64,000 nt of DNA from Isosphaera sp. (GTDB lineage: Bacteria; Planctomycetota; Planctomycetia; Gemmatales; Gemmataceae). Positions 1 through 64,000 of this stretch are shown piece by piece. Position numbers and translations under genes: made by a program. A model generated the notes under the pieces. The model did no database searches, had not been told where the DNA came from, and was given only the letters and a program-made list of their open reading frames with translations. Each line of letters opens with the position of its first letter. Position 1 is the first letter of the stretch. The stretch lies in NCBI GenBank assembly GCA_013822345.1, contig PNKH01000027.1, positions 1 to 64,000 on the forward strand, in the 5' to 3' direction.

Positions 1-94
1 CCGCTTTTCCGCACCCCGCCCGGGCGTGAGCTATGTTTCCCGGCGGCAGCGGCGCACACGTCCGGCAGCGCCCGCGCGACCCCCGGAGGCTCCG

Positions 95-853
95 GTGACC
101 CCCGCCGCGGCGTTCGACCAGGTGGTGAAGACGTACCCGACCGGGCCGTTCGGCCTCGGCCCGGGGGTGCCGGCCCTGCGCGGGGTGACGCTGGCCGTCC
201 CGGCCGGCGGGGCGTTCGGCCTGCTCGGCCCGAACCGGGCCGGGAAGACCACCCTCATCAAGCTCCTCCTGTCGCTCGCCGCCCCGACCGCCGGGACGGT
301 GACCCGCCTCGGCGCCCCGCCGGCCGACCGGCGGACGCTCGCCCGGGTCGGGTACATGCACGAGAACCACGCGTTCCCGCGGTACCTGTCGGCCGGCGAG
401 CTCTTGACGTTCTACGGCGGGCTGTCCGGGGTCGCGTCGGCGGACCTGGCCGGGCGGGTCGAGCGACTGCTGGTGCGGGTCGGGCTGGCCGACCGGCGGA
501 GCGAGCCGATCGCCCGGTTCAGCAAGGGGATGGTGCAGCGGCTCGGGCTGGCGCAGGCCCTCGTCAACGACCCGGACCTGCTCGTCCTCGACGAGCCGAC
601 CGAGGGGCTGGACCTGTCCGGCCGGCAACTCCTGCGGGACGTGGTGCGGGAGTTCAAGGCGGCCGGGAAGACGGTGCTGCTGGTGTCGCACGTCCTGCCG
701 GAGGTGGAGGAGTTGTGCGACGCGCTGGCGGTGCTGGTGGCCGGGACGGTGGTGCACGCCGGGCCGACCGCCGAGCTGCTCCGCGGCCCGTCCGGGCGGC
801 GGTCGCTGGAGGCCGCCGTCCGTCCGCTGTACGAGCGCGGCGCCGCGGCGTGA
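95..853 (+). CDS. ABC transporter ATP-binding protein
   Basis: ATPase subunit of an ABC exporter; with the permease that follows it should couple ATP hydrolysis to transport across the inner membrane. The P-loop region reads GPNRAGKTT, the signature FSKGMVQRLG and Walker B LLVLDEPTEGLD, followed by the switch-region His in VSHV. The reading frame is open from position 26, but GTG at 95 is preceded by GGAGG at 85-89 and starts just before the conserved fold, so a 252-residue product is preferred. Oddity: the second P-loop glycine of the usual GPNGAGK is Arg (CGG for GGG), although the GxxxxGK[T] core remains. The substrate cannot be told. Confidence 0.88.
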   Translation: MTPAAAFDQVVKTYPTGPFGLGPGVPALRGVTLAVPAGGAFGLLGPNRAGKTTLIKLLLSLAAPTAGTVTRLGAPPADRRTLARVGYMHENHAFPRYLSAGELLTFYGGLSGVASADLAGRVERLLVRVGLADRRSEPIARFSKGMVQRLGLAQALVNDPDLLVLDEPTEGLDLSGRQLLRDVVREFKAAGKTVLLVSHVLPEVEELCDALAVLVAGTVVHAGPTAELLRGPSGRRSLEAAVRPLYERGAAA

Positions 854-888
854 CCCGACCCCGCCCCGGTACTTCGCGGTAGCTCTTG

Positions 889-1060
889 CCCCTCACCCGG
901 AACCGCGAAGCGCGGTTCCGACCTCTCCCCGGCGGGGAGAGGTGGGGCTGGTGCGGCCCGTCAAAAGGTCACCGACCCGGGAAGTCGTTGAGGGGGCCGG
1001 TGGCCCCCACCTCTCCCCGCCGGGGAGGGGTCGCCGGCGCTTCGCCGGCGGGTGAGGGGA
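889..1060. repeat. Inverted pair of palindromic repeat modules (copy A)
   Basis: Two modules face each other. Each has a CCCTCACCC flank, a variable hairpin and a constant ACCTCTCCCC-GGC-GGGGAGAGGT hairpin. The left variable stem is GGAACCGCG/CGCGGTTCC (899-907/911-919, loop AAG) and the right one CGCCGGCG/CGCCGGCG (1032-1039/1043-1050, loop CTT). The constant stem of the right module has one changed base. A second copy lies at 45727-45919. It separates an ABC ATPase from its permease, so it is either a late insertion or an intra-operon mRNA element. Confidence 0.85.
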
Positions 1061-1119
1061 AACCACGCGCCCAGAATCTCAGCCGCCGACCCCGACCAGG
1101 CTCCCGTGAGACCCCCGGC

Positions 1120-2112
1120 ATGACCGACCTGCCGACCGCGATCCGGACCGTCCGGTGGATGGTGCGCGACACGTTCCGCCAGTCCGTCGCGTCCAAGCTG
1201 TTCTGGGTGATGCTCGGGGTCACCCTGCTCTGCACCGTGTTCTGCTTCGGCATCACCGTCGACGTGCCTGGGGAGCGGCCGCGGCACCCGCACGAGATCC
1301 CGAGCCGCATCCCGGCCGGCCAGGTCGCCCCGGGCGCCGCCGAGGGGACGCCGGTCTCCGGCGGGCGGATGTCGCTCGGGTTCGGGCTGGTCGAGTTCGG
1401 GGTGCCGAAGTTCCGGGCGGACGCCGTCCGGTTCCTCCAGGTGTGGCTCGCCGGGGTGCTCGCCGACACCGTCGGGGTGCTGCTCGCCCTGGTCTGGACG
1501 GCCGGGTTCCTGCCGACGTTCCTGGAGCCGCACGCGGTCACCGTGCTGCTGGCGAAGCCGGCGCCGCGGTGGTCGCTGCTGGTCGGCAAGTACCTCGGGG
1601 TGGTGCTGTTCGTCGGGCTGCACGCCGCCCTGTTCGTCGGCGGGACGTGGGTCGGGATCGGGGCGAGCACCGGGGTGTGGGACCCGGCCTACTGGCTCGC
1701 CGTCCCGCTCCTGGTGACGAACTTCGCCGTCTTCTACGCGGTCAGCGCGCTGCTGGCGGTGTGCACCCGGAGCACGGTGGTGGCCATCTTCGGGACGATC
1801 CTGTTCTGGGTGCTGTGCTGGGCGATGAACCTGACCCACCACCGGCTCGCCGGGTTCGACGTGCCGGGGGTGTCGGCCGCGTCCGCGACCCTGGTGGAGG
1901 CGGGGTACTGGGTGCTGCCGAAGCCGCTGGACCTGAGCGGGCTGTTCTTCGAGGTGATGGGGGCGGGGGCGTACTCGATGCCGGTGCCGGAGCTGGCGGC
2001 GGTGCGGGAGAAAGGGCTGTTCCGGCCGGACCTGGCGGTCGGGTCGTCGCTGCTGGCGGCCGCCGCGGTGCTCGGCCTGGCCGCCTACGAGTTCCGCAAG
2101 ACGGACTACTGA
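1120..2112 (+). CDS. ABC-2 type transporter permease
   Basis: Membrane subunit of the ABC transporter whose ATPase lies upstream. The 330-residue protein starts at ATG 1120 (MTDLPTAIRTVRW). The frame is open from 886, but that stretch only translates the palindromic repeat and is excluded. One hydrophobic segment near residues 30-45 (SKLFWVMLGVTLL) is followed by a periplasmic-looking loop, then a cluster of five membrane segments (for example LADTVGVLLALVWTAGF and LLAVCTRSTVVAIFGTILF). The product ends in FRKTDY, a typical cytosolic tail. The fold is that of ABC-2/NosY-like permeases; the cargo is unknown. Confidence 0.85.
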   Translation: MTDLPTAIRTVRWMVRDTFRQSVASKLFWVMLGVTLLCTVFCFGITVDVPGERPRHPHEIPSRIPAGQVAPGAAEGTPVSGGRMSLGFGLVEFGVPKFRADAVRFLQVWLAGVLADTVGVLLALVWTAGFLPTFLEPHAVTVLLAKPAPRWSLLVGKYLGVVLFVGLHAALFVGGTWVGIGASTGVWDPAYWLAVPLLVTNFAVFYAVSALLAVCTRSTVVAIFGTILFWVLCWAMNLTHHRLAGFDVPGVSAASATLVEAGYWVLPKPLDLSGLFFEVMGAGAYSMPVPELAAVREKGLFRPDLAVGSSLLAAAAVLGLAAYEFRKTDY

Positions 2113-2128
2113 GGCGGTGTTCCCGAGC

Positions 2129-2181
2129 CCGTAGGGTGCCGTCGAGGCCCGCGCTTCGCGGGCCTCGACGGCACCCTACGG
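2129..2181. terminator. 25-bp perfect hairpin between convergent genes
   Basis: Arms at 2129-2153 and 2157-2181 are perfectly complementary, with a CTT loop. It lies 16 bp after the permease stop and 36 bp after the stop of the convergent FHA gene, so it can serve as a bidirectional terminator. There is no U-tract. The stem is far longer than an ordinary intrinsic terminator and resembles the other boundary palindromes in the window. Confidence 0.6.
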
Positions 2182-2217
2182 GGCATCCCGGCACCCGCCG
2201 TCGCCCGCCCGTCCGGG

Positions 2218-2970
2218 TCACGCCCCGGGCTGAAGGCGGAACCGCTGCTCCCCGATCAGGAAGTAGCACACCTTGTCGACGGTCACCTGCGGGACCCGCA
2301 GCCACACCCCGTTCAGCGCCCCGTCGTGCTCCACCGCCCACCCGCGGCCGGGGGCGTGGTACACCCGGGCGTGGTACGGCTCGGCGAACGGGTCGGCCCG
2401 CCGGACCTCGCACCCCGGGGCGGTGCCGATCCACGCCTCCGCCCCGGTCACCCGGACCGACACCCCGGCCACCCCCCCGACCACCTCGGTCAGCGTCGGC
2501 GGCGGGCCGGCCGCGAACCGGTACCGGCCCCGCCCGACCACGAACTCCGACCCGGCCGACAGCGGCGCCCGGTTCACCCGGACGAACAGCCCGTCGGTGC
2601 CGCCGGCGTCGGCCACCGTCCACCGCCACCCGTCGGCCGTCTTCTCCCGGCGGATGGTGACGTGCGGGGACGCGACCCGGTCGTCGTGTGGGATCAGCAC
2701 GTCGCCGGCCGTCCGCCCGATCCGCACGACCGCGGCCCGGAGCCGCACCACCTCCCCGTCCGCCGCCCCGTCGTCGTAGACGGTGAGCAGGGCGGTCGGC
2801 GGGCGGTCGGTCGGGCGGTACGCCTCGGCCGGGAGGAGCCCGGGCTCGCCGGCCGAGGACGACGCCCCGGCCGCCCGCCGCGGGCCGTCGTCCTCGGCCG
2901 GGATCGGCACCCCCATCACCGTCTCTTCGCGGTCGTCCGGGTCGGGCCGGCGGGGCGGGTTCGGCGTCAT
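2218..2970 (-). CDS. Tandem FHA-domain protein
   Basis: A 250-residue cytosolic protein with a Pro- and charge-rich N-terminal tail followed by two FHA-like beta-sandwiches. The first (about 55-160) carries VVRIGR, a Ser in ASPHVTI and a region like the FHA asparagine loop; the second (about 165-248) is more degenerate (WIGTAPGC, YHARVYH). FHA domains bind phosphothreonine, so it is a natural reader for the kinase encoded directly upstream. The start ATG overlaps the kinase stop codon (ATGA), implying translational coupling. It is the last gene of the five-gene minus-strand operon. The phospho-target is unknown. Confidence 0.82.
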   Translation of the reverse strand: MTPNPPRRPDPDDREETVMGVPIPAEDDGPRRAAGASSSAGEPGLLPAEAYRPTDRPPTALLTVYDDGAADGEVVRLRAAVVRIGRTAGDVLIPHDDRVASPHVTIRREKTADGWRWTVADAGGTDGLFVRVNRAPLSAGSEFVVGRGRYRFAAGPPPTLTEVVGGVAGVSVRVTGAEAWIGTAPGCEVRRADPFAEPYHARVYHAPGRGWAVEHDGALNGVWLRVPQVTVDKVCYFLIGEQRFRLQPGA

Positions 2971-4337
2971 ATCGGCTTCCAGATCTTGCCCCCGCCGTCC
3001 TTCTGCGGGGAGGTCGGCTCGGTCGGCTTCCCGCCGGCGGTCAGCGCCGCGTACAGCCCGTACGCCCCGCCGGCGAGCAGGGCGAGGGCGAGGGCCACCA
3101 CCCCGACCTTCGCCGCCACCTGGCCCCACCGCGGCGGGGGCTGGGCGGACAGCGACCGCGCCACCCCGGTGCCGCTCCCCCGGGCCGGCCGGGGCCGGCC
3201 GACCACCGGCCGCGGCGGCGGGGCCAGCGGCAGCCCGCCGGCCGTCGACTCGGCCCCGACCGACTCGGCCTCGGCCGGCTCGGCCACCGGGACGTGCGGG
3301 GCCGACCCGCCGCCCGACCCCCGCCGGCCCGGGGCCGGGGCGACCGGCTGCGGCTGCCACGCCTCGGCCTTCACCCGGACGACCCACCCGTCCAGCGCCT
3401 CGGCGAACTCGGCCCCGGTCTGGTACCGGTCCCGGGCCCGCTTCGCCAGCCCGCGCAGGACGATCGGGTCCAGCCGCGGGTCCAGCCCCGGGCGGACGGC
3501 CGACGGCGGGGCGGCCGGCACCCGCTGGATGTCGTACAGGATCTGCGGCATCTTCGAGTCGAACGGCGGGCGGCCGGTCAGCAGGTGGTACAGGACGGCC
3601 GCCGCCGCGTACAGGTCGGACGTGTGCCCGGTGTCCCGGATCCGCCCGGCCGCCTGCTCCGGGGACATGTAGAACGGCGTCCCGAGCAGCGTCCCCTCGG
3701 TGGTCCGGGTCTCGTCCGTGTCGTGGCACACGGCCAGGCCGAAGTCCATCAGGTACAGCCCGTCCTGCTCCCCGGCCGGGAGCATCATGTTCGCCGGCTT
3801 CACGTCCCGGTGGAGGATGGCCTTGGCGGCGTAGATGTCGTGCAGGGTGCGAGTCAGCTTGACGGCCAGCCGGACCGCCTCGACCGGGTCGGCGAACCCG
3901 CCCGGCGGGATCGCCTCCCGGACCGTCTTCCCGTCGATGAACGCGAACACGATGTACTGCTGTCCGCCGTACTCCCCGAGGTCCAGGATGTCCGGGACGT
4001 GGGCGTGCCGGACCCCGCACAGGAGCTTCGCCTCGGCCTGGAACCGGCGGACCGCGTCCGGGGTGGCCAGGGCCCGTTCCAGCAGCATCTTGACCGCCAC
4101 CCACTTCCCGTGCAGCCGGGTGTCCCGGGCCTTGTACACCACCCCGAACGCCCCGCGGCCCAGCTCCTGCACCAGCTCGTACCGGTCCCCGACCAGGGTC
4201 CGCGGGCCGGCGGCGGCCGGCGGGGGCGGGCCGAGCGGCACCGCCTTGCGGCACCGCGGGCACGTGCCGGTCCGGCCGGCCGCGTCCGCCGGGTACTTGA
4301 ACTCCTGACCGCACGCCGGACACCGCGCGACGGCCAT
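2967..4337 (-). CDS. Zinc-ribbon Ser/Thr protein kinase with C-terminal membrane anchor
   Basis: Hanks-type kinase of 456 residues. An N-terminal zinc ribbon (Cys 6, 9, 26, 29) precedes the catalytic domain: glycine loop GRGAFGVV (60-67), Lys83, catalytic HRDVKPANMM, the FGL magnesium motif and MSPEQAAG. A Pro/Ala-rich linker leads to one transmembrane helix near residues 410-430 (VVALALALLAGGAYGLYAAL) and a short outer tail. The kinase domain is cytosolic. It overlaps the FHA gene by 4 bp and starts 16 bp after the exported Ppx-like lipoprotein gene. The same zinc-ribbon type recurs in two other proteins of the operon, which supports a shared pathway. Confidence 0.9.
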   Translation of the reverse strand: MAVARCPACGQEFKYPADAAGRTGTCPRCRKAVPLGPPPPAAAGPRTLVGDRYELVQELGRGAFGVVYKARDTRLHGKWVAVKMLLERALATPDAVRRFQAEAKLLCGVRHAHVPDILDLGEYGGQQYIVFAFIDGKTVREAIPPGGFADPVEAVRLAVKLTRTLHDIYAAKAILHRDVKPANMMLPAGEQDGLYLMDFGLAVCHDTDETRTTEGTLLGTPFYMSPEQAAGRIRDTGHTSDLYAAAAVLYHLLTGRPPFDSKMPQILYDIQRVPAAPPSAVRPGLDPRLDPIVLRGLAKRARDRYQTGAEFAEALDGWVVRVKAEAWQPQPVAPAPGRRGSGGGSAPHVPVAEPAEAESVGAESTAGGLPLAPPPRPVVGRPRPARGSGTGVARSLSAQPPPRWGQVAAKVGVVALALALLAGGAYGLYAALTAGGKPTEPTSPQKDGGGKIWKPI

Positions 4338-4353
4338 GGCCGACCTCCCGGGG

Positions 4354-5517
4354 TCACTCGGGCAGCTTCGCCTCGCCCATCAGGTAGCCCGCGATCCACG
4401 CGTGCTGCCCCTTCTGGTAGAACGCCACCGTCTTCCCCGGGGCGGCCAGGCCGAGGGCGTCGAACCCCGCCCGCACCACCTCCGCCGCCGCCTGCAGCTC
4501 CTCCGGGGCGAACACCTTCTGCACCCGCTCCACCTCCTTCGCCGCCGCCTCCCGGGCCGCCTCCGGGACCCCCTTCACCGCCCGGGCCCGGGCCTCGTCC
4601 GGCTTCAGCCGGGCCAACTCGGCGAACGCCGCCACGTCGGCTGCGGTCAGCGGGACGCGGGGGTCCTTCGTCGCCGCCGGGTGGGTGAAGGTGGACAGCG
4701 CCCACGACGCCCCGCCGACCATTTGCACGTCGGCCACTTGGTCGGCCCCGGGCGTCCCGGCCAGCAGCTTCTTCAGCGGGCCGGTCAGCACCTCGTCCCG
4801 GTGCCCGGCCACCGCCTCGGCGAACGGCTGCTTCTTCTCGGCGGCGCGCTTTGCCACCTCGTCGTGGTACGCCTTGGTCCCGAACTCCAGGGTGACGCCC
4901 TGGAACCCGGCCGGGGTGAACCACCCGAACTTGGTGTTCGCCCCGCCGACATCGATCACCATCCGCCCGTGCTTCGGGACCGGGCCGAGCACCCCGCGGG
5001 CAGCCAACTCGGCCTCCTGCCGGCCGTCGATGAACCCCGGCGGCCGGCCGGTCGCCTTCTCGAGGGCGGCGGTGATCGCGGCCCGGCCGGCGTCCTTGTC
5101 CTTGACCCGGGACATGACCCCGCTGCTGACCACCACCCGGACCCGGTCGGCGGGGAGGTCGTGCTTGGCGCGCATGGCCTTGACCATGTCGGCGACGGCG
5201 GCGGCGGTGGCGGCGAGGCGGTCCGGGTGGGGCTGGCCGTTTTCGGCCGGGGTGCCGAGGTCGGTGTTCTTGCTCTCGAACGAGGTGTCGGCGTCGAAGT
5301 CCCACCCGCCGGGGCCGCGGGCGAAGGTGAGGACGACCGGCTTGACCCCGCGCGACCCGACGTCGATGCCGGCCCAGGTGCCGGGCGGTTGGCTCGGGGC
5401 CGGGGCGGGGGCGGGAGTTGGGGCGGGGGTCGGGGGCGGGCCGGCCGGCCCGGGTTGGGAGCACCCGCCGAGGGCGGCGGCGAAGAGGGCGACGGTGGCG
5501 AGCAACTGGGACCGCAT
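4354..5517 (-). CDS. Exported lipoprotein with Ppx/GppA-like (actin-fold) domain
   Basis: 387 residues. The signal peptide ends in a lipobox, LGGC with Cys19, followed by a Pro/Ala-rich linker. The rest resembles the exopolyphosphatase/GppA branch of the actin-like ATPase fold: phosphate-1-like WAGIDVGSRGVK, VVSSGVMSR, the family-like DGRQEAELAARGVLG and phosphate-2-like MVIDVGGANTKFG. The C-terminus HAWIAGYLMG matches the upstream paralogue (HAWPVGYILT). Such enzymes normally work in the cytosol on polyphosphate or pppGpp; placement outside the cytoplasm is odd and suggests a binding or sensory role. Fold assignment is by motif only. Confidence 0.7.
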   Translation of the reverse strand: MRSQLLATVALFAAALGGCSQPGPAGPPPTPAPTPAPAPAPSQPPGTWAGIDVGSRGVKPVVLTFARGPGGWDFDADTSFESKNTDLGTPAENGQPHPDRLAATAAAVADMVKAMRAKHDLPADRVRVVVSSGVMSRVKDKDAGRAAITAALEKATGRPPGFIDGRQEAELAARGVLGPVPKHGRMVIDVGGANTKFGWFTPAGFQGVTLEFGTKAYHDEVAKRAAEKKQPFAEAVAGHRDEVLTGPLKKLLAGTPGADQVADVQMVGGASWALSTFTHPAATKDPRVPLTAADVAAFAELARLKPDEARARAVKGVPEAAREAAAKEVERVQKVFAPEELQAAAEVVRAGFDALGLAAPGKTVAFYQKGQHAWIAGYLMGEAKLPE

Positions 5518-5563
5518 CGGACCGGGTCCTCCGGAGTGGTGCGCGTTTCGGGTCGGGCCGCGG

Positions 5564-5603
5564 CCGCCGCTTGCGGCGTTGCGCGCAACGCCGCAAGCGG
5601 CGG
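5564..5603. terminator. 20-bp perfect palindrome between operon genes
   Basis: A fully self-complementary 40-base stretch (arms 5564-5583 and 5584-5603) lying 13 bp after the stop of the zinc-ribbon Ppx-like gene and about 46 bp before the next start. It could be an intra-operon attenuator or mRNA-stabilising hairpin. It has no loop-forming spacer and no U-tract. Confidence 0.5.
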
Positions 5604-5616
5604 ACCCGACGCCCGG

Positions 5617-7110
5617 TCACTTCTCGAACCCGCCCCTGGTCAGGATGTACCCGACCGGCCAGGCGTGCAGGCTGTTGATGTAGAAGTTCACCACCTTGTC
5701 CGGGCCGGCCAGCTGGCACTCGTCCGACAGGGCCTTCAGCAGCGTCCCGCCGGCCACCAGCTGCTGGACGTTGAACTGCCGGCCGACGGCGGACAGCTCC
5801 GCGTCCAGGTGGTCCGGCGGGGTGCCGGGCGGGCGGCGGTCCAGGGCGTCCTTCTTGACCTCGGCGAACGACCCCGCCGACCGGACCAGGGCGAGGTACC
5901 GGTCCACGTCCCCGGGCGCGATCCGGACCTCGGCCGCCCGGGCGTCCGGGTCCGGGACGAACGCCTCCGGGTGGGTGACCACCGCCAGCGCCCAGGCCGA
6001 CCCGCCGAACAGGTAGTACCGGCTGCTGTTCCGCAGGGCCGGGGTGCTGGTCGCGGCCGCCCCGACCCGCTCGGCCAGGGCCCGCCGGCAGGCGTCGGCG
6101 GCGGCCGGGAACGGCACCTTCTCCTTGGCGGCGTGGGCGGCGATCTCCTTCTCGCAGGCGGTCAGCCCGTCCTTCAGCTCCGCCCCCCGGAAGCTGGTGG
6201 TGGTGTCGAAGTACCCGTGCCCGGTCGCCCCCCGCCCGATGTCGAACAGGGCGGACACCGTCCGGTGCTTGTGGGCGATCGCCCCGCGGGCGGCGTGCGC
6301 GATCTCGTCCTGCGGGTTCACCACGTCCAGGTCCTGGCCGGTCCCCTTCCTCACCGCCGCCCGCAGGGCCTGCTCCGCCTCCGCCTGGTCGGCCCCGGCG
6401 AACGGCCGCAACACCTTGCCGTTGGACGCCACCAGGAACCGCGCCGGGGGCACGTTCCGGGCCTTCACCTCCTCGGCGTACTTCGCCAGGATCCGCTCCA
6501 ACTCCGCCAGCGGCTCCGGCGGGACCTTCGGGCCCGCCCCCTTGGGCGGGGCGAACCCGCCCCAGTCGCGATTCTTCTTCGTGTCCACCGTCAGCCCGGC
6601 CACCTCCCGCCCGTCCGCGGTGCGGGACACGTCGACGATCACCAGCCGGACCCCGGACGACTCGACCGCGACGGCGGCCCACCGCTCGGCCGCCCCGGCC
6701 GGGGCCGGGCCGGGCCCCTCGGGGGCCGGGCGGAGGAGGGAGATGATCCCGGCCAGCGACCCGGCGATCACCGCGACCGAGACGATGCTGACCAGCAGCG
6801 GCCCGACCCGCAGCCCGGACCCGGCCGCGTCCGCCCGCGGGGGGAGCGGCGGCGGGTCGCCCGGGCGGCGCGGCACCGCCTCGTCCAGGTACTGGCCGAC
6901 CGGCCAGTCGACCGTCGTCGGGTGCCGGCCGGGGCCGGGGGACGAGAGGGTGCCGCCGACCGCGGCCGCCCCGCTGGTGGTCTCGTCCGGGAGGAGGTCG
7001 ACCTCGAACCGGCACTGGCAGTAGACGCACTCCACCGCCTGCCCGGCGGACCGGTCGTCGACCCGGAGCGGCCGGCGGCAGCTGGGGTTCGGACAGACGA
7101 CGGAGATCAT
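5617..7110 (-). CDS. Zinc-ribbon, single-pass membrane protein with Ppx/GppA-like outer domain
   Basis: 497 residues. The N-terminal zinc ribbon (CPNPSC ... CVYCQC) is followed by a Pro-rich linker, one transmembrane helix near 110-130 (GPLLVSIVSVAVIAGSLAGI) and a large extracytoplasmic domain. That domain parallels the neighbouring lipoprotein: VESSGVRLVIVDV, FLVASNGKV, VSALFDIGRGATGHG and the shared C-terminal HAWPVGYILT. The two are paralogues, one anchored by lipid and one by a helix that carries a zinc ribbon into the cytosol. The glycines and acidic residues needed for nucleotide hydrolysis look only partly kept. A transmembrane sensor is an inference. Confidence 0.7.
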   Translation of the reverse strand: MISVVCPNPSCRRPLRVDDRSAGQAVECVYCQCRFEVDLLPDETTSGAAAVGGTLSSPGPGRHPTTVDWPVGQYLDEAVPRRPGDPPPLPPRADAAGSGLRVGPLLVSIVSVAVIAGSLAGIISLLRPAPEGPGPAPAGAAERWAAVAVESSGVRLVIVDVSRTADGREVAGLTVDTKKNRDWGGFAPPKGAGPKVPPEPLAELERILAKYAEEVKARNVPPARFLVASNGKVLRPFAGADQAEAEQALRAAVRKGTGQDLDVVNPQDEIAHAARGAIAHKHRTVSALFDIGRGATGHGYFDTTTSFRGAELKDGLTACEKEIAAHAAKEKVPFPAAADACRRALAERVGAAATSTPALRNSSRYYLFGGSAWALAVVTHPEAFVPDPDARAAEVRIAPGDVDRYLALVRSAGSFAEVKKDALDRRPPGTPPDHLDAELSAVGRQFNVQQLVAGGTLLKALSDECQLAGPDKVVNFYINSLHAWPVGYILTRGGFEK

Positions 7111-7162
7111 GCGGCGGGCCTCGTCGGGGGGCGGGGGCGGGGCGCGGGCGGACCGGCAGGGC

Positions 7163-7810
7163 TCAGCCGAACCCCGCGACCGGGGGCGCGGCCGGCCAGG
7201 CCGACGGGGCCCGGGCCGCGGCCGGCGGGGCGGCCGGCTTCCGCCCCTTGACGACGTACACCCCGCCGAGGGCGAGGGCCGACGCCACCGCCGCGGTCGC
7301 GAGGATCACCGCCACCGCCTTCTGGAACCCCCACCCGGCCGCCGCCTCCTCCACCCCCTCGAACAGCCGCGGGACGGCGGCCACGGCCGGCTGCCAGTCG
7401 GGCATCCCCTCGGTCCACACCCGGGCGTCCGGACGGAGGGCGCGGTTGGCGGCCGCGGCCCGCAGGTCCTTCTCCCCGACCGGGCCGACCGCGGCCCCCT
7501 TGTACTCGTAGTACCACTTGCGGGAGGGCCGGGCGGCCGACGCCAGCACCTGCGGCTGGGGCTTCGGCGGGGGGACGCGCGGCTGGTCGGCGATCGGCCG
7601 CCGCGGGGGCGGGGGCGGGACGGCGGGCGTCGGCCGCCGGGCGGGCGGCGGGGCGGCCTCCCCCAGGATGGTCGCCGGGTCCGGCTGCGGCGGGTCCGGC
7701 ACCTTCAGCCGTTGCCGGCACGTCTCGTTCCCGCAGACGAACTTGGCCCCGGCCTTGGTGTCCGGGAAGCGGTACGAGTTCCCGCACTTCGGGCAGCGGA
7801 AGCTGATCAT
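7163..7810 (-). CDS. Zinc-ribbon/GYF-domain (DUF4339-like) membrane protein
   Basis: 215 residues from ATG 7810. A GTG at 7843 is in frame, but it would lie on or before the likely transcription start. Order: zinc ribbon (CPKCGNSYRFP ... CGNETCRQ), a Pro-rich linker, a GYF-like domain (WYYEYKGAAVGPVGEKDL ... VWTEGMPDWQPA) and a C-terminal transmembrane helix (VAVILATAAVASALALGGVY). GYF domains bind Pro-rich peptides, and such tails occur in the other proteins of the operon. It is the first gene, 52 bp before the next. Role inferred as scaffold. Confidence 0.8.
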   Translation of the reverse strand: MISFRCPKCGNSYRFPDTKAGAKFVCGNETCRQRLKVPDPPQPDPATILGEAAPPPARRPTPAVPPPPPRRPIADQPRVPPPKPQPQVLASAARPSRKWYYEYKGAAVGPVGEKDLRAAAANRALRPDARVWTEGMPDWQPAVAAVPRLFEGVEEAAAGWGFQKAVAVILATAAVASALALGGVYVVKGRKPAAPPAAARAPSAWPAAPPVAGFG

Positions 7811-7841
7811 GGGGGCCGCCTCGACGGTGACTCGAAAATAC

Positions 7842-7870
7842 ACGGTAAAGTGCTAGCCCCTCACGATCAA
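7842..7870 (-). promoter_or_regulatory. Sigma70-like promoter of the GYF-Ppx-kinase-FHA operon
   Basis: On the minus strand TTGATC (7865-7870) is followed after exactly 17 bp by TACCGT (7842-7847), in an unusually AT-rich stretch. Transcription would begin near 7835, about 25 bases before ATG 7810. This supports that start over GTG 7843. Confidence 0.5.
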
Positions 7871-7930
7871 GCGTTTTCACCCCGGCGCGGCGCGATTCCC
7901 GACCGGCCGCCCGTCCGGGACGGAAGTGGA

Positions 7931-7959
7931 ACCGCCCCGGGCCTTCGGCCCGGGGCGGT
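7931..7959. terminator. 13-bp GC-rich hairpin
   Basis: Perfect arms 7931-7943 and 7947-7959 (ACCGCCCCGGGCC) with a TTC loop. It lies between the sulfatase end and the GYF operon promoter. With the larger hairpin at 8069-8126 it accounts for most of the 391-base gene-free stretch 7811-8201, which otherwise holds only the operon promoter. Confidence 0.5.
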
Positions 7960-8068
7960 GACGGGATCGCGGTTCGCGGTGCCTGGTACCCGGGACGGGA
8001 TCGGCTCGCCGAGCCCGTCGTCCGGAACCGGTCGCGCGGCCATCGCCCGGGCACCCGCCGGCCGGGCC

Positions 8069-8126
8069 GCGCCGGCCGAGGCGGGGCGTTGCCGGCGGCG
8101 ACGGCGGGCCCCGCCTCGGCCGGCGC
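8069..8126 (-). terminator. 19-bp hairpin downstream of sulfatase 1
   Basis: Perfect arms 8069-8087 and 8108-8126 with a 20-base loop, 75 bp after the stop codon of the minus-strand sulfatase. Probably a terminator or 3'-end stabilising structure; no U-tract follows. Confidence 0.5.
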
Positions 8127-8201
8127 TCGGCGAACCACGTCCCGAGCTCTCGGCAGCGCGCCCGCCGGGTCGTCCCGGCTCGCGCCGGGGTCGAGGTGCG
8201 A

Positions 8202-10610
8202 CTACTTCAGCTCGACGGTCACCTTGCGGATCCTGCCGGTGAACTTGTTGTCCCGCTCCTTGTAGTCGTCGGTCACCGGCGTGGCCTCGTCCACCCCCAC
8301 GTCCGCCGTCTCGTCGGCCGAGAAGATGTTCGCGTTGGTGTGCCCGATCTTCCCCTCGGCGACCTTCGCCCCGTTCACGAAGATCGTCCCCGTGCCGCCC
8401 GACCCGGGCTTGCCGCCGGCGTAGGCGAACTCGTACCGGAGCGTCACCTTCCCGGCGGGCAGCGGCTTGTCGGCGGCGACCGTGTATCGCTCCAGCCCGA
8501 CCCAGTTGTAGCAGTACCTCGGCTTCCCGTCCTTGACGTACAGGCTCCACCCGCCGAACCGCCCGGCCTGGCACAGGATCACGCCTTCACACCCCTTCTC
8601 CGGCACCTCGACCTCCGCGGTGACCGTGTGGGACCGGTTCTTGGTGTTGATGAACACGTTCTCCATCATCCCGGTCATCCCCTCGTACACGGTCAGCGAG
8701 GTGCGGCCCTGCATCAGGTCCTTCCGGCCGACCAGGGCGGCGTTGAACCGCTCCTCGACCCGGTCGTCCAGCGGGTAGACGTGGTACTTCACCGCCTCGG
8801 TCGTGAACCGCGCCTGCAGCTCCCTGAGCTTCTCCGGGTGCTTCCCCGCGACGTTGTTCGCCTGGCTGAAGTCCTCGTTCACGTCGTAAAGCTCCCACGT
8901 GTCCTTGTCGAACGAGTCCACCCGCGGCCGGGCCTCCCACGGGGCCTTGTGGACGGTCGCGGCGACCCACCCGTCGTGGTAGATCGCCCGGTTGCAGAAG
9001 ATCTCGAAGTACTGCGTCGTGTGCCGGTCCTTCGCCTTCGCGTCCCCGAAGGTGTAGACCATGCTCACCCCCTCGATCGGCCGCTGGGCGACCCCGTTGA
9101 CGGACTTGGGCTCCGGCAGCCCGCACGCCTCCAGCACCGTCGGGGCCACGTCGATGACGTGGTGGAACTGGCTCCGCACCTCGTTCCTCGCCTTGATCCC
9201 CTTCGGCCAGTGGACGACCAGCGGGTTGCGGGTCCCGCCGAAGTTCGCCGCCACCTGCTTCGTCCAGGTGAACGGGGTGCAGCCGGCGACCGCCCACCCG
9301 GCCGCGTAGTGGCCGTAGGAGTTCGGCCCGCCGAGGTCGTCGATCCGCCCGAGGATGTCCTCGGCCTTCTCGGGGACGCCGTTGAAGTAGGTGCTCTCGT
9401 TGAACAGCCCGTTCATCGTCCCCTCGGCGCTCGCCCCGTTGTCGCCGATCTGGTAGAGGAACAGGGTGTTGTCCATCTGGCCCATCTCCTCCAGGGCCGC
9501 CACCAGCCGGCCGACCTCGTGGTCGGTGTGCTCCCCGAACCCGGCGAACACCTCCATCTGCCGGGCGAACAGCTTCCGCTCGTTGTCGCTCAGCTTGTCC
9601 CAGTCCTTGATCGCCTCCGGCTTCGGGGCGAGCGGGGCGTTCGCGGGGACGACCCCGAGCTTCTTCTGGGCGGCGAGGGTGACCTCCCGCTGCTTGTCCC
9701 AGCCGTGGTCGAACTTCCCCTTGTACTTGTCGATGTACGCCTTCGGGGCGTGGTGCGGGGCGTGCGTCGCGCCGGTGGCGAAGTACATGAAGAACGGCTT
9801 GTCCGGGGTGAGCGCCTTCTGGTACTTCGACCACGCGATGGCCTGGTCGGTCATGTCGGTGGTGAAGTGGTAGTTCGGGTCCTTCGGCGTCTCGACCTTG
9901 GTCAGCCCGTCGTAGACGAGCGGGGCCCACTGGTTCGTCTCCCCGCCGATGAACCCGTAGAACTTGTCGAACCCGCTGCGGGTCGGCCACCGGTCCGTCG
10001 GGCCGGACGGGCTGACCTCCCACACCGGGCACTCGTGGTACTTGCCGAACGCGGCCGTGCTGTACCCGTTCAGCCGGAGCATCTCGGCCAGCGGGGCGAC
10101 GTTGTCCGGCCGCGACCCCGTCTGTCCCGGGAACCCGGTCGCCGTCTCGGTGATCGACCCCATGTTGCAGGAGTGGTGGTTCCGCCCGGTGAGCAGGGCG
10201 CAGCGGGTCGGGGAGCAGAGGGCGGTGGTGTGGAACCGGTTGTACCGCAGCCCGTTGTTCGCCAGCCGCTCCGCCGTCGGCATGTGCACCGGCCCGCCGA
10301 ACGCGCTCGACTGGCCGAACCCCATGTCGTCGATCAGCACGATCACGACGTTCGGCGCCCCCTTCGGGGCGGTCACGTCGAACCGCGGCGGGACCTTCAC
10401 CTTCCGGGCGTCGATCTCGGTGATCGGGTCGCGCTTCGGCTGCGGGATCGGGAGGACGGTGCGGTCGAGTTGGTCCGGGGCGGCCCCGTCGCCGGCCGCC
10501 GCCTTGTCCTGCGCCCCGGCCGGGGCCGCGGGCCAGTGGGCGACGGCTGCGTAACCGAGCGCGACGGCGGCGAGCGCCGCGGCCGGGAGAATCCACCTGC
10601 TGCGTCGCAT
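8202..10610 (-). CDS. Exported arylsulfatase (formylglycine-dependent), CSPTR type
   Basis: 802-residue sulfatase. ATG 10610 is chosen over ATG 10625 because AGGA precedes it by 8 bases and it opens directly into the signal peptide (MRRSRWILPAAALAAVALG). Metal-binding Asp94-Asp95 (VLIDDMGFG) and the formylglycine motif C132-S-P-T-R136 followed by LLTGR are intact. A C-terminal extension of roughly 150 residues (from about 650) looks like a beta-sandwich that could bind glycan. It hydrolyses sulfate esters, probably of algal or host polysaccharides, outside the cytoplasm. It needs a formylglycine-generating enzyme, not seen here. It follows sulfatase 2 after 122 bp. Confidence 0.92.
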   Translation of the reverse strand: MRRSRWILPAAALAAVALGYAAVAHWPAAPAGAQDKAAAGDGAAPDQLDRTVLPIPQPKRDPITEIDARKVKVPPRFDVTAPKGAPNVVIVLIDDMGFGQSSAFGGPVHMPTAERLANNGLRYNRFHTTALCSPTRCALLTGRNHHSCNMGSITETATGFPGQTGSRPDNVAPLAEMLRLNGYSTAAFGKYHECPVWEVSPSGPTDRWPTRSGFDKFYGFIGGETNQWAPLVYDGLTKVETPKDPNYHFTTDMTDQAIAWSKYQKALTPDKPFFMYFATGATHAPHHAPKAYIDKYKGKFDHGWDKQREVTLAAQKKLGVVPANAPLAPKPEAIKDWDKLSDNERKLFARQMEVFAGFGEHTDHEVGRLVAALEEMGQMDNTLFLYQIGDNGASAEGTMNGLFNESTYFNGVPEKAEDILGRIDDLGGPNSYGHYAAGWAVAGCTPFTWTKQVAANFGGTRNPLVVHWPKGIKARNEVRSQFHHVIDVAPTVLEACGLPEPKSVNGVAQRPIEGVSMVYTFGDAKAKDRHTTQYFEIFCNRAIYHDGWVAATVHKAPWEARPRVDSFDKDTWELYDVNEDFSQANNVAGKHPEKLRELQARFTTEAVKYHVYPLDDRVEERFNAALVGRKDLMQGRTSLTVYEGMTGMMENVFINTKNRSHTVTAEVEVPEKGCEGVILCQAGRFGGWSLYVKDGKPRYCYNWVGLERYTVAADKPLPAGKVTLRYEFAYAGGKPGSGGTGTIFVNGAKVAEGKIGHTNANIFSADETADVGVDEATPVTDDYKERDNKFTGRIRKVTVELK

Positions 10611-10694
10611 GTCGTGAGTCCTCATGGGCGTGAGCGTCAGACACCGACCCCGGACGGCGGGTCGGCCGCCGAGGGGTCGGGTTTCCGGACCGCT

Positions 10695-10725
10695 GCCCGC
10701 CCCCGCTGCCCGGGTGGGGGCGGGC
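10695..10725 (-). terminator. 10-bp hairpin after sulfatase 2
   Basis: Arms GCCCGCCCCC (10695-10704) and GGGGGCGGGC (10716-10725), 7 bp past the stop codon of sulfatase 2 and before the start of sulfatase 1. It suggests partial termination between the two genes. Confidence 0.55.
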
Positions 10726-10732
10726 GGGCGGT

Positions 10733-12484
10733 TCACTTGCTCCCGCCGCCCTCGCTCAGCTTCTTCATCACGTCGTCGATGTTGAAGCTCGCGGCCTTCT
10801 GCCGCGGCGGGAACTCCTTGAACGTCATCAGGAACTTGCCCACGTAGTCCTGGGCCGGGACGAGCAGGAAGGCGCGGTCCAGCAGCCAGTCGTAGTAGGT
10901 GTTCGAGGTCACGTCGGCCCGCTCGTACGGGTCGGTGCGGAGGTTGAAGATCTTCGGGACCCGGAGCGGGGTGAACGGTTCGGCCCACACCCGCAGGGTG
11001 CCCGGGGCCCGCTGCTCCAGGAACACCAGCTTGAAGTTGTCGTACCGCAGGGCGGTGAGCTGCTGGTCGTCGTTGCAGTACAGGAACGACTCCCGCGGCC
11101 CCTTCCCGGCCTGCCCGGTCAGGTGCGGGACGAGGTTGTACCCGTCGAGGTGGACCTTGTAGGACGTGTCCCCCAGCTTGTGACCCTTGAGCAACTTGGC
11201 GGCGATGTCGGGCTCGCCGGCGACGGCCGCCAGGGTGGGCAGCCAGTCGAGGTGGGAGGCGATCTGGTTCGACACGCTCCCCGGCTTGATCTTCCCCGGC
11301 CACCGGACCAGGCACGGCACCCGGTACGCCCCCTCCCAGTTCGAGTTCTTCTCGTTCCGGAACGGGGTCATGGCCGCGTCCGGCCAGGTGTTCAGGTGCG
11401 GCCCGTTGTCGGTCGAGTACATGACGAACGTGTTGTCCGCGACGCCGGCGTCGTCGAGCGCTTTCAGCACGGTGCCCACGTTCTTGTCGTGGTCGATCAT
11501 CGCGTCGGCGTACTCGCTCATCCACCGGCCGGACTGGCCCCTGCTCGCCGGCTTCACGTAGGTGCGGAAGTGCATGTGGGTGAAGTTCACCCACACGAAG
11601 AACGGCTTGCCGGCCTTCGCCTGCCTGCCGATGAACTCCGCCGCCCGGCCGGCGATGTCGTCGTCCACCGTCTCCATCCGCTTCTTGGTGAGCGGGCCGG
11701 TGTCCGTGATCGTCTGCCTGCCGACCTTGCCGAACCGCGGGTCGACGGTCGGGTCGTCCTTGTCGGCGGCCCTGGTGTCCAACACCCCGCGGGGCCCGTA
11801 CCGGGCGCGGAACGCCGGGTCCTTCGGGTAGTCCGGGTGCTCCGGCTCCTCCTCCGCGTTCAGGTGGTACAGGTTGCCGTAGAACTCGTCGAACCCGTGC
11901 GCCGTGGGCAGGTGCTCGTTCCGGTCGCCCAGGTGGTTCTTGCCGAACTGCCCGGTGGCGTACCCGAGCGGCCGGAGCACCTCGGCGATCGTCGGGTCCT
12001 CCTTCTGGAGGCCGAGCGAGGCCCCCGGCAACCCGACCTTCGTCAGCCCGGTGCGCATGCCGTGCTGGCCGGTGATGAACGACGCCCGCCCGGCGGTGCA
12101 GCTCTGCTCGCCGTAGTAGTCGGTGAACAGCACCCCCTCCCGGGCGACGCGGTCGATGTTCGGGGTGCGGTGGCCCATCAGCCCCATCGTGTACGCGCTG
12201 ATGTTCGACTGCCCGACATCGTCGCCCCAGATGATGCAGATGTTCGGCTTCTTCCCGTCCTTCTGGAGGTTGGCCGACACCCGCGCGTTGTGCGCCGCGA
12301 CGGCCGCCCGGTCGCCCGTGCCGCAGTCCCCCGCCGGCGGGGCCGCCGGCCGCGCCTCCGGCGGCCCGGGCGGGGACGCCTGGGCCGGCCCGTCCGGCCA
12401 CAGGCGCCCCGACGCGGCGGCGTACCCGAGGAGTCCGCCGGCGACCACGAGCGCCGCGGCCCGGAGTCGGTTCGTGCCCGTCAT
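10733..12484 (-). CDS. Exported arylsulfatase (formylglycine-dependent), CTAGR type
   Basis: 583 residues from ATG 12484, preceded by GGGAG. The frame extends upstream, but that part lacks a signal peptide and spans the promoter. It begins with a signal-type segment (AAALVVAGGLLGYAAASG). Metal ligands Asp88-Asp89 (IWGDDVGQS), the formylglycine motif C129-T-A-G-R133 (CxAxR subclass) and a distal STDNGPH motif are present. It differs strongly from sulfatase 1, so this is not a recent duplication; the pair may remove different sulfate positions of one polymer. A strong promoter lies about 140 bp upstream and may drive both genes. Confidence 0.92.
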   Translation of the reverse strand: MTGTNRLRAAALVVAGGLLGYAAASGRLWPDGPAQASPPGPPEARPAAPPAGDCGTGDRAAVAAHNARVSANLQKDGKKPNICIIWGDDVGQSNISAYTMGLMGHRTPNIDRVAREGVLFTDYYGEQSCTAGRASFITGQHGMRTGLTKVGLPGASLGLQKEDPTIAEVLRPLGYATGQFGKNHLGDRNEHLPTAHGFDEFYGNLYHLNAEEEPEHPDYPKDPAFRARYGPRGVLDTRAADKDDPTVDPRFGKVGRQTITDTGPLTKKRMETVDDDIAGRAAEFIGRQAKAGKPFFVWVNFTHMHFRTYVKPASRGQSGRWMSEYADAMIDHDKNVGTVLKALDDAGVADNTFVMYSTDNGPHLNTWPDAAMTPFRNEKNSNWEGAYRVPCLVRWPGKIKPGSVSNQIASHLDWLPTLAAVAGEPDIAAKLLKGHKLGDTSYKVHLDGYNLVPHLTGQAGKGPRESFLYCNDDQQLTALRYDNFKLVFLEQRAPGTLRVWAEPFTPLRVPKIFNLRTDPYERADVTSNTYYDWLLDRAFLLVPAQDYVGKFLMTFKEFPPRQKAASFNIDDVMKKLSEGGGSK

Positions 12485-12631
12485 CGACTTCTCCCGGTGG
12501 GAACACGGCTTCGTCACCCGCGCCCGTGACGGGGCGGACACCACGCGCGGGGCGCGGGCCGTACCCGACCACACGCCCGGATCGACTGCGGGGTTGGGGT
12601 GACGTTGAAGCGGAGTTGGAGTCGTAAGGGG

Positions 12632-12660
12632 ATTGTCGGGAGGCGCCGCGGACCTGTCAA
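12632..12660 (-). promoter_or_regulatory. Sigma70-like promoter of the sulfatase pair
   Basis: On the minus strand TTGACA (12655-12660), a perfect -35 box, is followed after 17 bp by GACAAT (12632-12637, four of six matches). Transcription from about 12625 leaves a leader of roughly 140 bases before the sulfatase start at 12484. Confidence 0.6.
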
Positions 12661-12686
12661 CGAGTTTCTGGCGAACTTCAACTCGT
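12660..12686 (-). terminator. Weak hairpin after the outer-membrane barrel gene
   Basis: Arms ACGAGTT (12660-12666) and AACTCGT (12680-12686), about 50 bp past the stop of the 12735-13661 gene and touching the -35 box of the sulfatase promoter. A modest terminator candidate. Confidence 0.3.
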
Positions 12687-12734
12687 GAGAGCGGCCGGGA
12701 CGCCCGCGGGTGGCGCTGCACCCCGGCCGTGCCG

Positions 12735-13661
12735 TCAGAACCGCAGGCCGAACCCGACGTTCGAGAAGAACCGCGGCGACTGGTCGTTCAGCCCCCACCC
12801 GAGCCGCACCCCGACCTCCAGGTCCGGGGTCACCAGGTAGTGGACGCCCGGGCTGAAGAAGTGCTGGGTGGTCTCCACCGCCCGCCCGGTCGTGACGATC
12901 CCGAAGTACTCGCCGTGGACCGCCAGCCGTTCCCCGACCGGGACCCGCAGCACCGCCGACGGCGCGAACTGGCCGAACCGGTCCCCGGCCTCGCTCGCCG
13001 TCCCGTACCGCACGGCGGCGTCGAACCGCCACCGGTTCGGCAGCTCCCACCCGGCCGCGTAGGTGGCGACGACCTGGGTGGCGGTCGGGGCGCCGGCGCT
13101 CCCCCGGGTCGGGGTGAACCCCTGGACGATGACCGCGCTCCGCGGCACCCACCGCCGCTGCTCGGTCAGCCCGACCTTCACCCCGTACGACAGGGTGGAC
13201 TCGCGCAGGAGCCGGTCCCGGGCGGCGAACACGTCCTCCCCCGCCTCCGCCCCGGTCGCCTCGGCGGCCTCCCCGCCGACCTCGTAGTTGAACCCGAACC
13301 GCAACTCGACCCGCTCGGTCAAGCCGTACCGCAGGATCAGTTCCGGGACGCTGTGCGTCTCCTTGAACCGCCGGTTGTCGGCGAACGTGTACGCGGCCTC
13401 GACGATCAGCCGGCGGCGGCCGGCGGTGGTCGTCGCCGGGGTGAACGAGTCGCGGTCCGTCTCGACCTCGTCCCGCTCCCGGCCGGGCCCGGCCGACCGC
13501 TCCCCGGTCAGGGACTCCAGGGTTTCGGCCGGCGACCCCGGGCGCTCGGCCGGCGCCCGCGCGGTCGGGAGGGAGTCGAGGGGCGACGGGTACTGGGCGG
13601 CCGACGGTCCCGCGAGACCGAGGCCGAGGGCGAGGGCCGCCAGGCGGGACGCGCGCGACAC
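12735..13661 (-). CDS. Outer-membrane beta-barrel protein (phenol MetA-degradation/transporter-like)
   Basis: 308 residues beginning at GTG 13661, 3 bp after the stop of the FadL-like gene and preceded by GGAGG. A signal peptide (LAALALGLGLAGPSAAQ) is followed by a disordered Pro/Arg-rich stretch to about residue 75, then alternating strands (RLIVEAAYTFAD, VELRFGFNYEVG, LEVGVRLGWGLND) ending in FGLRF with the terminal Phe typical of outer-membrane proteins. This pattern fits the family often labelled MetA-pathway of phenol degradation. It is probably co-translated with its upstream partner. The substrate is unknown. Confidence 0.75.
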   Translation of the reverse strand: MSRASRLAALALGLGLAGPSAAQYPSPLDSLPTARAPAERPGSPAETLESLTGERSAGPGRERDEVETDRDSFTPATTTAGRRRLIVEAAYTFADNRRFKETHSVPELILRYGLTERVELRFGFNYEVGGEAAEATGAEAGEDVFAARDRLLRESTLSYGVKVGLTEQRRWVPRSAVIVQGFTPTRGSAGAPTATQVVATYAAGWELPNRWRFDAAVRYGTASEAGDRFGQFAPSAVLRVPVGERLAVHGEYFGIVTTGRAVETTQHFFSPGVHYLVTPDLEVGVRLGWGLNDQSPRFFSNVGFGLRF

Positions 13662-13664
13662 GGG

Positions 13665-15068
13665 TCATCCTCCCGCCCGTTGGCCCGGAAGGTTCGCCCC
13701 GAGGGCCGGGTCGGCCGGGGCCGACGCGGCCGACCCGGCGGCCGACGGGCAGTCGCACTCCACCGGGGTGACCGGCTTCCGGCCCCGCCCGCCGCCGAAC
13801 TTGTACTGCATCGTGAACGTGATCTGCTGGGTCTCGATGTCGAACTTCGCCCCCACCCCGGTCGCCTCCCGGACCGGCCCGGTGAGCGAGTTCCGGAACC
13901 CGAGGGCGTACCCGGCCGAGGTGGAGATCGCGTCGGTCAGCTGCACCGTCACCCCGGCCGCGGCGGTGTGCTGGGTGATCGCCGGCCCCTGGACGTTGAA
14001 CAGCGTCGCGACGCTCGGGATCGGGTTGTCGCTGTACACGTACCCGAGGCTCACCGCCGCCCGGTCGGTCGCCTGGTACCGGGCGCCGGCGGCCGCCGCG
14101 AACACCCCCTTGTACCCGAGCCCGCCGTCCCGGACCCGGGTCCCGAACAGGTCCGTGCTCCCGTAGTCGAAGAACCGCACGTCGGCGGCGAGGAGCAGCT
14201 TGTCGGTCGCCCGGTACCCCGCGCCCAACGAGTAGATGGCCGGGAGGGTGGCGGTCAGGAACAGGGTCCGGGGCCGGCCGAGCTCGTCCCGGGCGTTGTA
14301 CTTCCACCGCTCGAACCACTGCGGGCTGGTGTACCCGAACCCGAGGTCGAGCCGGTCGGTGGCCGAGTACACGAACCCGGCCCGGAACCCGCCGCCCCAG
14401 AACGGGCGGGAGTGGGTCCCGGTCGGGAACGTCCCGATCCCGTCCCCGTTCGCGTCGTCCGGGGCGGCGAAGAACGCCGGGTCGAACGAGGTGGCGGCGA
14501 CCGACACGGTCGGCCCGGCCCCGAACACCAGCCGGTCGGTGACCCGGTACGCGGCCGTCGGGGTGAGCTGCGCGAAGGTCAGGCTGGACGCGATCGGCCC
14601 CTGGACGTTCCCGAGCGGGCCGATCCCGGACAGGAGCGGGTTGGCTAGGTCCCCGGGGAAGTTCACGCCCCCGCCGCCGAGGGTCGTCAGGCCCAGCCCG
14701 AAGGTCATCCGGGCGTCGTCCGGCTGGTAGACGATCCCCAGGCTGGACAACAGGGCGGCGTCGCTGTCGCTCCGGGTCGAGCCGAACCGCCGTCGCCCGC
14801 CTGGCCCCACGGCCGACGAGTCGAGGTTGATGTCGGGGAACAGGACGCCGCCGCCGACCGACACCTCGGACCGGCCGAGCCGGCCGATCGCGGCCGGGTT
14901 CCAGTACAGCGCCCCGATGGCGTCGACCGGGGTGGCGGTGGAGGCCCCGCCCATCGACAGGTGGGCCGCCCCGCCGCCGGGCAGGTACAGCCCCTGGGCG
15001 GGTGCCGCGGCCGGGAGGGCCAGCACCGCGGCGGCCGCGGCGGCCGCGGGTCGGAATCCGAATCGCAT
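13665..15068 (-). CDS. FadL/TodX-family outer-membrane transporter
   Basis: 467 residues. A signal peptide (AAAAAAVLALPAAAPAQG) precedes the typical FadL-family opening: GGASTATPVDAIGALYWNPA is the small hatch with the NPA motif. The remaining sequence is a long beta-barrel with repeated aromatic strand ends. The start ATG 15068 is preceded by AGGAG at a normal distance. FadL proteins carry hydrophobic compounds such as fatty acids or aromatics across the outer membrane. It ends in a low-complexity tail instead of a terminal Phe, which is unusual. It forms a two-gene unit with the downstream barrel protein. Confidence 0.82.
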   Translation of the reverse strand: MRFGFRPAAAAAAAVLALPAAAPAQGLYLPGGGAAHLSMGGASTATPVDAIGALYWNPAAIGRLGRSEVSVGGGVLFPDINLDSSAVGPGGRRRFGSTRSDSDAALLSSLGIVYQPDDARMTFGLGLTTLGGGGVNFPGDLANPLLSGIGPLGNVQGPIASSLTFAQLTPTAAYRVTDRLVFGAGPTVSVAATSFDPAFFAAPDDANGDGIGTFPTGTHSRPFWGGGFRAGFVYSATDRLDLGFGYTSPQWFERWKYNARDELGRPRTLFLTATLPAIYSLGAGYRATDKLLLAADVRFFDYGSTDLFGTRVRDGGLGYKGVFAAAAGARYQATDRAAVSLGYVYSDNPIPSVATLFNVQGPAITQHTAAAGVTVQLTDAISTSAGYALGFRNSLTGPVREATGVGAKFDIETQQITFTMQYKFGGGRGRKPVTPVECDCPSAAGSAASAPADPALGANLPGQRAGG

Positions 15069-15218
15069 CCCACGTCTCCTGGGGGAACTCCCGACGGCGG
15101 GGAGTCAACCGCTGACGGTTACGCGGGTGAGATCGGGAGAACGGGGTGGACGGGGTGAGGTGATCCGCCGGGTCGGTCCGGCGGGAGGGGTGAAGCCGGG
15201 TAAGTCGTGCGGGCGGGT

Positions 15219-16475
15219 TCACCGCCCGACCGGCAGGGTCAGCACCGGCCTGCCGCCCTTGCGGTCCCCCGCGGGGGCCCCCAGGTCGAGCTGGCGGGAC
15301 GGGCCGAGGAGCACGAACGTGCTCTTGGTCGCGTGGTCGGTGTCGTCGACGTAGAACCAGTACCCGCGGTACCGCACCGCGACCGCCGCCCCCGCCGGCG
15401 GGCGCTTGCCCCGGCACGCCTTCACGGCGAACAGCCCGCCGGTCACCGCCCGCCAGTCGAACACCCGGCCGTCCGGTTCGAGGGTCGGCTTGGCCACCCC
15501 CGCCGCGAGGTGCTCGGCCGGCACCTCGACCCCGTGCGCGGCGTAGAAGAACACCTGGATCAGCGACCGGGTCACCAGCTCCACCCGGTCCGACGGCGGG
15601 GCGCCGGGCGGCGGGTCGACGAACCCGACGGCGCTCCGGGTGACCTCGTACCGGGCGAGGCCCGGCCGGAGGTTCAGGAGCCGCACCAGTTCCCGGTACT
15701 CGGGACCCTCCAGGGCCTTCGGGCTCAGGTCGAGGAACAGCCGGCGGGACCTGGTGACGAGTTGCCACGCCTTCCGGTCCGGGGTGAGCCGGTACTCGTA
15801 CCCGGCCTTCCGGGCCTCGACCAGCGCCTCCCCGGTGACCCGGTCGGCCGCGATCGGGTCGCCGGGGTCCTCCACCTCGACCTTCCGGAACGTCAGCTCG
15901 CCGCGGTCCTGGAGCTCCTGGAACAGGTCCGCGACCCGGCGGAACTCGGCGTACTCCGGGGCGAACGAGCGGGTCGGGCCGCTCGCGGACGGGGCGTTCG
16001 GCACCCCGTTGACCCCCTCGACCCACAGCCGGAACACGGTCGAGACGGGCCAACTCGTCTCGGCCAGGAAGATGATCCCCTCGGGGGTGATCGGCTGCAG
16101 GTACCGGGCGACGGTCTCGCCGGAGTGGATGGGGGTGAGGGTGAGCGTCGGCCGGTTCGCCCCGCCCGCCGCGGCGAACGGGAGGACGCGGGAGAAGGAC
16201 CGGAAGAACGGCCCGCTGACGGACTCGGTGCCGAAGAACGGGCGGGCCTCGGCGCCGGCGGACAGCTCGTACTGGGCGGCGATCCCGGTCACCTCGACCT
16301 CGGCCGGGGGGTCGCCGTACCGGAGCCGGACGATGTTCCGGAGCAGCTCCTCGGAGTCGACCTGCCGGTACGCCTCGTTGTACCGCCCGTGGGTCTCCTC
16401 CAGGGCGCGCGGGCCGAGCGCGCAGCCGAGGGACCCGAGGCACGCCAGGCAGGTGAGGGCACTCGCCCGACGCAC
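15219..16475 (-). CDS. Hypothetical lipoprotein
   Basis: 418 residues with an export signal ending in a lipobox (LGSLGC, Cys18), so anchored to a membrane outside the cytoplasm. No known domain is recognised. The body starts with a conserved-looking segment (YRQVDSEELLRNIVRLRYGD), resembling planctomycete lipoproteins of unknown function, and ends with a Trp/Tyr-rich stretch (YRGYWFYVDDTDHATKSTF). It is 150 bp upstream of the FadL-like gene in the same direction and may belong to the same envelope unit. No function is proposed. Confidence 0.75.
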   Translation of the reverse strand: MRRASALTCLACLGSLGCALGPRALEETHGRYNEAYRQVDSEELLRNIVRLRYGDPPAEVEVTGIAAQYELSAGAEARPFFGTESVSGPFFRSFSRVLPFAAAGGANRPTLTLTPIHSGETVARYLQPITPEGIIFLAETSWPVSTVFRLWVEGVNGVPNAPSASGPTRSFAPEYAEFRRVADLFQELQDRGELTFRKVEVEDPGDPIAADRVTGEALVEARKAGYEYRLTPDRKAWQLVTRSRRLFLDLSPKALEGPEYRELVRLLNLRPGLARYEVTRSAVGFVDPPPGAPPSDRVELVTRSLIQVFFYAAHGVEVPAEHLAAGVAKPTLEPDGRVFDWRAVTGGLFAVKACRGKRPPAGAAVAVRYRGYWFYVDDTDHATKSTFVLLGPSRQLDLGAPAGDRKGGRPVLTLPVGR

Positions 16476-16711
16476 GGCCTCCTCCTCGCGACGCCGTTGG
16501 GTTCCGCACCGGTCCCGGAGGCCCGACCGACACCTCTATCGGCCGGCTCGGGGGTGCGGGTGTAGTGGTTGTGCAGGGTACGACGGCCGGGGGCCGGCGC
16601 CGCCCGGCCCCGCGGATCGCCTCGGGAGACGACGGAGCCGCCGCGAGCCCGAGCGGGCCTGGGCTTGCGGCGGCTCGTGTCGCGGGGTGTCGTCCCGGTC
16701 GAGATGCGCGA

Positions 16712-16784
16712 TGACCCTGCGGGGATTCGAACCCCGGTATCCACCTTGAAAGGGTGGTGTCCTAGGCCACTAGACGACAGGGCC
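16712..16784 (-). tRNA. tRNA-Glu (anticodon TTC)
   Basis: Minus strand. The acceptor arms GGCCCTG and CAGGGTC pair with one G-U, the anticodon loop is CTTTCAA (TTC) closed by CCACC/GGTGG, and the T-arm has GGTTCGAATCC. The 73-base gene includes an A discriminator; CCA is not encoded. Confidence 0.95.
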
Positions 16785-16903
16785 GGGCCGGCGGCGGGCC
16801 GCCACGGACACCGCATTCTTAGGGGGGGTTCTCCCGCCCGTCAACGCCCGGCCCGGACCGGGGCCGGGCGGACCGGGGTTGCATCCGCGGGCCGGGTGTG
16901 GTA

Positions 16904-16921
16904 TTTCATGAATTGATGAAA
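16904..16921. promoter_or_regulatory. Putative ArsR operator over the start codon
   Basis: TTTCAT-GAATTG-ATGAAA is an interrupted palindrome in the only AT-rich patch of the region. Its right arm contains the ArsR start codon (16916). ArsR/SmtB repressors bind AT-rich inverted repeats of this kind, so autorepression is likely. Confidence 0.5.
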
Positions 16922-17290
16922 CCGCGGCGCGACCACCCCCCGGCCTGCTCCCACGACCGCCCGCCGGCGGCCCCGGACCGGCGGCGGCTGGAGCGGGCGG
17001 CCGGGCTGTTCCGGGCCCTCGGGGACGCCGCCCGGCTCCGCACCCTGCACCTGCTGCTCGGCGGGGAGGTGTGCGTCGGCGAGGTGGTGGCCGCCCTCGG
17101 GGAGAAGTTCCCGACCGTCTCCCAGCGGCTCCGCCTGCTCCGCACCGAGGGGCTGGTGGCCCGCCGCCGGGACGGGTCGCACGTGTACTACGCCCTGGCC
17201 GACGGCCACGTCCGCGACCTGGTGGCCAACGCCCTGGCCCACGCCGACGAGTTGAACCGACCGACCACCCCCACGGAGGACGACGGATGA
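16916..17290 (+). CDS. ArsR/SmtB-family metal-responsive repressor
   Basis: 124 residues from ATG 16916; an in-frame GTG at 16898 would add six residues but neither start has a clear ribosome site, so a leaderless transcript is possible. The winged helix-turn-helix is clear: LFRALGDAARLRTLHLLL, a recognition helix in TVSQRLRLLRTEGLV and the wing RRRDGSHVYYAL. The first helix region carries VCVGEV with one Cys where metal-sensing members use CxC, and the N-terminus has Cys and several His (ACSHDRPP). Its stop overlaps the start of the His-rich gene, so the metal-binding protein is the expected target. Confidence 0.9.
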   Translation: MKPRRDHPPACSHDRPPAAPDRRRLERAAGLFRALGDAARLRTLHLLLGGEVCVGEVVAALGEKFPTVSQRLRLLRTEGLVARRRDGSHVYYALADGHVRDLVANALAHADELNRPTTPTEDDG

Positions 17291-17628
17291 GTTGCGCCGA
17301 CCACACCCACCACCACGGCCCGGACTGCGGGCACACCGGGATCCGGCACGGGGACCACGTCGACTACCTGCACGACGGGCACCTGCACCACATGAGGGCG
17401 GACGGGACGGTCGAGGAGCACGCGGTCGAGGTGGGGTCCGCCAACCCGGCCGGGTGCGGCGGCGGGCACGCCTGCGGCGGGCACGGGGCCGGGCACGTCC
17501 ACGGCCCGGGGTGCGGGCACCCGGCGGTCCCGCACGGGGACCACGTCGACTACCTCGTCGACGGCCACCTGCACCACCCGCACGACGGCCACTGCGACCA
17601 CCACGGGCCCGTCGCCGTCGTGGGCTGA
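17287..17628 (+). CDS. His-rich metal-binding protein with duplicated HGDHVDYL motif
   Basis: 113 residues, of which 26 are His and 6 Cys. The ATG overlaps the ArsR stop (ATGA), so the two are co-translated. A unit is duplicated: HGDHVDYLHDGHLHH near residue 21 and HGDHVDYLVDGHLHH near residue 82, each preceded by a Cys-Gly-His. There is no signal peptide or membrane helix. The composition and the ArsR linkage point to buffering or delivery of Zn, Ni or Co in the cytosol. Which metal is not shown by the sequence. Confidence 0.85.
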   Translation: MSCADHTHHHGPDCGHTGIRHGDHVDYLHDGHLHHMRADGTVEEHAVEVGSANPAGCGGGHACGGHGAGHVHGPGCGHPAVPHGDHVDYLVDGHLHHPHDGHCDHHGPVAVVG

Positions 17629-17645
17629 GCCCGGCCTGCCGTTCC

Positions 17646-17733
17646 GGTCGAACGGGCACGAGGTCGAGTCCCGGTGGGCGGCGGGAACCAACGGCCGCCG
17701 CCCACCGGGACTCGACCTCGTGCCCGTTCGACC
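17646..17733. repeat. 39-bp perfect inverted repeat
   Basis: Arms 17646-17684 and 17695-17733 match exactly around a 10-base loop. It begins 17 bp after the His-rich gene and ends just before a gene remnant, so it may act as a terminator but is far longer than needed. It is one of the longest perfect hairpins in the window. Confidence 0.85.
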
Positions 17734-17740
17734 CGGCTGA

Positions 17741-18052
17741 AGTACCTCCGGCGCCGCCGGGACCGGTGGCCGCTACGGCGACTCGGCCCGGTTCCGGGTG
17801 CGGGCGGAGGTGTACCGGCGGAACATCGAGGGCCGGGTCTACCCCGGCCGGGTCGTGGGGGTGGAGCGGGTGATGGGCCACAAGACCCTGTTCAACCGGG
17901 CCGCCTCGGGGCGGAAGGGCCTGCACGTCCACCAGGTCGTGGTCCAGATGGGCGAGGACTTCGTCGCCCGGGTCGGCCTCCAGGCGGGAGTGAGACCCGG
18001 CCGGGCCGGGGCCACGGCCCGGGCGGTCAGCGGCCGGGGCCGGACAGGATGA
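17741..18052 (+). pseudogene. Gene remnant, possibly the C-terminus of an HlyD/DevB-like adaptor
   Basis: Starts directly after the 39-bp palindrome with no start codon of its own; a stop codon lies at 17738-17740. The frame encodes a protein-like stretch (RYGDSARFRVRAEVY, RVVGVERVMGHKTLFN, LHVHQVVVQMGEDFVARVGL) and runs into the 3' end of the convergent CHAT gene. The strand pattern recalls the last domain of membrane-fusion adaptor proteins, but this is weak. A GTG at 17798 would allow an 84-residue product. Probably a leftover of a larger gene removed at the palindrome. Confidence 0.35.
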
Positions 18053-21032
18053 AGGCGGCCCACAGCCGGGGGTGGTTGCCGGACGCCGGGTCCTTCGGGT
18101 CGGCCTTCACCGGCACCGTGGTGAGGTCGACCTTCCCGGCCTTGAACCCCCGGGCCATCTCCCCGAACTGCTTCCCGTCGGCCCGCATGACCGCCAGCTG
18201 GGCCTGCCGGAGGGCCTCGACCGGCGGCTGTCCCTTCTCCCACAGCTGGTGGTAGAACTCGCCCATCAGGGCGGCGGTGGCGGCGTCGTCGACCTTCCAC
18301 AGGGTGGCGACCACGTCCCGGCACCCGGCGTAGTGGAACGCCCGCTGGAGCCCGAACACCCCCTCCCCGCCGGCCACGTCCCCGAGCCCCGTCTCGCACG
18401 CGCTGAGGACCGCCAGCCCCAGCCCGCTCAGGTCGAGGTCGACCAGGGCGTCCCCGGTCAGGATGCCCCGGCCCGGGGTGCCGGGGCGGTTCGCCCCGGC
18501 GAGCACCAGCCCGGTCATCAGCAGCGGGCTGTTCGCGACCCGCCCGACCCGCTCCCCGCGCCACGTCCGCTCGAACTCCTTCGGGTCGAGCTCGTACAGC
18601 CCGCGGAACGACGGGTCGGCGAAGAACCCGTGGGTGGCCAGGTGGGCGACCCGGGCCATCGGGAGTTCGGCCAGGACGGCGGCCGGCGTCGCCCGGTCGC
18701 CGGCCAGCCGGGTCGTCGGGAGTTTCCGCCGGCCGGCCGCGGCCGCCACCCCGTCGGCCTCGGCCGCCGCCCCGTCAAGGGTCGGCCACCCGAAGACCTG
18801 GTCCGGTTTCACGAGCGGGCCGCGGCCGGTCCGGGCCGCGGCCGCGGCCCAGAACCCGTACGGGTCGGCGTCGTACCCCACCCCGCCGACCACCAGGGCG
18901 GCCGCCGGCGGGTTCCGGACGGGGTCCTGGGGCCAGAGCTTGTCGAGAAGGAACGGGGCGTGGGGGATGGTGGCGAGGGCGAAGTCCTCGAGCAGGACGG
19001 TGCCCGGCTTGTCCCCGGGCAGGGCCGTCCACGGGACCCCGCACAGGGCCGCGTCCGGCGACACGTACACCGTCGTCGTCCCGGCCGGGAGTTCTTTCCG
19101 GACCTTCGCCCACACCAGGGCGCGGACCGCAGCCGGGAGGTCGGCCGGGACCGCCCTCCCGCTCGTGATCGCCCGCCGCCACCCCGCCACGGCCCGCTCG
19201 ATCGGCTCGGCCGGCCCGAGGTCGACCCAGGTCACCGCGTCCCGGGTCAGGACGAACGCCGCGTAGCTCCAGGTCCGGGTCTGCCCCGCCGTCCCGGGCT
19301 TGGCGGGGTCGTAACGGAAGTGGTCGTACCGGACGAAGTCCACGACCGCGGCCCCGGCGGGGAGCACCCGCTGGAGGTCGGCGGGGGCGGCGGCGGCCAG
19401 CTTCGCAACCCGGGCGACGGCCGGGAACGACCCGGCGGTGCGAATCTGGTCGGCGATCGCCCGGTCCAGGTCGCGCAGGTCGTCCGCCCGCTGCCTCGCC
19501 CGGACCGGGTCCCTGACCTCGGCCTCGAGCAACAGCGCCGCCCGCCGGCGGCGGTTCTCGGTCAGGTCAGCGAGGAGCCGGGCCGCGGCCGGGTCGGGGG
19601 CGGCCCGGACGGACAGCTGCCGCGCCTCGAACACCCGGGCGAGTTGGCCCTTCTCCGCCCACACCTCCGGGTACACCCGGTCAGCCCGGGTGCCCAGTGA
19701 CCGGGCGTTGCAGAGGTAGGGGTCGTGGACCAGAGGCAGGGCCGCGAGGAACCCGAGCGCCTCCCCATCGGATGCCCGGGCGGCGAACGCCGCCACCACC
19801 CGCCGGCGGACGCCGAGGGCCTCGGCGAACAGCGGCTCGGCCGCCGCGTACTGGCCCTCGGCGTAGTACAGGACCGCGAGGTTGGTGAGCCGCCGGGCCA
19901 AGTCCAGGTGATCCCCGCGGGAGAGCCGCCGGGTCATCTCCAGGGCGTCCCGGGCGAACTGCTCGGCGGCCCGCGCGTCGCCCTGGTCGGAACGCACCCG
20001 GGACAACCTGTTCAGGCAGTCGGCCACGTCCGGGTGGTCCCCGGGGTACAGCCGCCGGGTCACCGCCAGTTGTTCCCGCAGCAGGGCCTCCGCGTCGGCC
20101 AACTTGCCCCGCGACCACTGCAAGGAGGCCAGGCCGCCCAGCGAATCGGCGACGAGAGGGTGGTCCCCGTCCGACAACCGGCGGGCCTTGTCGGCGACCT
20201 CCCGGTAGAGCGCCTCGGCCTCGTCCCACTTCTCCCGCCCCCTGGCCACACCCGCGAGGCCGTACAGCGCGACGACCACGTCCCGGTTGTCCCTCTTGAA
20301 CAGCCGGCGGTACATGTCCCGGACGTCCCGGTAGAGCCCCTCGGCTTCCTCCAGCCGTCCCCGACTCGATGCCAGGCCGGCCAGGTTGCTCAGGGCGGCG
20401 GCGACCGTCATGTGGTCCCCCGGGTGCAGCCGGCGGAGCATGTCGATGTAGTCCCGGTAGTGGGACTCGGCGTTCACCCACTTCTTCCGGGCCTGGTGGA
20501 CCTCCGCCAACAGGAGGGAGGCCTGGGCGACCCTCATGTGGTCCCCGGAATACAACCGCCGGTAGGCGTCCCGGGCCTCCTCGGCCAGCGGCTCGGCCTC
20601 GGCGTGCATCCGCCGGTCCACGTACAGGAGGGCGAGGTTGTACAGGCCGGCGGCCAGGCCGGGGTGAGCCTCCGGGTACAACCGCCTCATCATCCCCAAG
20701 GCGTCCTTGGCCAGCGGCTCGGCCTCCCGCAGTTTCCCTTGGAGCCGATACACCGTCCCCAAGTTACTCAGCGCACTCGCCACGTCGGGGTGCCCGTCGG
20801 GGTACGCGTCCGTCGGGTAGAGCTGGCGGGCGATTCCGAGGGTTTCCGCCAGAGCCTTCCCCGCCTCGTCGTACTTCCCCCCCTGGTACGCCTTGTCAGC
20901 CGTCGCCTTCAACTCCAGACGCTTCGCCTCCAGCTCCTTCCGCTCGTCGGCGGTGAGCTTCTTCGGCGGGTCGTCGACCCCGGCCGCGGCCGCCGCCAGC
21001 ACCTGCCCCGCCGCCAGCACGAGCCCGCGCAT
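18027..21032 (-). CDS. TPR-CHAT protein (caspase-like peptidase)
   Basis: 1001 residues. A signal-like start (MRGLVLAAGQVLAAAAAG) and a charged stretch are followed by about eight tetratricopeptide-type repeats (roughly 45-480) sharing LYPGDHPDVA.. signatures, then a linker and the CHAT domain from about 600. The catalytic pair is intact: His in HLATHG (797-802) and Cys879 in SACETG. CHAT is the caspase/separase-clan peptidase domain. Its start overlaps the kinase stop (TGATG), so the two are coupled, and the operon begins with an ECF sigma factor. If the N-terminus is a real signal peptide the protein acts outside the cytoplasm; substrate unknown. Confidence 0.9.
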   Translation of the reverse strand: MRGLVLAAGQVLAAAAAGVDDPPKKLTADERKELEAKRLELKATADKAYQGGKYDEAGKALAETLGIARQLYPTDAYPDGHPDVASALSNLGTVYRLQGKLREAEPLAKDALGMMRRLYPEAHPGLAAGLYNLALLYVDRRMHAEAEPLAEEARDAYRRLYSGDHMRVAQASLLLAEVHQARKKWVNAESHYRDYIDMLRRLHPGDHMTVAAALSNLAGLASSRGRLEEAEGLYRDVRDMYRRLFKRDNRDVVVALYGLAGVARGREKWDEAEALYREVADKARRLSDGDHPLVADSLGGLASLQWSRGKLADAEALLREQLAVTRRLYPGDHPDVADCLNRLSRVRSDQGDARAAEQFARDALEMTRRLSRGDHLDLARRLTNLAVLYYAEGQYAAAEPLFAEALGVRRRVVAAFAARASDGEALGFLAALPLVHDPYLCNARSLGTRADRVYPEVWAEKGQLARVFEARQLSVRAAPDPAAARLLADLTENRRRRAALLLEAEVRDPVRARQRADDLRDLDRAIADQIRTAGSFPAVARVAKLAAAAPADLQRVLPAGAAVVDFVRYDHFRYDPAKPGTAGQTRTWSYAAFVLTRDAVTWVDLGPAEPIERAVAGWRRAITSGRAVPADLPAAVRALVWAKVRKELPAGTTTVYVSPDAALCGVPWTALPGDKPGTVLLEDFALATIPHAPFLLDKLWPQDPVRNPPAAALVVGGVGYDADPYGFWAAAAARTGRGPLVKPDQVFGWPTLDGAAAEADGVAAAAGRRKLPTTRLAGDRATPAAVLAELPMARVAHLATHGFFADPSFRGLYELDPKEFERTWRGERVGRVANSPLLMTGLVLAGANRPGTPGRGILTGDALVDLDLSGLGLAVLSACETGLGDVAGGEGVFGLQRAFHYAGCRDVVATLWKVDDAATAALMGEFYHQLWEKGQPPVEALRQAQLAVMRADGKQFGEMARGFKAGKVDLTTVPVKADPKDPASGNHPRLWAAFILSGPGR

Positions 21033-22816
21033 CACCGGGCCTCCCGCTTGCCGACCCGGGCGAAGCTCACCGCCCGGGCGTACCCCGCGTCCCCCTTCCC
21101 GATCCGCCGCCCGACCTCCGCCTGCAGCCCCAGCGGGCCGTCCGCCGCCGTCAGCTCCCCGGCGTACTTCAGCCCCCGCAGCCGGTCCGACCGGAGCACG
21201 TCGAAGTTCTCGAACCACACCCGGGCGTCCGCCCCCCGGAAGGCCAGCGGCTTCAGGTCCCGGAACCAGCCCCTGACGACCTCGTCCCCGGCCTCCAGCC
21301 GGGTCGGCCGGGCCAGCATCAGGACCGTCTCCATCCCGTTCCCGTCCCCCGTCACCTCGAACCCCCGCCCGCCCGGGGCCGTCACCTCCAGCCGCTCCCG
21401 CGGCTCCTCGGCCGCCGGCCGGGTGCCCCACTCCCCGGGCTCCCACGGGTACACCGGGACCGCCGCCCCGTGCTCGTCGATCCAGAACAGGTACAGGTAC
21501 GCCGGCCGGTCCACCTCCGCGACGAACTTGAACTGGTCCCCGGTCCGCAGCGGCATCGCCACCCTGTCCCACAGCGGGACCAGCGCGACCGAGCCGTCCG
21601 CGAGGTCGCGGTAGACGAGCAGGTCCACCGACCCCCGCGTCGGGGCCGCCGGGGGTGCCGGGGCGGGAGGGGCGGGAGGGGCGGGGTGGCCGGCGGCGTC
21701 CCCCCGCCGGAGGGCCAGCCACCCCCCCGTCCCGGCAACGAGGACGAGGGCGGCGGCGACCGCCGGCCAGCGCCGCCGCGCGGCCCGCCGGGCCTCGACG
21801 GCCGGCGGCGCGCCCGACAGGCCGGTCAGTTCGTCGGCGACCGCGGCGGCCGAGGCCGGGCGGCCGGCCGGGTCCTTGCACAGCAGCCGCATGACGAGGT
21901 CGGACAGGGCCGCCGGGACCGCCGGGTCGGCGGCCCGCGGCGGGGGCGGGTGGTGGTCGGCCACCGCCCGGAGGACCGCCGTCAGGGTCGGCCCGTCGAA
22001 CGCCCGCCGCCCGGTCGCGCACTCGTACAGGACCGCCCCCAGCCCGAACAGGTCCGCCCGGGGGTCCGGGGCCGCCCCGCTCGCCTGCTCCGGGGACATG
22101 TACCACGGGGTCCCCGCGTACACCCCGGGTGCGCCGGCCCCGTCGGCCGAGTCGCCCGACCGGGCGAGGCCGAAGTCGAGGACCTTGACCCGCCCATCCG
22201 GGGCCTCCAGCCACAGGTTGGCCGGCTTCACGTCCCGGTGGACCAGGCCGGCGGCGTGCGCCGCGGCCAGCCCCAGCGCCGCCTCCCGCCCGACCCGGGC
22301 CACCTCCGCGGGCGGGAGCGGGCCGCGGGCCAGCCGGTCGGCCAGCGACTCCCCGTCCAGGAACGGCATGACGAAGTACGGGAGGTCGCCCTCCTGACCG
22401 ACGTCGTGGATCGGGACGACGTGGTCGTGGCGGACGGCGGCCGCGGCCCGGGCCTCCCGGACGAACCGGGCCCGGAACCCGGCGTCCCAGGCCCGGACCG
22501 GGTCGATGACCTTGACCGCCACCCGCCGGCCGAGGTCGTCGTCCTCGGCCTCCAGCACCACCCCCATCCCCCCGCGGCCGACCTCCCGGACGACCCGGTA
22601 CCGGCCCAGCCGGGCGGGCGGGAACGCCCCACCCGGATGGGGGTCGGTGGGGGCGCACAGCCCGCCCACCCGGCGGAGGACGACGATCCGCGCGGCCAGT
22701 TCCGTGGCCAGTTCGGGGGCGTCGGCGCACAGCTCGACCGCCGGGACGTCCCGGCCGGCCGCCCGGGCCTCCTGCCAGGCGAGCAGGAGGGCGTTGAGTC
22801 GGTCCTCGGTCCCCAT
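21032..22816 (-). CDS. Ser/Thr protein kinase with C-terminal DUF4384-like domain
   Basis: 594 residues. A short helical N-terminal part precedes a full Hanks kinase: GRGGMGVV, Lys in VAVKV, HRDVKPANL, DFGLAR and YMSPEQASG. A transmembrane helix near 350-368 (RRWPAVAAALVLVAGTGGWLAL) leads to an extracytoplasmic domain resembling DUF4384 (VDLLVYRDLADGSVALVPL, LYLFWIDEHGAAVPVYP). It lies between the sigma factor (18 bp upstream) and the CHAT gene (overlapping), an arrangement suggesting that an external cue read by DUF4384 is passed to the sigma factor or to the peptidase. Confidence 0.9.
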   Translation of the reverse strand: MGTEDRLNALLLAWQEARAAGRDVPAVELCADAPELATELAARIVVLRRVGGLCAPTDPHPGGAFPPARLGRYRVVREVGRGGMGVVLEAEDDDLGRRVAVKVIDPVRAWDAGFRARFVREARAAAAVRHDHVVPIHDVGQEGDLPYFVMPFLDGESLADRLARGPLPPAEVARVGREAALGLAAAHAAGLVHRDVKPANLWLEAPDGRVKVLDFGLARSGDSADGAGAPGVYAGTPWYMSPEQASGAAPDPRADLFGLGAVLYECATGRRAFDGPTLTAVLRAVADHHPPPPRAADPAVPAALSDLVMRLLCKDPAGRPASAAAVADELTGLSGAPPAVEARRAARRRWPAVAAALVLVAGTGGWLALRRGDAAGHPAPPAPPAPAPPAAPTRGSVDLLVYRDLADGSVALVPLWDRVAMPLRTGDQFKFVAEVDRPAYLYLFWIDEHGAAVPVYPWEPGEWGTRPAAEEPRERLEVTAPGGRGFEVTGDGNGMETVLMLARPTRLEAGDEVVRGWFRDLKPLAFRGADARVWFENFDVLRSDRLRGLKYAGELTAADGPLGLQAEVGRRIGKGDAGYARAVSFARVGKREAR

Positions 22817-22834
22817 CGCCCCGCGCCCCCGTGT

Positions 22835-23437
22835 TCACCCGACCGGGAAGTCGCCCTCCAGCCGGTCGTTGAGCCGCAGACAGGCGGCCTGCCACCGCCG
22901 CCGGACGGTCCGGTCGGTTACCCCGAGCAGCTCCGCGATCCGGTCGTGGGTGAGCCCGTGATAGAAGGCCAGCCCGAACACCTCCCGCTCGTCCGGCGGC
23001 AGCCCGCCCACCGCCCCGTGGAACCGGCACCACCGGTCCAGGTCGTCCGCCCCCGGGTCCGGGTCCGCCAGCCGCCCGAGCGGGTCCGGGGGCGTGTCCG
23101 CGCGGCGGCGCCGGGCCGCGTCCGGCCGGCACCCGGCCCGGCGGGCCAGGTCGAGCAGTTCCCTGCGGAGGTGGGCGGCGGCCAGGTTGAAGAAGTCCCG
23201 GGTGGTCGGCGGGTCGAGCCGGCGGAGGGCGGCCAGGAGGCGGACCAGCCCGCCCTGGAGCACGTCCCCGGTGTCGGCCAGCCCGCGGACGTTCGGGAAC
23301 CGCCCGAGCATCCGCCGGGCGAGCACCTCCAGCCGCCCGTGGGTCGACCGGACCAGCACGTCGGCGGCGGCGCGGTCCCCGGCGCGCCACCCGGCCGCCA
23401 GTGCGTTCAGCCGCACGGTGTCGAGCACTTCCGCCAT
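22835..23437 (-). CDS. ECF-family RNA polymerase sigma factor
   Basis: 200 residues from ATG 23437; the frame is open further upstream without protein-like sequence. Region 2 (LADTGDVLQGGLVRLLAALRRL) and region 4 (LPPDEREVFGLAFYHGLTHDRIAELLGVTDRTVRRRW, split by its turn) are clear, joined by a Pro/Arg-rich linker. The group is the planctomycete ECF type encoded beside protein kinases instead of anti-sigma factors. It is the first gene of the sigma-kinase-CHAT operon. Confidence 0.92.
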   Translation of the reverse strand: MAEVLDTVRLNALAAGWRAGDRAAADVLVRSTHGRLEVLARRMLGRFPNVRGLADTGDVLQGGLVRLLAALRRLDPPTTRDFFNLAAAHLRRELLDLARRAGCRPDAARRRRADTPPDPLGRLADPDPGADDLDRWCRFHGAVGGLPPDEREVFGLAFYHGLTHDRIAELLGVTDRTVRRRWQAACLRLNDRLEGDFPVG

Positions 23438-23582
23438 CGCGCGCACTCGCCGGGGTGATTCAACGGCCGTCACGATACCCCGGCGGCCGCGTCCGATCCA
23501 CAACTTTTTACAACCGGGCGAACGGGAGCCGGCCCGCCGCGAACGGCGGGGGCGGAATATTCGTGTCCGGTTCGCGACCCGG

Positions 23583-23603
23583 GGGGCGTTCCCGGAACGC
23601 CCC
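23583..23603. promoter_or_regulatory. Short hairpin in the leader of the beta-helix gene
   Basis: Arms GGGGCGTTCC (23583-23592) and GGAACGCCCC (23594-23603) almost touch, 37 bp before the start codon at 23641. It sits between divergent genes, so it is not an obvious terminator; a leader-mRNA structure or protein-binding site is possible. Confidence 0.35.
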
Positions 23604-23640
23604 GGGCACCCGCGCCCGACCCCCTTTCGGAGGCCTGCCG

Positions 23641-25287
23641 ATGACCCCGACCGCGCGCCGCCCGTTCGCCCCCCGGCTGGAGCGGCTGGACGACCGGGCC
23701 CTGCCCAGCACCTTCACCGTCCTGAACCTCAACGACGCCGGGGCCGGGTCACTCCGGGCGGCGGTCGCGGCGGCCAACGCCAACCCGGGGGCCGACACCA
23801 TCGTCTTCCGCCCCGGCCTGGCCGGCACTATCCGCCTGACCTCGGGGCAACTCACCCTGACCGACGACGTGACCATCGACGGCCCCGGCTCGCCGCGGCT
23901 GGCCGTCAGCGGCAACGACCGCAGCCGGGTGTTCGAGGTCCGCGGCGCCGGCACCGACGTGGTCATCGACGGGCTGCACATCACCCGCGGCCGGGCCGAC
24001 GGCCAGGCCCCCACCCTCGCGAGCACCGGCGGCGGCATCCTCAGCCAGGGCAACCTGACCCTCACCGACGTCCTCGTGTCCCGGAACCGGGCGGTCGGGG
24101 ACGCCGGGGTGGTCGTGCCCATCAGCGCCGCCCTGAACATGGCCGGGGCCGCCGTCGGCGGCGGGGTCGCGAGCTTCGGCACCCTGACCGTCATGCGCTC
24201 GACCTTCACCGCCAACGAAGCCGTGGGCGCCGACGACGCGGACAGCTCCGGGTTCTCCTTCCCCGCGCGGGCCTTCGCCGGCACCGCCTTCGGCGGCGCC
24301 CTCGGCAACTTCGGGACCGCCACCATCTCCGAGAGCACGTTCACGGACAACCAGGCCCTGGCCGGCAGCCGCGGCAGGGGGGACTTCGCCGCCATCGCCA
24401 GCGGCGGCGCGATCCTGAACGACGCCACCCTCACCATCAGCGGCAGCACCTTCCGCCGCAACCGGGCGGTCGGGGGCGACGACGCGGTGAGCCCGTTCCA
24501 CAACGGCCACGCCCTCGGCGGCGCCATCCTCAGCGGGTCGTTGCTGCCGGCCGTCGACCCCAACGGGCGGAGCGGCGACCTGACGGTCCGGACGAGCACG
24601 TTCGAGCACAACGAGGCGGTCGGCGGCAGCGGCAACCGCGTCACCCTGCCGCTGGACCAGGTCCCACCCGCGGACGCCCCGAACAACGCCTACGGCGGCG
24701 CCATCACGGTCTTCCAGGGGACCGGGGTGATCCGCCAGACGGTGGTGCGGAACAACCGGGCCGTCGCCGGCATCGGCGGCGCCGAACAGAAGGGAAGCCT
24801 GGGCGTCGGCGGCGGCGTCTTCTTCTTCAACTTCCTCGGCGGGGCGACGGGCGCGGTCGAGGGGAGTGTGATCACCGGCAACGAGGCGGTCGGCGGGCGG
24901 GGCCGGGACGGCGGCCGCGGCGGGGACGGGCTGGGCGGCGGGCTGGCCGCCGGCGGCCTCGGGTCCCCGTTCGGCGCCCCCGGGGCGGTCACCGTCTCCG
25001 ACACGGTGGTGTTCAACAACCTGGCCCGCGGCGGGGACGGGGGGCGGGGCGGGGCCGGGGGCGACGGCCTCGGCGGCGGGGTGTACGTCGACGCCGACAA
25101 CACCCTGACCGGGACCGCCGACCTGATCACCCTGAACCGGGCCCGCGGCGGGGAGGGGCGGGGCGGGGGCGACGACGGCCGGGGGGTCGGCGGCGGGGTC
25201 TACAACCTGGGCACGTTCGCCGACACCCTGACCCTCATCGTCCTCAACCAGGCGTCCACCAGCGACGACGACTTCTTCGGCTTCTAG
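23641..25287 (+). CDS. Surface protein with right-handed parallel beta-helix repeats
   Basis: 548 residues from ATG 23641 with GGAGG 7 bases upstream. There is no classical signal peptide; the N-terminus RLERLDDRALPS is the Arg/Leu-rich motif seen on many planctomycete surface proteins (LEPR-XLL-like). The rest is a beta-helix built from degenerate rungs such as STFTANEAVG, STFTDNQALAG, STFRRNRAVGG and SVITGNEAVGG, with Gly-rich turns. The early part (NDAGAGSLRAAVAAANANPG, ITRGRADG) matches polymorphic-outer-membrane-protein-like repeat proteins. No catalytic motif is visible; adhesion or glycan binding is a guess. Confidence 0.85.
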   Translation: MTPTARRPFAPRLERLDDRALPSTFTVLNLNDAGAGSLRAAVAAANANPGADTIVFRPGLAGTIRLTSGQLTLTDDVTIDGPGSPRLAVSGNDRSRVFEVRGAGTDVVIDGLHITRGRADGQAPTLASTGGGILSQGNLTLTDVLVSRNRAVGDAGVVVPISAALNMAGAAVGGGVASFGTLTVMRSTFTANEAVGADDADSSGFSFPARAFAGTAFGGALGNFGTATISESTFTDNQALAGSRGRGDFAAIASGGAILNDATLTISGSTFRRNRAVGGDDAVSPFHNGHALGGAILSGSLLPAVDPNGRSGDLTVRTSTFEHNEAVGGSGNRVTLPLDQVPPADAPNNAYGGAITVFQGTGVIRQTVVRNNRAVAGIGGAEQKGSLGVGGGVFFFNFLGGATGAVEGSVITGNEAVGGRGRDGGRGGDGLGGGLAAGGLGSPFGAPGAVTVSDTVVFNNLARGGDGGRGGAGGDGLGGGVYVDADNTLTGTADLITLNRARGGEGRGGGDDGRGVGGGVYNLGTFADTLTLIVLNQASTSDDDFFGF

Positions 25288-25389
25288 CCGGCCGTGCGCG
25301 GGCGCACACGGGGCGTGGCGCCCGCGCACGGCCGGGTGTCCTCCGCCCCGTGGTTCGCAACCCGATTTCCCCCTCCCTGGAGCCGACCC

Positions 25390-27147
25390 ATGTCGCTCTC
25401 GTCCCGCCTGTTCTCGCCCGCCAAGCGCCTGCTGACGTCCGTCTTCGGCCGGCCCCGGCCGCCGCGCCGCCGGCCGCGGATCCGCCCCCTGTCGGTCGAG
25501 CCGCTGGAGGACCGGCTGGCCCCGGCGGTGGCCACCCTGGTCCGGGACATCAACACCGACGGGGCCGACTCGAACCCGACGAACCTGGTGGCGCTGGGTG
25601 ACCGGGTGGTGTTCACCGCCACGACCCCGGAGGCCGGGACCGAACTGTACGCGTCCGACGGCACCGCCGACGGGACGATCCTGCTCGCCGACCTCAACCC
25701 CGGGGCCGGCAGTTCGTCCCCGGGCTCCCTGACGGTGGTCGGGGACCGGGTGTTCTTCGCCGCCGACGGCGGCCCGGGCGTGGGCCGGGAGTTGTACGTG
25801 TCGGACGGCGCCCCGGCCGGGACCGCCCTGGTCGCCGACCTCAACCCCGGGGCCACCGGCTCGGCCCCCGCGAACCTGACGGCGGTCGGGGGCCGGGTGT
25901 TCTTCACCGCCACGACTCCGGAGGCCGGGACCGAGCTGTACGTGTCGGACGGCACCCCGGCCGGGACCGTCCTCGTCGCCGACCTCAACCCCGGGGCCGC
26001 CGGCTCGAACCCTCTCGACCTGACGTTGGCCGGGGGCCGGGTGTTCTTCACCGCCGACGGCGGGCCGGGGGTTGGGCGGGAGCTGTACGTGTCCGACGGC
26101 ACCCCCGGGGGCACCGCCCTCGTCCTCGACATCAGCCCCGGGGCCGCCGGCTCGTTCCCGGGCTCCCTGACGGCGGTGGGGGACCGGGTGTTCTTCACCG
26201 CCGTCGACCCGGGGACCGGGAGGGAGGTGTGGGTGACGGACGGCACCCCGGAAGGGACCACCCTGGTCCAGGACCTCAACCCGGGCTCCGCGGGCACGCC
26301 CCTAACCAACCTCACGGCCGCGGGCGGCCGGCTGTTCTTCACCGCCGACCTCGCGGGGGTGGGGAACGAGTTGTTCGCCACCGACGGCACCCCGGAGGGG
26401 ACCGTCCTGATCGACCTCACCCCCGGCTCGAACGGCTCGAGCCCCACGAGCCTCGAAGCGGTGGGTGACCGGGTGTTCTTCGCCGCCAGCAACTTACTCA
26501 CCGGCGGGACCGGAATCGAGCTGTACGTGTCCGACGGCACTCCCGGGGGGACGGCACTCGTCCGGGACATCAACCCTGGTTTCTCCAGCTCGTCACCCGG
26601 CGGCCTGACGGCGGTGGGGGACCGGGTGTTCTTCCTCGCCAGCGGTCCGGGGACCGGGCGGGAGCTGTACGTGTCCGACGGCACCCCGGAGGGGACCGGC
26701 CTCCTACGGGACATCGCCCCCGGCATCATCGATTCGAGCCTGACGAGTCTGACGGTAGTCGGCAACCGGCTGTTCTTCGTGGCCTCCGCCAGCGGCCTAG
26801 TGTCCGGGCGGGAGCTGTACGTGTCCGATGGCACCCCGGAGGGGACCGTCCTCGTACGCGACATCAACCCCGGTGCCGTGGGCTCGGAGCCCATGAACCT
26901 GAGGGCGGTGAGGGACCGGGTGTTCTTCTCCGCTAACGCCCCGGGGACGGGGCGGGAGCTGTACGTGTCCGACGGCACCCCGGAGGGGACCGGCCTCGTC
27001 CGCGACATCAACAACACGGGCACCCGCGCTTCGAATCCCGGCGGCCTGGTGGCGTTGGGGACCGGGTGGTGTTCACCGCCACCACCCCGGAGGCCGGGGC
27101 CGAGCTGTACGTGTCCGACGGCACCGCCGACGGGACGGTCCTCCTGA
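25390..27147 (+). CDS. ELWxxDGT-repeat protein, N-terminal part of a frameshifted gene
   Basis: 585 residues from ATG 25390. A basic start and the planctomycete motif SVEPLEDRLAPA are followed by ten repeats of about 48 residues built on ELYVSDGTPEGT..VRDINPG and DRVFFTA. The reading ends out of frame: after GGLVALG the sequence loses one base compared with the first repeat (GCGTTGGGG-ACCGGG against GCGCTGGGTGACCGGG, near 27055-27061), and the true continuation is in the next frame from about 27066. About 28 C-terminal residues are therefore out-of-frame. The family forms beta-propeller-like extracellular proteins of unknown function. Confidence 0.82.
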   Translation: MSLSSRLFSPAKRLLTSVFGRPRPPRRRPRIRPLSVEPLEDRLAPAVATLVRDINTDGADSNPTNLVALGDRVVFTATTPEAGTELYASDGTADGTILLADLNPGAGSSSPGSLTVVGDRVFFAADGGPGVGRELYVSDGAPAGTALVADLNPGATGSAPANLTAVGGRVFFTATTPEAGTELYVSDGTPAGTVLVADLNPGAAGSNPLDLTLAGGRVFFTADGGPGVGRELYVSDGTPGGTALVLDISPGAAGSFPGSLTAVGDRVFFTAVDPGTGREVWVTDGTPEGTTLVQDLNPGSAGTPLTNLTAAGGRLFFTADLAGVGNELFATDGTPEGTVLIDLTPGSNGSSPTSLEAVGDRVFFAASNLLTGGTGIELYVSDGTPGGTALVRDINPGFSSSSPGGLTAVGDRVFFLASGPGTGRELYVSDGTPEGTGLLRDIAPGIIDSSLTSLTVVGNRLFFVASASGLVSGRELYVSDGTPEGTVLVRDINPGAVGSEPMNLRAVRDRVFFSANAPGTGRELYVSDGTPEGTGLVRDINNTGTRASNPGGLVALGTGWCSPPPPRRPGPSCTCPTAPPTGRSS

Positions 27148-29129
27148 GGGACATCAACCCCGGACCCGGCACCTCGTCCCCCGCCGGACTGACGGTGGGC
27201 GGGGGGCGGGTGTTCTTCGTCGCCTCGAGTCCGAGTACAGGGCAGGAACTGTACGCGACCGACGGCACTCCGGACGGGACGGTCCTCCTGAGGGACATCA
27301 ACCCCGGCACCGGCGGCTCGGGCCCCACCGGCATGACGGTGGTGGGTGGCCGGGTGTTCTTCATCGCCACCGCCCCCGGGACGGGGCGGGAGTTGTACGT
27401 GACCGATGGCACCCCGGAGGGGACCGGCCTCGTCCGCGACATCATCCCCGGCCCCGTCGACTCGGTCCTGCAGGGCCTGACGGCGGTCGGGGGCCGGTTG
27501 GTGTTCACCGTCCTCAACGGCCCGGCCGGGAGCGAACTGTTCGCGACCGACGGCACGCCCGGGGGGACCGTCCTCCTCGCCGACCTCAACCCCGGGGCCG
27601 CCGGCTCGTCCCCGTCGGTCCTGCGGGTCGTCGGGGACCGGGCGTTCTTCGTCGCCACCGCCGCCGCGACCGGGCGGGAGCTGTACGTGACCGACGGCAC
27701 CCCGGCCGGGACCGTCCTCCTCGCCGACCTCAACCCCGGGGCCACCGGCTCGGGCATCGCGAACCTGACGGTGGCGGGGGACCGGGTGTTCTTCGCCGCC
27801 GACGGCGGGGCGGGAGTAGGCGTGGAACTGTACGCGACCGACGGCACGCCCGGGGGGACGGTCCTCCTCCAGGACATCAACCCCGGCACCGCCAACTCCG
27901 TCCCGTCGGTCCTGGCGGCGGCGGGGGACCGGTTGTTCTTCACCGCCACGACCCCGGCGACCGGGCGGGAACTGTACGTGTCCGACGGCACCCCGGCCGG
28001 GACCGTCCTCGTCCGCGACCTCAACCCGGGCCTGATCAGCACTACGCCCACCAACCCGAGGGTCGTCGGGGACCGGGTGTTCTTCACCACGATCACCCCG
28101 GGGACGGGCGCCGAGCTGTTCGTGACCGACGGCACCCCCGACGGCACCGTCCTCGTCCGGGACATCATCCCCGGCAGCGTCAGCTCGGTCCCGCAGGCGG
28201 TGGCGGTCCTGGGCGACCGGCTGATCTTCACCGCCGTCGGGTCGGGGACGGGGCGGGAGCTGTACGCGACCGACGGCACCCCGGACGGGACCGTCCTGCT
28301 CGCCGACCTCGCCCCCGGCGCCGACAGCACCATAATTGTTATCGACACCAGCACCACCCCGACAGTGGTGGGGGACCGGCTGTTCTTCCGCGCCACGACC
28401 CCGGGGACGGGGGCAGAGTTGTACGTGACCGACGGCACCCCCGAGGGGACCGCCCTGGTCCGGGACATCTTCCCCGGCGCCGCCGGCTCGAACCCGATGC
28501 TCCTGACGGTCGCGGGGGACCGGTTGTTCTTCACCGCCGACGACGGGCTGACCGGGCGGGAGCTGTACGTGGTCGCCCCGGGGCGGACGGGGGGCGGGGT
28601 GACGGGGGTGAAGGTCGCCGTGGGCGACCGGGGGCTGCCGCCGTCCCGGGTGACGAGCCTGACCGTCGTCTTCGACGGCCTCGTGACCGTCCCCCCGGAC
28701 GGGCTCGAGGTGGCCCGGGCGGACGGCACCCCGGTCCCGGTGGCGGTCGACGTGGTCGCCCGCGGCCGGCAGACGGTGGCCGTCGTCACCTTCGTCGGGC
28801 CGGACGTGGTCGGCGGGTCGCTGCCGGACGGGGACTACGTCCTCACCGTCCGCGGGGACCGGATCCGGGGCGCGGGCGACCGGCCGGTCGACGGGGACGG
28901 GGACGGGCTTCCGGGCGGGGACCGGGTGGAGCGGTTCTCCCGCCTGTTCGGGGACGCGGACGGGGACCGGGACGTGGACGCCGCGGACGACGCCCTGTTC
29001 CAGACCACCCTCGGCCGGTCGGCGGGGGACCCGGACTTCCTGTCGCTGTTCGACTTCGACGGGAACGGCACGGTCGACCCCGCGGACGAGGCGGAGTTCG
29101 TCGCCCGGCTGGGGGGCGCGCTCCCCTGA
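27066..29129 (+). CDS. ELWxxDGT-repeat and dockerin-like C-terminal part of the same gene
   Basis: 687 codons continuing the repeat array after the one-base loss; GTG 27066 is only a formal start and has no ribosome site. It holds ten more full repeats and a degenerate last one, then a beta-rich segment (LTVVFDGLVTVPPDG) and two EF-hand/dockerin-like calcium loops (DADGDRDVDAADDALF, DFDGNGTVDPADEAEF). Restored, the gene would give one surface protein of about 1,246 residues with 20 full repeats. Either a genuine recent inactivation or a sequencing error in a G-run. Confidence 0.8.
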   Translation: MVFTATTPEAGAELYVSDGTADGTVLLRDINPGPGTSSPAGLTVGGGRVFFVASSPSTGQELYATDGTPDGTVLLRDINPGTGGSGPTGMTVVGGRVFFIATAPGTGRELYVTDGTPEGTGLVRDIIPGPVDSVLQGLTAVGGRLVFTVLNGPAGSELFATDGTPGGTVLLADLNPGAAGSSPSVLRVVGDRAFFVATAAATGRELYVTDGTPAGTVLLADLNPGATGSGIANLTVAGDRVFFAADGGAGVGVELYATDGTPGGTVLLQDINPGTANSVPSVLAAAGDRLFFTATTPATGRELYVSDGTPAGTVLVRDLNPGLISTTPTNPRVVGDRVFFTTITPGTGAELFVTDGTPDGTVLVRDIIPGSVSSVPQAVAVLGDRLIFTAVGSGTGRELYATDGTPDGTVLLADLAPGADSTIIVIDTSTTPTVVGDRLFFRATTPGTGAELYVTDGTPEGTALVRDIFPGAAGSNPMLLTVAGDRLFFTADDGLTGRELYVVAPGRTGGGVTGVKVAVGDRGLPPSRVTSLTVVFDGLVTVPPDGLEVARADGTPVPVAVDVVARGRQTVAVVTFVGPDVVGGSLPDGDYVLTVRGDRIRGAGDRPVDGDGDGLPGGDRVERFSRLFGDADGDRDVDAADDALFQTTLGRSAGDPDFLSLFDFDGNGTVDPADEAEFVARLGGALP

Positions 29130-29152
29130 CCGGCCCGCGGTAGGGCACCCCG

Positions 29153-29719
29153 ATGGTCACCTCGCCCGCCACGCCCGTCTCCCGGCTCGGCCGGCTCGGG
29201 GCCGGCTCCGCCGACGGGTGGGACCGGATGGTCGGCCTGTACGACCCGCCGATCCGGGCCTGGCTCCGGTCCCGCGGCCTCCAGCCGGCCGACATCGACG
29301 ACCTCGCCGGCGGCCCCCGCGGCCGCCGTCCGCCGGGTGCCGGGGTTCCGCCACGACGGCCGGCCGGGGGCGTTCCGCACCCGGCTCCGGGCGATCGTCA
29401 CCTACGCCGTCCGGGACCACCTCCGGCGGCGGGCGGCCGGGGATGACCGCCTGCTCGCGGAACTGGAAGACCTCGGCAGCGAGTTGAACGCCCGGTGGGA
29501 CGCCGAGCACGACCGGCACGTCCTCCGCGGGCTGATGCACCTGGCCCGCCCCGAGTTCACCAAGCCCACCCGGCGGGCGTTCCTCACGACCCCCGTCGAC
29601 GGCCGGCGGCCGAGGTCGCGGCCGAACTCGGCCTGACCCCGAACGCCGTCCACGTCGCCCGGTCGCGGGTGCTGGCCCGCCTCCGGGCCGAGGCCGCGGG
29701 GGTGTTGGACAACCTCTGA
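29153..29719 (+). pseudogene. ECF sigma factor broken by two frameshifts
   Basis: Three overlapping frames together rebuild an ECF sigma factor of about 188 residues: region 2 start (LYDPPIRAWLRSRGLQPADIDDLA) in the first, VPGFRHDGRPGAFRTRLRAIV and EDLGSELNARWDAEHDRHVL in the second, and region 4 (AAEVAAELGLTPNAVHVARSRVL) in the first again. The shifts lie near 29313-29325 and 29598-29612 and cancel each other in length. It sits upstream of a WD40 kinase, the usual partner of such sigma factors. Sequencing error in GC runs cannot be excluded. Confidence 0.75.
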
Positions 29720-29775
29720 AAGAATCGGCCCGCCCCGGCCATTCCCCACAGGGGGTTCCGGACACGGAGGTCGTG

Positions 29776-30318
29776 ATGCGCGCGGTCCTTCTCGCGGTGG
29801 TGGCGGCGGTCGGGGCCGGGTCGGCGGCCGGGCAGGACCCGGCGCCGGCCCCCGGCCCGGAGGCGTTCTACCCGGACGGCGGTCTCCTCACGACCCGACC
29901 CGCGGCCGAGCCGTCCCGGCTGCAGGCGGACGTGATGGTCGGGTTCCCGTTCACCGCCCGGGTGCAGTGCCGGGTGGCGGGCGGGTGGTGGGCGGAGGGC
30001 GGGGTGGCGGCCGTGGGCACGCTCCCGGGGGTGTTCGCCGGGGCGCGGTGGGACGGCTACCGGTCCGACGGGACCCGGGACAACTTCCTGATCCGGCCCG
30101 GGGTCGACGCGTACTTCTTCCCGTCCCGCGGCCACTTCCGGGACTTCGACCGCGGGACCGGGGCGGTGGCCGTCGACGCCGAGCTCGTCTGGCAGCGGCG
30201 GTGGTCCGACCGGTTCCGCGGGTCGCTCGGGCTGCGGCTCGGGGGCGCGGCCGTGATCTTCGACCGGGCCGTCGTCCCGCTGCCGACCGGCGGGGTGTTC
30301 TTCGGCTTCCAGTACTGA
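29776..30318 (+). CDS. Small exported barrel-like protein
   Basis: 180 residues from ATG 29776, with GGAGG 5 bases upstream. A signal peptide (VLLAVVAAVGAGSAAGQ) is followed by alternating beta strands (LQADVMVGFPFTARVQ, AGGWWAEGGVAAVG, AVAVDAELVWQRRW, GVFFGFQY) ending in an aromatic residue, as in small outer-membrane barrels. No family name can be given. It lies between a broken sigma factor and a WD40 kinase in the same orientation. Confidence 0.65.
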   Translation: MRAVLLAVVAAVGAGSAAGQDPAPAPGPEAFYPDGGLLTTRPAAEPSRLQADVMVGFPFTARVQCRVAGGWWAEGGVAAVGTLPGVFAGARWDGYRSDGTRDNFLIRPGVDAYFFPSRGHFRDFDRGTGAVAVDAELVWQRRWSDRFRGSLGLRLGGAAVIFDRAVVPLPTGGVFFGFQY

Positions 30319-30359
30319 GCCGCCCCCGGGTCGGCCTCCCCGACCCGCCCCCACCCTCC

Positions 30360-30365
30360 TATACC
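30360..30365 (+). promoter_or_regulatory. Possible -10 element of the WD40 kinase gene
   Basis: TATACC, the only AT-rich hexamer between the stop at 30318 and the kinase start at 30385. It would give a leader of about a dozen bases that still includes GGAGG (30374-30378). No convincing -35 box. Confidence 0.3.
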
Positions 30366-30384
30366 CTGCGCACGGAGGCGCGCC

Positions 30385-33300
30385 ATGGACCACCGCGGGA
30401 TCGGTCACCCCCACCCGGACGCGGTCCGGGCGTACGCCGCCGGCCGGCTGGACGGCGACGAGGCCGCGGCGGTCGAGGAGCACCTGCTCGGGTGCGACCT
30501 CTGCGCCCGGGAGCTGGACCACCTCACCGCCGACCCGTTCGCCGCCCTGCTGCGGCTGGCCGGGACCGACGACCCGCCGACCCGCACCCTGCCGGACGGC
30601 CGGGCGGAAGACCGCCCGCCGCCCGACCTGCCGCCGGCCCCGCCCGGGTACGAGTTCGAGCGGGAGCTCGGCCGCGGCGGGATGGGCGTCGTGTTCCTCG
30701 CCCGGCAGACCCGGCTGAAGCGGCCGGTCGCGCTGAAGATGATCCTCCACCCGGGGCTGGCCGGGGCCGCGGCCGTCGCCCGGTTCCGGACCGAGGCCGA
30801 GGCGGTCGCCCGCCTCCAGCACCCCGGGATCGTGCAGATCCACGAGGTCGGCGAGCACGCCGGGCTGCCGTGGTTCTCCCTGGAGTTCTGCCCCGGCGGA
30901 GGGCTGGACCGGGCGCTCGGCGGCAACCCGCTGCCGGCCCGGGCGGCCGCGGCGCTGGTCGAAGCGGTGGCCCGGGCGGTGGCGGCGGCCCACGCCCGGG
31001 GCGTCGTCCACCGGGACCTGAAGCCGGGGAACATCCTGCTCGGGGCGGCCGACGAGCCGAAGGTGGCGGACTTCGGGCTGGCCCGGCTGGCGGATGCGGA
31101 GGACTCGCGGACGCGGACCGGGATCGTGATGGGGACCCCGAGCTACATGGCCCCGGAGCAGGCCGCCGGCGACCCGCGGCGGGTCGGTCCGGCGGCCGAC
31201 GTGTACGCGCTCGGGGCGGTGTTGTACGAGTGCCTGACCGGCCGCCCGCCGTTCCGCGGGGCGAGCACGGCCGACACCCTGGTCCAGGTCCAGACCCGGG
31301 AGCCGGTCGCGGTTCGGGACCTGGCCCCGGGGGTCCCGCGGGACCTGGAGACGGTCGCCCACCGGTGCCTGCAGAAGGACCCGGCCCGGCGGTACCCGTC
31401 GGCCGCCGCCCTGGCCGACGACCTCGGCCGGTTCCTGGCCGGGCGGCCGGTGTCGGCCCGGCCGGTCGGGCGGGCGGAACGGGCGGCCCGGTGGGCCCGG
31501 CGGAACCCGGCGGTAGCCGCCTTGCTCGGGGCGGTGTTCACCCTGCTGGCGGCGGTGGCGGCGGTGGCCACGGTCTCGGCCGTCCGGATCGACGCCGCCC
31601 GGCGGCAGGCGGACGAGAACGCCGCCACGGCGGAGACCCGGAAGGCCGACGCCGACGCGGCGACCCGGCGGGCCGAGGAGGTCGCCGAGCGGCGGCGGGT
31701 CGAGGCGTACCCGAACCGGGTCACCCTGGCCTGGCAGAGCTGGCAGCAGGGCGACCTGCCGCGGATGCGGGAGTTGCTCGCCTCGCTCCGGCCCGGGCCC
31801 GGGCAGTCCGACCTGCGCGGGTTCGAGTGGCACTACCTGTGGCGGCTCGCGCACCACCGGGAGCGGACGTTCACCCCCCCGCACCCGGTCCGCGGCTTGG
31901 CGGTCAGCCGGGACGGGGCGCTGCTGGCCACCGGCGGCCCGAAGCTGCCCGAGGTGTGGCTCTGGGACACCGCCACCGGCCGGGTCCGGACCAAGCTGGA
32001 GACGGGCAGCTCGGCCCTGGCAGTCGCCTTCTCCCCGGACGGCCGGACCGTCGCCGCCAGCACGGCCGGCGGGGCGGTCGTGACCTGGGACACCGCGACC
32101 GGCGCCCGCCGCCACTCCTGGACCGGCCCGGGGAAGGTGGTCGGGTCCCTGGCGTACTCCCCGGACGGGTCGCGGCTGGCCGCCGCGTCCGGGGGGTGGA
32201 CCCTCCGGACCGGGAACCCGATCGAGCGGTTCCTGTACCCCGACCACAAGACCGAGCCGGGGACCATCGTCCTCTGGGACACCGCCACCGGGGAGGAGGC
32301 CGAGCGACTCCCGGGCCACGCCCGAACGACCCTGTGCCTGGCGTTCGCCCCGGACGGGCGGTCGCTGGTCTCCGGCGGCGGGGACGGGACCATGCGGGTC
32401 TGGGACCTGAAGACCCGGGCCGCCCGGGTCACCGTCCGGGACGACGTCGCGGCGGTGTTCGCGGTGGCCGTGTCCCCGGACGGCCGGACCGTGGCCTCGG
32501 CCGGGTGGGACCGGTCGGTCCGGGTCCGCGACCTGGCCACCGGGGCGGTCCGGCGGACGATCGGCGGCCCGGCCGGGGTTGTCCTGGGGCTCGCGTTCAC
32601 CCCGGACGGGCGGGAGCTGGTCGGGGCCGGGTTCGACCGGGTGGTCCGCCGGTGGAACCCGGAGACAGGCCAGGAAACCGGCTCCATCCTCGGCCACACC
32701 CAGGCCGTGACCGGGGTGGCGTTCGGGGGCGGGGGGGCGCTGTACACGGCCGGGTGGGACGGGGATGCCCACGCCTGGCCGGCGGGCCAGCCGCAGGAGT
32801 GCGCCCGGCTCCGCCGGAGCCCGACCGCGACCACCCAGCAGTCGTCGTACCGGCTGACGTTCTCGCCCCGGGCGGACATCCTGGCGGCGTCCGGCGTCGG
32901 CCGGGTAACCTTGTACGACGTCCCGACCCGGCGGGAGACGCGGGAGCTCGCCGTCCCGGGGGACAGCGACCTGAGCCTCGCCTTCCCCGGGGACGGCTCC
33001 GTCTTCGTCGCGGCCGGCGAGAAGGGCGTCGTCCGCCGGTGGCGGACGACGGACTGGTCACCCCTCCCGGACCTGACCGGGCACAAGGACATGATCTGGG
33101 ACCTCGCCGTCTCCCCGGACGGCCGCACCCTGGCCACCGGCGGCGGGCGGTGGAATAAGCCGGGCGAGGTGAAGCTGTGGGACCCCCACGCCGGCCGCGA
33201 GGTCGCGTCGTTCGACCCGGGGAGCAAGATGGTCCGGACGGTCGCGTTCACCCCGGACGGGCGGACGGTGGCGTACGGGATTTCGGACAAGGTGGGCCGG

Positions 33301-33714
33301 TTCGACGCCGGCAGCGGGGCCGCCCGGCCCCTGCTCCCCGGCATGTACCTGGTCGCCATCTCCCCGACCGGGGAAACGGCCGCCCTCGGCCGAGCGTCGA
33401 AGACCGTGGACCAGACCGAGGTCGTCCTCTGGGATCTCGCCACGGACCGCCCCCGGGCGAGCCTCCGGGGGCACACCGCGGAGGTGTACCAGATGGCCTA
33501 CGCCCCGGACGGCCGGACGCTCGCCACCGCCAGCTGGGACGGGACGGTGAAGTTGTGGCACGCCGCGACGGGGGAGGAGCTGCTGACGTTCCGCCGGCAG
33601 TCCGGGGTGGTGTGGTCGGTCGCCTTCGCCCCGGATAACAGTTACCTGGCCATCGGGGCCGGGACCCTCGGACAGGGCGAGGTGACCCTGTGGGACGCCC
33701 GCCCGCACCCGTGA
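30385..33714 (+). CDS. Anti-sigma-type zinc finger/Ser-Thr kinase/WD40 receptor
   Basis: 1109 residues. The N-terminus has a zf-HC2-like motif (EEHLLGCDLCAREL), as in anti-sigma factors, then a Hanks kinase from about 90 (GRGGMGVV, VALKMI, HRDLKPGNIL, DFGLAR, YMAPEQAAG). A transmembrane helix near 376-398 (VAALLGAVFTLLAAVAAVATV) and a coiled segment precede an outer region with 14 WD40-type blade ends (for example VWLWDTATG, MRVWDLKT, VKLWHAATG), enough for two seven-bladed propellers. Such proteins are typical planctomycete partners of ECF sigma factors; here the nearest sigma gene is frameshifted. Confidence 0.92.
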   Translation: MDHRGIGHPHPDAVRAYAAGRLDGDEAAAVEEHLLGCDLCARELDHLTADPFAALLRLAGTDDPPTRTLPDGRAEDRPPPDLPPAPPGYEFERELGRGGMGVVFLARQTRLKRPVALKMILHPGLAGAAAVARFRTEAEAVARLQHPGIVQIHEVGEHAGLPWFSLEFCPGGGLDRALGGNPLPARAAAALVEAVARAVAAAHARGVVHRDLKPGNILLGAADEPKVADFGLARLADAEDSRTRTGIVMGTPSYMAPEQAAGDPRRVGPAADVYALGAVLYECLTGRPPFRGASTADTLVQVQTREPVAVRDLAPGVPRDLETVAHRCLQKDPARRYPSAAALADDLGRFLAGRPVSARPVGRAERAARWARRNPAVAALLGAVFTLLAAVAAVATVSAVRIDAARRQADENAATAETRKADADAATRRAEEVAERRRVEAYPNRVTLAWQSWQQGDLPRMRELLASLRPGPGQSDLRGFEWHYLWRLAHHRERTFTPPHPVRGLAVSRDGALLATGGPKLPEVWLWDTATGRVRTKLETGSSALAVAFSPDGRTVAASTAGGAVVTWDTATGARRHSWTGPGKVVGSLAYSPDGSRLAAASGGWTLRTGNPIERFLYPDHKTEPGTIVLWDTATGEEAERLPGHARTTLCLAFAPDGRSLVSGGGDGTMRVWDLKTRAARVTVRDDVAAVFAVAVSPDGRTVASAGWDRSVRVRDLATGAVRRTIGGPAGVVLGLAFTPDGRELVGAGFDRVVRRWNPETGQETGSILGHTQAVTGVAFGGGGALYTAGWDGDAHAWPAGQPQECARLRRSPTATTQQSSYRLTFSPRADILAASGVGRVTLYDVPTRRETRELAVPGDSDLSLAFPGDGSVFVAAGEKGVVRRWRTTDWSPLPDLTGHKDMIWDLAVSPDGRTLATGGGRWNKPGEVKLWDPHAGREVASFDPGSKMVRTVAFTPDGRTVAYGISDKVGRFDAGSGAARPLLPGMYLVAISPTGETAALGRASKTVDQTEVVLWDLATDRPRASLRGHTAEVYQMAYAPDGRTLATASWDGTVKLWHAATGEELLTFRRQSGVVWSVAFAPDNSYLAIGAGTLGQGEVTLWDARPHP

Positions 33715-33744
33715 ACCGGGCCGCCCGCGGTCACCGGGCGGCGG

Positions 33745-34206
33745 TCACCCCGCGTGGATCGGGGGACAGACGCCGAGGAGCAGGAACGGCAGCACGACGG
33801 CGGCGGCGATCGGGACCATCAGGACGGCCCCGACCTTCTCCGCCACCTCGGACAACCGGTGGGCGGCGGCCGCCGCCACACTCCACTGCAACTCCCGGTC
33901 GGTGACCCGCACCCACTCGTACTCGCCGCCGGCGACCGGGAACGTCCGGCCGCCGGCCACCGCGACCACTGCCCCGTCGGGCCCGCGGCGGAACCCGACC
34001 GCGTCCCACCGCCCGACCTCGGCCGCGGCGACGACCGCGTCCGGGCCGTCCGTCCGGACCAGGAACAGTTCCCCGGCCACCCACACCCGCGAGGTGTCGG
34101 GTCGGCTCCCGGGACGGAACTCGGCCACCCGGGTGCGGGCGCCCGGGGTCGCGCACCCGCTCAGCAGGGTGAGGGCGGCCAGGGCGGTCAGCAGGGCGCG
34201 ACGCAT
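33745..34206 (-). CDS. Small hypothetical lipoprotein
   Basis: 153 residues from ATG 34206; the frame extends upstream only by translating the palindrome at 34241-34273. The signal peptide ends in LLSGC (Cys18). The middle has beta-type strands (VWVAGELFLVRTDG, WVRVTDRELQW) and the C-terminus a hydrophobic helix (VLMVPIAAAVVLPFLLLGV). It is convergent with the WD40 kinase, 30 bp away. No function is proposed. Confidence 0.7.
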   Translation of the reverse strand: MRRALLTALAALTLLSGCATPGARTRVAEFRPGSRPDTSRVWVAGELFLVRTDGPDAVVAAAEVGRWDAVGFRRGPDGAVVAVAGGRTFPVAGGEYEWVRVTDRELQWSVAAAAAHRLSEVAEKVGAVLMVPIAAAVVLPFLLLGVCPPIHAG

Positions 34207-34240
34207 GGGCACTCCGTCGGACGAGATGAACACGTCGGCG

Positions 34241-34273
34241 GTCGTGGGGCAAGTTTCCAACTTGCCCCACGAC
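34241..34273. repeat. 15-bp palindrome abutting the HsdR remnant
   Basis: Arms GTCGTGGGGCAAGTT (34241-34255) and AACTTGCCCCACGAC (34259-34273) with a TCC loop. HsdR-like sequence is readable from just after its right arm and not before it, so the palindrome marks the truncation point of that gene. Confidence 0.75.
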
Positions 34274-34331
34274 ACGCCCGGCCGGGGCCGAGCCGACCGA
34301 CGCCCAGCTCGACGCGGCCGAGGCGGAGAGG

Positions 34332-35033
34332 ATGCGTGCGGCCCTGCGGCCGTTCCTCGACCCGGCCGTCCGGCGGACGATCCAGGCGGTGTGGGAGGAG
34401 GTGAACAGCCTGTGGCAGGTGGTGGACGAGGTGACCGGGGACCGGCTGCTGCGGGCCGGGTGGGACGCGTCCGCGGCAGAGCGGGCGGCCGCCCTGGTCG
34501 CCGACTTCCGGAGGCAGTGCGAGGAGAAGCGGGACGAGGTGGAGGCCCTGCGGGTGCTGTACTCCCGGCCGTACCGGGCCGGGCTGCGGTTCCGGCAGGT
34601 GAAGGAGCTGGCGGCGGCCCTGCGGATGGCGAGGCGGCAGCCGTTCGACCCGGAGCGGCTGTGGGCGGCGTTCGAGCTGGCGGAGCCGGCGAAGGTGCGG
34701 GGCCGGGGCGGGAAGGCGCTGGTGGACGTGGTCGCCCTGGTGCGGAGCGCGGTGCATCCGGACGCGGACCTGGTGCCGGTGGCGGCGGCGGTGCGGGAGC
34801 GGTACGCCGGGTGGCTGGCGGACCGGGCGGCGGCGGGGGTGACGTTCACCGCCGACCAGCGAAAATGGCTCGACGCAATCGCCGACCACATCGCGACCAG
34901 CCTGCGGGTCGAGCCGGACGACTTCGCCGCCGACCCGTTCTTCCGGATGGGCGGGCTGGGGAAGGCGCACGAGGTGTTCGGGGACGCCCTGCCGGGGCTG
35001 CTGGAGGAGCTGAACCAATGGCTGGCGGCGTGA
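34332..35033 (+). pseudogene. C-terminal remnant of type I restriction subunit HsdR
   Basis: 233 residues from ATG 34332; matching sequence without a start extends back to about 34290 (AEPTDAQLDAAEAERMRAAL). It resembles only the last domain of EcoEI-type R subunits: ERYAGWLADR, FTADQRKWLDAIADHIATSL, EPDDFAADPFF and GGLGKAHEVFGDALPGLLEELN. The nuclease and helicase/translocase parts, about 700 residues, are absent. DNA cleavage by this product is not possible. It overlaps hsdS as in an intact hsdR-hsdS pair, so the locus was once complete. It could still be translated as an orphan module. Confidence 0.8.
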
Positions 35034-36583
35034 CCACGGACGGGCTGCCGACGAGCTGGGCGTGGGCGACACTGGACGAGATTGCCGAGATCGAGGGCGG
35101 GCTGACGAAGGACCAAAAGCGTCCTCGTTCGCCGTCGATGCGAGAGGTGCCGTACCTGCGGGTAGCCAATGTCCAGCGTGGCTACCTGGACCTTCGCGAG
35201 CTGAAGACGATCCCGGCGGAGGAAACCGAGATCGCGCAACTCCGGTTGCAGCCGGGCGACATCCTCTTCACCGAAGGCGGCGACCGCGACAAGCTCGGTC
35301 GGGGCTGGGTTTGGGGCAGCGAAGTCGCGGAGTGCATCCACCAGAACCACATTTTCCGCGCCCGACCGAATCTCGGCGTCGTCGACCCCAAGTTTGTGTC
35401 GCTCCACGGCAATCACTTCGGCCAGACATGGTTCCTTGCCAATGGCAAGCAGACCACAAACCTCGCATCCATCAACAAGGGGATGCTGCGGCGCTTTCCT
35501 GTCCCGGTCCCGCCGCTCGCGGAGCAGCGGCGGATCGTGGCGAAGGTGGAGGAGCTGTTCGCGGACCTGGACGCCGGGTTGGCGGCGCTTCTGCGGGTGC
35601 GGGCGAAGCTGCGGCGGTACCGGGCGGCGGTGCTGGCGGCGGCGGTCGGGGGCCGGCTGACGGCCGACTGGCGGGCCGCCCACCCGGCCGCGGAGCCGGC
35701 GGCAGAGTTGCTGACGCGGGTGCTCGCCGACCGCCGGACGAAGTGGGAGGCGGACCAGTTGGCGAAGTTCGCGGCCGCCGGCCGGTCGCCGCCGAAGAAC
35801 TGGCAGGCGCGGTACGCCGAGCCGACCCCGCCGGACACGTCGAACCTGCCCCCGCTCCCCGCTGGCTGGTGCTGGGCGACCGTGGAACAAACCTGCTTTC
35901 TCGACGTCGGCTTCGCCTTCCCAAGCGCGGAGTTTACTGATGCTGGCATCAAGCTTCTCCGGGGTGAGAACATCGAGCCGGGTGCTTTACGATGGCGTGA
36001 TACCCGGTACTGGCCGGAGGCAAAAGCGGCGGAGTACACTCACCTGGGAATAGAGACCGGGGACATCATCCTCGCCATGGATCGCCCGATCATTTCGTCT
36101 GGCCTCAAGATCGCGCGAGCCACGGCAGATGACGTCCCCTGCTTGCTCGTGCAGCGGGTGTCCCGCTTCCGGCCCGTTGCCCACTCTATGACTTCGTTCT
36201 TGTACCTCGCGCTGCAAAGCCGGCGGTTCATCACCCACCTCCACGGCGGACAGACAGGCACACAGTTACCACACATCTCGGGCAGTGGGATTGTGAGCTT
36301 CCCTTTCCCACTCCCGCCGCTGGCGGAGCAGGAGCAGATCGTGTCGGAGGTGGAGGAGCGGTTGTCGCAGATCGCGGCGGCGGACGGGCAGGTGTCGGCG
36401 AACCTGGCCCGGGCCGGGCGGCTGCGGCAGGCGATCCTGCGGCGGGCGTTCGCCGGCCGGCTGGTCCGGCAGGACCCGGCCGACGAGCCGGCGGCCGACC
36501 TGCTCGCCCGCCTCCGGGCCGCCCGCGCCAGCCCAACCCCCCGGCCCCGGGGCCGCCGCGGACCCGCCCCGCCCAGCTCGTGA
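35018..36583 (+). CDS. hsdS: Type I restriction-modification specificity subunit HsdS
   Basis: 521 residues. ATG 35018 has GGAGGAG 7 bases upstream; GTG 35030 is an alternative that would overlap the hsdR stop as GTGA. Two target-recognition domains (about 10-165 and 285-430) each end in the conserved PLPPLAEQ-type motif (VPVPPLAEQRRIVAKVEELF and PLPPLAEQEQIVSEVEERL), separated by helical spacers. HsdS sets the sequence methylated by HsdM. The recognition domains are less GC-rich than the surrounding genes, consistent with exchange of recognition modules. The C-terminal tail is low-complexity Pro/Arg. Confidence 0.92.
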   Translation: MAGGVTTDGLPTSWAWATLDEIAEIEGGLTKDQKRPRSPSMREVPYLRVANVQRGYLDLRELKTIPAEETEIAQLRLQPGDILFTEGGDRDKLGRGWVWGSEVAECIHQNHIFRARPNLGVVDPKFVSLHGNHFGQTWFLANGKQTTNLASINKGMLRRFPVPVPPLAEQRRIVAKVEELFADLDAGLAALLRVRAKLRRYRAAVLAAAVGGRLTADWRAAHPAAEPAAELLTRVLADRRTKWEADQLAKFAAAGRSPPKNWQARYAEPTPPDTSNLPPLPAGWCWATVEQTCFLDVGFAFPSAEFTDAGIKLLRGENIEPGALRWRDTRYWPEAKAAEYTHLGIETGDIILAMDRPIISSGLKIARATADDVPCLLVQRVSRFRPVAHSMTSFLYLALQSRRFITHLHGGQTGTQLPHISGSGIVSFPFPLPPLAEQEQIVSEVEERLSQIAAADGQVSANLARAGRLRQAILRRAFAGRLVRQDPADEPAADLLARLRAARASPTPRPRGRRGPAPPSS

Positions 36584-36607
36584 CGGCGGTCAACTCTGGT
36601 CGCCCGC

Positions 36608-36629
36608 ACACTTATTCGTAGTGTAAACT
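36608..36629 (+). promoter_or_regulatory. AT-rich promoter/operator candidate before the HD gene
   Basis: The 72-bp gap after hsdS contains ACACT-N7-AGTGT (36608-36624), immediately followed by a TAAACT hexamer (36624-36629) that could be a -10 box, 26 bp before ATG 36656. No good -35 is visible, as expected if an activator or repressor acts at the palindrome. It would allow HD-YwgA-HsdM to be expressed apart from HsdS. Confidence 0.35.
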
Positions 36630-36655
36630 CGTTCACGTCGCCGCCGAGTTCGCCC

Positions 36656-38038
36656 ATGAGCTTCCGCAGCCGCGACCCGATCCACAACTTCGTCACCCTG
36701 CCGGCCGAGCTCGGCCCGGTGGTGGACAGCGGGCCGCTCCAGCGGCTGCGGGGCATCCGGCAGCTGGCGCTGGCGTCGCTGGTGTACCCCGGGGCGCTGC
36801 ACACCCGGTTCGACCACACGCTCGGGGTGGCGCACGTCGCCGGGCAGATGGCGGGGCGACTGGAGATCAGGGGCGACGAGTTGCGGTTGCTCCTGCTGGC
36901 CGGGTTGCTACACGACACCGGCCACGGGCCGTTCAGCCACGTCTCGGAAGCGTCCCTGGAGCGGTTCGGGGACAAGACGAAGCTGAAGCCGGACCAGGCC
37001 CAGCACAAGATCCACGAGGCGGTGACGGCCGAGATCATCCGGACCGACCCGGACCTGAGCCGGCTGCTGCCCGAGCCGGCGCGCGAGGACGTGATCCGGC
37101 TGCTCGGGGACTGGAGTGGCCGGCCGGTGCTCCAGCAGATCGTGTCCGGCCCGCTGGACGCGGACAAGCAGGACTACCTGCTGCGGGACAGCTACTTCTG
37201 CGGCGTCCAGTACGGGCGCTACGACCTGCCGCAGCTCCACCGGTCGCTGGTCCTGCCCGAGGCCGAGGCTACGGACCTGATGATCGACGAGGACGGGGTG
37301 CACGCGGTCGAGCAATTCGTCTTTGCGAAGTACTACATGTCGGCGAACGTGTACGGGCACCGGGTCCGGCAGGTCACGGACCAGATGATCACCCGGGCGA
37401 TCCGGCTCGGGGTCGAGGTCGACCGGCTGGAGCAGATGGACCGGCTGTACCGGTTCGACGGGTCGCCGGAGTTCGTCCGGAACTACCTGGGGTGGGACGA
37501 CGGCCGGTTTCTAGAGACGTTCTGCCCGTGGGAGCGGCAGCCGCCCGGGGCGAAGTCCGGGGCGCTGCTCCGCCGGCTGCGGGAACGGAGGTTGCTGAAG
37601 CTCGTCTTCCGGGCGAGGATCGACGCCCCGTTCGACGGGCGGCACAAGGAGGTCCTCAAGAACCTGGGCCGGCCGGCCCACGACAGCGTGCGGGGCGAGA
37701 TCGAGCAGTCGGTCGGCGAGTTTCTCGGGGCGGAACTGGGGTGCGCGGTCGACGCGGATTTCGTGGTCGCCCACGGGTACGGGATCAAGTCGGTCCGGGA
37801 GTCGGCCCGAAATGACGCGAAGGGGATCCTGGTGAACGTCCGGCCGAACCCACAGTACCTGACTGACAGCGCGTCGACCCTGCTCACGTCGATCAACGCC
37901 GCGAACGCGGACAGCTACGTCGAGGTGTACGCCCCGGTCGAGTGGCCGGGCGGGGCGGACAAGGACGCCTTGCGGGAGAAGTGGGGCGGCCCGATCCGGG
38001 AGCAGATCCAGGCCGCGTGCAGGAAGGGCAAGCCATGA
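36656..38038 (+). CDS. HD-domain phosphohydrolase (SAMHD1/dGTPase-like, YwfO-type)
   Basis: 460 residues. The HD metal site is intact: His49..His54 in LHTRFDH, His86-Asp87 in LLHDTGHGPFSH and the distal Asp in GPLDADKQDYLLRDS. The opening DPIHNFVTLP is typical of the SAMHD1-like dNTP triphosphohydrolase group. These enzymes split dNTPs or other nucleotides; some restrict phages by lowering dNTP levels. The gene is inserted between hsdS and hsdM and its stop overlaps the next start (ATGA). In Bacillus subtilis the related ywfO gene is likewise beside ywgA. The actual substrate is not known. Confidence 0.88.
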   Translation: MSFRSRDPIHNFVTLPAELGPVVDSGPLQRLRGIRQLALASLVYPGALHTRFDHTLGVAHVAGQMAGRLEIRGDELRLLLLAGLLHDTGHGPFSHVSEASLERFGDKTKLKPDQAQHKIHEAVTAEIIRTDPDLSRLLPEPAREDVIRLLGDWSGRPVLQQIVSGPLDADKQDYLLRDSYFCGVQYGRYDLPQLHRSLVLPEAEATDLMIDEDGVHAVEQFVFAKYYMSANVYGHRVRQVTDQMITRAIRLGVEVDRLEQMDRLYRFDGSPEFVRNYLGWDDGRFLETFCPWERQPPGAKSGALLRRLRERRLLKLVFRARIDAPFDGRHKEVLKNLGRPAHDSVRGEIEQSVGEFLGAELGCAVDADFVVAHGYGIKSVRESARNDAKGILVNVRPNPQYLTDSASTLLTSINAANADSYVEVYAPVEWPGGADKDALREKWGGPIREQIQAACRKGKP

Positions 38039-38607
38039 CCACCTACGACTTCGTGCACCTGGTGCTCTACGCCGCCGGGGGCGAGATCCGGGGGCGGACC
38101 AAGCTGCAGAAGATGGTCTACTTCGCCGGCGCCCTTACGGGCGACCCCCGGCGGCTCGGCTACCGCGCCCACTACTACGGCCCGTACTCGGCCGAGGTGG
38201 CGGACGCGGTCGAGGAACTCCGCGGGCTGAAGTTCCTGGAGCAGCGCGCGGCCGGGGCGGGGACGACCGACGAGCACGGGTTCGAGATCGCCCGGTACGA
38301 CTACACCCTGACCGAGGAGGGCCGGCAGGTCGCAGCCGAAAAGGCGGCCGCGGCCCCGGCTGAGTGGCCCCGCATCCGCGCGGCCGTCGAGAAGTTGGCT
38401 GCCGCCCCGGTCCGGGACTACGTCCGGCTGGCGATCGCGGCGAAGACGCACCTGCTGACCCGACAGGCCGGGCGGGGCCTCGCCGGTGAGGCGCTCCGGG
38501 CGGAGACCGCGGCGCACGGCTGGAAGGCGTTCACCGACGAGCAGTACGACGAGGCGCTGCAGTTCCTGGAGGCCGTCGGCCTGCCGGTGGCGGGCGACCC
38601 GGCATGA
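38035..38607 (+). CDS. YwgA-like protein
   Basis: 190 residues. The N-terminal half (YDFVHLVLYAAGGEIRGRT, KLQKMVYFAG, HYYGPYSAEVADAVEELRGL) resembles the YwgA family and, more distantly, the winged-helix Panacea/SocA antitoxin type with its KLQK.LYFA motif. The C-terminal half is helical. It overlaps both the HD gene before it and hsdM after it by ATGA, so all three are translationally coupled. An accessory or antitoxin-like controller of the HD enzyme is a reasonable guess; no direct evidence. Confidence 0.75.
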   Translation: MTTYDFVHLVLYAAGGEIRGRTKLQKMVYFAGALTGDPRRLGYRAHYYGPYSAEVADAVEELRGLKFLEQRAAGAGTTDEHGFEIARYDYTLTEEGRQVAAEKAAAAPAEWPRIRAAVEKLAAAPVRDYVRLAIAAKTHLLTRQAGRGLAGEALRAETAAHGWKAFTDEQYDEALQFLEAVGLPVAGDPA

Positions 38608-40094
38608 GCACCGACACCGCCCAGATCGTCGCCCGGGCCTGGAACTTCGCCCACGTCCTGCGGGACGTCGGGCTGTCGTACCTGGCGTACACGGAACAGA
38701 TCACCTTCCTCCTGTTCCTGAAGATGGCCCACGAGCTGACCCTCCCGCCGCACAACCGCCCGCCGATCGTCCCCGAGCCGTACGACTGGCCGAACCTCCT
38801 CAAGCGGGAGGGCGACGACCTTGAGGTCCACTACCGGCACACCCTGGAGGAGCTCGGCAAGCGGCCCGGGATGCTCGGGCAGGTGTTCCTCAAGGCCCGG
38901 CCGGACATCCAGAACCCGGCCCTCCTGTACCGGCTGATCCGCAACCTGATCGAGCCGGAGACGTGGACGAGCCTCGAAGCGGACGTGAAGGGCGACATCT
39001 ACGAGGGGCTACTCGCCCGCAGCGCCGAGGAGTCGCCGAAGGGGGCCGGGCAGTACTTCACCCCGCGGCCGCTGATCCGCGGGATCGTGGATTGCGTCCG
39101 CCCGACCGCCGACGACACGGTGTGCGACCCGGCGTGCGGGACCGGCGGGTTCCTGCTGGCCGCCCGGGAGTACGTGCAGGAGCACGAGGGGCGGGACCTC
39201 GACCCGGACCAGAAGCGGCACCTGCGGCGGTCGTTCGCGACCGGGTGGGAGCTGGTCCCGAACACCGCCCGGCTGTGCGTGATGAACCTGTACCTGCACG
39301 GGGTGGACGCCGACCCGAGCCCGGTGCGGGTGGACGACAGCCTGCGGAGTGTGCCGGCGGACGGGTTCACCCTGGTGCTGACCAACCCGCCGTTCGGGAA
39401 GAAGTCGAGCATCAAGACCCGGCTCGACGGGGAGGACGACGCGGACGCCGACGAGGTGGCGTACGAGCGGCCGGACTTCGTCGCCACCACGAAGAACAAG
39501 CAGCTCAACTTCCTCCAACACGTCCTCAGCCTGCTGAAGGTCGGCGGGCGGTGCGCGGTGGTGGTCCCGGACAACGTGCTGTTCGAGGGCGGGGCCGGGG
39601 AGAAGGTGCGGCGGGCGCTGCTGCGGACGTGCGACGTCCACACCCTGTTGCGGCTGCCGACCGGGATCTTCTACGCCCAGGGGGTGAAGGCGAACGTCCT
39701 GTTCTTCGACCGCGGGCCGCCGCGGGAGGAGCCGTGGACATCGAAGCTGTGGGTGTACGACCTGCGGACCAACAGGCACTTCACCCTGAAGACGAACCCG
39801 CTGAGGCGGTCCGACCTCGACGAGTTCGTAGCGTGCTACCGGCCGGAGGACCGGGCGGCCCGGAAGCCGACGTGGGACGCGGGGGCGAACCCGGACGGGC
39901 GGTGGCGGGCGTTCGAGTACGCCGAGTTGGCGAAGCGGGACAAGGCGAACCTCGACATCTTCTGGCTGCGGGACAAAACCCTGGAGGAGTCCGAGGACCT
40001 GCCCGAGCCGGACACGTTGGCCCGGGAGATCGCGGACGACCTGCAGGCCGCGGCCGACCAGTTCGCGGCCATCGTGAGTAAGCTCGGGGAGTGA
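38604..40094 (+). CDS. hsdM: Type I restriction-modification DNA methyltransferase HsdM
   Basis: 496 residues, complete. The N-terminal helical domain (LSYLAYTEQITFLLFLKM) is followed by the N6-adenine methyltransferase domain with the SAM-binding motif DPACGTGGF (175-183) and catalytic NPPF (261-264); GQYFTPRPL before motif I is typical of HsdM. It methylates adenine at the site chosen by HsdS. Unusually it is the last gene, coupled to the HD/YwgA pair instead of next to hsdS. Because HsdR is truncated, it may act as a solitary methylase or with another effector. Confidence 0.94.
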   Translation: MSTDTAQIVARAWNFAHVLRDVGLSYLAYTEQITFLLFLKMAHELTLPPHNRPPIVPEPYDWPNLLKREGDDLEVHYRHTLEELGKRPGMLGQVFLKARPDIQNPALLYRLIRNLIEPETWTSLEADVKGDIYEGLLARSAEESPKGAGQYFTPRPLIRGIVDCVRPTADDTVCDPACGTGGFLLAAREYVQEHEGRDLDPDQKRHLRRSFATGWELVPNTARLCVMNLYLHGVDADPSPVRVDDSLRSVPADGFTLVLTNPPFGKKSSIKTRLDGEDDADADEVAYERPDFVATTKNKQLNFLQHVLSLLKVGGRCAVVVPDNVLFEGGAGEKVRRALLRTCDVHTLLRLPTGIFYAQGVKANVLFFDRGPPREEPWTSKLWVYDLRTNRHFTLKTNPLRRSDLDEFVACYRPEDRAARKPTWDAGANPDGRWRAFEYAELAKRDKANLDIFWLRDKTLEESEDLPEPDTLAREIADDLQAAADQFAAIVSKLGE

Positions 40095-40339
40095 CCCGGG
40101 GCACCGACTCACCCCGTCCCGGCAGGCTGGGCACAGTAGGGTCGGACCAGTGCGAGAATCGCGAGCCGGACATGTTCGGGAAGGTGCGGCCACGCCCCCG
40201 TGACCGCGTCGGGAACGCCGGTTCGGGATGCATCCGGGATGCATCGGGACCGTTCCCCCGGGGTGTGCTCCGGTGCGCTCGGTTCCCCGGGCGGTGAAGA
40301 CGCGGGGCTGTCGCACGACTGGGGTTTCTTGGCTTTCAG

Positions 40340-40426
40340 CGGAAGGGGAGGGATTCGAACCCTCGGACGGTGTGACCCGTCGCCGGTTTTCAAGACCGGT
40401 GCGATCGACCACTCTGCCACCCTTCC
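40340..40426 (-). tRNA. tRNA-Ser (anticodon TGA)
   Basis: Minus strand, 87 bases. Acceptor GGAAGGG/CCCTTCC with G discriminator, anticodon loop CTTGAAA (TGA) closed by CCGGT/ACCGG, a long variable arm (class II) and T-arm GGTTCGAATCC. CCA is not encoded. Confidence 0.95.
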
Positions 40427-40877
40427 GGAACGCCTCCGTCCAGCACTTCTACCGCAGTCGCCCCCTTCTTCCGTCTGGCGTGGACCGCCGGTGGTGACGC
40501 CGCCCCGCCCGGCGGAGGGAGCCGGGCGGGGTGAACACCGGCCCCGCGCCACCGGAGTCGCCTCGCGGCTGATTCTACCGCCCCGTCCCGCCGCCGGAAC
40601 CCTGCCCGCCCGAAGATGCCGCACCCCGACTTCCCGCCGAACCCGCGCCGCCGGCGCGGGGTGAAGAAGGTCCGGGGCGAGACCCACTACCCCGGGCGCC
40701 GGGCGACGCGGGCTGACGCCCGGCCCGCCGGCGGGGCCTCGGTCGTTCCGCCCCGACGAACACGGCCCGGGCGGGGCCCAGGACGTCCCGGACGGGAACC
40801 TCCCGCCGCCCGGCGGCGCGGCGACCGGCCGGTCCGGGACTTGCACCCCGCCGGCCCGGGCCGGTCGCCCTTGGCCC
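40427..40877. other. Gene-free stretch with one hairpin
   Basis: No convincing gene on either strand. It contains a GC-rich hairpin, CCCCGCCCGGC (40503-40513) with GCCGGGCGGGG (40521-40531), which lies upstream of tRNA-Ser on the minus strand. The rest is GC-rich sequence leading to the YciF-like gene, without a recognisable promoter. Confidence 0.5.
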
Positions 40878-40903
40878 GCACCCCGCACCCCGCACCCCGC
40901 ACC
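40878..40903 (+). repeat. Heptanucleotide tandem repeat (GCACCCC)
   Basis: Three full copies of GCACCCC plus GCACC, 13 bp before the YciF-like start codon. A slipped-strand tract in a leader could alter expression, but the copy number is low. Confidence 0.7.
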
Positions 40904-40915
40904 GGAGCCGGAGAC

Positions 40916-41455
40916 ATGCCGCTCGACTCACTGCATGACCTGTACCTGACCGAGCTGAAGGACCTGTACAGCGCGGAGAACCAACTGCTGAAGGCCCTCC
41001 CGCGCATGGCCAAGGGGGCGTCGTCCCCGGACCTGCGGGCCGCCTTCACCGAACACCTGGAGGTCACCCGCCGCCAGGTGGACCGGCTGGACACCATTTT
41101 CGAGGGCCTGGGGGTGAAGGCGAAGGGGAAGAAGTGCAAGGCGATGGAGGGGCTGATCGAGGAGGGGAAGGAGGTGCTCGCCGAGGACGGCGACCCGGCG
41201 GTGGTCGACGCCGCCCTGATCTGCTCCGCCCAGAAGGTCGAGCACTACGAGATCGCCGGGTACGGGTGCGCCCGGACGTTCGCCCGCCTCCTCGGGTACC
41301 CGGACGCCGAGGCCCTCCTCCAGCAGACGCTCGACGAGGAGGGCGAGGCCGACAAGCGACTCACCGCCCTGGCCGAGACGGTCGTCAATGCCGAGGCCGA
41401 GGAGGCCGACGACGGGGAGCCGGCGGGCGGGCGGCGGGCCGGCGGGGGCCGGTGA
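40916..41455 (+). CDS. YciF/YciE-like ferritin-fold protein (DUF892)
   Basis: 179 residues from ATG 40916 with GGAG upstream. The family start is clear (LHDLYLTELKDLYSAENQLLKALPRM), with the carboxylate/His positions of a di-iron four-helix bundle (EHLEVTRRQVDRL, SAQKVEHYEIAGYG, EEGEADKRL). These proteins are stress-induced and proposed to bind iron. The C-terminal tail is a Gly/Arg-rich extension. The gene is convergent with treZ, with stops 7 bp apart. Confidence 0.88.
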   Translation: MPLDSLHDLYLTELKDLYSAENQLLKALPRMAKGASSPDLRAAFTEHLEVTRRQVDRLDTIFEGLGVKAKGKKCKAMEGLIEEGKEVLAEDGDPAVVDAALICSAQKVEHYEIAGYGCARTFARLLGYPDAEALLQQTLDEEGEADKRLTALAETVVNAEAEEADDGEPAGGRRAGGGR

Positions 41456-41462
41456 CCGCGGG

Positions 41463-43331
<1,869 letters not shown>

Positions 43332-43614
43332 ACGAGTCCCCCCGTCTGGGTGGTCCGCCCCCGGCCCGGGGCTGCACCGGCCGTGCCGCGGCCGACCGGA
43401 ACCCCCCTTCCCGCCCCCCGCCACCGGCGGCCGGCGGCCCGGCCGGGACACCCGGCGGGGCGGGGCGGCGCGTCCGGGGACGGCCCGACGCCCGGCCGCC
43501 CGCCGTCGGGTGAACCCGCATCCCGTCCGCCCCGCCCCGCGGGGCGGGCCTCCCGGTACGGGACCTGCGATCGGTCCGCCGCGGAACAAACCGACGGGTG
43601 TCGAGGAGGTCGCG

Positions 43615-43986
43615 GTGGCGAACCGGGTGCTGGTGGCGACGACGGACCGGCGGCTGCGGGCGACGGCGGCGGCCGCGTTCGCGGGGCTGGGGTGCGAGGT
43701 GGAGACGGCCGACGGCGGGGCGGACTGCCTGGGGAGGCTGCGGGCGACGGCCCCCGACCTCCTGGTCCTCGTCCCGCCGCTCCACTGGGGGTCGGTGGCC
43801 GGGGTGCTGGCCGCCGCCCACGAGGGGCCGGGGGCGCGGGCCCCGGTCCTGATCCTGTCGCCCGAGGCGGACGGGCCGTTCCCGCACGTCCCCCGGCTGT
43901 CCGTGCTCGACCGGCCGGACCGGGCGGTCGCCCTCGGCCCGCTGGTGGACCGGGCGTGCGCCTGGGCCCGGGCCGGCACCGCCTGA
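43615..43986 (+). CDS. Pseudo-receiver domain protein
   Basis: 123 residues from GTG 43615, preceded by GAGGAGGT. It has the length and strand pattern of a stand-alone response-regulator receiver (NRVLVATTDRRLRATAAAAF, CEVETADGGADCLGRLRA, APVLILSPEADG), but the site that should hold the phospho-accepting Asp reads DLLVLVPPL, and the acidic pair of the first strand is TTD. Phosphorylation is therefore unlikely. No kinase is adjacent. The 283 bp before it contain no other gene that can be supported. Confidence 0.7.
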   Translation: MANRVLVATTDRRLRATAAAAFAGLGCEVETADGGADCLGRLRATAPDLLVLVPPLHWGSVAGVLAAAHEGPGARAPVLILSPEADGPFPHVPRLSVLDRPDRAVALGPLVDRACAWARAGTA

Positions 43987-44015
43987 CCCCTGAACCCCCC
44001 GGCCCGGAGGCCGCC

Positions 44016-44429
44016 GTGCGCTTCATCCCGACCCGCGTCCACGGGGCGCTGGACTACGTGTTCGGCCTGACCCTGATGGTCCTCCCGTTCCTCGGCGGGT
44101 TCGCCTCGTCGTGGGCCGAGGCCATGGTCCCGGTCGCGGTCGGGGTCGCGACCGTCTTCACCAGCCTGTTCACCCAGTACGAGCTGGGGGTGCGGAGCGT
44201 CGTCCCGATGCGGCTCCACCTGGGGCTCGACCTGGCCGGCGGGCTGTTCCTGGCCGCGTCCCCGTGGGTGTTCGGGTTCGCCCGCACCCTGTGGGCCCCG
44301 CACGTCGGGTTCGGGCTGTTCGCGGTCGCCGTCTCGCTCACCACCGTGACCACCCCGCGGTCCGCCCCGCCGCCCCCGGAGCCGTACCCCGACGAGCCGG
44401 TCCCGGCCGGGACCGGCCGGCAGACCTGA
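44016..44429 (+). CDS. SPW-repeat membrane protein
   Basis: 137 residues from GTG 44016 with GGAGG 5 bases upstream. About four membrane helices; one carries the SPW signature (LAASPWVFGFA) and the first begins VHGALDYVFGLTLMVLPF. The C-terminal tail is Pro-rich and cytosolic. SPW-repeat proteins are small inner-membrane proteins of unknown function. It lies 29 bp after the pseudo-receiver in the same direction. Confidence 0.8.
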   Translation: MRFIPTRVHGALDYVFGLTLMVLPFLGGFASSWAEAMVPVAVGVATVFTSLFTQYELGVRSVVPMRLHLGLDLAGGLFLAASPWVFGFARTLWAPHVGFGLFAVAVSLTTVTTPRSAPPPPEPYPDEPVPAGTGRQT

Positions 44430-44450
44430 CACGCCCGCGAGGAGGACGTG

Positions 44451-44699
44451 ATGGCGACGAGGAAGTGGGCCGCGGCGGCCGCGGTGCTGGTGCTGGCCGG
44501 GTGCGAGGCCCGGAGGGAGGGACCGGTCCCGCCGGCGGGCGGGGCGCCGGGCTCGATCCAGGACAACAAGGACCGCCCGGGCCCCGGGGCCGGCGACCGG
44601 TCGAGCCCGAACCGCGACGGGACGAACCCGTCCGGGGTGGGGCCGGGCAAGGACGGCGGCAACCCGGGCGGCGGGACGAACCCGGGCGGGCCGAAGTGA
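44451..44699 (+). CDS. Small Gly/Pro/Asn-rich lipoprotein
   Basis: 82 residues from ATG 44451 (GGAGG 5 bases before). The signal peptide ends in VLAGC (Cys18); the mature part is a disordered Gly/Pro/Asn/Asp-rich chain (GGNPGGGTNPGGPK) without a fold. It overlaps the next gene by 4 bp (GTGA). Its role is unknown; a surface spacer is possible. Confidence 0.75.
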   Translation: MATRKWAAAAAVLVLAGCEARREGPVPPAGGAPGSIQDNKDRPGPGAGDRSSPNRDGTNPSGVGPGKDGGNPGGGTNPGGPK

Positions 44700-45679
44700 C
44701 GGCGGGGGGCGGGACGGGCGTCGTCGGGTGGCACGCGTCGCACGAGCTGTACCCGCCCGGGGAACTGCTCCGCCTGGCCCGCCGGGCGGAGGCGGCCGGG
44801 TTCCGCGCCGGGATGTGTTCCGACCACTTCCACCCGTGGACCCCGGAGCAGGGCCAGAGCGGGTTCGCGCCCGCCTGGCTCGGGGCCGCCCTCCAGGCGA
44901 CCGCCCTCCCGTTCGGGAGCGTCTGCTGCCCGACCGGGCGGTACCACCCGGCGGTCGTCGCCCAGGCGGCCGCCACCCTCGCCGAGATGTTCCCCGGCCG
45001 GTACTGGCTGGCGGTCGGCACCGGGCAGTACCTGAACGAGTCGGTCACCGGCGACCGGTGGCCGGACAAGGCCGAGCGCCGCGAGACGCTCCGCGAGGCG
45101 GCGGACGTGATCCGCGCCCTGTGGGCCGGGGAGACCGTCACCCGCCGCGGCCGCGTCACGGTCGAGGGTGCGAAGCTGTACTCCCGCCCGGCGGCCGCGC
45201 CGCGGCTGTTCGGGGCGGCGGTCTCGGCCGAGACGGCGGAGTGGGTCGGAGCCTGGGCGGACGGCCTCATCACCGTGGGGCACGAGCCGGACGGGCTGCG
45301 CGAGGTGATCGACGCGTTCCGCCGCGGCGGGGGCGCGGGGAAGCCGGTCGTCGTCCAGGCCGCGGTGGGGTACGACCCGGACGAGGAGCGGGCCTGGTCG
45401 GACGCCCGCGCCCGCTGGCCGGTCGCCGCCGTCGGGCAAGACGAACTGCAGGACCTGCCGACCCCGGAGGCGATCGGCCGGGAGGCCACCCGGGTGCGGC
45501 CGGAACACCTGCGCGGGAAGCTGCGGGTGTCGTCCGACCTCGGCCGGCACGTCGAGTGGCTGCGGGCGGACTTCGCCCTCGGGGTGGAAGCCGTCTACCT
45601 CCACTTCGTCGGCCGCGACCCGGACCGGTTCCTCGACGTGTTCGGCGAGAAGGTGCTGCCGGCGGTCGGCCCGGGGTGA
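44696..45679 (+). CDS. LLM-class flavin-dependent oxidoreductase (TIGR03885-like)
   Basis: 327 residues from GTG 44696, overlapping the lipoprotein stop. The TIM-barrel luciferase-like fold is recognised from VVGWHASHELYPPGELLRLA, AGMCSDHFHPWTPEQGQSGF and TLAEMFPGRYWLAVGTGQYLN (split motifs of one family). This matches the group called probable non-F420 flavinoid oxidoreductase, thought to use flavin. The substrate is unknown. It ends the pseudo-receiver/SPW/lipoprotein run and is followed by the second palindromic repeat pair. Confidence 0.88.
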   Translation: MTAGGGTGVVGWHASHELYPPGELLRLARRAEAAGFRAGMCSDHFHPWTPEQGQSGFAPAWLGAALQATALPFGSVCCPTGRYHPAVVAQAAATLAEMFPGRYWLAVGTGQYLNESVTGDRWPDKAERRETLREAADVIRALWAGETVTRRGRVTVEGAKLYSRPAAAPRLFGAAVSAETAEWVGAWADGLITVGHEPDGLREVIDAFRRGGGAGKPVVVQAAVGYDPDEERAWSDARARWPVAAVGQDELQDLPTPEAIGREATRVRPEHLRGKLRVSSDLGRHVEWLRADFALGVEAVYLHFVGRDPDRFLDVFGEKVLPAVGPG

Positions 45680-45726
45680 CGCCCCGGCCTGGCACTGGGT
45701 GGGGGAACTTCCGGGTGGTCTCGGTC

Positions 45727-45919
45727 GGTGGCGCCCCTCACCCGCCGGCCGAGCGAAGCGCTCGGGCGGCGACCTCTCCCCGGCGGGGAGAGGTGAAGAC
45801 ACCGGCCGCCCCGGCCGCACTGCGGATCGTCCACCTCCGGAGGGGTCGCCGATCCCCACCTCTCCCCGCCGGGGAGAGGTCGGCCCGGCGCCCCGCCGGG
45901 CCGGGTGAGGGGCGCCACC
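45727..45919. repeat. Inverted pair of palindromic repeat modules (copy B)
   Basis: Same design as 889-1060. Outer arms GGTGGCGCCCCTCACCC (45727-45743) and its complement (45903-45919) enclose two modules. Variable stems are 45743-45755/45759-45771 (13 bp, one mismatch, loop AAG) and 45881-45890/45894-45903 (10 bp, loop CCC). The constant ACCTCTCCCC hairpins are intact. Together with 45920-46259 it makes a gene-free stretch of 580 bases; the remainder holds no gene that can be supported. Confidence 0.85.
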
Positions 45920-46259
45920 CCCGGAGACCGCCCGACCCGGGCTACGCCTCGCCCCCCGCGGTGCCACGTCCCACCGCCCGGCCCGCATCACCACCCACCC
46001 CAGCAGCGCCAGCACCACCCCGGACGCGAGGAACCCGCCGTCGCACGCCGACACCCCCAGGTTCTCGCGGACGTGGTGGACGCGCAACAGGGGGTGGTCG
46101 ATCACCCCTCGGCCGGGTTGAGCGGCGGCCGCCGGGCGGGGGTGCCGGTGCAACCCCGGCTCCCGCGGCCGGGGTCGGATGCCGGGGAAGGCCGCAACCC
46201 GGCCCGGGCGCGGTATCGGGTTTGCACCGGCGCCCGCCGGCCCGACACGAGGAACCCGG

Positions 46260-48110
46260 ATGCCCGACGGCAACCGTCAGCCGCACCCGTGCCCGCAGTT
46301 CCGCCGCCGCCGCTGGACCCCGCTCGACGGGGCGTGGGACTTCGCCCTCGACCCGGACGGGGCGTGGGCCACCCCCGCCGAGGTGCGGTGGGACCGGACG
46401 ATCCGCGTCCCGTTCGCCCCGGAGACCGCCGCCAGCGGGGTCGCGGACGCCGGGTTCTACCGCCGCTGCTGGTACCGCCGCCGGGTCCCCGTCCCGCCCC
46501 CGGCCGCCGGCGAGCGGCACCTCCTCCACTTCGGGGCGGTCGACTACGAGGCGGCGGTGTGGGCGAACGGGTCCCTGGTCGCCACCCACCGCGGCGGGTA
46601 CACCCCGTTCGCCGCCGACGTCTCCGCGGCGGCGGCGGCCGGCGAGGTCGAGGTGGTGGTGCGGGCGGACGACGACCCACACGACCTGGCCAAGCCGCGC
46701 GGCAAGCAGGACTGGCAGCTCCACCCGCACTCCATCTGGTACCCCCGGTGCACCGGCGTCTGGCAGCCGGTGTGGCTCGAACCGGTCCCCGCCACGCGCC
46801 TCGGCAAGGTCCGGTGGACCCCCACCCTGGAGCGGTGGGAGTTGGGGTTGGAGGCGGTCGTCGCGGCCGACGGCCCCCCGCCCGACGACCTCCGGCTGCG
46901 GGTCGTCCTGACCGCCGGCCCGCTGCTGCTCGCCGACGACACGTACCGGGTCGTGGCCGGCGAGGTGCACCGCCGGATCGCTCTGTCCGACCCCGGGATC
47001 GACGACTACCGGAACGAGCTCCTCTGGAGCCCGGAGCGGCCGACCCTGATCGACGCCCACCTCCAGCTCCTCGCCCCCGACGGCCGGGTGGCCGACGAGG
47101 CGTGGAGCTACACCGCCCTGCGGTCGGTCGCCGTCCAGGGCGACCGGTTCGTCCTGAACGGCCGGCCGCTCACCCTCCGGCTGGTGCTCGACCAGGGGTA
47201 CTGGCCGGGGACCGGGCAGACCGCCCCGGACGACGCGGCCCTGCGGCGGGACGTCGAGCTGGCCAAGGCGATGGGGTTCAACGGGGTGCGGAAGCACCAG
47301 AAGATCGAGGACCCGCGGTACCTGTACTGGGCCGACGCCCTCGGCCTCTTGGTGTGGGAGGAGATGCCCAGCGCGTACCGGTTCAACGCCGCCTCGGTCG
47401 AGCGGCTGACGGCCGAGTGGGCGGCCGTCATCGACCGGGACCGGAGCCACCCGTGCGTCGCCGCCTGGGTCCCGTTCAACGAGAGCTGGGGCGTCCCGGA
47501 CCTGCCGGACAGCCCGGCCCAGCGGAACTACGTCCGGGCCCTGTACCACCTGACCAAGACCCTCGACCCGACCCGCCCGGTGGTCGGGAACGACGGGTGG
47601 GAGAGCGTCGCCACCGACGTCATCGGGATCCACGACTACGACGACCAGCTCAGCCGGATCGCCACCCGGTACGGGGCGGTCGACGACCTGCCGCGGCTGT
47701 TCCGGCGGGAGCGGCCGGGCGGCCGGATGCTGGTCCTCGGGGAGGGGCAGCCGCACCCCGACCACCCGGTGGTGCTGACCGAGTTCGGCGGGATCGCGTT
47801 CTCCCCCGAGCAGGGGAGTTGGGGGTACAGCCGGGCTGCGTCGGCCGAGGCGTTCGCCGACCGGTACGCCCGGCTGATGGCGGTCGTCCGGGCCCTGCCG
47901 GTGCTCGCCGGGTTCTGCTACACCCAGTTCGCCGACACCTACCAGGAGGCGAACGGCCTGCTGACCGCCGACCGGGTGCCGAAGTTCCCGCTGGAGGCGA
48001 TCGCCCGGGCGACCCGCGGGCCGGTCACCGCCCAGGAGCACGGGCAGGAGCAGATCTGGCGGGACGAGGTGATGAGCCGACAGCGGCGGCCGGGCCCGGA
48101 CGGGGCGTGA
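46260..48110 (+). CDS. Glycoside hydrolase family 2 protein
   Basis: 616 residues. Domain order fits GH2: a jelly-roll sugar-binding domain ([20 protein letters not shown]), an immunoglobulin-like domain (about 185-285) and a TIM barrel with the acid/base Glu in FNESWG and nucleophile Glu in TEFGG; also [20 protein letters not shown]. No signal peptide is evident, so the enzyme is probably cytosolic and acts on imported oligosaccharides. Beta-galactosidase, glucuronidase or mannosidase activity cannot be told apart from the sequence. The glycosyltransferase fusion follows after 217 bp. Confidence 0.9.
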
Positions 48111-48327
48111 ACCGGTGTTCCCGGGGACGGGCATCGGGGTGCCCTCGGCTTCCCCGGCGGGCCGGCGGACGGGCGGGGTGCGAGGGACATCGATCGGCGC
48201 GATTGTCCGAAGTCCCGCTTGCCTGTCGGGAGGGTGGGCAACCCGCGGGCCGGGCGCCCCGGGGTGCCCGCGGTTTGCTGAGGAATGACGGCACCAGACG
48301 CCCGCCCCGAAGGACCCGAGGCGCTCG

Positions 48328-51009
48328 ATGCCACCGTCGCAACCCCCGCTCGTCGTCTTCTCCCACCTCCGCTGGGACTTCGTCTTCCAGCGCCCCCAGC
48401 ACCTGATGACCCGCCTCGCCCGCACCCGGCCGGTCCTCTTCGTCGAGGAGCCGGTCCACGACCCGACCGGGGCCGGGTGGGACCTGCGCGAGGCGGCCCC
48501 GAACCTGACCGTCTGCCGGCCGCGCACCCCGGCGCCGGCCGGCGGGTTCTGCGACGCCCAGTACCCGCACCTCGCCCCGCTCGTCCGCCGCCTCGTCGGG
48601 GACCGGGCGGCCGGCGGGTACGACCTGTGGTTCTACACCCCGATGGCCCTGCCGCTCGCCGACGGGCTCTCCCCGCGGGTCGTCGCCTACGACTGCATGG
48701 ACGAGCTGTCGGCGTTCCAGTTCGCCCCGCCGCAGCTGCTCGACCTGGAGGCGCGGCTCCTGGCCCGGGCGGACGTGGTGTTCACCGGCGGGCCGAGCCT
48801 GTACCGGGCGAAGAAGGACCGCCACCCGAACTGCCACTGCTTCCCGTCGAGCGTGGAGGCCGCCCACTTCGCCCGGGCCGCGACCGGCGAGCTCCCGGAC
48901 CCGCCGGCCCAGGCCGGGATCCCGCGGCCGCGGCTCGGGTTCTTCGGGGTGATCGACGAGCGGTTCGACCGCGACCTCCTCGCCGCGGTCGCCGACCTCC
49001 GACCGGACTACCAGTTCGTGATGGTCGGCCCGGTGGCGAAGGTCGACCCGGCGGACCTGCCGCGGCGGGCGAACATCCACTACCTCGGGCAGCAGGCGTA
49101 CGCGGACCTGCCGGCGTTCCTGTCCGGGTGGGACGTGGCCCTGCTGCCGTTCGTCCGGAACGAGGCGACGCGGTTCATCAGCCCGACCAAGACGGTCGAG
49201 TACATGGCGGCCGGGAAGCCGGTGGTCAGCACCCCGATCGCCGACGTGGCCGACCCGTACGGGGAGATGGTCGGGCTGGCCGACACCCCCGGGACGTTCG
49301 CCGCCGCCTGCGACAAGATGCTGACCGAGTCGGCGGCGAACGCCGCCCGCCGGCGCGACCGGTACGCCGCGGTGCTGGCCAAGACCTCGTGGGACGCGAC
49401 CGCGGCGCTGATGGCGGACGAGCTGCAGAAGGCGAGCCGGGAGCGTGAGCGACCGGAGGACGTTCCTCCAGTCGCTCACGCTCCCGGCTCGCCGCAGAAC
49501 GTCGCCCCCGTCGTCGTCATCGGGGCCGGCCCGACCGGGCTGTCGGCCGCGTACCACCTCGGCGAGGACGCCGTCCTGCTGGAGGCGAACGACACCGTCG
49601 GCGGGTGGTGCCGGTCGCTGGTGGACAACGGGTTCACCTTCGACTGGGCCGGCCACATCATGTTCTCGAACGACCCGTACGTCCACGAGATGTACCGGCT
49701 GCTCTTGGGCGACAACGTCCACTGGCAGGACCGGGAGGCGTGGGTGTACAGCAAGGGGGTGCACACCCGGTACCCGTTCCAGGGGTCGCTGTACGGGCTG
49801 CCGGCGGACGTCATCACCGAGTGCATCGTCGGGGCGATCGAGGCACGGTTCGGGAGCCTGGGGGCGAAGCCGGACCCGAAGCCGGCCCCCTCGGTCAACG
49901 GGAACGGCAAGGCCCACGCCCGGAACGGCACCTGCTCCCCGCTCGGCGGGACCGACCCGAAGGACGCGGCCGTCACCGACTGCTGCGCGGACGGGGTGGC
50001 GGAGAGCACCGCCCCGCTGGTCCGCCGGAACGGGGTGCCGGCGAAGGCGGGGGACGGGCCGCGGAACTTCGAGGAGTTCATCGACCAGGTGTGGGGGGCG
50101 GGGATCGCGAAGCACTTCGCCACCCCGTACAACCGGAAGATCTGGGCCGTCCCGCTGGCGGAGATGGAGACGAGCTGGCTCGGCGGGCGGGTGCCGATGC
50201 CGGACCTCCGGGAGATGATCGAGGGGGCGCTCTCCCCGAAGCCGAAGCCGATGGGGCCGAACGCCCGGTTCGGGTACCCGCTGCGGGGCGGGTTCCAGGC
50301 CCTGATGGACGGGTTCCTCCCGCACCTCGGGGACCGCGTCCGGCTCAACGCCCGGGTGAGGGCGGTGTCCCCGCGCCGCCGGGCCGTCACCCTCGCCGAC
50401 GGGACCGAGTACCGGTACGAGCAGCTGGTCAGCACGATGCCGCTGCCGGTCTTGATCCGGGCGATGGGGGACGAGGTGCCGGAGAACGTCCGGCGGGCGG
50501 CCGCCGGGCTGCGGCACACCTCGGTGCGGTGCGTCAACCTCGGGGTCGGCCGGCCGAACCTGACCGAGAAGCACTGGATCTACTACCCCGAGGACCCGGT
50601 GTTCCACCGGATCTTCGTCCAGGGGAACGCGAGCCCGCACTGCAACCCGCCGGGCGGGTTCGGGCTGACCTGCGAGATCACCTACGGCCCGCTCAAGCCG
50701 CTCCCGTGCGACGGCGACGCGCTCATCAAGCGGTGCGTCGACGACTGCGTGAAGGTCGGGATCCTGCGGCCGGACGACCCGGTGTGGGCGGCGAACCAGG
50801 TGGACATGCCGTTCGCCTACGTGGTGTACGACCACGCCCGGCCGGGGAACGTGGCGGTCATCCGGGAGTGGCTGGGGCGGCACGGGGTACACCTCGCCGG
50901 GCGGTACAGCGAGTGGGAGTACTACAACTCGGACCACGCCTTCCTGGCCGGGCGGAAGGCGGCGCAGGCCGCCCGGGCGGCGCTGGAGTCGGCCCCGGCC
51001 CTGGCCTGA
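48328..51009 (+). CDS. Glycosyltransferase fused to FAD-dependent (UGM/amine-oxidase-like) oxidoreductase
   Basis: 893 residues. Residues 1-365 are a GT-B glycosyltransferase (PLVVFSHLRWDFVFQRPQHL, YDCMDELSAFQF, TKTVEYMAAGKPVVSTPIAD). Residues 391-893 are a flavoprotein with the dinucleotide fold VVVIGAGPTGLSAAYHL, GGWCRS and NRKIWAVPLAEMETSWLGG, resembling UDP-galactopyranose mutase/protoporphyrinogen-oxidase-like enzymes. The join, residues 369-389, is exactly a 61-bp palindrome (49432-49492) of a dispersed family. Comparable genes usually stand side by side, so a repeat may have removed the stop between them. The likely role is polysaccharide synthesis. Confidence 0.85.
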   Translation: MPPSQPPLVVFSHLRWDFVFQRPQHLMTRLARTRPVLFVEEPVHDPTGAGWDLREAAPNLTVCRPRTPAPAGGFCDAQYPHLAPLVRRLVGDRAAGGYDLWFYTPMALPLADGLSPRVVAYDCMDELSAFQFAPPQLLDLEARLLARADVVFTGGPSLYRAKKDRHPNCHCFPSSVEAAHFARAATGELPDPPAQAGIPRPRLGFFGVIDERFDRDLLAAVADLRPDYQFVMVGPVAKVDPADLPRRANIHYLGQQAYADLPAFLSGWDVALLPFVRNEATRFISPTKTVEYMAAGKPVVSTPIADVADPYGEMVGLADTPGTFAAACDKMLTESAANAARRRDRYAAVLAKTSWDATAALMADELQKASRERERPEDVPPVAHAPGSPQNVAPVVVIGAGPTGLSAAYHLGEDAVLLEANDTVGGWCRSLVDNGFTFDWAGHIMFSNDPYVHEMYRLLLGDNVHWQDREAWVYSKGVHTRYPFQGSLYGLPADVITECIVGAIEARFGSLGAKPDPKPAPSVNGNGKAHARNGTCSPLGGTDPKDAAVTDCCADGVAESTAPLVRRNGVPAKAGDGPRNFEEFIDQVWGAGIAKHFATPYNRKIWAVPLAEMETSWLGGRVPMPDLREMIEGALSPKPKPMGPNARFGYPLRGGFQALMDGFLPHLGDRVRLNARVRAVSPRRRAVTLADGTEYRYEQLVSTMPLPVLIRAMGDEVPENVRRAAAGLRHTSVRCVNLGVGRPNLTEKHWIYYPEDPVFHRIFVQGNASPHCNPPGGFGLTCEITYGPLKPLPCDGDALIKRCVDDCVKVGILRPDDPVWAANQVDMPFAYVVYDHARPGNVAVIREWLGRHGVHLAGRYSEWEYYNSDHAFLAGRKAAQAARAALESAPALA
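49432..49492. repeat. 22-bp palindrome inside the fused gene
   Basis: Arms 49432-49453 and 49471-49492 are perfectly complementary; an inner GGAGGA/TCCTCC stem extends the hairpin. The core GCCGGGAGCGTGAGCGAC is shared with the palindrome at 51434-51499 (GCCGGAAGCGTGAGCGAC). It is read in frame as a 21-residue linker. Confidence 0.85.
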
Positions 51010-51037
51010 CGAATCACCCACAACACGAGGCGGCACC

Positions 51038-51418
51038 ATGACGCGGTACGAGACGGACGCGGCGGACGCCCTGTCCGAGTTCCTGGCCGCGGTCCCGGAC
51101 GGGCAGCGGGTGCGGGTGCGGGTGCTCCTGACCGACCGCCGGGTCGGCGGCCGCGGGCTGCGGGCACTGTACGCCCTGTTCGGGGCGGACGGCCGGATCC
51201 CGGCCGCCCTGCCGGAGGAGGTGGTGGAGGTGTACCTGTCGGACGACGAGGCGGAGCCGCTGCACGACTGCGAGGCGTGCGGGCTGCCGGTCCCGGTGCA
51301 CGCCGGCCGGCGGTGCGGGCACGAGGCGGCGGTCGAGCGGGAGTACTTCCCCGTCTGCCCGTGCTGCGGCGGGCGGACCGGGCGGCACGCGTACTGGTCC
51401 CGCCGCGGGCCGTACTGA
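51038..51418 (+). CDS. Hypothetical protein with C-terminal zinc-ribbon cysteines
   Basis: 126 residues starting 28 bp after the fusion gene. The N-terminal part is a compact alpha/beta stretch (RVRVRVLLTDRRVGGRGLRAL, PEEVVEVYLSDDE); the C-terminal part has Cys pairs (DCEACGLPVPVHAGRRCGH, VCPCCGG) that can bind one or two zinc ions. No family is recognised. It is followed directly by the second palindrome of the AGCGTGAGCGAC family. Confidence 0.7.
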   Translation: MTRYETDAADALSEFLAAVPDGQRVRVRVLLTDRRVGGRGLRALYALFGADGRIPAALPEEVVEVYLSDDEAEPLHDCEACGLPVPVHAGRRCGHEAAVEREYFPVCPCCGGRTGRHAYWSRRGPY

Positions 51419-51433
51419 TTGCCGGCGCCACGA

Positions 51434-51499
51434 CCGTCCGAGCCGGAAGCGTGAGCGACGGAAGGCAAAGACCGTCGCTCACGCTTCCGGCTCGGACGG
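51434..51499. repeat. 28-bp perfect palindrome between convergent genes
   Basis: Arms 51434-51461 and 51472-51499 are exact complements around AAGGCAAAGA. It lies 15 bp past the zinc-ribbon gene and reaches to 6 bp before the end of the convergent GH1-like gene, so it may terminate both. Same family as 49432-49492. Confidence 0.85.
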
Positions 51500-51504
51500 C
51501 GCCG

Positions 51505-52737
51505 TCATCCCGCCGTCCCGGCGTCCCGGGACTGGCCGGTCATCTCGCCCATGTGACGGGCTGCGGCGTCGAGCCGGGCCAGGTCCGGGACCCCGCCGTC
51601 GGCCGGCCCGCCGCGGAACAGGTCGTCGAACGCCCGCTGCTGGCGGCGCAGCTCCTCCGCCAGCGGCTCGTACCACTCGCGGCCGCCGGCCTCGTCCGGG
51701 TAGTCCCACAGCCCGTTGCGGCAGTGCCGGTCGTCCTCCCACCCGGGGTGGTTGACCACCGGGTACAGGCACACGCCCTCGACCGGCACCCCGAGCCGGA
51801 CCGCGGCCGCCGCCTCCGCCCCGACGTACCGCAGCCACTCCGGCCGGGCCTCGTCCTCGATCCCGGTCTCGGCGATGAAGAGGGGCCGGCCGTACCGCTC
51901 GTGGACCTCCCGGAGCATGTACCGGAGCGGCAGGTGGAGCGGGTGCGACGGGACGAGCAGCACGCTCTCCTTCCCGAACGGGTTGTGGACCCACTGGTTC
52001 TGGGCGTAGTAGTTCACCCCGATCACGTCGAGGTACTCGGGCCGCCCGCCCAGCTCCGGGCGGAGCCGGCCGGCGATCATGTCCCACGCCGCGAACTGCG
52101 ACTGCCGGTAGTTCTCGGCCGCCAGCCGGTCCTGCGGCCGGGTCGGGTCGGCGAGGATGTTGATGACCGGGTCGGTGTGGACGACCCGGGCGGCGGGGAT
52201 CACCTCCCGGACGGCGACGGTTGCGGCGACCGCGGCGCGGACGAGCTGGGCCTTCAACTCGTCCCCGCGGCCGGTGGCGAACGGGTTGAAGAACCCCTCC
52301 TGCCCGCCGGCGAACGACAGGAACGACGGCTCGTTCACCGGGGCGACGAACGCCGGCCCGCCGGCCTCGTCGGCGAGGACCCGGGCGACCGCCCGCGCGA
52401 ACCGGCCGACCCGGTCCGGGAAGTCGGGTGCCCACACGTCGACGTGGTCCGGCCAGCCGAAGTGGAGCAGGTCCCAGACCACCAGCACCCCGGCGGCCCG
52501 GGCGGCGCGCAGCATCGGGACGAGGGACGAGAAGTCGTACCGCCCGGGGTCGGGCTCGGCCAGGTGCCACCGGACCCCGTCGCGGGCGGCGAGGATCCCG
52601 GCGTCGCGCAGCCGGGCGTAGTCGGCGGCCGCGAACCGGTCGTGCCCGGTGGCGGCGGCCAGGTCGAGCCGGCGGCCGTCCCGCCGGCGGTGGGTCGAGC
52701 ACTCGAACCCGCCCAGGAAGAAGCTCGGGAACAGCAT
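51505..52737 (-). CDS. Clan GH-A glycosidase, GH1-like
   Basis: 410 residues from ATG 52737. TIM-barrel glycosidase: FLGGFECSTHRR at the start, the acid/base Glu in VAPVNEPSFLSFAGG, INYYAQNQW-type loops (IGVNYYAQNQW) and the nucleophile Glu in LFIAETGIED. It resembles beta-glucosidase family 1 but is shorter than most members and lacks a signal peptide, so it is cytosolic. It is convergent with the zinc-ribbon gene. With the GH2 enzyme and the glycosyltransferase fusion it suggests a local oligosaccharide pathway; the sugar is unknown. Confidence 0.82.
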   Translation of the reverse strand: MLFPSFFLGGFECSTHRRRDGRRLDLAAATGHDRFAAADYARLRDAGILAARDGVRWHLAEPDPGRYDFSSLVPMLRAARAAGVLVVWDLLHFGWPDHVDVWAPDFPDRVGRFARAVARVLADEAGGPAFVAPVNEPSFLSFAGGQEGFFNPFATGRGDELKAQLVRAAVAATVAVREVIPAARVVHTDPVINILADPTRPQDRLAAENYRQSQFAAWDMIAGRLRPELGGRPEYLDVIGVNYYAQNQWVHNPFGKESVLLVPSHPLHLPLRYMLREVHERYGRPLFIAETGIEDEARPEWLRYVGAEAAAAVRLGVPVEGVCLYPVVNHPGWEDDRHCRNGLWDYPDEAGGREWYEPLAEELRRQQRAFDDLFRGGPADGGVPDLARLDAAARHMGEMTGQSRDAGTAG

Positions 52738-52817
52738 GGCACCCCGCTCGTGAGCCGCCCGCGATCGGAACCGGACTCTACCTGCAGTTCGCGCACCGCG
52801 GAGCGCCCGGTTCCGCA

Positions 52818-52846
52818 TTGCCACGCCCGGGCGGCCGGTCTAGTCT
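52818..52846 (+). promoter_or_regulatory. Sigma70-like promoter of the DUF1549/1553 gene
   Basis: TTGCCA (52818-52823) and TAGTCT (52841-52846) are 17 bp apart in the divergent gap between the GH1-like gene and the cytochrome-type gene; the start codon follows at 52887. Confidence 0.4.
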
Positions 52847-52886
52847 ACACTCACCCGCCGCCCGCCCGCCCCTCCCGGCACCCGCC

Positions 52887-55277
52887 ATGCCCCGCCTCCG
52901 CCTCCTCCCCCCCGCCGCGCTCCTGGCCGTCGCCGCCGGGTACCCCGCCGCGGCCGACCCGCCGAAGAAGGCGGACCTCCCCCCGGCCACCGTCGCGAAG
53001 GTCGACTTCGACACGGACGTCCGGCCGGTCCTCGCGGCCCACTGCTTCAAGTGCCACGGGCCGGACAAGCAGAAGGGCGGGCTCCGCCTCGACACCCGCG
53101 CCGACGCCCTCGAAGGCGGCAACGGCGGAAAGGTGATCGTCGTCGGCAAGAGCGCCGACAGCCGGCTGGTTCACGCCGTCGCCGGGACCGACCCGGACGC
53201 GAAGATGCCGCCGGACGGGGCCGCGGCGCTCACCGCCGCCCAGGTCGGCGTCCTCCGGGCGTGGATCGACCAGGGGGCGAAGTGGGGCGACCAGGCCGGC
53301 CCGGCCGCGGGCGTCGGGGCGAAGTCGAGCCACTGGGCGTTCCAACCGATCACCCGCCCGGCCGTCCCGGCGCCGGGCGGTCACCCGGTCGACGCCTTCG
53401 TCCTCGCCCGGCTGAAGAAGGACGGGCTGACGCCGTCCCCCGTGGCGGACCGGGCGACGCTGCTGCGCCGCGTGTCGCTCGACCTCACCGGGCTGCCGCC
53501 GACCCCGGCCGAACTCGACGCCTTCCTGAAGGACACGAGCGCCGACGCTTACGAGAAAGCGGTGGACCGGTTGCTGGCGTCCCCGCACTACGGCGAGCGG
53601 TGGGGCCGCCACTGGCTCGACTCCGCCCGGTACGCCGACAGCGACGGGTACGAGAAGGACACCGGCCGGCCGTTCGCCTGGCGGTACCGCGACTGGGTCA
53701 TCAAGGCCCTGAACGCCGACCTGCCGTTCGACCGGTTCACCGTCGAGCAACTCGCCGGCGACCTCCTCCCGGGCGCCACGGCCGAGCAGAAGATCGCCAC
53801 CGGGTTCCACCGGAATACGCTCACGAACAAGGAAGGCGGGGTGGATCAGGAGGAGTTCCGGATCGCCGCCGTGGTGGACCGCGTCGGCACGACCGGGAAG
53901 GTGTGGCTCGGGCTGACGGTCGGCTGCGCCCAGTGCCACGACCACAAGTACGACCCGGTCTCGCAGCGCGAGTTCTACCAGCTGTTCGCCTTCTTCAACT
54001 CCGACCGCGAGGCCGACATCGACGCCCCGCTCCCGGGCGACGACGAGCGGCTGAAGAAGGAGCAGGCCGCGTTCGCCGCCGAGAGGGCGAAGCTGGAGGC
54101 GGCCGTCGCGGAGGCGAAGGAGAAGCAACTGCCGGCGGCGGAGCTGAAGAAGCGGGAGCAGGCGCTGGCCGCGCTGCCGAAGCGGGCCCCGGCCGCGAGC
54201 AAGGCGATGACCCTGGCCCTCGGCCCGACCCGCCCGACCCACGTCCTGCTCCGCGGCGACTTCCTCCGCAAGGGGGTCGAGGTGAAGCCCGGCACCCTCG
54301 GGGTGCTCCCGAAGCCGGCCGGCCCGCCGGCGACCCGGCTCGACCTGGCGAACTGGCTGGTGTCGGCCGACAACCCGCTCACCGCCCGGGTGACGGTGAA
54401 CTGGGTGTGGGCGAAGTTCTTCGGCCGCGGGCTGGTCGCCACCCCCGAGGACTTCGGCACCCAGGGCGAGAAGCCGAGCCACCCGGAGTTGCTCGACTAC
54501 CTGGCGAGCGAGTTCGTGCAACCGACCTGGCGAGCCGGGAGCCTGAGGGCGCTCCACCGTCTGATCGTCACGTCCGCGACGTACCGGCAGTCGTCGGCCG
54601 TGCGGCCCGAGACGTTGAGGCGCGACCCGTCGAACGTGCTGCTCGCCCGGCAGGCGCGGCCGCGGCTCGAAGCGGAGATCGTCCGCGACAACGCGCTGGC
54701 CGCGAGCGGGCTACTGAACCCGACCGTCGGCGGGCCGTCGATCCGCCCGCCTCAACCGCCGGGGATCTCGGAGCTGACCTACGCGAACGCCGCGAGGTGG
54801 GTCGAGACGACCGGCCCGGACCGGTACAAGCGCGGCCTGTACATCTGGTTCCAGCGGACCAGCCCGTACCCGATGCTGATGACGTTCGACACCCCCGACT
54901 CGAACGTGTGCGTGGTCCGGCGGGAGCGGTCGAACACGCCGCTGCAGGCGCTCACCCTGCTGAACGACGCGGTGTTCGTCGAGTCGGCCCAGGCGCTGGC
55001 GAAGCGCGTCCTCACCGAGAAGCCGGACGGCACCGCGGCCGACCGGGCGGGGTACCTGCTGAAGCTGTGCCTGTGCCGGGAGCCGGCCGCGGCCGAGGTG
55101 GCGCGGCTGGTCGCGCTCCAGGGCGACCTGGCGAAGCTCGCCGCGGCCGACCCGAAGGGGGCGGCGGCGCTGCTCGGAAAGCACGCCCCGGCGGGCGTCC
55201 CGGTGGCCGAGGCCGCCGCGTGGGTCGCCACCGCGCGGGCGGTGCTGAACCTCGACGAGTTCGTGACCCGGGAGTGA
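52887..55277 (+). CDS. DUF1549/DUF1553 (PSCyt1-PSCyt2-PSD1) cytochrome-type protein
   Basis: 796 residues. Signal peptide (LLPPAALLAVAAGYPAAA), then a planctomycete cytochrome C domain with heme site Cys53-FK-Cys56-His57, DUF1549 (DAFVLARLKKDGLTPSPVAD ... LDLTGLPPTPAELDAFL), a second heme-type motif CAQCHDHKYDP, and DUF1553 (RLDLANWLVSADNPLTARVT ... YRQSSAVRP). This architecture is abundant in planctomycetes, thought to take part in extracellular carbohydrate degradation, and is almost always followed by DUF1501, as here. A Lys/Glu-rich coiled segment lies near 385-435. The biochemical reaction is undetermined. Confidence 0.93.
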   Translation: MPRLRLLPPAALLAVAAGYPAAADPPKKADLPPATVAKVDFDTDVRPVLAAHCFKCHGPDKQKGGLRLDTRADALEGGNGGKVIVVGKSADSRLVHAVAGTDPDAKMPPDGAAALTAAQVGVLRAWIDQGAKWGDQAGPAAGVGAKSSHWAFQPITRPAVPAPGGHPVDAFVLARLKKDGLTPSPVADRATLLRRVSLDLTGLPPTPAELDAFLKDTSADAYEKAVDRLLASPHYGERWGRHWLDSARYADSDGYEKDTGRPFAWRYRDWVIKALNADLPFDRFTVEQLAGDLLPGATAEQKIATGFHRNTLTNKEGGVDQEEFRIAAVVDRVGTTGKVWLGLTVGCAQCHDHKYDPVSQREFYQLFAFFNSDREADIDAPLPGDDERLKKEQAAFAAERAKLEAAVAEAKEKQLPAAELKKREQALAALPKRAPAASKAMTLALGPTRPTHVLLRGDFLRKGVEVKPGTLGVLPKPAGPPATRLDLANWLVSADNPLTARVTVNWVWAKFFGRGLVATPEDFGTQGEKPSHPELLDYLASEFVQPTWRAGSLRALHRLIVTSATYRQSSAVRPETLRRDPSNVLLARQARPRLEAEIVRDNALAASGLLNPTVGGPSIRPPQPPGISELTYANAARWVETTGPDRYKRGLYIWFQRTSPYPMLMTFDTPDSNVCVVRRERSNTPLQALTLLNDAVFVESAQALAKRVLTEKPDGTAADRAGYLLKLCLCREPAAAEVARLVALQGDLAKLAAADPKGAAALLGKHAPAGVPVAEAAAWVATARAVLNLDEFVTRE

Positions 55278-55291
55278 ACCGCACCACCCCC

Positions 55292-55367
55292 GTTTAGCCG
55301 CGACCCGAAGGGGAGCGCGGCGTCGGCGCCCGCGCTCCGCTCCGAGGACTCCGCGTCGCGGCTAAAC
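55292..55367. repeat. Imperfect palindrome between DUF1553 and DUF1501 genes
   Basis: Outer arms GTTTAGCCGCGAC (55292-55304) and GTCGCGGCTAAAC (55355-55367), with further partial pairing of GGAGCGCGG-type sequence inside. It occupies most of the 107-bp gap between two genes that normally form an operon. Confidence 0.75.
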
Positions 55368-55384
55368 ATCGAACCGGGATTCCC

Positions 55385-56860
55385 ATGCACCCGCTCCCCG
55401 AACACGCCGCCCGCACCCGCCGCGACTTCCTCGCCACCAGCGCCAACGGGGTCGGGCTGCTCGCCCTCGCGTCGCTGCTCAAGGACGACGGCCGGCTCAC
55501 CGCCGCGGACGCCCCGTCGCCGCTCGCGGTCAAGCCGCCGCACTTCGCCCCGAAGGCGAAGAACTGCATCTGCATCTACCTCGAAGGGGCCCCGTCGCAG
55601 CTCGACCTGTTCGACCCCAAGCCGAAGCTCAACGAACTCCACGGGCAGAAGCTCCCCGAGTCGTTCACCAAGAACGTCCGGTTCGCGTTCCTCCAGAAGG
55701 AAACCGCCGTCGTCCTCGGCAGCCCGCGGAAGTGGACCAGGCACGGCCAATGCGGGATGGAGCTGTCCGAGTTCCTGCCGCACCTCGGGTCCGTCGCCGA
55801 CGACATCTGCCTGGTCCGGTCGATGCACACCGAGGCGTTCAACCACCACCCCGGCCAGCTGCTGATGAACACCGGCAGCACCATGTTCGGCCGGCCGAGC
55901 ATGGGGTCGTGGCTCGCCTACGGCCTCGGCAGCGAGTCGAAGGACCTGCCCGGGTACGTCGTCCTGAACGCCGGCCGCGGCACCTCCGGCGGCACGTCCA
56001 ACTGGGGCAGCGGGTTCCTCCCGAGCACCTACGCCGGCGTCCTGTTCCGCAACCAGGGCGAGCCGGTGCTGAACCTCGGCAACCCGGCCGGGCTGTCGGA
56101 CGCGATGCAGGCGAAGACGATCGAGGCGGTCCGCGACCTGAACGGGGTGCGGCACGCCGCCGTCGGCGACCCGGAGATCGACAGCCGGGCCGCCGCCTAC
56201 GAGCTGGCGTTCCGGATGCAGTCCGCCGCCCCGGAGTTGATCGACCTGTCGAAGGAGACACGGAAGACGCTCGACGCCTACGGCCTCGACCGCCCGGAGC
56301 CGGACGTGAAGGCGGCCCGCGGCGGCGGGAAGGGGCAGTTCCGGGCGTTCGCGGCGAACTGCCTGCTCGCCCGCCGGCTGGTCGAGCGCGGGGTGCGGTT
56401 CGTGTCGCTGTTCCACGCCTCGTGGGACCACCACTCGAACCTGGAGGTCGAACTGCCGCACAACGCCCGGATGGCCGACCAGCCGGTCGCCGCCCTCATC
56501 AAGGACCTGAAGCAGCGCGGCCTGCTCGACAGCACCCTGGTGCTGTGGCTGAGCGAGTTCGGCCGCACCCCGCTGGGCGAGAACCGCGGCGGGAGCACCA
56601 ACGTGACCGGCCGCGACCACCACCCGTCGTGCTTCTCGGTGTGGGCCGCCGGCGGGGGGATCAAGGGCGGGCAGGTGGTCGGGGAGACGGACGAGATCGG
56701 GTGGAACGTGACGAAGGACCCGGTCCACGTGAACGACCTGCAGGCGACGATCCTGCACCTGTTCGGGCTCGACCACCTGAAGCTGACGTACAAGTTCCAG
56801 GGCCGCGACTTCCGGCTGACCGACGTCGGCGGAAAGGTGGTGAAGAAGCTGCTCGCGTGA
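55385..56860 (+). CDS. DUF1501 protein, Tat-exported
   Basis: 491 residues. The N-terminus has a twin-arginine signal (TRRDFLATSANGVGLLALAS). The body is the DUF1501 fold, related to the alkaline phosphatase/sulfatase superfamily: ICIYLEGAPSQLDLFDPKP, CLVRSMHTEAFNHHPGQLLM, WDHHSNLE, LVLWLSEFGRTPLGE and GRDHHPSCFSVW supply His/Asp residues able to bind metal. It pairs functionally with the upstream DUF1549/1553 gene. Enzyme activity has not been established for the family as far as the sequence tells. Confidence 0.93.
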   Translation: MHPLPEHAARTRRDFLATSANGVGLLALASLLKDDGRLTAADAPSPLAVKPPHFAPKAKNCICIYLEGAPSQLDLFDPKPKLNELHGQKLPESFTKNVRFAFLQKETAVVLGSPRKWTRHGQCGMELSEFLPHLGSVADDICLVRSMHTEAFNHHPGQLLMNTGSTMFGRPSMGSWLAYGLGSESKDLPGYVVLNAGRGTSGGTSNWGSGFLPSTYAGVLFRNQGEPVLNLGNPAGLSDAMQAKTIEAVRDLNGVRHAAVGDPEIDSRAAAYELAFRMQSAAPELIDLSKETRKTLDAYGLDRPEPDVKAARGGGKGQFRAFAANCLLARRLVERGVRFVSLFHASWDHHSNLEVELPHNARMADQPVAALIKDLKQRGLLDSTLVLWLSEFGRTPLGENRGGSTNVTGRDHHPSCFSVWAAGGGIKGGQVVGETDEIGWNVTKDPVHVNDLQATILHLFGLDHLKLTYKFQGRDFRLTDVGGKVVKKLLA

Positions 56861-56902
56861 CGCCGTCGCGTCCCGCTCGGCGGCGGTCCCGAGCGGGTGG
56901 TG

Positions 56903-56964
56903 CGGGAGGGCGAGGCTCCTGCCGAGCCGCGTCGCTCCGGCTCGGCAGGAGCCTCGCCCTCCCG
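56903..56964. repeat. 26-bp perfect palindrome after the DUF1501 gene
   Basis: Arms 56903-56928 and 56939-56964 (core GGGAGGGCGAGGCTCCTGCC) around a 10-base loop, 42 bp after the DUF1501 stop. Possible terminator; its length and sequence suggest a dispersed repeat family. Confidence 0.85.
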
Positions 56965-57071
56965 AACGACTCCTTCCAAGGCGCCCGGATTCTCGTTGAG
57001 CGGACGCGCCCGCCCGGTTACATTCGACCGACCCGCCGGACCCGCTTCCGACCTCCCCCGGACCCCTCCCC

Positions 57072-59327
57072 ATGCGCCCCGCGTACTGGGCCGCCGCCCT
57101 CGGCCTCACCGCCGCCGCGGCCGTGTTCTTCTCGCCCTCGTCCGCCGACCCCGCCGCACCCGAGCGGAAGCCGTTCGGGCTGGAGAAGCGCGAGCTCTGG
57201 ACGACCTCGAAGGTGAAGGGGTCGCCGGAGCCGCCGGCCCCGTTCCAGATGGTGAAGAGCTACCCGAAGCTCAAGTTCGACGAGGCGCTCGAACTCGCCC
57301 CGGTGCCCGGCCGGAAGGCGTGGGTGATCGCCGAGCGGGCCGGCAAGCTCCACTGGTTCGACGCCGACCCGGCGAAGGCGGAGCCGAAGCTCCTGCTCGA
57401 CGTGAAGCAGACCGTCTACGGCGTCGTGCTGCACCCGAAGTTCGCGGAGAACGGGTACGTCTACGTCTCGGTCATGACCGCCCCGGACAAGCCCGAGGGG
57501 ACCCGCGTCTCGCGGTACACCGTGACCGACCGGGCCGCGATGACCGCCGACCCGAAGAGCGAGACGGTGGTCTTCACCTGGCCGTCCGGCGGGCACAACG
57601 GCGGGTGCCTGCGGTTCGGCCCGGACGGGATGCTCTACATCTCCACCGGCGACGGCAGCGGCATCGCCGACAGCCTCGAAACCGGGCAAAACCTCGGCAC
57701 CGTGCTGGGCAAGATCCTCCGCATCGACGTGGACAAGGAGGACGGCGAGCCGGGCGGCGTCAGCCCCCGGAGGAACTACTCCATCCCGAAGGACAACCCG
57801 TTCGTCGGCACGTCGGGGGCGCGCGGCGAGGTGTGGGCGTACGGCATCCGCCAGGCGTGGCGGGTCAGCTTCGACGCCGCCACCGGCGACCTGTGGGCCG
57901 GCGAGGTCGGTCAGGACCTGTGGGAGATGGTGTACCGCGTCCAGAAGGGCGGGAACTACGGGTGGAGCGTGCAGGAGGGCGCCCACCCGTTCCGGCCGGA
58001 GCGGAAGAAGGGGCCGACGCCGATCCTGAAGCCGGTCGTCGAGCACAACCACGCCGAGTTCCGGTCGATCACCGGCGGGTTCGTGTACCACGGCACGAAG
58101 CGGCCGGAGTTGAAGGGGGCGTACCTCTACGGCGACTACGACACCGGCAAGGTGTGGATGCTGCGGTACGACGCGAAGGCGGACCGGGTGACCGAGCACC
58201 GCGAGCTGTGCGACACCACGCTGCGCATCGTCGCCTTCGCCCAGGACGCGGCCGGCGAGGTGTACGCCCTGAACTTCATCGACGGCGGCATCTACGAACT
58301 CGCCCCGACCCCGCCGGCCGCCAAGGGCGGCCCCGAGTTCCCCCGCAAGCTGAGCGAGACCGGGCTGTTCGCCGACGTGGCCGCCCACACCCCGGCGCGG
58401 GGGCTGATCCCGTACTCGGTGAACGCCGAGCTGTGGTCCGACGGGGCGAGCAAGGAGCGGTTCATCGCCGTACCCGGGGAGGCCAAGATCGAGTTCGAGA
58501 CGGTGACCTACCCGCAGCCGGCGCCGGGGTCGGTGCCCGGCTGGCGGTTCCCGGACGGGACCGTGTTCGTGAAGACGTTCTCGCTCGAAACCGAACCCGG
58601 CAAGAAGCGGCGGCTGGAGACGCGGCTGCTGGTGGTCGAGCGGGTGGCCGGGACGGAGGAGTACGGCGACCAGGTGTGGAGCGGGTACACGTACGTCTGG
58701 AACGACGAGCAGACCGACGCGGTGCTCGCCGACGCGAAGGGCGTGGACCGGGAGTTCACGGTGAAGACCGCGGCCGGGGAGCGGAAGCAGACGTGGCACT
58801 TCCCGAGCCGGGCGGAGTGCACCATGTGCCACACGGTGACGGCGAAGTACACACTCGGGGTGAACACCGCCCAGATGAACCGCGACCACGACTACGGCGG
58901 GGTGGTGGCGAACCAGCTCGCCACGCTCGAGCACATCGGGCTGTTCGACAAGAAGCTGCCGAAGCCGCCGGCGGAGTTGGGGAAGCTCGCCGACCCCCGC
59001 GACCCGAAGGCCGACCTCGACGCCCGGGCCCGGGCGTACCTGCACGCCAACTGCAGCCACTGCCACCGCAAGTGGGGCGGCGGGAACGCCGAGTTCCAGC
59101 TCCTCTCGACCCTCGCCGTCAAGGACCTCGGCGTCGACGCGAAGCCGGGGCAGGGGACGTTCGACCTGAAGGACCCGCGCATCCTGGTGCCCGGCGACCC
59201 CGCCCGGTCGATGCTGTACCACCGCATGACCCGGGTCGGCCTGGGGCGGATGCCCCACATCGCGTCGAACGTCGTGGACGAACCCGCCGTGACGCTGATC
59301 CGCGACTGGATTAAGGCCATGAAGTGA
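57072..59327 (+). CDS. PQQ-type glucose/sorbosone dehydrogenase fused to c-type cytochrome region
   Basis: 751 residues. A signal peptide (YWAAALGLTAAAAVFFSPSSA) precedes a six-bladed GSDH-type propeller (about 60-420: VVLHPKFAENGYVYVSV, GHNGGCLRFGPDGMLYISTG, GNYGWSVQEG, YLYGDYDTGKVW). A beta-rich linker then leads to a cytochrome region with two heme sites, CTMCH (583-587) and CSHCH (661-665). It should oxidise a sugar in the periplasm and pass electrons to heme. The stop codon's last base is the first base of the 37-bp palindrome that follows. Confidence 0.9.
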   Translation: MRPAYWAAALGLTAAAAVFFSPSSADPAAPERKPFGLEKRELWTTSKVKGSPEPPAPFQMVKSYPKLKFDEALELAPVPGRKAWVIAERAGKLHWFDADPAKAEPKLLLDVKQTVYGVVLHPKFAENGYVYVSVMTAPDKPEGTRVSRYTVTDRAAMTADPKSETVVFTWPSGGHNGGCLRFGPDGMLYISTGDGSGIADSLETGQNLGTVLGKILRIDVDKEDGEPGGVSPRRNYSIPKDNPFVGTSGARGEVWAYGIRQAWRVSFDAATGDLWAGEVGQDLWEMVYRVQKGGNYGWSVQEGAHPFRPERKKGPTPILKPVVEHNHAEFRSITGGFVYHGTKRPELKGAYLYGDYDTGKVWMLRYDAKADRVTEHRELCDTTLRIVAFAQDAAGEVYALNFIDGGIYELAPTPPAAKGGPEFPRKLSETGLFADVAAHTPARGLIPYSVNAELWSDGASKERFIAVPGEAKIEFETVTYPQPAPGSVPGWRFPDGTVFVKTFSLETEPGKKRRLETRLLVVERVAGTEEYGDQVWSGYTYVWNDEQTDAVLADAKGVDREFTVKTAAGERKQTWHFPSRAECTMCHTVTAKYTLGVNTAQMNRDHDYGGVVANQLATLEHIGLFDKKLPKPPAELGKLADPRDPKADLDARARAYLHANCSHCHRKWGGGNAEFQLLSTLAVKDLGVDAKPGQGTFDLKDPRILVPGDPARSMLYHRMTRVGLGRMPHIASNVVDEPAVTLIRDWIKAMK

Positions 59328-59420
59328 TTTCAGATTGCAGATTTGTGATTGACGATTTCAAGACCCGGGCACAAGGCTCGGTATCTTGAAATCGTCAATC
59401 ACAAATCTGCAATCTGAAAT
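59327..59420. repeat. 37-bp perfect AT-rich palindrome
   Basis: Arms 59327-59363 and 59384-59420 are exact complements around 20 bases. At under 40% GC in the arms it stands out sharply from its surroundings. It begins on the last base of the dehydrogenase stop codon and ends 22 bp before the next start, so it nearly fills the gap. Confidence 0.9.
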
Positions 59421-59442
59421 TCCCCCCCCCGGAGCCCTCCCC

Positions 59443-61725
59443 GTGCGCCTCGCCGCCGTCCTCGCCCTGTGCCTGCCGTCCGCGGCATCCGCCGACCCCG
59501 TCATCCACTCCGCCAAGAGCGGGGCCTGGTCCGAACCCGCGACGTGGGCCGGGGGCAAGGTCCCCAGCGACGGCAGCCGGGTGCTGATCCGCAGCGGCCA
59601 CGCCGTCACCTACGACGTCAAGTCCGACGCCGTGGTCCGCGGGCTGAACGTCTCCGGGTCGCTCGTCTTCGCCACCGACCGCGACACCGTCCTGAACGTC
59701 GGCCTCGTCAAGGTTCAGGCCGGCGACGAGTACAGCGAGGACGGGTTCGACTGCGACCACGCCGCCCCGGCCGACCCGACCCGGCCGAAGCCCGAGTTCG
59801 TCGTCGGCACCCCGGACCGACCGGTCGCGGCGGGGAAGACGGCCGTCGTTCGGTTGCACCACGTCGCGGGGATGGACCGGGAGACGTGCCCGGCGCTGGT
59901 GAACTGCGGCGGGCGGATGGACCTGCACGGCCAGCCGCTGAGCCGGGCGTGGGCGAAGCTCGGGGCGGACGCGAAGGTCGGTGACACCGCGGTGACACTC
60001 ACCGAGGCGGTCACCGGGTGGAAGGCCGGCGACCGCGTCATCGTCGTCGGCAGCCAGAGCCACGGGGACGCGAAGACCCGGTCGCTGACCGAGGAGCGGA
60101 CCGTCGCGGCCGTCGACGGGGCGAAGGTCACCCTGAGCGAGCCGCTGAAGATGCCGCACGCCGGGGCCGGCGAGTTCCGCGCCGAGGTGGCGAACCTGTC
60201 CCGCAACGTGGTGGTCGAGAGCGCGAACCCGGACGGCGTCCGCGGCCACACCATGTACCACAAGGGGAGCTCCGGCAGCCTCTCCTACGCGGAGTTCCGC
60301 CACCTCGGGAAGAAGGACGTGCTCGGCAAGTACGCCCTCCACTTCCACCTCTGCCGCGACACGATGCGCGGCAGCTCCGTGGTCGGCAACTCGATCTGGG
60401 ACAGCCACAACCGCTGGCTCACGATCCACGGCACCGACTACCTCGTGGTCCGCGACAACGTCGGGTACAAGAGCGTCGGGCACGGGTACTTCCTGGAGGA
60501 CGGGACGGAGACGTACAACGTGCTCGACCGCAACCTGGCGGTCGGGGCCGTCGCCGGGAAGAGGCTGCCGAAGCAGGTACTCCCGTTCGACGCCAACGAG
60601 GGGGCCGGTTTCTGGTGGACGTGCAGCCTGAACAGCTTCACCCGGAACGTCGCCGCGGAGTGCGACCGGTACGGGTTCCGGTACGAGGCCACCCTCCACC
60701 CGTCGTACAAGCTGACCTTCCCGATCCGCCAGGCCGACGGGTCGCGCAAGCCGACCGACCCGCGGACCCTGCCGTTCGTCCGGTTCGAGGACAACGAGGT
60801 CCACACCTCGCACGGGCTGTACGGCGTGAACCTCGGCGAAGGTGTGAACCGCGTCGGCCCGGACGAGAAGCACCCGTTCGTCGTCAAGAACCTCAAGATC
60901 TGGGACGTGCACTACGGGTTCCGCCCGCAGGTGCCGAACCTGCGGGTCGAGAACCTGACCCTGCACCGCGTCAACTACGGGGTGTACCACCCGAACTACG
61001 ACAACCACTTCTACCGGAACGTGGTCGTGAGCCAGACGAACACGGAGCCGTTCAACCGCGGGCACGACGACCTGAGCGTGCAGTACGGGCTGCTCGCGGT
61101 CGACGGGCTGACGTTCGACGGGTGCCGGTCCGGCGGGATGCCGCTGGTCCAGATCAGCGACGACAACCCGACCGGGGCCGCGGTCACCCACCTGCGGAAC
61201 GTGAAGACGGTCAACTGGAGCGACGCCACGAAGGCGAAGGCGGTGGTGAACCTCGGCGGCGGGCCGCGGCCGGCCCCGAAGTTCGAGAAGGGGGTGTCGG
61301 TCTACCTGCACGACTGGTTCGGGGCCGGCCGGACGGCGCTGGTCGTGAGCACCAAGTCCGGCGAGTTCAAGGCCGACCCGTCGAAGTTCCGTGAGGAGGC
61401 CCCGCTGACCGGGAACGAGTCGCGCGTCACCGAGGTCAAGGGCGTGGCCTTCCCGCAGCCGCCGGCGATCGCGGACGACCTGCCGCCGGCGACGGTCGTG
61501 ACGCGGGTGATCCGCGAGAGCGGCAAGCTGCTCGTCCGCGGCAGCTGCGCCGACGACGGCACGGTGGCGAAGGTGACCGTCAACGGCAAGGACGCGAAGG
61601 CGACCGCCGGCAACTTCGCCGAGTGGGAGGTCGCCCTCGACGCCGGCACCACGAAGATCGAAGCCCGGGCCGAGGACGCCGCCGGGAACGTCGAGCAGAC
61701 GCCCGCGGTGGTGACCGTGAGGTAG
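59443..61725 (+). CDS. G8-domain/right-handed beta-helix protein (CEMIP-like)
   Basis: 760 residues from GTG 59443, with GGAG 9 bases upstream and a signal peptide (VRLAAVLALCLPSAASA). ATG 59386 is in frame but would translate the palindrome. The G8 domain opens the mature protein (GAWSEPATWAGGKVPSDGSR, VLIRSGHAVTYDV), followed by a long parallel beta-helix (LRYNR-like rungs such as NRWLTIHGTDYLVVRDNVGY and NFYRNVVV-type turns) and an Ig-like tail with a Big-type DDGTVAKVTVNG. The architecture resembles the animal hyaluronan-degrading CEMIP/TMEM2 group. A polysaccharide-binding or lyase-like function is inferred. Confidence 0.85.
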   Translation: MRLAAVLALCLPSAASADPVIHSAKSGAWSEPATWAGGKVPSDGSRVLIRSGHAVTYDVKSDAVVRGLNVSGSLVFATDRDTVLNVGLVKVQAGDEYSEDGFDCDHAAPADPTRPKPEFVVGTPDRPVAAGKTAVVRLHHVAGMDRETCPALVNCGGRMDLHGQPLSRAWAKLGADAKVGDTAVTLTEAVTGWKAGDRVIVVGSQSHGDAKTRSLTEERTVAAVDGAKVTLSEPLKMPHAGAGEFRAEVANLSRNVVVESANPDGVRGHTMYHKGSSGSLSYAEFRHLGKKDVLGKYALHFHLCRDTMRGSSVVGNSIWDSHNRWLTIHGTDYLVVRDNVGYKSVGHGYFLEDGTETYNVLDRNLAVGAVAGKRLPKQVLPFDANEGAGFWWTCSLNSFTRNVAAECDRYGFRYEATLHPSYKLTFPIRQADGSRKPTDPRTLPFVRFEDNEVHTSHGLYGVNLGEGVNRVGPDEKHPFVVKNLKIWDVHYGFRPQVPNLRVENLTLHRVNYGVYHPNYDNHFYRNVVVSQTNTEPFNRGHDDLSVQYGLLAVDGLTFDGCRSGGMPLVQISDDNPTGAAVTHLRNVKTVNWSDATKAKAVVNLGGGPRPAPKFEKGVSVYLHDWFGAGRTALVVSTKSGEFKADPSKFREEAPLTGNESRVTEVKGVAFPQPPAIADDLPPATVVTRVIRESGKLLVRGSCADDGTVAKVTVNGKDAKATAGNFAEWEVALDAGTTKIEARAEDAAGNVEQTPAVVTVR

Positions 61726-61732
61726 CCAGAGA

Positions 61733-61833
61733 ACCCAGGCCGTTGGCCTGGGCTGAGGGAGGGCGGGCCTTCGGCCCTCAGAGTCCGAGCCCCGAAGGGG
61801 CGGGCTCCCTCAGCCCAGGCCAACGGCCTGGGT
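61733..61833. repeat. 29-bp inverted repeat with palindromic arms
   Basis: Arms 61733-61761 and 61805-61833 are perfect complements. Each arm itself contains CCCAGGCC-GTT-GGCCTGGG, and the 43-base centre has two more small hairpins, so the unit can form a cruciform of several stems. It starts 7 bp after the G8 gene and ends about 70 bp before the esterase gene. Confidence 0.9.
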
Positions 61834-61904
61834 GCGACCCCGGCCCGGTGACGGGACTCCCCCCGCGCCGTTCGCCCGTTCCCACCCCCCAACCGGAGAC
61901 TGAC

Positions 61905-62882
61905 ATGACCTCCCGCTGGCTCCTGTGCCCGACGTTCGCGGCCGCCGCGGCCCTGCTGGTCGCCCTGACGGGCGGCCAGGCCCAGGACAAGAAGGACGAC
62001 AAGAAGGTCGAGAAGAAGGACGAGAAGAAGCTGCCGGCCCCGGCGGTCCCGCCGACTGCGGCGGCCGTGAAGTACGGGCCGCACGAGCGGAACGTGCTCG
62101 ACTTCTGGCAGGCGAAGTCCGACAAGCCGACCCCGCTCGTCTTCTGCATCCACGGCGGCGGCTGGCGCGGCGGGGACAAGAGCAGTTACTACGGGGCCGT
62201 GAAGACCTACCTCGACAACGGCATCTCGGTCGTCACGATCAACTACCGGCTGATCGACCTGGCGGCCGAGCAGAAGGTGTCGCCGCCGGTGAAGGCGCCG
62301 CTCGACGACGCCGCCCGGGCGCTGCAGTTCGTGCGGTCGAAGGCGGCGGACTGGAACCTCGACAAGAAGCGGGTCGGGGCGACCGGCGGGTCGGCGGGCG
62401 GGTGCTCGTCGCTGTGGCTGGCGTTCCACGACGACCTGGCCGACCCGAAGAGCGCCGACCCGGTCGCCCGGGAGTCGACCCGGCTGTACTGCGCCGCGGT
62501 GAACGGGGCGCAGGTGTCGCTCGACCCGAAGGAGACCCGGGAGTGGCTGCCGAACTACACCTACGGGGCGCACGCGTTCGGGCTGAAGAGCCTGGACGAG
62601 GTGGAGCAGGGGCGGGACAAGCTGGCGGCGTGGATCAAGGAGTACTCGCCGATCACCCACGTCACGAAGGACGACCCGCCGATCGGGCTGTACTACACCG
62701 GGGTGAAGGGGGCGAAGGTCGGGGAGACGCACCCGGACCCGACCCACTCGCCGATCCTCGGCCTGAAGCTGGCGGAGAAGCTGAAGGCGGCCGGGATCGA
62801 CGTGGTGTTCCACTCGAACACGGAGCCGAACGCCCAGCTCCCGACCTCGCAGGCGTACCTGATCGACCGGCTGAAGAAGTGA
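61905..62882 (+). CDS. Exported alpha/beta-hydrolase esterase
   Basis: 325 residues from ATG 61905 with GGAG upstream. Signal peptide (LLCPTFAAAAALLVALTGGQA), a Lys/Asp-rich linker, then the hydrolase fold with oxyanion motif HGGGWRGG, nucleophile Ser in GGSAGG and a late acid/His region (AAGIDVVFHSN). It resembles BD-FAE/carbohydrate esterases often found with planctomycete polysaccharide genes, removing acetyl or feruloyl groups. The expected catalytic His near the C-terminus is not obvious, so activity is uncertain. Confidence 0.82.
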   Translation: MTSRWLLCPTFAAAAALLVALTGGQAQDKKDDKKVEKKDEKKLPAPAVPPTAAAVKYGPHERNVLDFWQAKSDKPTPLVFCIHGGGWRGGDKSSYYGAVKTYLDNGISVVTINYRLIDLAAEQKVSPPVKAPLDDAARALQFVRSKAADWNLDKKRVGATGGSAGGCSSLWLAFHDDLADPKSADPVARESTRLYCAAVNGAQVSLDPKETREWLPNYTYGAHAFGLKSLDEVEQGRDKLAAWIKEYSPITHVTKDDPPIGLYYTGVKGAKVGETHPDPTHSPILGLKLAEKLKAAGIDVVFHSNTEPNAQLPTSQAYLIDRLKK

Positions 62883-62924
62883 CCGGCCCGGCCGACCCGG
62901 CTCGTCGGCACCCGGCGCCCCCGC

Positions 62925-62930
62925 TATACT
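62925..62930 (+). promoter_or_regulatory. -10 element of the rpmG promoter
   Basis: TATACT, five of six consensus bases, 60 bp before the L33 start in otherwise GC-only sequence. The -35 position reads only weakly (TCGTCG region near 62903). Confidence 0.45.
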
Positions 62931-62990
62931 GAACCGCCGACGTCGGCCGGCGGCCGACCCGACCCACCGACCACCGACCGGGGCGCGCAC

Positions 62991-63161
62991 ATGGCCAAGG
63001 GGAAAGAAGCCCGCTCGATCATCAAGCTCAAGAGCGAGGCCAGCGACCACTGCTACTTCACCCAGAAGAACCGCAACAACACCAAGGAGCGGATCTCCCT
63101 CCGCAAGTTCGACCCGGTCGTCCGCAGGCACGTCATGTACAAGGAAGCGAGCAAGGTCTAG
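62991..63161 (+). CDS. rpmG: Ribosomal protein L33
   Basis: 56 residues, [18 protein letters not shown] to YKEASKV. The family core is clear: [19 protein letters not shown] and [10 protein letters not shown]. It lacks the paired CxxC zinc motifs of the zinc-binding L33 form, having a single Cys, so it is the zinc-independent type. L33 is a component of the large ribosomal subunit. Probably monocistronic, with a -10 box upstream and a hairpin after the stop. Confidence 0.92.
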
Positions 63162-63205
63162 TGGGGTGAAGTCGAGGCACGGAGTCGGAAAGTTCGGAAG
63201 AAGAC

Positions 63206-63235
63206 CGGAGCCCGGGCCGCGAGGTCCGGGCTCCG
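63206..63235 (+). terminator. Terminator hairpin after rpmG
   Basis: Arms CGGAGCCCGG (63206-63215) and CCGGGCTCCG (63226-63235) with a 10-base loop, 44 bp past the rpmG stop, followed by a short CCGTTTCGG stretch. Separates rpmG from aroD, before which TATGCT (63282-63287) may be a -10 box. Confidence 0.6.
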
Positions 63236-63352
63236 CCGTTTCGGGCCGGTCCGTACCCTCCCGCACCGCCGGGGCGGGTTGTATGCTGGGGTCGGGGGTC
63301 GGTTTCGAATTCCGGATGTCTCCGCGTTCGAACTTCCCCCGAGGGGGGCGCC

Positions 63353-64000
63353 ATGTCGGACCGGGACCGGGTGCTGGTGGTGATCGGGCGGACCCGGCAC
63401 AAGATGGTCGTGGCCGAGTTGCAGGAGGCGGCCAAGCGCGGGGTCCGGTTCGTCGAGCTGCGGCTCGACTTCCTGTCCCAGGCGGTCGACTTCAAGCGGC
63501 TCGCCCCGTACAAGAAGTGCCCGTGGGTCGCCACCCTCCGCCGCCCGGCCGACGGCGGGCGGTACGGCGGGACCGAGGCCGAGCGGCTCGTCATCCTCCG
63601 CCAGGCGATCGTGTCCGGGGCGTTCGAGTGGGTCGACCTGGAGACCGACATCGCGTCGGCCGTCCCGCGGTTCGGCCCGGTCAAGCGGGTCGTCAGCTAC
63701 CACAACCTGAACGAGACCCCGGCCGACCTGGACGCGGTGTACGCCCGGATGCTCAGCCAGGACGCGGACGTGTACAAGGTGGCGGTCCACGCCCGGACCC
63801 CGGCGGACGTGGTCCGGGTGCTCCGGCTGCAGCAGTCCGCCCCGAAGCCGACGGTCGCGTTCTGCATCGGCGACATCGGCCAGCCGAGCCGGTTCCTGGC
63901 GCTGAAGTACGGGGCCCCGTGGGTGTACGCGGCGTTCAACAAGGAGCGCGGCATCGCCCCCGGGCTGCCGAGCCACGACGAGCTGCGGACCACCTACCCG
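63353..64000 (+). CDS. aroD: Type I 3-dehydroquinate dehydratase (partial; possibly AroDE fusion)
   Basis: Runs off the window after 216 codons. Type I DHQ dehydratase barrel: FVELRLDFL, the substrate-binding Arg in CPWVATLRRPADGGRY, catalytic His in VVSYHNLNETP and the Schiff-base Lys in VYKVAVHARTP. It converts 3-dehydroquinate to 3-dehydroshikimate in aromatic amino acid synthesis. The last residues (GLPSHDELRTTYP) sit where a linker to shikimate dehydrogenase begins in AroDE fusions, so a bifunctional protein is possible. Start ATG 63353 has a G-rich ribosome site. Confidence 0.88.
   Translation, partial: MSDRDRVLVVIGRTRHKMVVAELQEAAKRGVRFVELRLDFLSQAVDFKRLAPYKKCPWVATLRRPADGGRYGGTEAERLVILRQAIVSGAFEWVDLETDIASAVPRFGPVKRVVSYHNLNETPADLDAVYARMLSQDADVYKVAVHARTPADVVRVLRLQQSAPKPTVAFCIGDIGQPSRFLALKYGAPWVYAAFNKERGIAPGLPSHDELRTTYP

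Follow-up and report, generated by a model that had tools for sequence, protein, structure and literature searches.

Ppx/GppA phosphatases, represented by E. coli PPX and GppA, H. pylori GppA and D. radiodurans PPX (DrPPX), are the family closest to two proteins of the locus described here. The Glu of their GGGSTE motif is E150 in E. coli PPX and E143 in DrPPX, and the replacements E143A and D7A reduced the kcat/Km of DrPPX from 2.28 to 0.04 and 0.05, respectively (PMC11234463). The same Glu is absent from yeast Rtg2p, a signalling protein of the Ppx family with Gln165 at this position (PMC5417653). Ecto-NTPDases of the CD39 type are extracellular and resemble the Ppx/GppA family in fold. PknB-type transmembrane kinases and kinase-FHA pairs resemble two further proteins of the locus. 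Finally, the parts of the GTPase-centred GAP1-N2 conflict systems include GYF-trypsin proteins, zinc ribbons, transmembrane (TM) anchoring, Hsp70 and zinc-ribbon kinases, as given in PMC7159879, in whose main text neither ppx nor exopolyphosphatase occurs. No described system combining the components found here was encountered in the literature searched.

The locus lies in a window of 64,000 nucleotides (the whole stretch of DNA analysed, from contig PNKH01000027.1 of Isosphaera sp., Gemmataceae) and consists of five genes, all on the minus strand, between 2218 and 7810. The GYF protein (7163-7810, 215 aa) contains an N-terminal zinc ribbon, a proline-rich linker, a GYF_2 domain at residues 99-142 (E 1.4e-13 in Pfam), one TM helix at about 166-184 and a 31-residue tail. 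Ppx1 (5617-7110, 497 aa) has a zinc ribbon at about residues 1-40, a linker, a TM helix at 104-126 and a Ppx/GppA-like domain at 140-497 (5620-6693) that is predicted to lie outside the membrane. Ppx2 (4354-5517, 387 aa) combines a lipobox-like signal, LGGC, with a Ppx/GppA-like domain at 43-387. The Ser/Thr kinase (2967-4337, 456 aa) comprises a zinc ribbon, the kinase domain, a linker, a TM helix at about 407-425 and a 31-residue tail, and the FHA protein (2218-2970, 250 aa) has two FHA repeats behind an N-terminal REETVMG. The first four genes are separated by 52, 99 and 16 bp, and those of the kinase and FHA protein overlap by 4 bp. The coordinates thus confirm the single-strand cluster with short gaps or overlap proposed in a preliminary description of this DNA, which had also placed a promoter before the first gene; a sigma-70-type scan of 1900-8300 returned no site there, other promoter types lying outside the scan. 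The same description noted similar zinc ribbons at the start of three of the five proteins, and this is borne out by their identical inner spacing: the patterns, read from the sequence, are C-x2-C-x16-C-x4-C, C-x4-C-x16-C-x2-C and C-x2-C-x16-C-x2-C, and Pfam zinc-ribbon models match below cut-off only and, for Ppx1, not at all. A 34-bp palindrome (5567-5600) stands between Ppx1 and Ppx2 and, when up to 2 mismatches are allowed, is found at 12 places of the genome. A perfect 26-bp inverted repeat (2128-2182), possibly a two-way terminator, lies where the FHA gene and a plus-strand gene converge.

Structure models of both Ppx-like domains have the Ppx/GppA fold over the whole exported domain, in agreement with the actin/Ppx fold first assigned to them. 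The Ppx2 model matches 3cer best (Z 29.9, 3.3 A over 307 residues), and the Ppx1 model 1t6c (Z 26.8, 2.8 A over 299 residues). The exported proteins possess one Ppx domain, like the Aquifex enzyme and unlike the two-domain PPX. Ecto-NTPDases are matched less well than the best Ppx/GppA structures, with Z of 20.5-25.0 for Ppx2 and 18.6-22.0 for Ppx1 among the matches listed, and family-model scans gave no NTPDase match for the cluster proteins. Against the exopolyphosphatase model TIGR03706, Ppx2 scores 33.8 bits (E 2.1e-8, cut-off 307), and against PF02541 22.3 bits (E 1e-4, under the cut-off of 27); Ppx1 reaches only 0.0094 with TIGR03706 and has no PF02541 match in the Pfam scan. One relative (L058:366-1460) passes the PF02541 gathering score with 32.1 bits, and with a profile built from 10 relatives, GppA/Ppx chains of known structure are retrieved at 1.1e-14 (6pc0). 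Phylogenetic analysis places the 15 full-length exported proteins on one side of a branch, with support of 100/99, against 4 ordinary Ppx, while most deep forks among them are unresolved and branches are long. Two ancient subfamilies, one for each member of a pair, are not supported, as both copies are common to G005 and G015 only.

The exported proteins differ from the phosphatases in the two phosphate loops. Those of Ppx2 are DVGSRGVK (residues 52-59, 5341-5364) and DVGGANTKFG (residues 189-198, 4924-4953), with Lys196 where GGGSTE has Glu. None of the 15 full-length exported proteins has this Glu, 11 of them carrying Lys instead, against 19 of 20 ordinary Ppx that retain it; the Arg equivalent to DrPPX R86 is found in none of the 15 and in all 20. 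Twelve of the 15 have lost the loop-1 Asp (Glu instead in 11, Ala in Ppx1), and loop charge ranges from 0 to +1, compared with -3 to -1 in ordinary Ppx. The loss of the GGGSTE Glu recalls Rtg2p, where the position is Gln rather than mostly Lys; Rtg2p is a eukaryotic protein, is not known to be exported and acts without a membrane kinase. The counts cover 15 of 17 matched proteins, two contig-cut fragments (G001 and G084:C958, the latter with loop 2 DIGSGNTK) being excluded. "Ordinary" or "cytosolic" Ppx designates 19 loci from a phylum search plus G069, with cellular location not known beforehand; all 20 were used without choice by motif, and a motif-chosen set (5 of 20 lost) gave the same trend. 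Other residues are retained: all 15 keep the catalytic Glu that belongs to the water-holding site (E114 in DrPPX, E121 in E. coli PPX), and 13 of the 15 the loop-2 Asp (DrPPX D136), so that some residual activity may remain. In Ppx1 the catalytic-Glu position is kept, the loop-1 Asp has become Ala and the GGGSTE Glu has become Gly. This conversion of the active site is a new result of the present analysis. Judged from the residues, it would favour binding rather than hydrolysis, a reading absent from the preliminary description.

Export of the Ppx domains, which that description had put outside the membrane, is likewise predicted here from hydropathy and position, for Ppx1 by its TM helix and for Ppx2 by the lipobox-like signal. 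A 19-residue window calls an N-terminal helix in 7 of the 11 secreted-type proteins but not in the other 4, to which Ppx2 belongs; with a 12-residue window, these 11 score 1.67-3.05 and ordinary Ppx at most 1.77 (14 of 20 measurable), the second copy of G026 overlapping the control range. Charges flanking the TM helix are nearly even in Ppx1 (+1 before, 0 after), favour an inside N-terminus in the kinase (+2 before, 0 after) and speak against it in the GYF protein (-2 before, +3 after).

The exported proteins might instead be working ecto-phosphatases that, like ecto-NTPDases, degrade polyphosphate or nucleotides outside the cell, with the kinase merely adjusting the response to the released phosphate. 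The likeness of the models to ecto-NTPDases, the retained catalytic Glu and loop-2 Asp, and the fact that no ordinary Ppx was found in the assembly (95.2% complete), where PF02541 matches Ppx2 alone, are all consistent with such a role. The loss of the GGGSTE Glu and of the R86-type Arg throughout, and of the loop-1 Asp in most members, stands against it, as does the effect of the D7A and E143A replacements in DrPPX, and we consider it unlikely.

The kinase of the cluster is evident from its Pkinase match (2.4e-32 in Pfam) and from intact GxGxxG, VAVK, HRD, DFG and SPE motifs, as the preliminary description had recognized. Its best family model is PknB_PASTA (1.1e-64, 219.5 bits, cut-off 450), and like PknB-type kinases it has one TM helix and, here, an adjoining FHA gene. 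It differs from them in its N-terminal zinc ribbon and in lacking PASTA repeats (no Pfam match) or any other outside domain, only 31 residues following the TM helix; the outside domain would be found here on a separate protein. The tandem FHA character of the last protein also holds, with two stretches matching PF00498 (1.7e-8). In repeat 1 GR, S and H are preserved; repeat 2 looks degenerate, having neither the Arg of GR nor the Ser through which FHA domains usually bind phosphothreonine. The threonine motif T-[VMIL]-[VMIL]-[GAVS] occurs 8 times in 11 cytoplasmic linkers: 4 times in the Ppx linker of G029 (0 of 5000 shuffles), and once each in the GYF and FHA linkers of the window and in the Ppx and kinase linkers of G076. 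The other 6 linkers, including those of Ppx1 and the kinase in the window, lack it (the GYF stretch counted in G029 being residues 36-126), and several unrelated kinases also contain it, some in the activation loop. As the pattern was made after the sequences had been seen, these figures are no test.

Of 102 genomes of the order, 9 contain relatives of the exported Ppx proteins, and every one of these belongs to the family of the window; 7 of the 9 carry a pair of exported Ppx genes at one locus. A scan of a species-genome collection with Ppx2 alone yielded 34 pattern-matched stretches, none encoding a relative, and a scan of that collection with four closer proteins yielded 3 loci, all from Planctomycetota and probably the known ones of G066, G029 and G076; the latter scan missed other known members and is no measure of absence. 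Among 392 genomes of the phylum (at most 5 candidates scored in each), 84 gave a match at E 1e-10, the best outside the genome of the window reaching 69.9 bits. By loop and length, the 19 phylum loci fetched belong to ordinary Ppx, one of them lacking the GGGSTE-type Glu, and G069 (45.9 bits) was likewise rejected as a relative and assigned to ordinary Ppx.

The neighbourhood is conserved in part. The GYF-Ppx-kinase order is common to the window and G029 and kept between genera g1 and g12, and Ppx and kinase genes adjoin, less surely as counterparts, in G076; the five-gene set as first described is not conserved, and no convincing counterpart of the FHA gene was found in the 7 other genomes searched (21.6 bits in G084). 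An adjoining kinase is present in 3 of the 9 genomes and absent from the visible contig sides of 5 (G005, G015, G026, G066 and G084), the upstream side being cut in G015 and the downstream side in G005; G001 is a fragment at a contig end. For all 3 zinc-ribbon TM Ppx genes in these genomes, a kinase gene lies no more than one gene away. In G029 the GYF protein matches no gene other than that of the cluster, whose product is fused to a trypsin-like peptidase. Among 118 kinase matches in G029 the adjoining one ranks first (303 bits, next 188; 150 of 235 candidates scored), as does that of G076 among 112 (211.4 bits, next 181; 150 of 194 scored). The kinase tree, built with 15 fetched kinases picked by motif and without the L074 kinase, groups those of the window and G029 at 100/99. 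It groups the G076 kinase with four others (96/96), two of which, from G100 and G007, are without known Ppx neighbours. The G100 kinase scores 208.8 bits against 211.4 for that of G076, and its 8.2-kb contig contains no Ppx; the G076 kinase is accordingly a less certain ortholog.

Other companions of the exported Ppx genes are varied. G029 has an Hsp70-like gene after the kinase, G084 a TIR-TM-Ppx fusion, and G076 HEAT and kinase genes beside the exported Ppx; in G005 about 3.4 kb separate the exported Ppx from a Tubulin_2 gene, and a vWA gene adjoins the Ppx fragment of G001. The TIR-TM-Ppx relative means that the inside domain facing Ppx across the membrane is not always of one kind. Such companions would suit a system of conflict or kin recognition, in which the exported Ppx would sense phosphate-rich debris that lysed neighbours leave and would trigger inside effectors such as TIR, trypsin or kinase. 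The parts shared with the GAP1-N2 systems, namely GYF-trypsin fusions, zinc-ribbon kinases and Hsp70, fit this proposal, as does the match of the window kinase to the PADLOC defence kinase model PD-T4-6 (236 bits). PADLOC models, however, come without printed cut-offs, and other kinases, TIR or trypsin domains would match likewise; no GTPase, of the TRAFAC type or otherwise, was matched in Pfam scans of the five genes and of the neighbours covered, among them 4 genes at L012 and 3 at L058; and the cluster of the window has no evident effector. We hold this role to be quite unlikely. That the five genes are chance neighbours rather than one pathway, as the abundance of kinases in Gemmataceae genomes (about 100 each, with 76-118 matches counted in six genomes and, where the assembly is poorer or the genome smaller, 36 and 37 in two others), the low frequency of kinase adjacency, the unconserved FHA gene and the repeated palindrome between Ppx1 and Ppx2 might suggest, is improbable given the GYF-Ppx-kinase order kept between genera and the top rank of the adjoining kinases in G029 and G076.

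The reading that we prefer, with a probability of about one half, is that the cluster encodes a membrane Ser/Thr-kinase module whose outside part consists of converted, poorly hydrolysing Ppx domains that bind a phosphate-rich ligand. Ppx1 would form the outside part, anchored by its TM helix with the zinc ribbon inside, and the lipoprotein Ppx2 would be its partner. Both domains may bind polyphosphate, phosphate or nucleotide with little or no hydrolysis, and we infer that binding would change Ppx1 across the membrane and thereby alter how active the adjacent zinc-ribbon kinase is, a protein with almost nothing of its own outside the membrane. The preliminary description had likewise proposed that the exported domains sense a phosphate-rich ligand, with kinase and FHA protein relaying the signal inside. 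The GYF protein and, in this genome, the FHA protein could assemble or read the phosphorylated complex. Counted for the module were the fold, the tree branch, the active-site changes with their parallels in DrPPX and Rtg2p, the paired genes, the top-scoring adjoining kinases, the gene order shared with G029, the TIR-TM-Ppx fusion and a polyphosphate kinase match in the genome (194.8 bits); kinase adjacency in only three genomes, the unconserved FHA gene, the less certain G076 ortholog, the retained catalytic residues, the hydropathy basis of export, the flanking charges and the PADLOC match were counted against it.

More tentatively, and with some doubt, these proteins may represent a hitherto undescribed receptor class of exported, pair-forming Ppx/GppA binders, derived from phosphatases through a changed charge in both loops and joined across the membrane to a zinc ribbon and kinase or to TIR, by which Gemmataceae would read outside polyphosphate or nucleotides. 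One narrow literature search found no bacterial receptor for extracellular polyphosphate. If the module is as proposed, an enzyme family that degrades polyphosphate and pppGpp would have gained a new use as an extracellular sensor, the conversion would amount to a simple charge change in two phosphate loops, and an input would be identified for one of the approximately 100 kinases of a Gemmataceae genome.

The GYF (7163-7810), Ppx1 (5617-7110), Ppx2 (4354-5517), kinase (2967-4337) and FHA (2218-2970) genes follow one another in this order on the minus strand. The first four are separated by 52, 99 and 16 bp and the last two overlap by 4 bp, which bears out the one-strand cluster of the preliminary description. 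No sigma-70-type promoter was found before the first gene, where one had been claimed; about 390 bp lie between the GYF start and the end of the nearest upstream long ORF on the same strand. The window has a GC content of 74% and belongs to an assembly of 7.47 Mb in 226 contigs that is 95.2% complete. Two big tandem sulfatase-like genes (8202-12721, same strand; assigned to this family by eye from their translations) lie upstream of the cluster. A 34-bp palindrome (5567-5600) belongs to a dispersed family with 12 genomic places at no more than 2 mismatches, against zero with the reversed sequence as control, and its arms stay complementary in several variants. A 26-bp inverted repeat with perfectly matching arms and a loop of 3 bp (2128-2182) is located between the FHA gene and a converging plus-strand gene.

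The domain content described earlier was recovered in part: GYF_2, Pkinase and FHA passed the Pfam cut-offs, while neither the zinc ribbons nor the Ppx domain in Ppx2 did, and the Pfam scan of Ppx1 gave no Ppx match. The NCBIfam exopolyphosphatase model matched Ppx2 at 2.1e-8, well under the model cut-off. A profile of 10 relatives reached chains from GppA and Ppx structures at 1.1e-14, with 18 distinct sequences at E < 0.001. AlphaFold models, built from alignments of 10 rows (Ppx2) and 15 rows (Ppx1), had mean pLDDT of 88.1 and 81.8, respectively, and in structure comparison Ppx/GppA ranked first for each, which supports the proposed fold of both domains. The best comparisons were with 3cer for Ppx2 (Z 29.9, 3.3 A, 307 residues) and with 1t6c for Ppx1 (Z 26.8, 2.8 A, 299 residues). 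Ecto-NTPDases came second, with Z of 20.5-25.0 (Ppx2) and 18.6-22.0 (Ppx1) among the matches listed.

The Ppx1 model comprises a zinc ribbon, a helix at 104-126 and the Ppx domain from 140 onward; the hydrophobic N terminus of Ppx2 ends in LGGC, a lipobox-like signal. Among 15 full-length family members, four have a TM helix ahead of the domain (Ppx1 and proteins of the related genomes G029, G076 and G084) and 11 are of secreted type. A 19-residue hydropathy window called the N-terminal stretch in seven of these 11 and missed four, including Ppx2. With a 12-residue window the 11 proteins gave 1.67-3.05 versus at most 1.77 in the 14 of 20 ordinary Ppx proteins that have at least 12 residues ahead of the domain, and ten exceeded all 14. 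Charges before and after the TM helix are +1/0 in Ppx1, +2/0 in the kinase and -2/+3 in the GYF protein, the last opposing the usual N-inside reading. On these results the predicted topology, with the Ppx domains outside, is likely.

Exported Ppx proteins were identified by profile search in 9 of 102 genomes and 6 of 44 genera of the order, all from the family of the window's genome. An earlier search of that family had given 10 of 95 genomes; genome G069 was rejected, its match being an ordinary Ppx. Family members score 97 to 452 bits, the lowest two being fragments cut by contig ends, and across the 392 phylum genomes searched nothing besides the window's own match exceeded 70 bits; bacteria beyond the phylum were covered by weak pattern scans only. 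In a tree with many long branches, the 15 exported proteins split from four ordinary Ppx at 100/99.

In seven of the nine genomes two exported Ppx genes share one locus. The pair is adjacent in the window, G026, G005, G015 and G066; the two genes flank the kinase on both sides in G076 and overlap in G084, where a TIR-TM-Ppx gene (locus L059, 347-2242; TIR_2 at 1e-19) overlaps by 11 bp a secreted Ppx gene cut at the contig end (L059, 1-357). The remainder of the latter seemingly lies on contig G084:C958 (locus L060), with a TPR-like extension judged by eye. G029 carries its two copies on separate contigs, and G001 has a single fragment at a contig end. In G005 a Tubulin_2 protein (locus L015, 7752-11348; 4.7e-55) and a large vWA-like protein (L015, 3-3302; by eye) are encoded on the strand opposite to that of the secreted pair.

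The expected neighbourhood is conserved in part: a kinase gene adjoins a Ppx gene in three of the nine genomes (the window's, G029 and G076), and the FHA gene and the full five-gene order were not found in the other two. The order in G029 is zinc-ribbon GYF-trypsin (locus L012, 10007-11617), zinc-ribbon TM Ppx (8395-9966), zinc-ribbon kinase and Hsp70 (5319-6917); in G076 it is zinc-ribbon HEAT, zinc-ribbon TM Ppx, zinc-ribbon kinase and secreted Ppx. In its cytoplasmic linker this G029 Ppx protein has four threonine repeats (RTMMG, RTVLA, RTVIV and GTMMA), which are possible phosphorylation sites. The zinc-ribbon TM Ppx occurs at the same three loci as the adjoining kinase. No adjoining kinase was found within the contigs at the remaining loci, where the upstream side in G015 and the downstream side in G005 are off-contig; in G066 a kinase gene (locus L057, 14296-17148) lies one gene further off.

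With up to 150 candidates scored per genome, matches to the kinase of the window at 1e-20 number 77 in the window's genome, 112 in G005, 36 in G015, 118 in G029, 112 in G076, 76 in G026, 91 in G066 and 37 in G084. Among those scored, and leaving aside the genome of the window, the highest matches are the kinases next to Ppx genes in G029 (303 bits; runner-up there 188) and G076 (211 bits; runner-up there 181). These two lead again in 95 genomes of the family with 17 candidates scored in each; third is a G100 kinase (208.8 bits), longer and by eye of different build, with no Ppx found on its 8.2-kb contig. In a tree of 15 kinases those of the window and G029 group at 100/99, and G076 falls in a set of five (96/96) with the window, G029, G100 and G007 kinases. 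From these scores and groupings the kinase-Ppx partnership is well supported for the window and G029, and its extension to G076 is only suggestive. The GYF protein has as its sole match in G029 the cluster gene (51.8 bits), and in G076 a slightly higher match outside the cluster (56.7 bits). No counterpart of the FHA protein was found in seven other genomes, save one FHA match of 21.6 bits.

The active sites of the 15 exported proteins were aligned with those of 20 ordinary Ppx (19 phylum-search loci, from 83 other matching genomes, and G069), using D. radiodurans PPX numbering. The catalytic Glu, E114, is retained in all 15 exported and 18 of 20 ordinary proteins, and D136 in 13 and 17, respectively. 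E143, the Glu of the GGGSTE motif in the second phosphate loop, is present in 19 of 20 ordinary proteins and is replaced in the exported ones by Lys (11), Gly (2), Arg (1) or His (1). R86 is found in all 20 ordinary and no exported proteins. D7, invariant in ordinary Ppx, is Glu in 11 exported proteins, Asp in three and Ala in Ppx1; of the 15 exported proteins, 10 have Lys or Arg for N11 and 13 have Gly for S12, positions at which 17 of the 20 ordinary proteins carry Asn and Ser or Thr, respectively. Together the two loops carry a net charge of 0 or +1 in the exported set, against -3 to -1 in the ordinary one. In the D. radiodurans enzyme a water molecule is in contact with E114, D136 and E143, docking and simulation place D7 in contact with Mg, and kcat/Km falls from 2.28 to 0.04 in E143A and 0.05 in D7A (PMC11234463). 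The H. pylori GppA structure with bound ppGpp carries E143A according to its title, and alignment of the two chain sequences identifies this residue as the same GGGSTE Glu. Yeast Rtg2p, a signalling member of the Ppx family, has Gln at this position (PMC5417653) and, like the exported proteins, lacks the Glu. The substitutions, together with these precedents, suggest from sequence that the exported domains bind their ligand and hydrolyse it weakly or not at all; the retained Glu and Asp could still allow some activity.

The window kinase also matches PADLOC PD-T4-6 at 236 bits, and with this match, and with TIR, trypsin, Hsp70 and GYF near family members, a role in danger sensing or defence is possible. 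GTPase-centred systems share several parts with these clusters (PMC7159879), but no GTPase was found among the genes scanned here. Gemmataceae are reported to have about 100 kinases, and the passages on them name WD40 and TPR, not Ppx, as outside domains (PMC11032199). No system of this composition was found among the literature matches listed, whose coverage is thin for subscription journals and preprints, so that novelty is unproven.

In the genome of the window, a polyphosphate kinase is matched at 194.8 bits, and a search with PF02541 found nothing but Ppx2, so that no ordinary Ppx came to light in this 95.2% complete assembly; polyphosphate is therefore a plausible, if unproven, ligand. 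Only 31 residues of the kinase follow its TM helix, so any sensing outside must come from a partner, and the protein most consistently close to it is the zinc-ribbon TM Ppx. For these reasons a relay is proposed in which the exported Ppx pair would bind a phosphate-rich ligand and Ppx1 would pass this binding on to the kinase.
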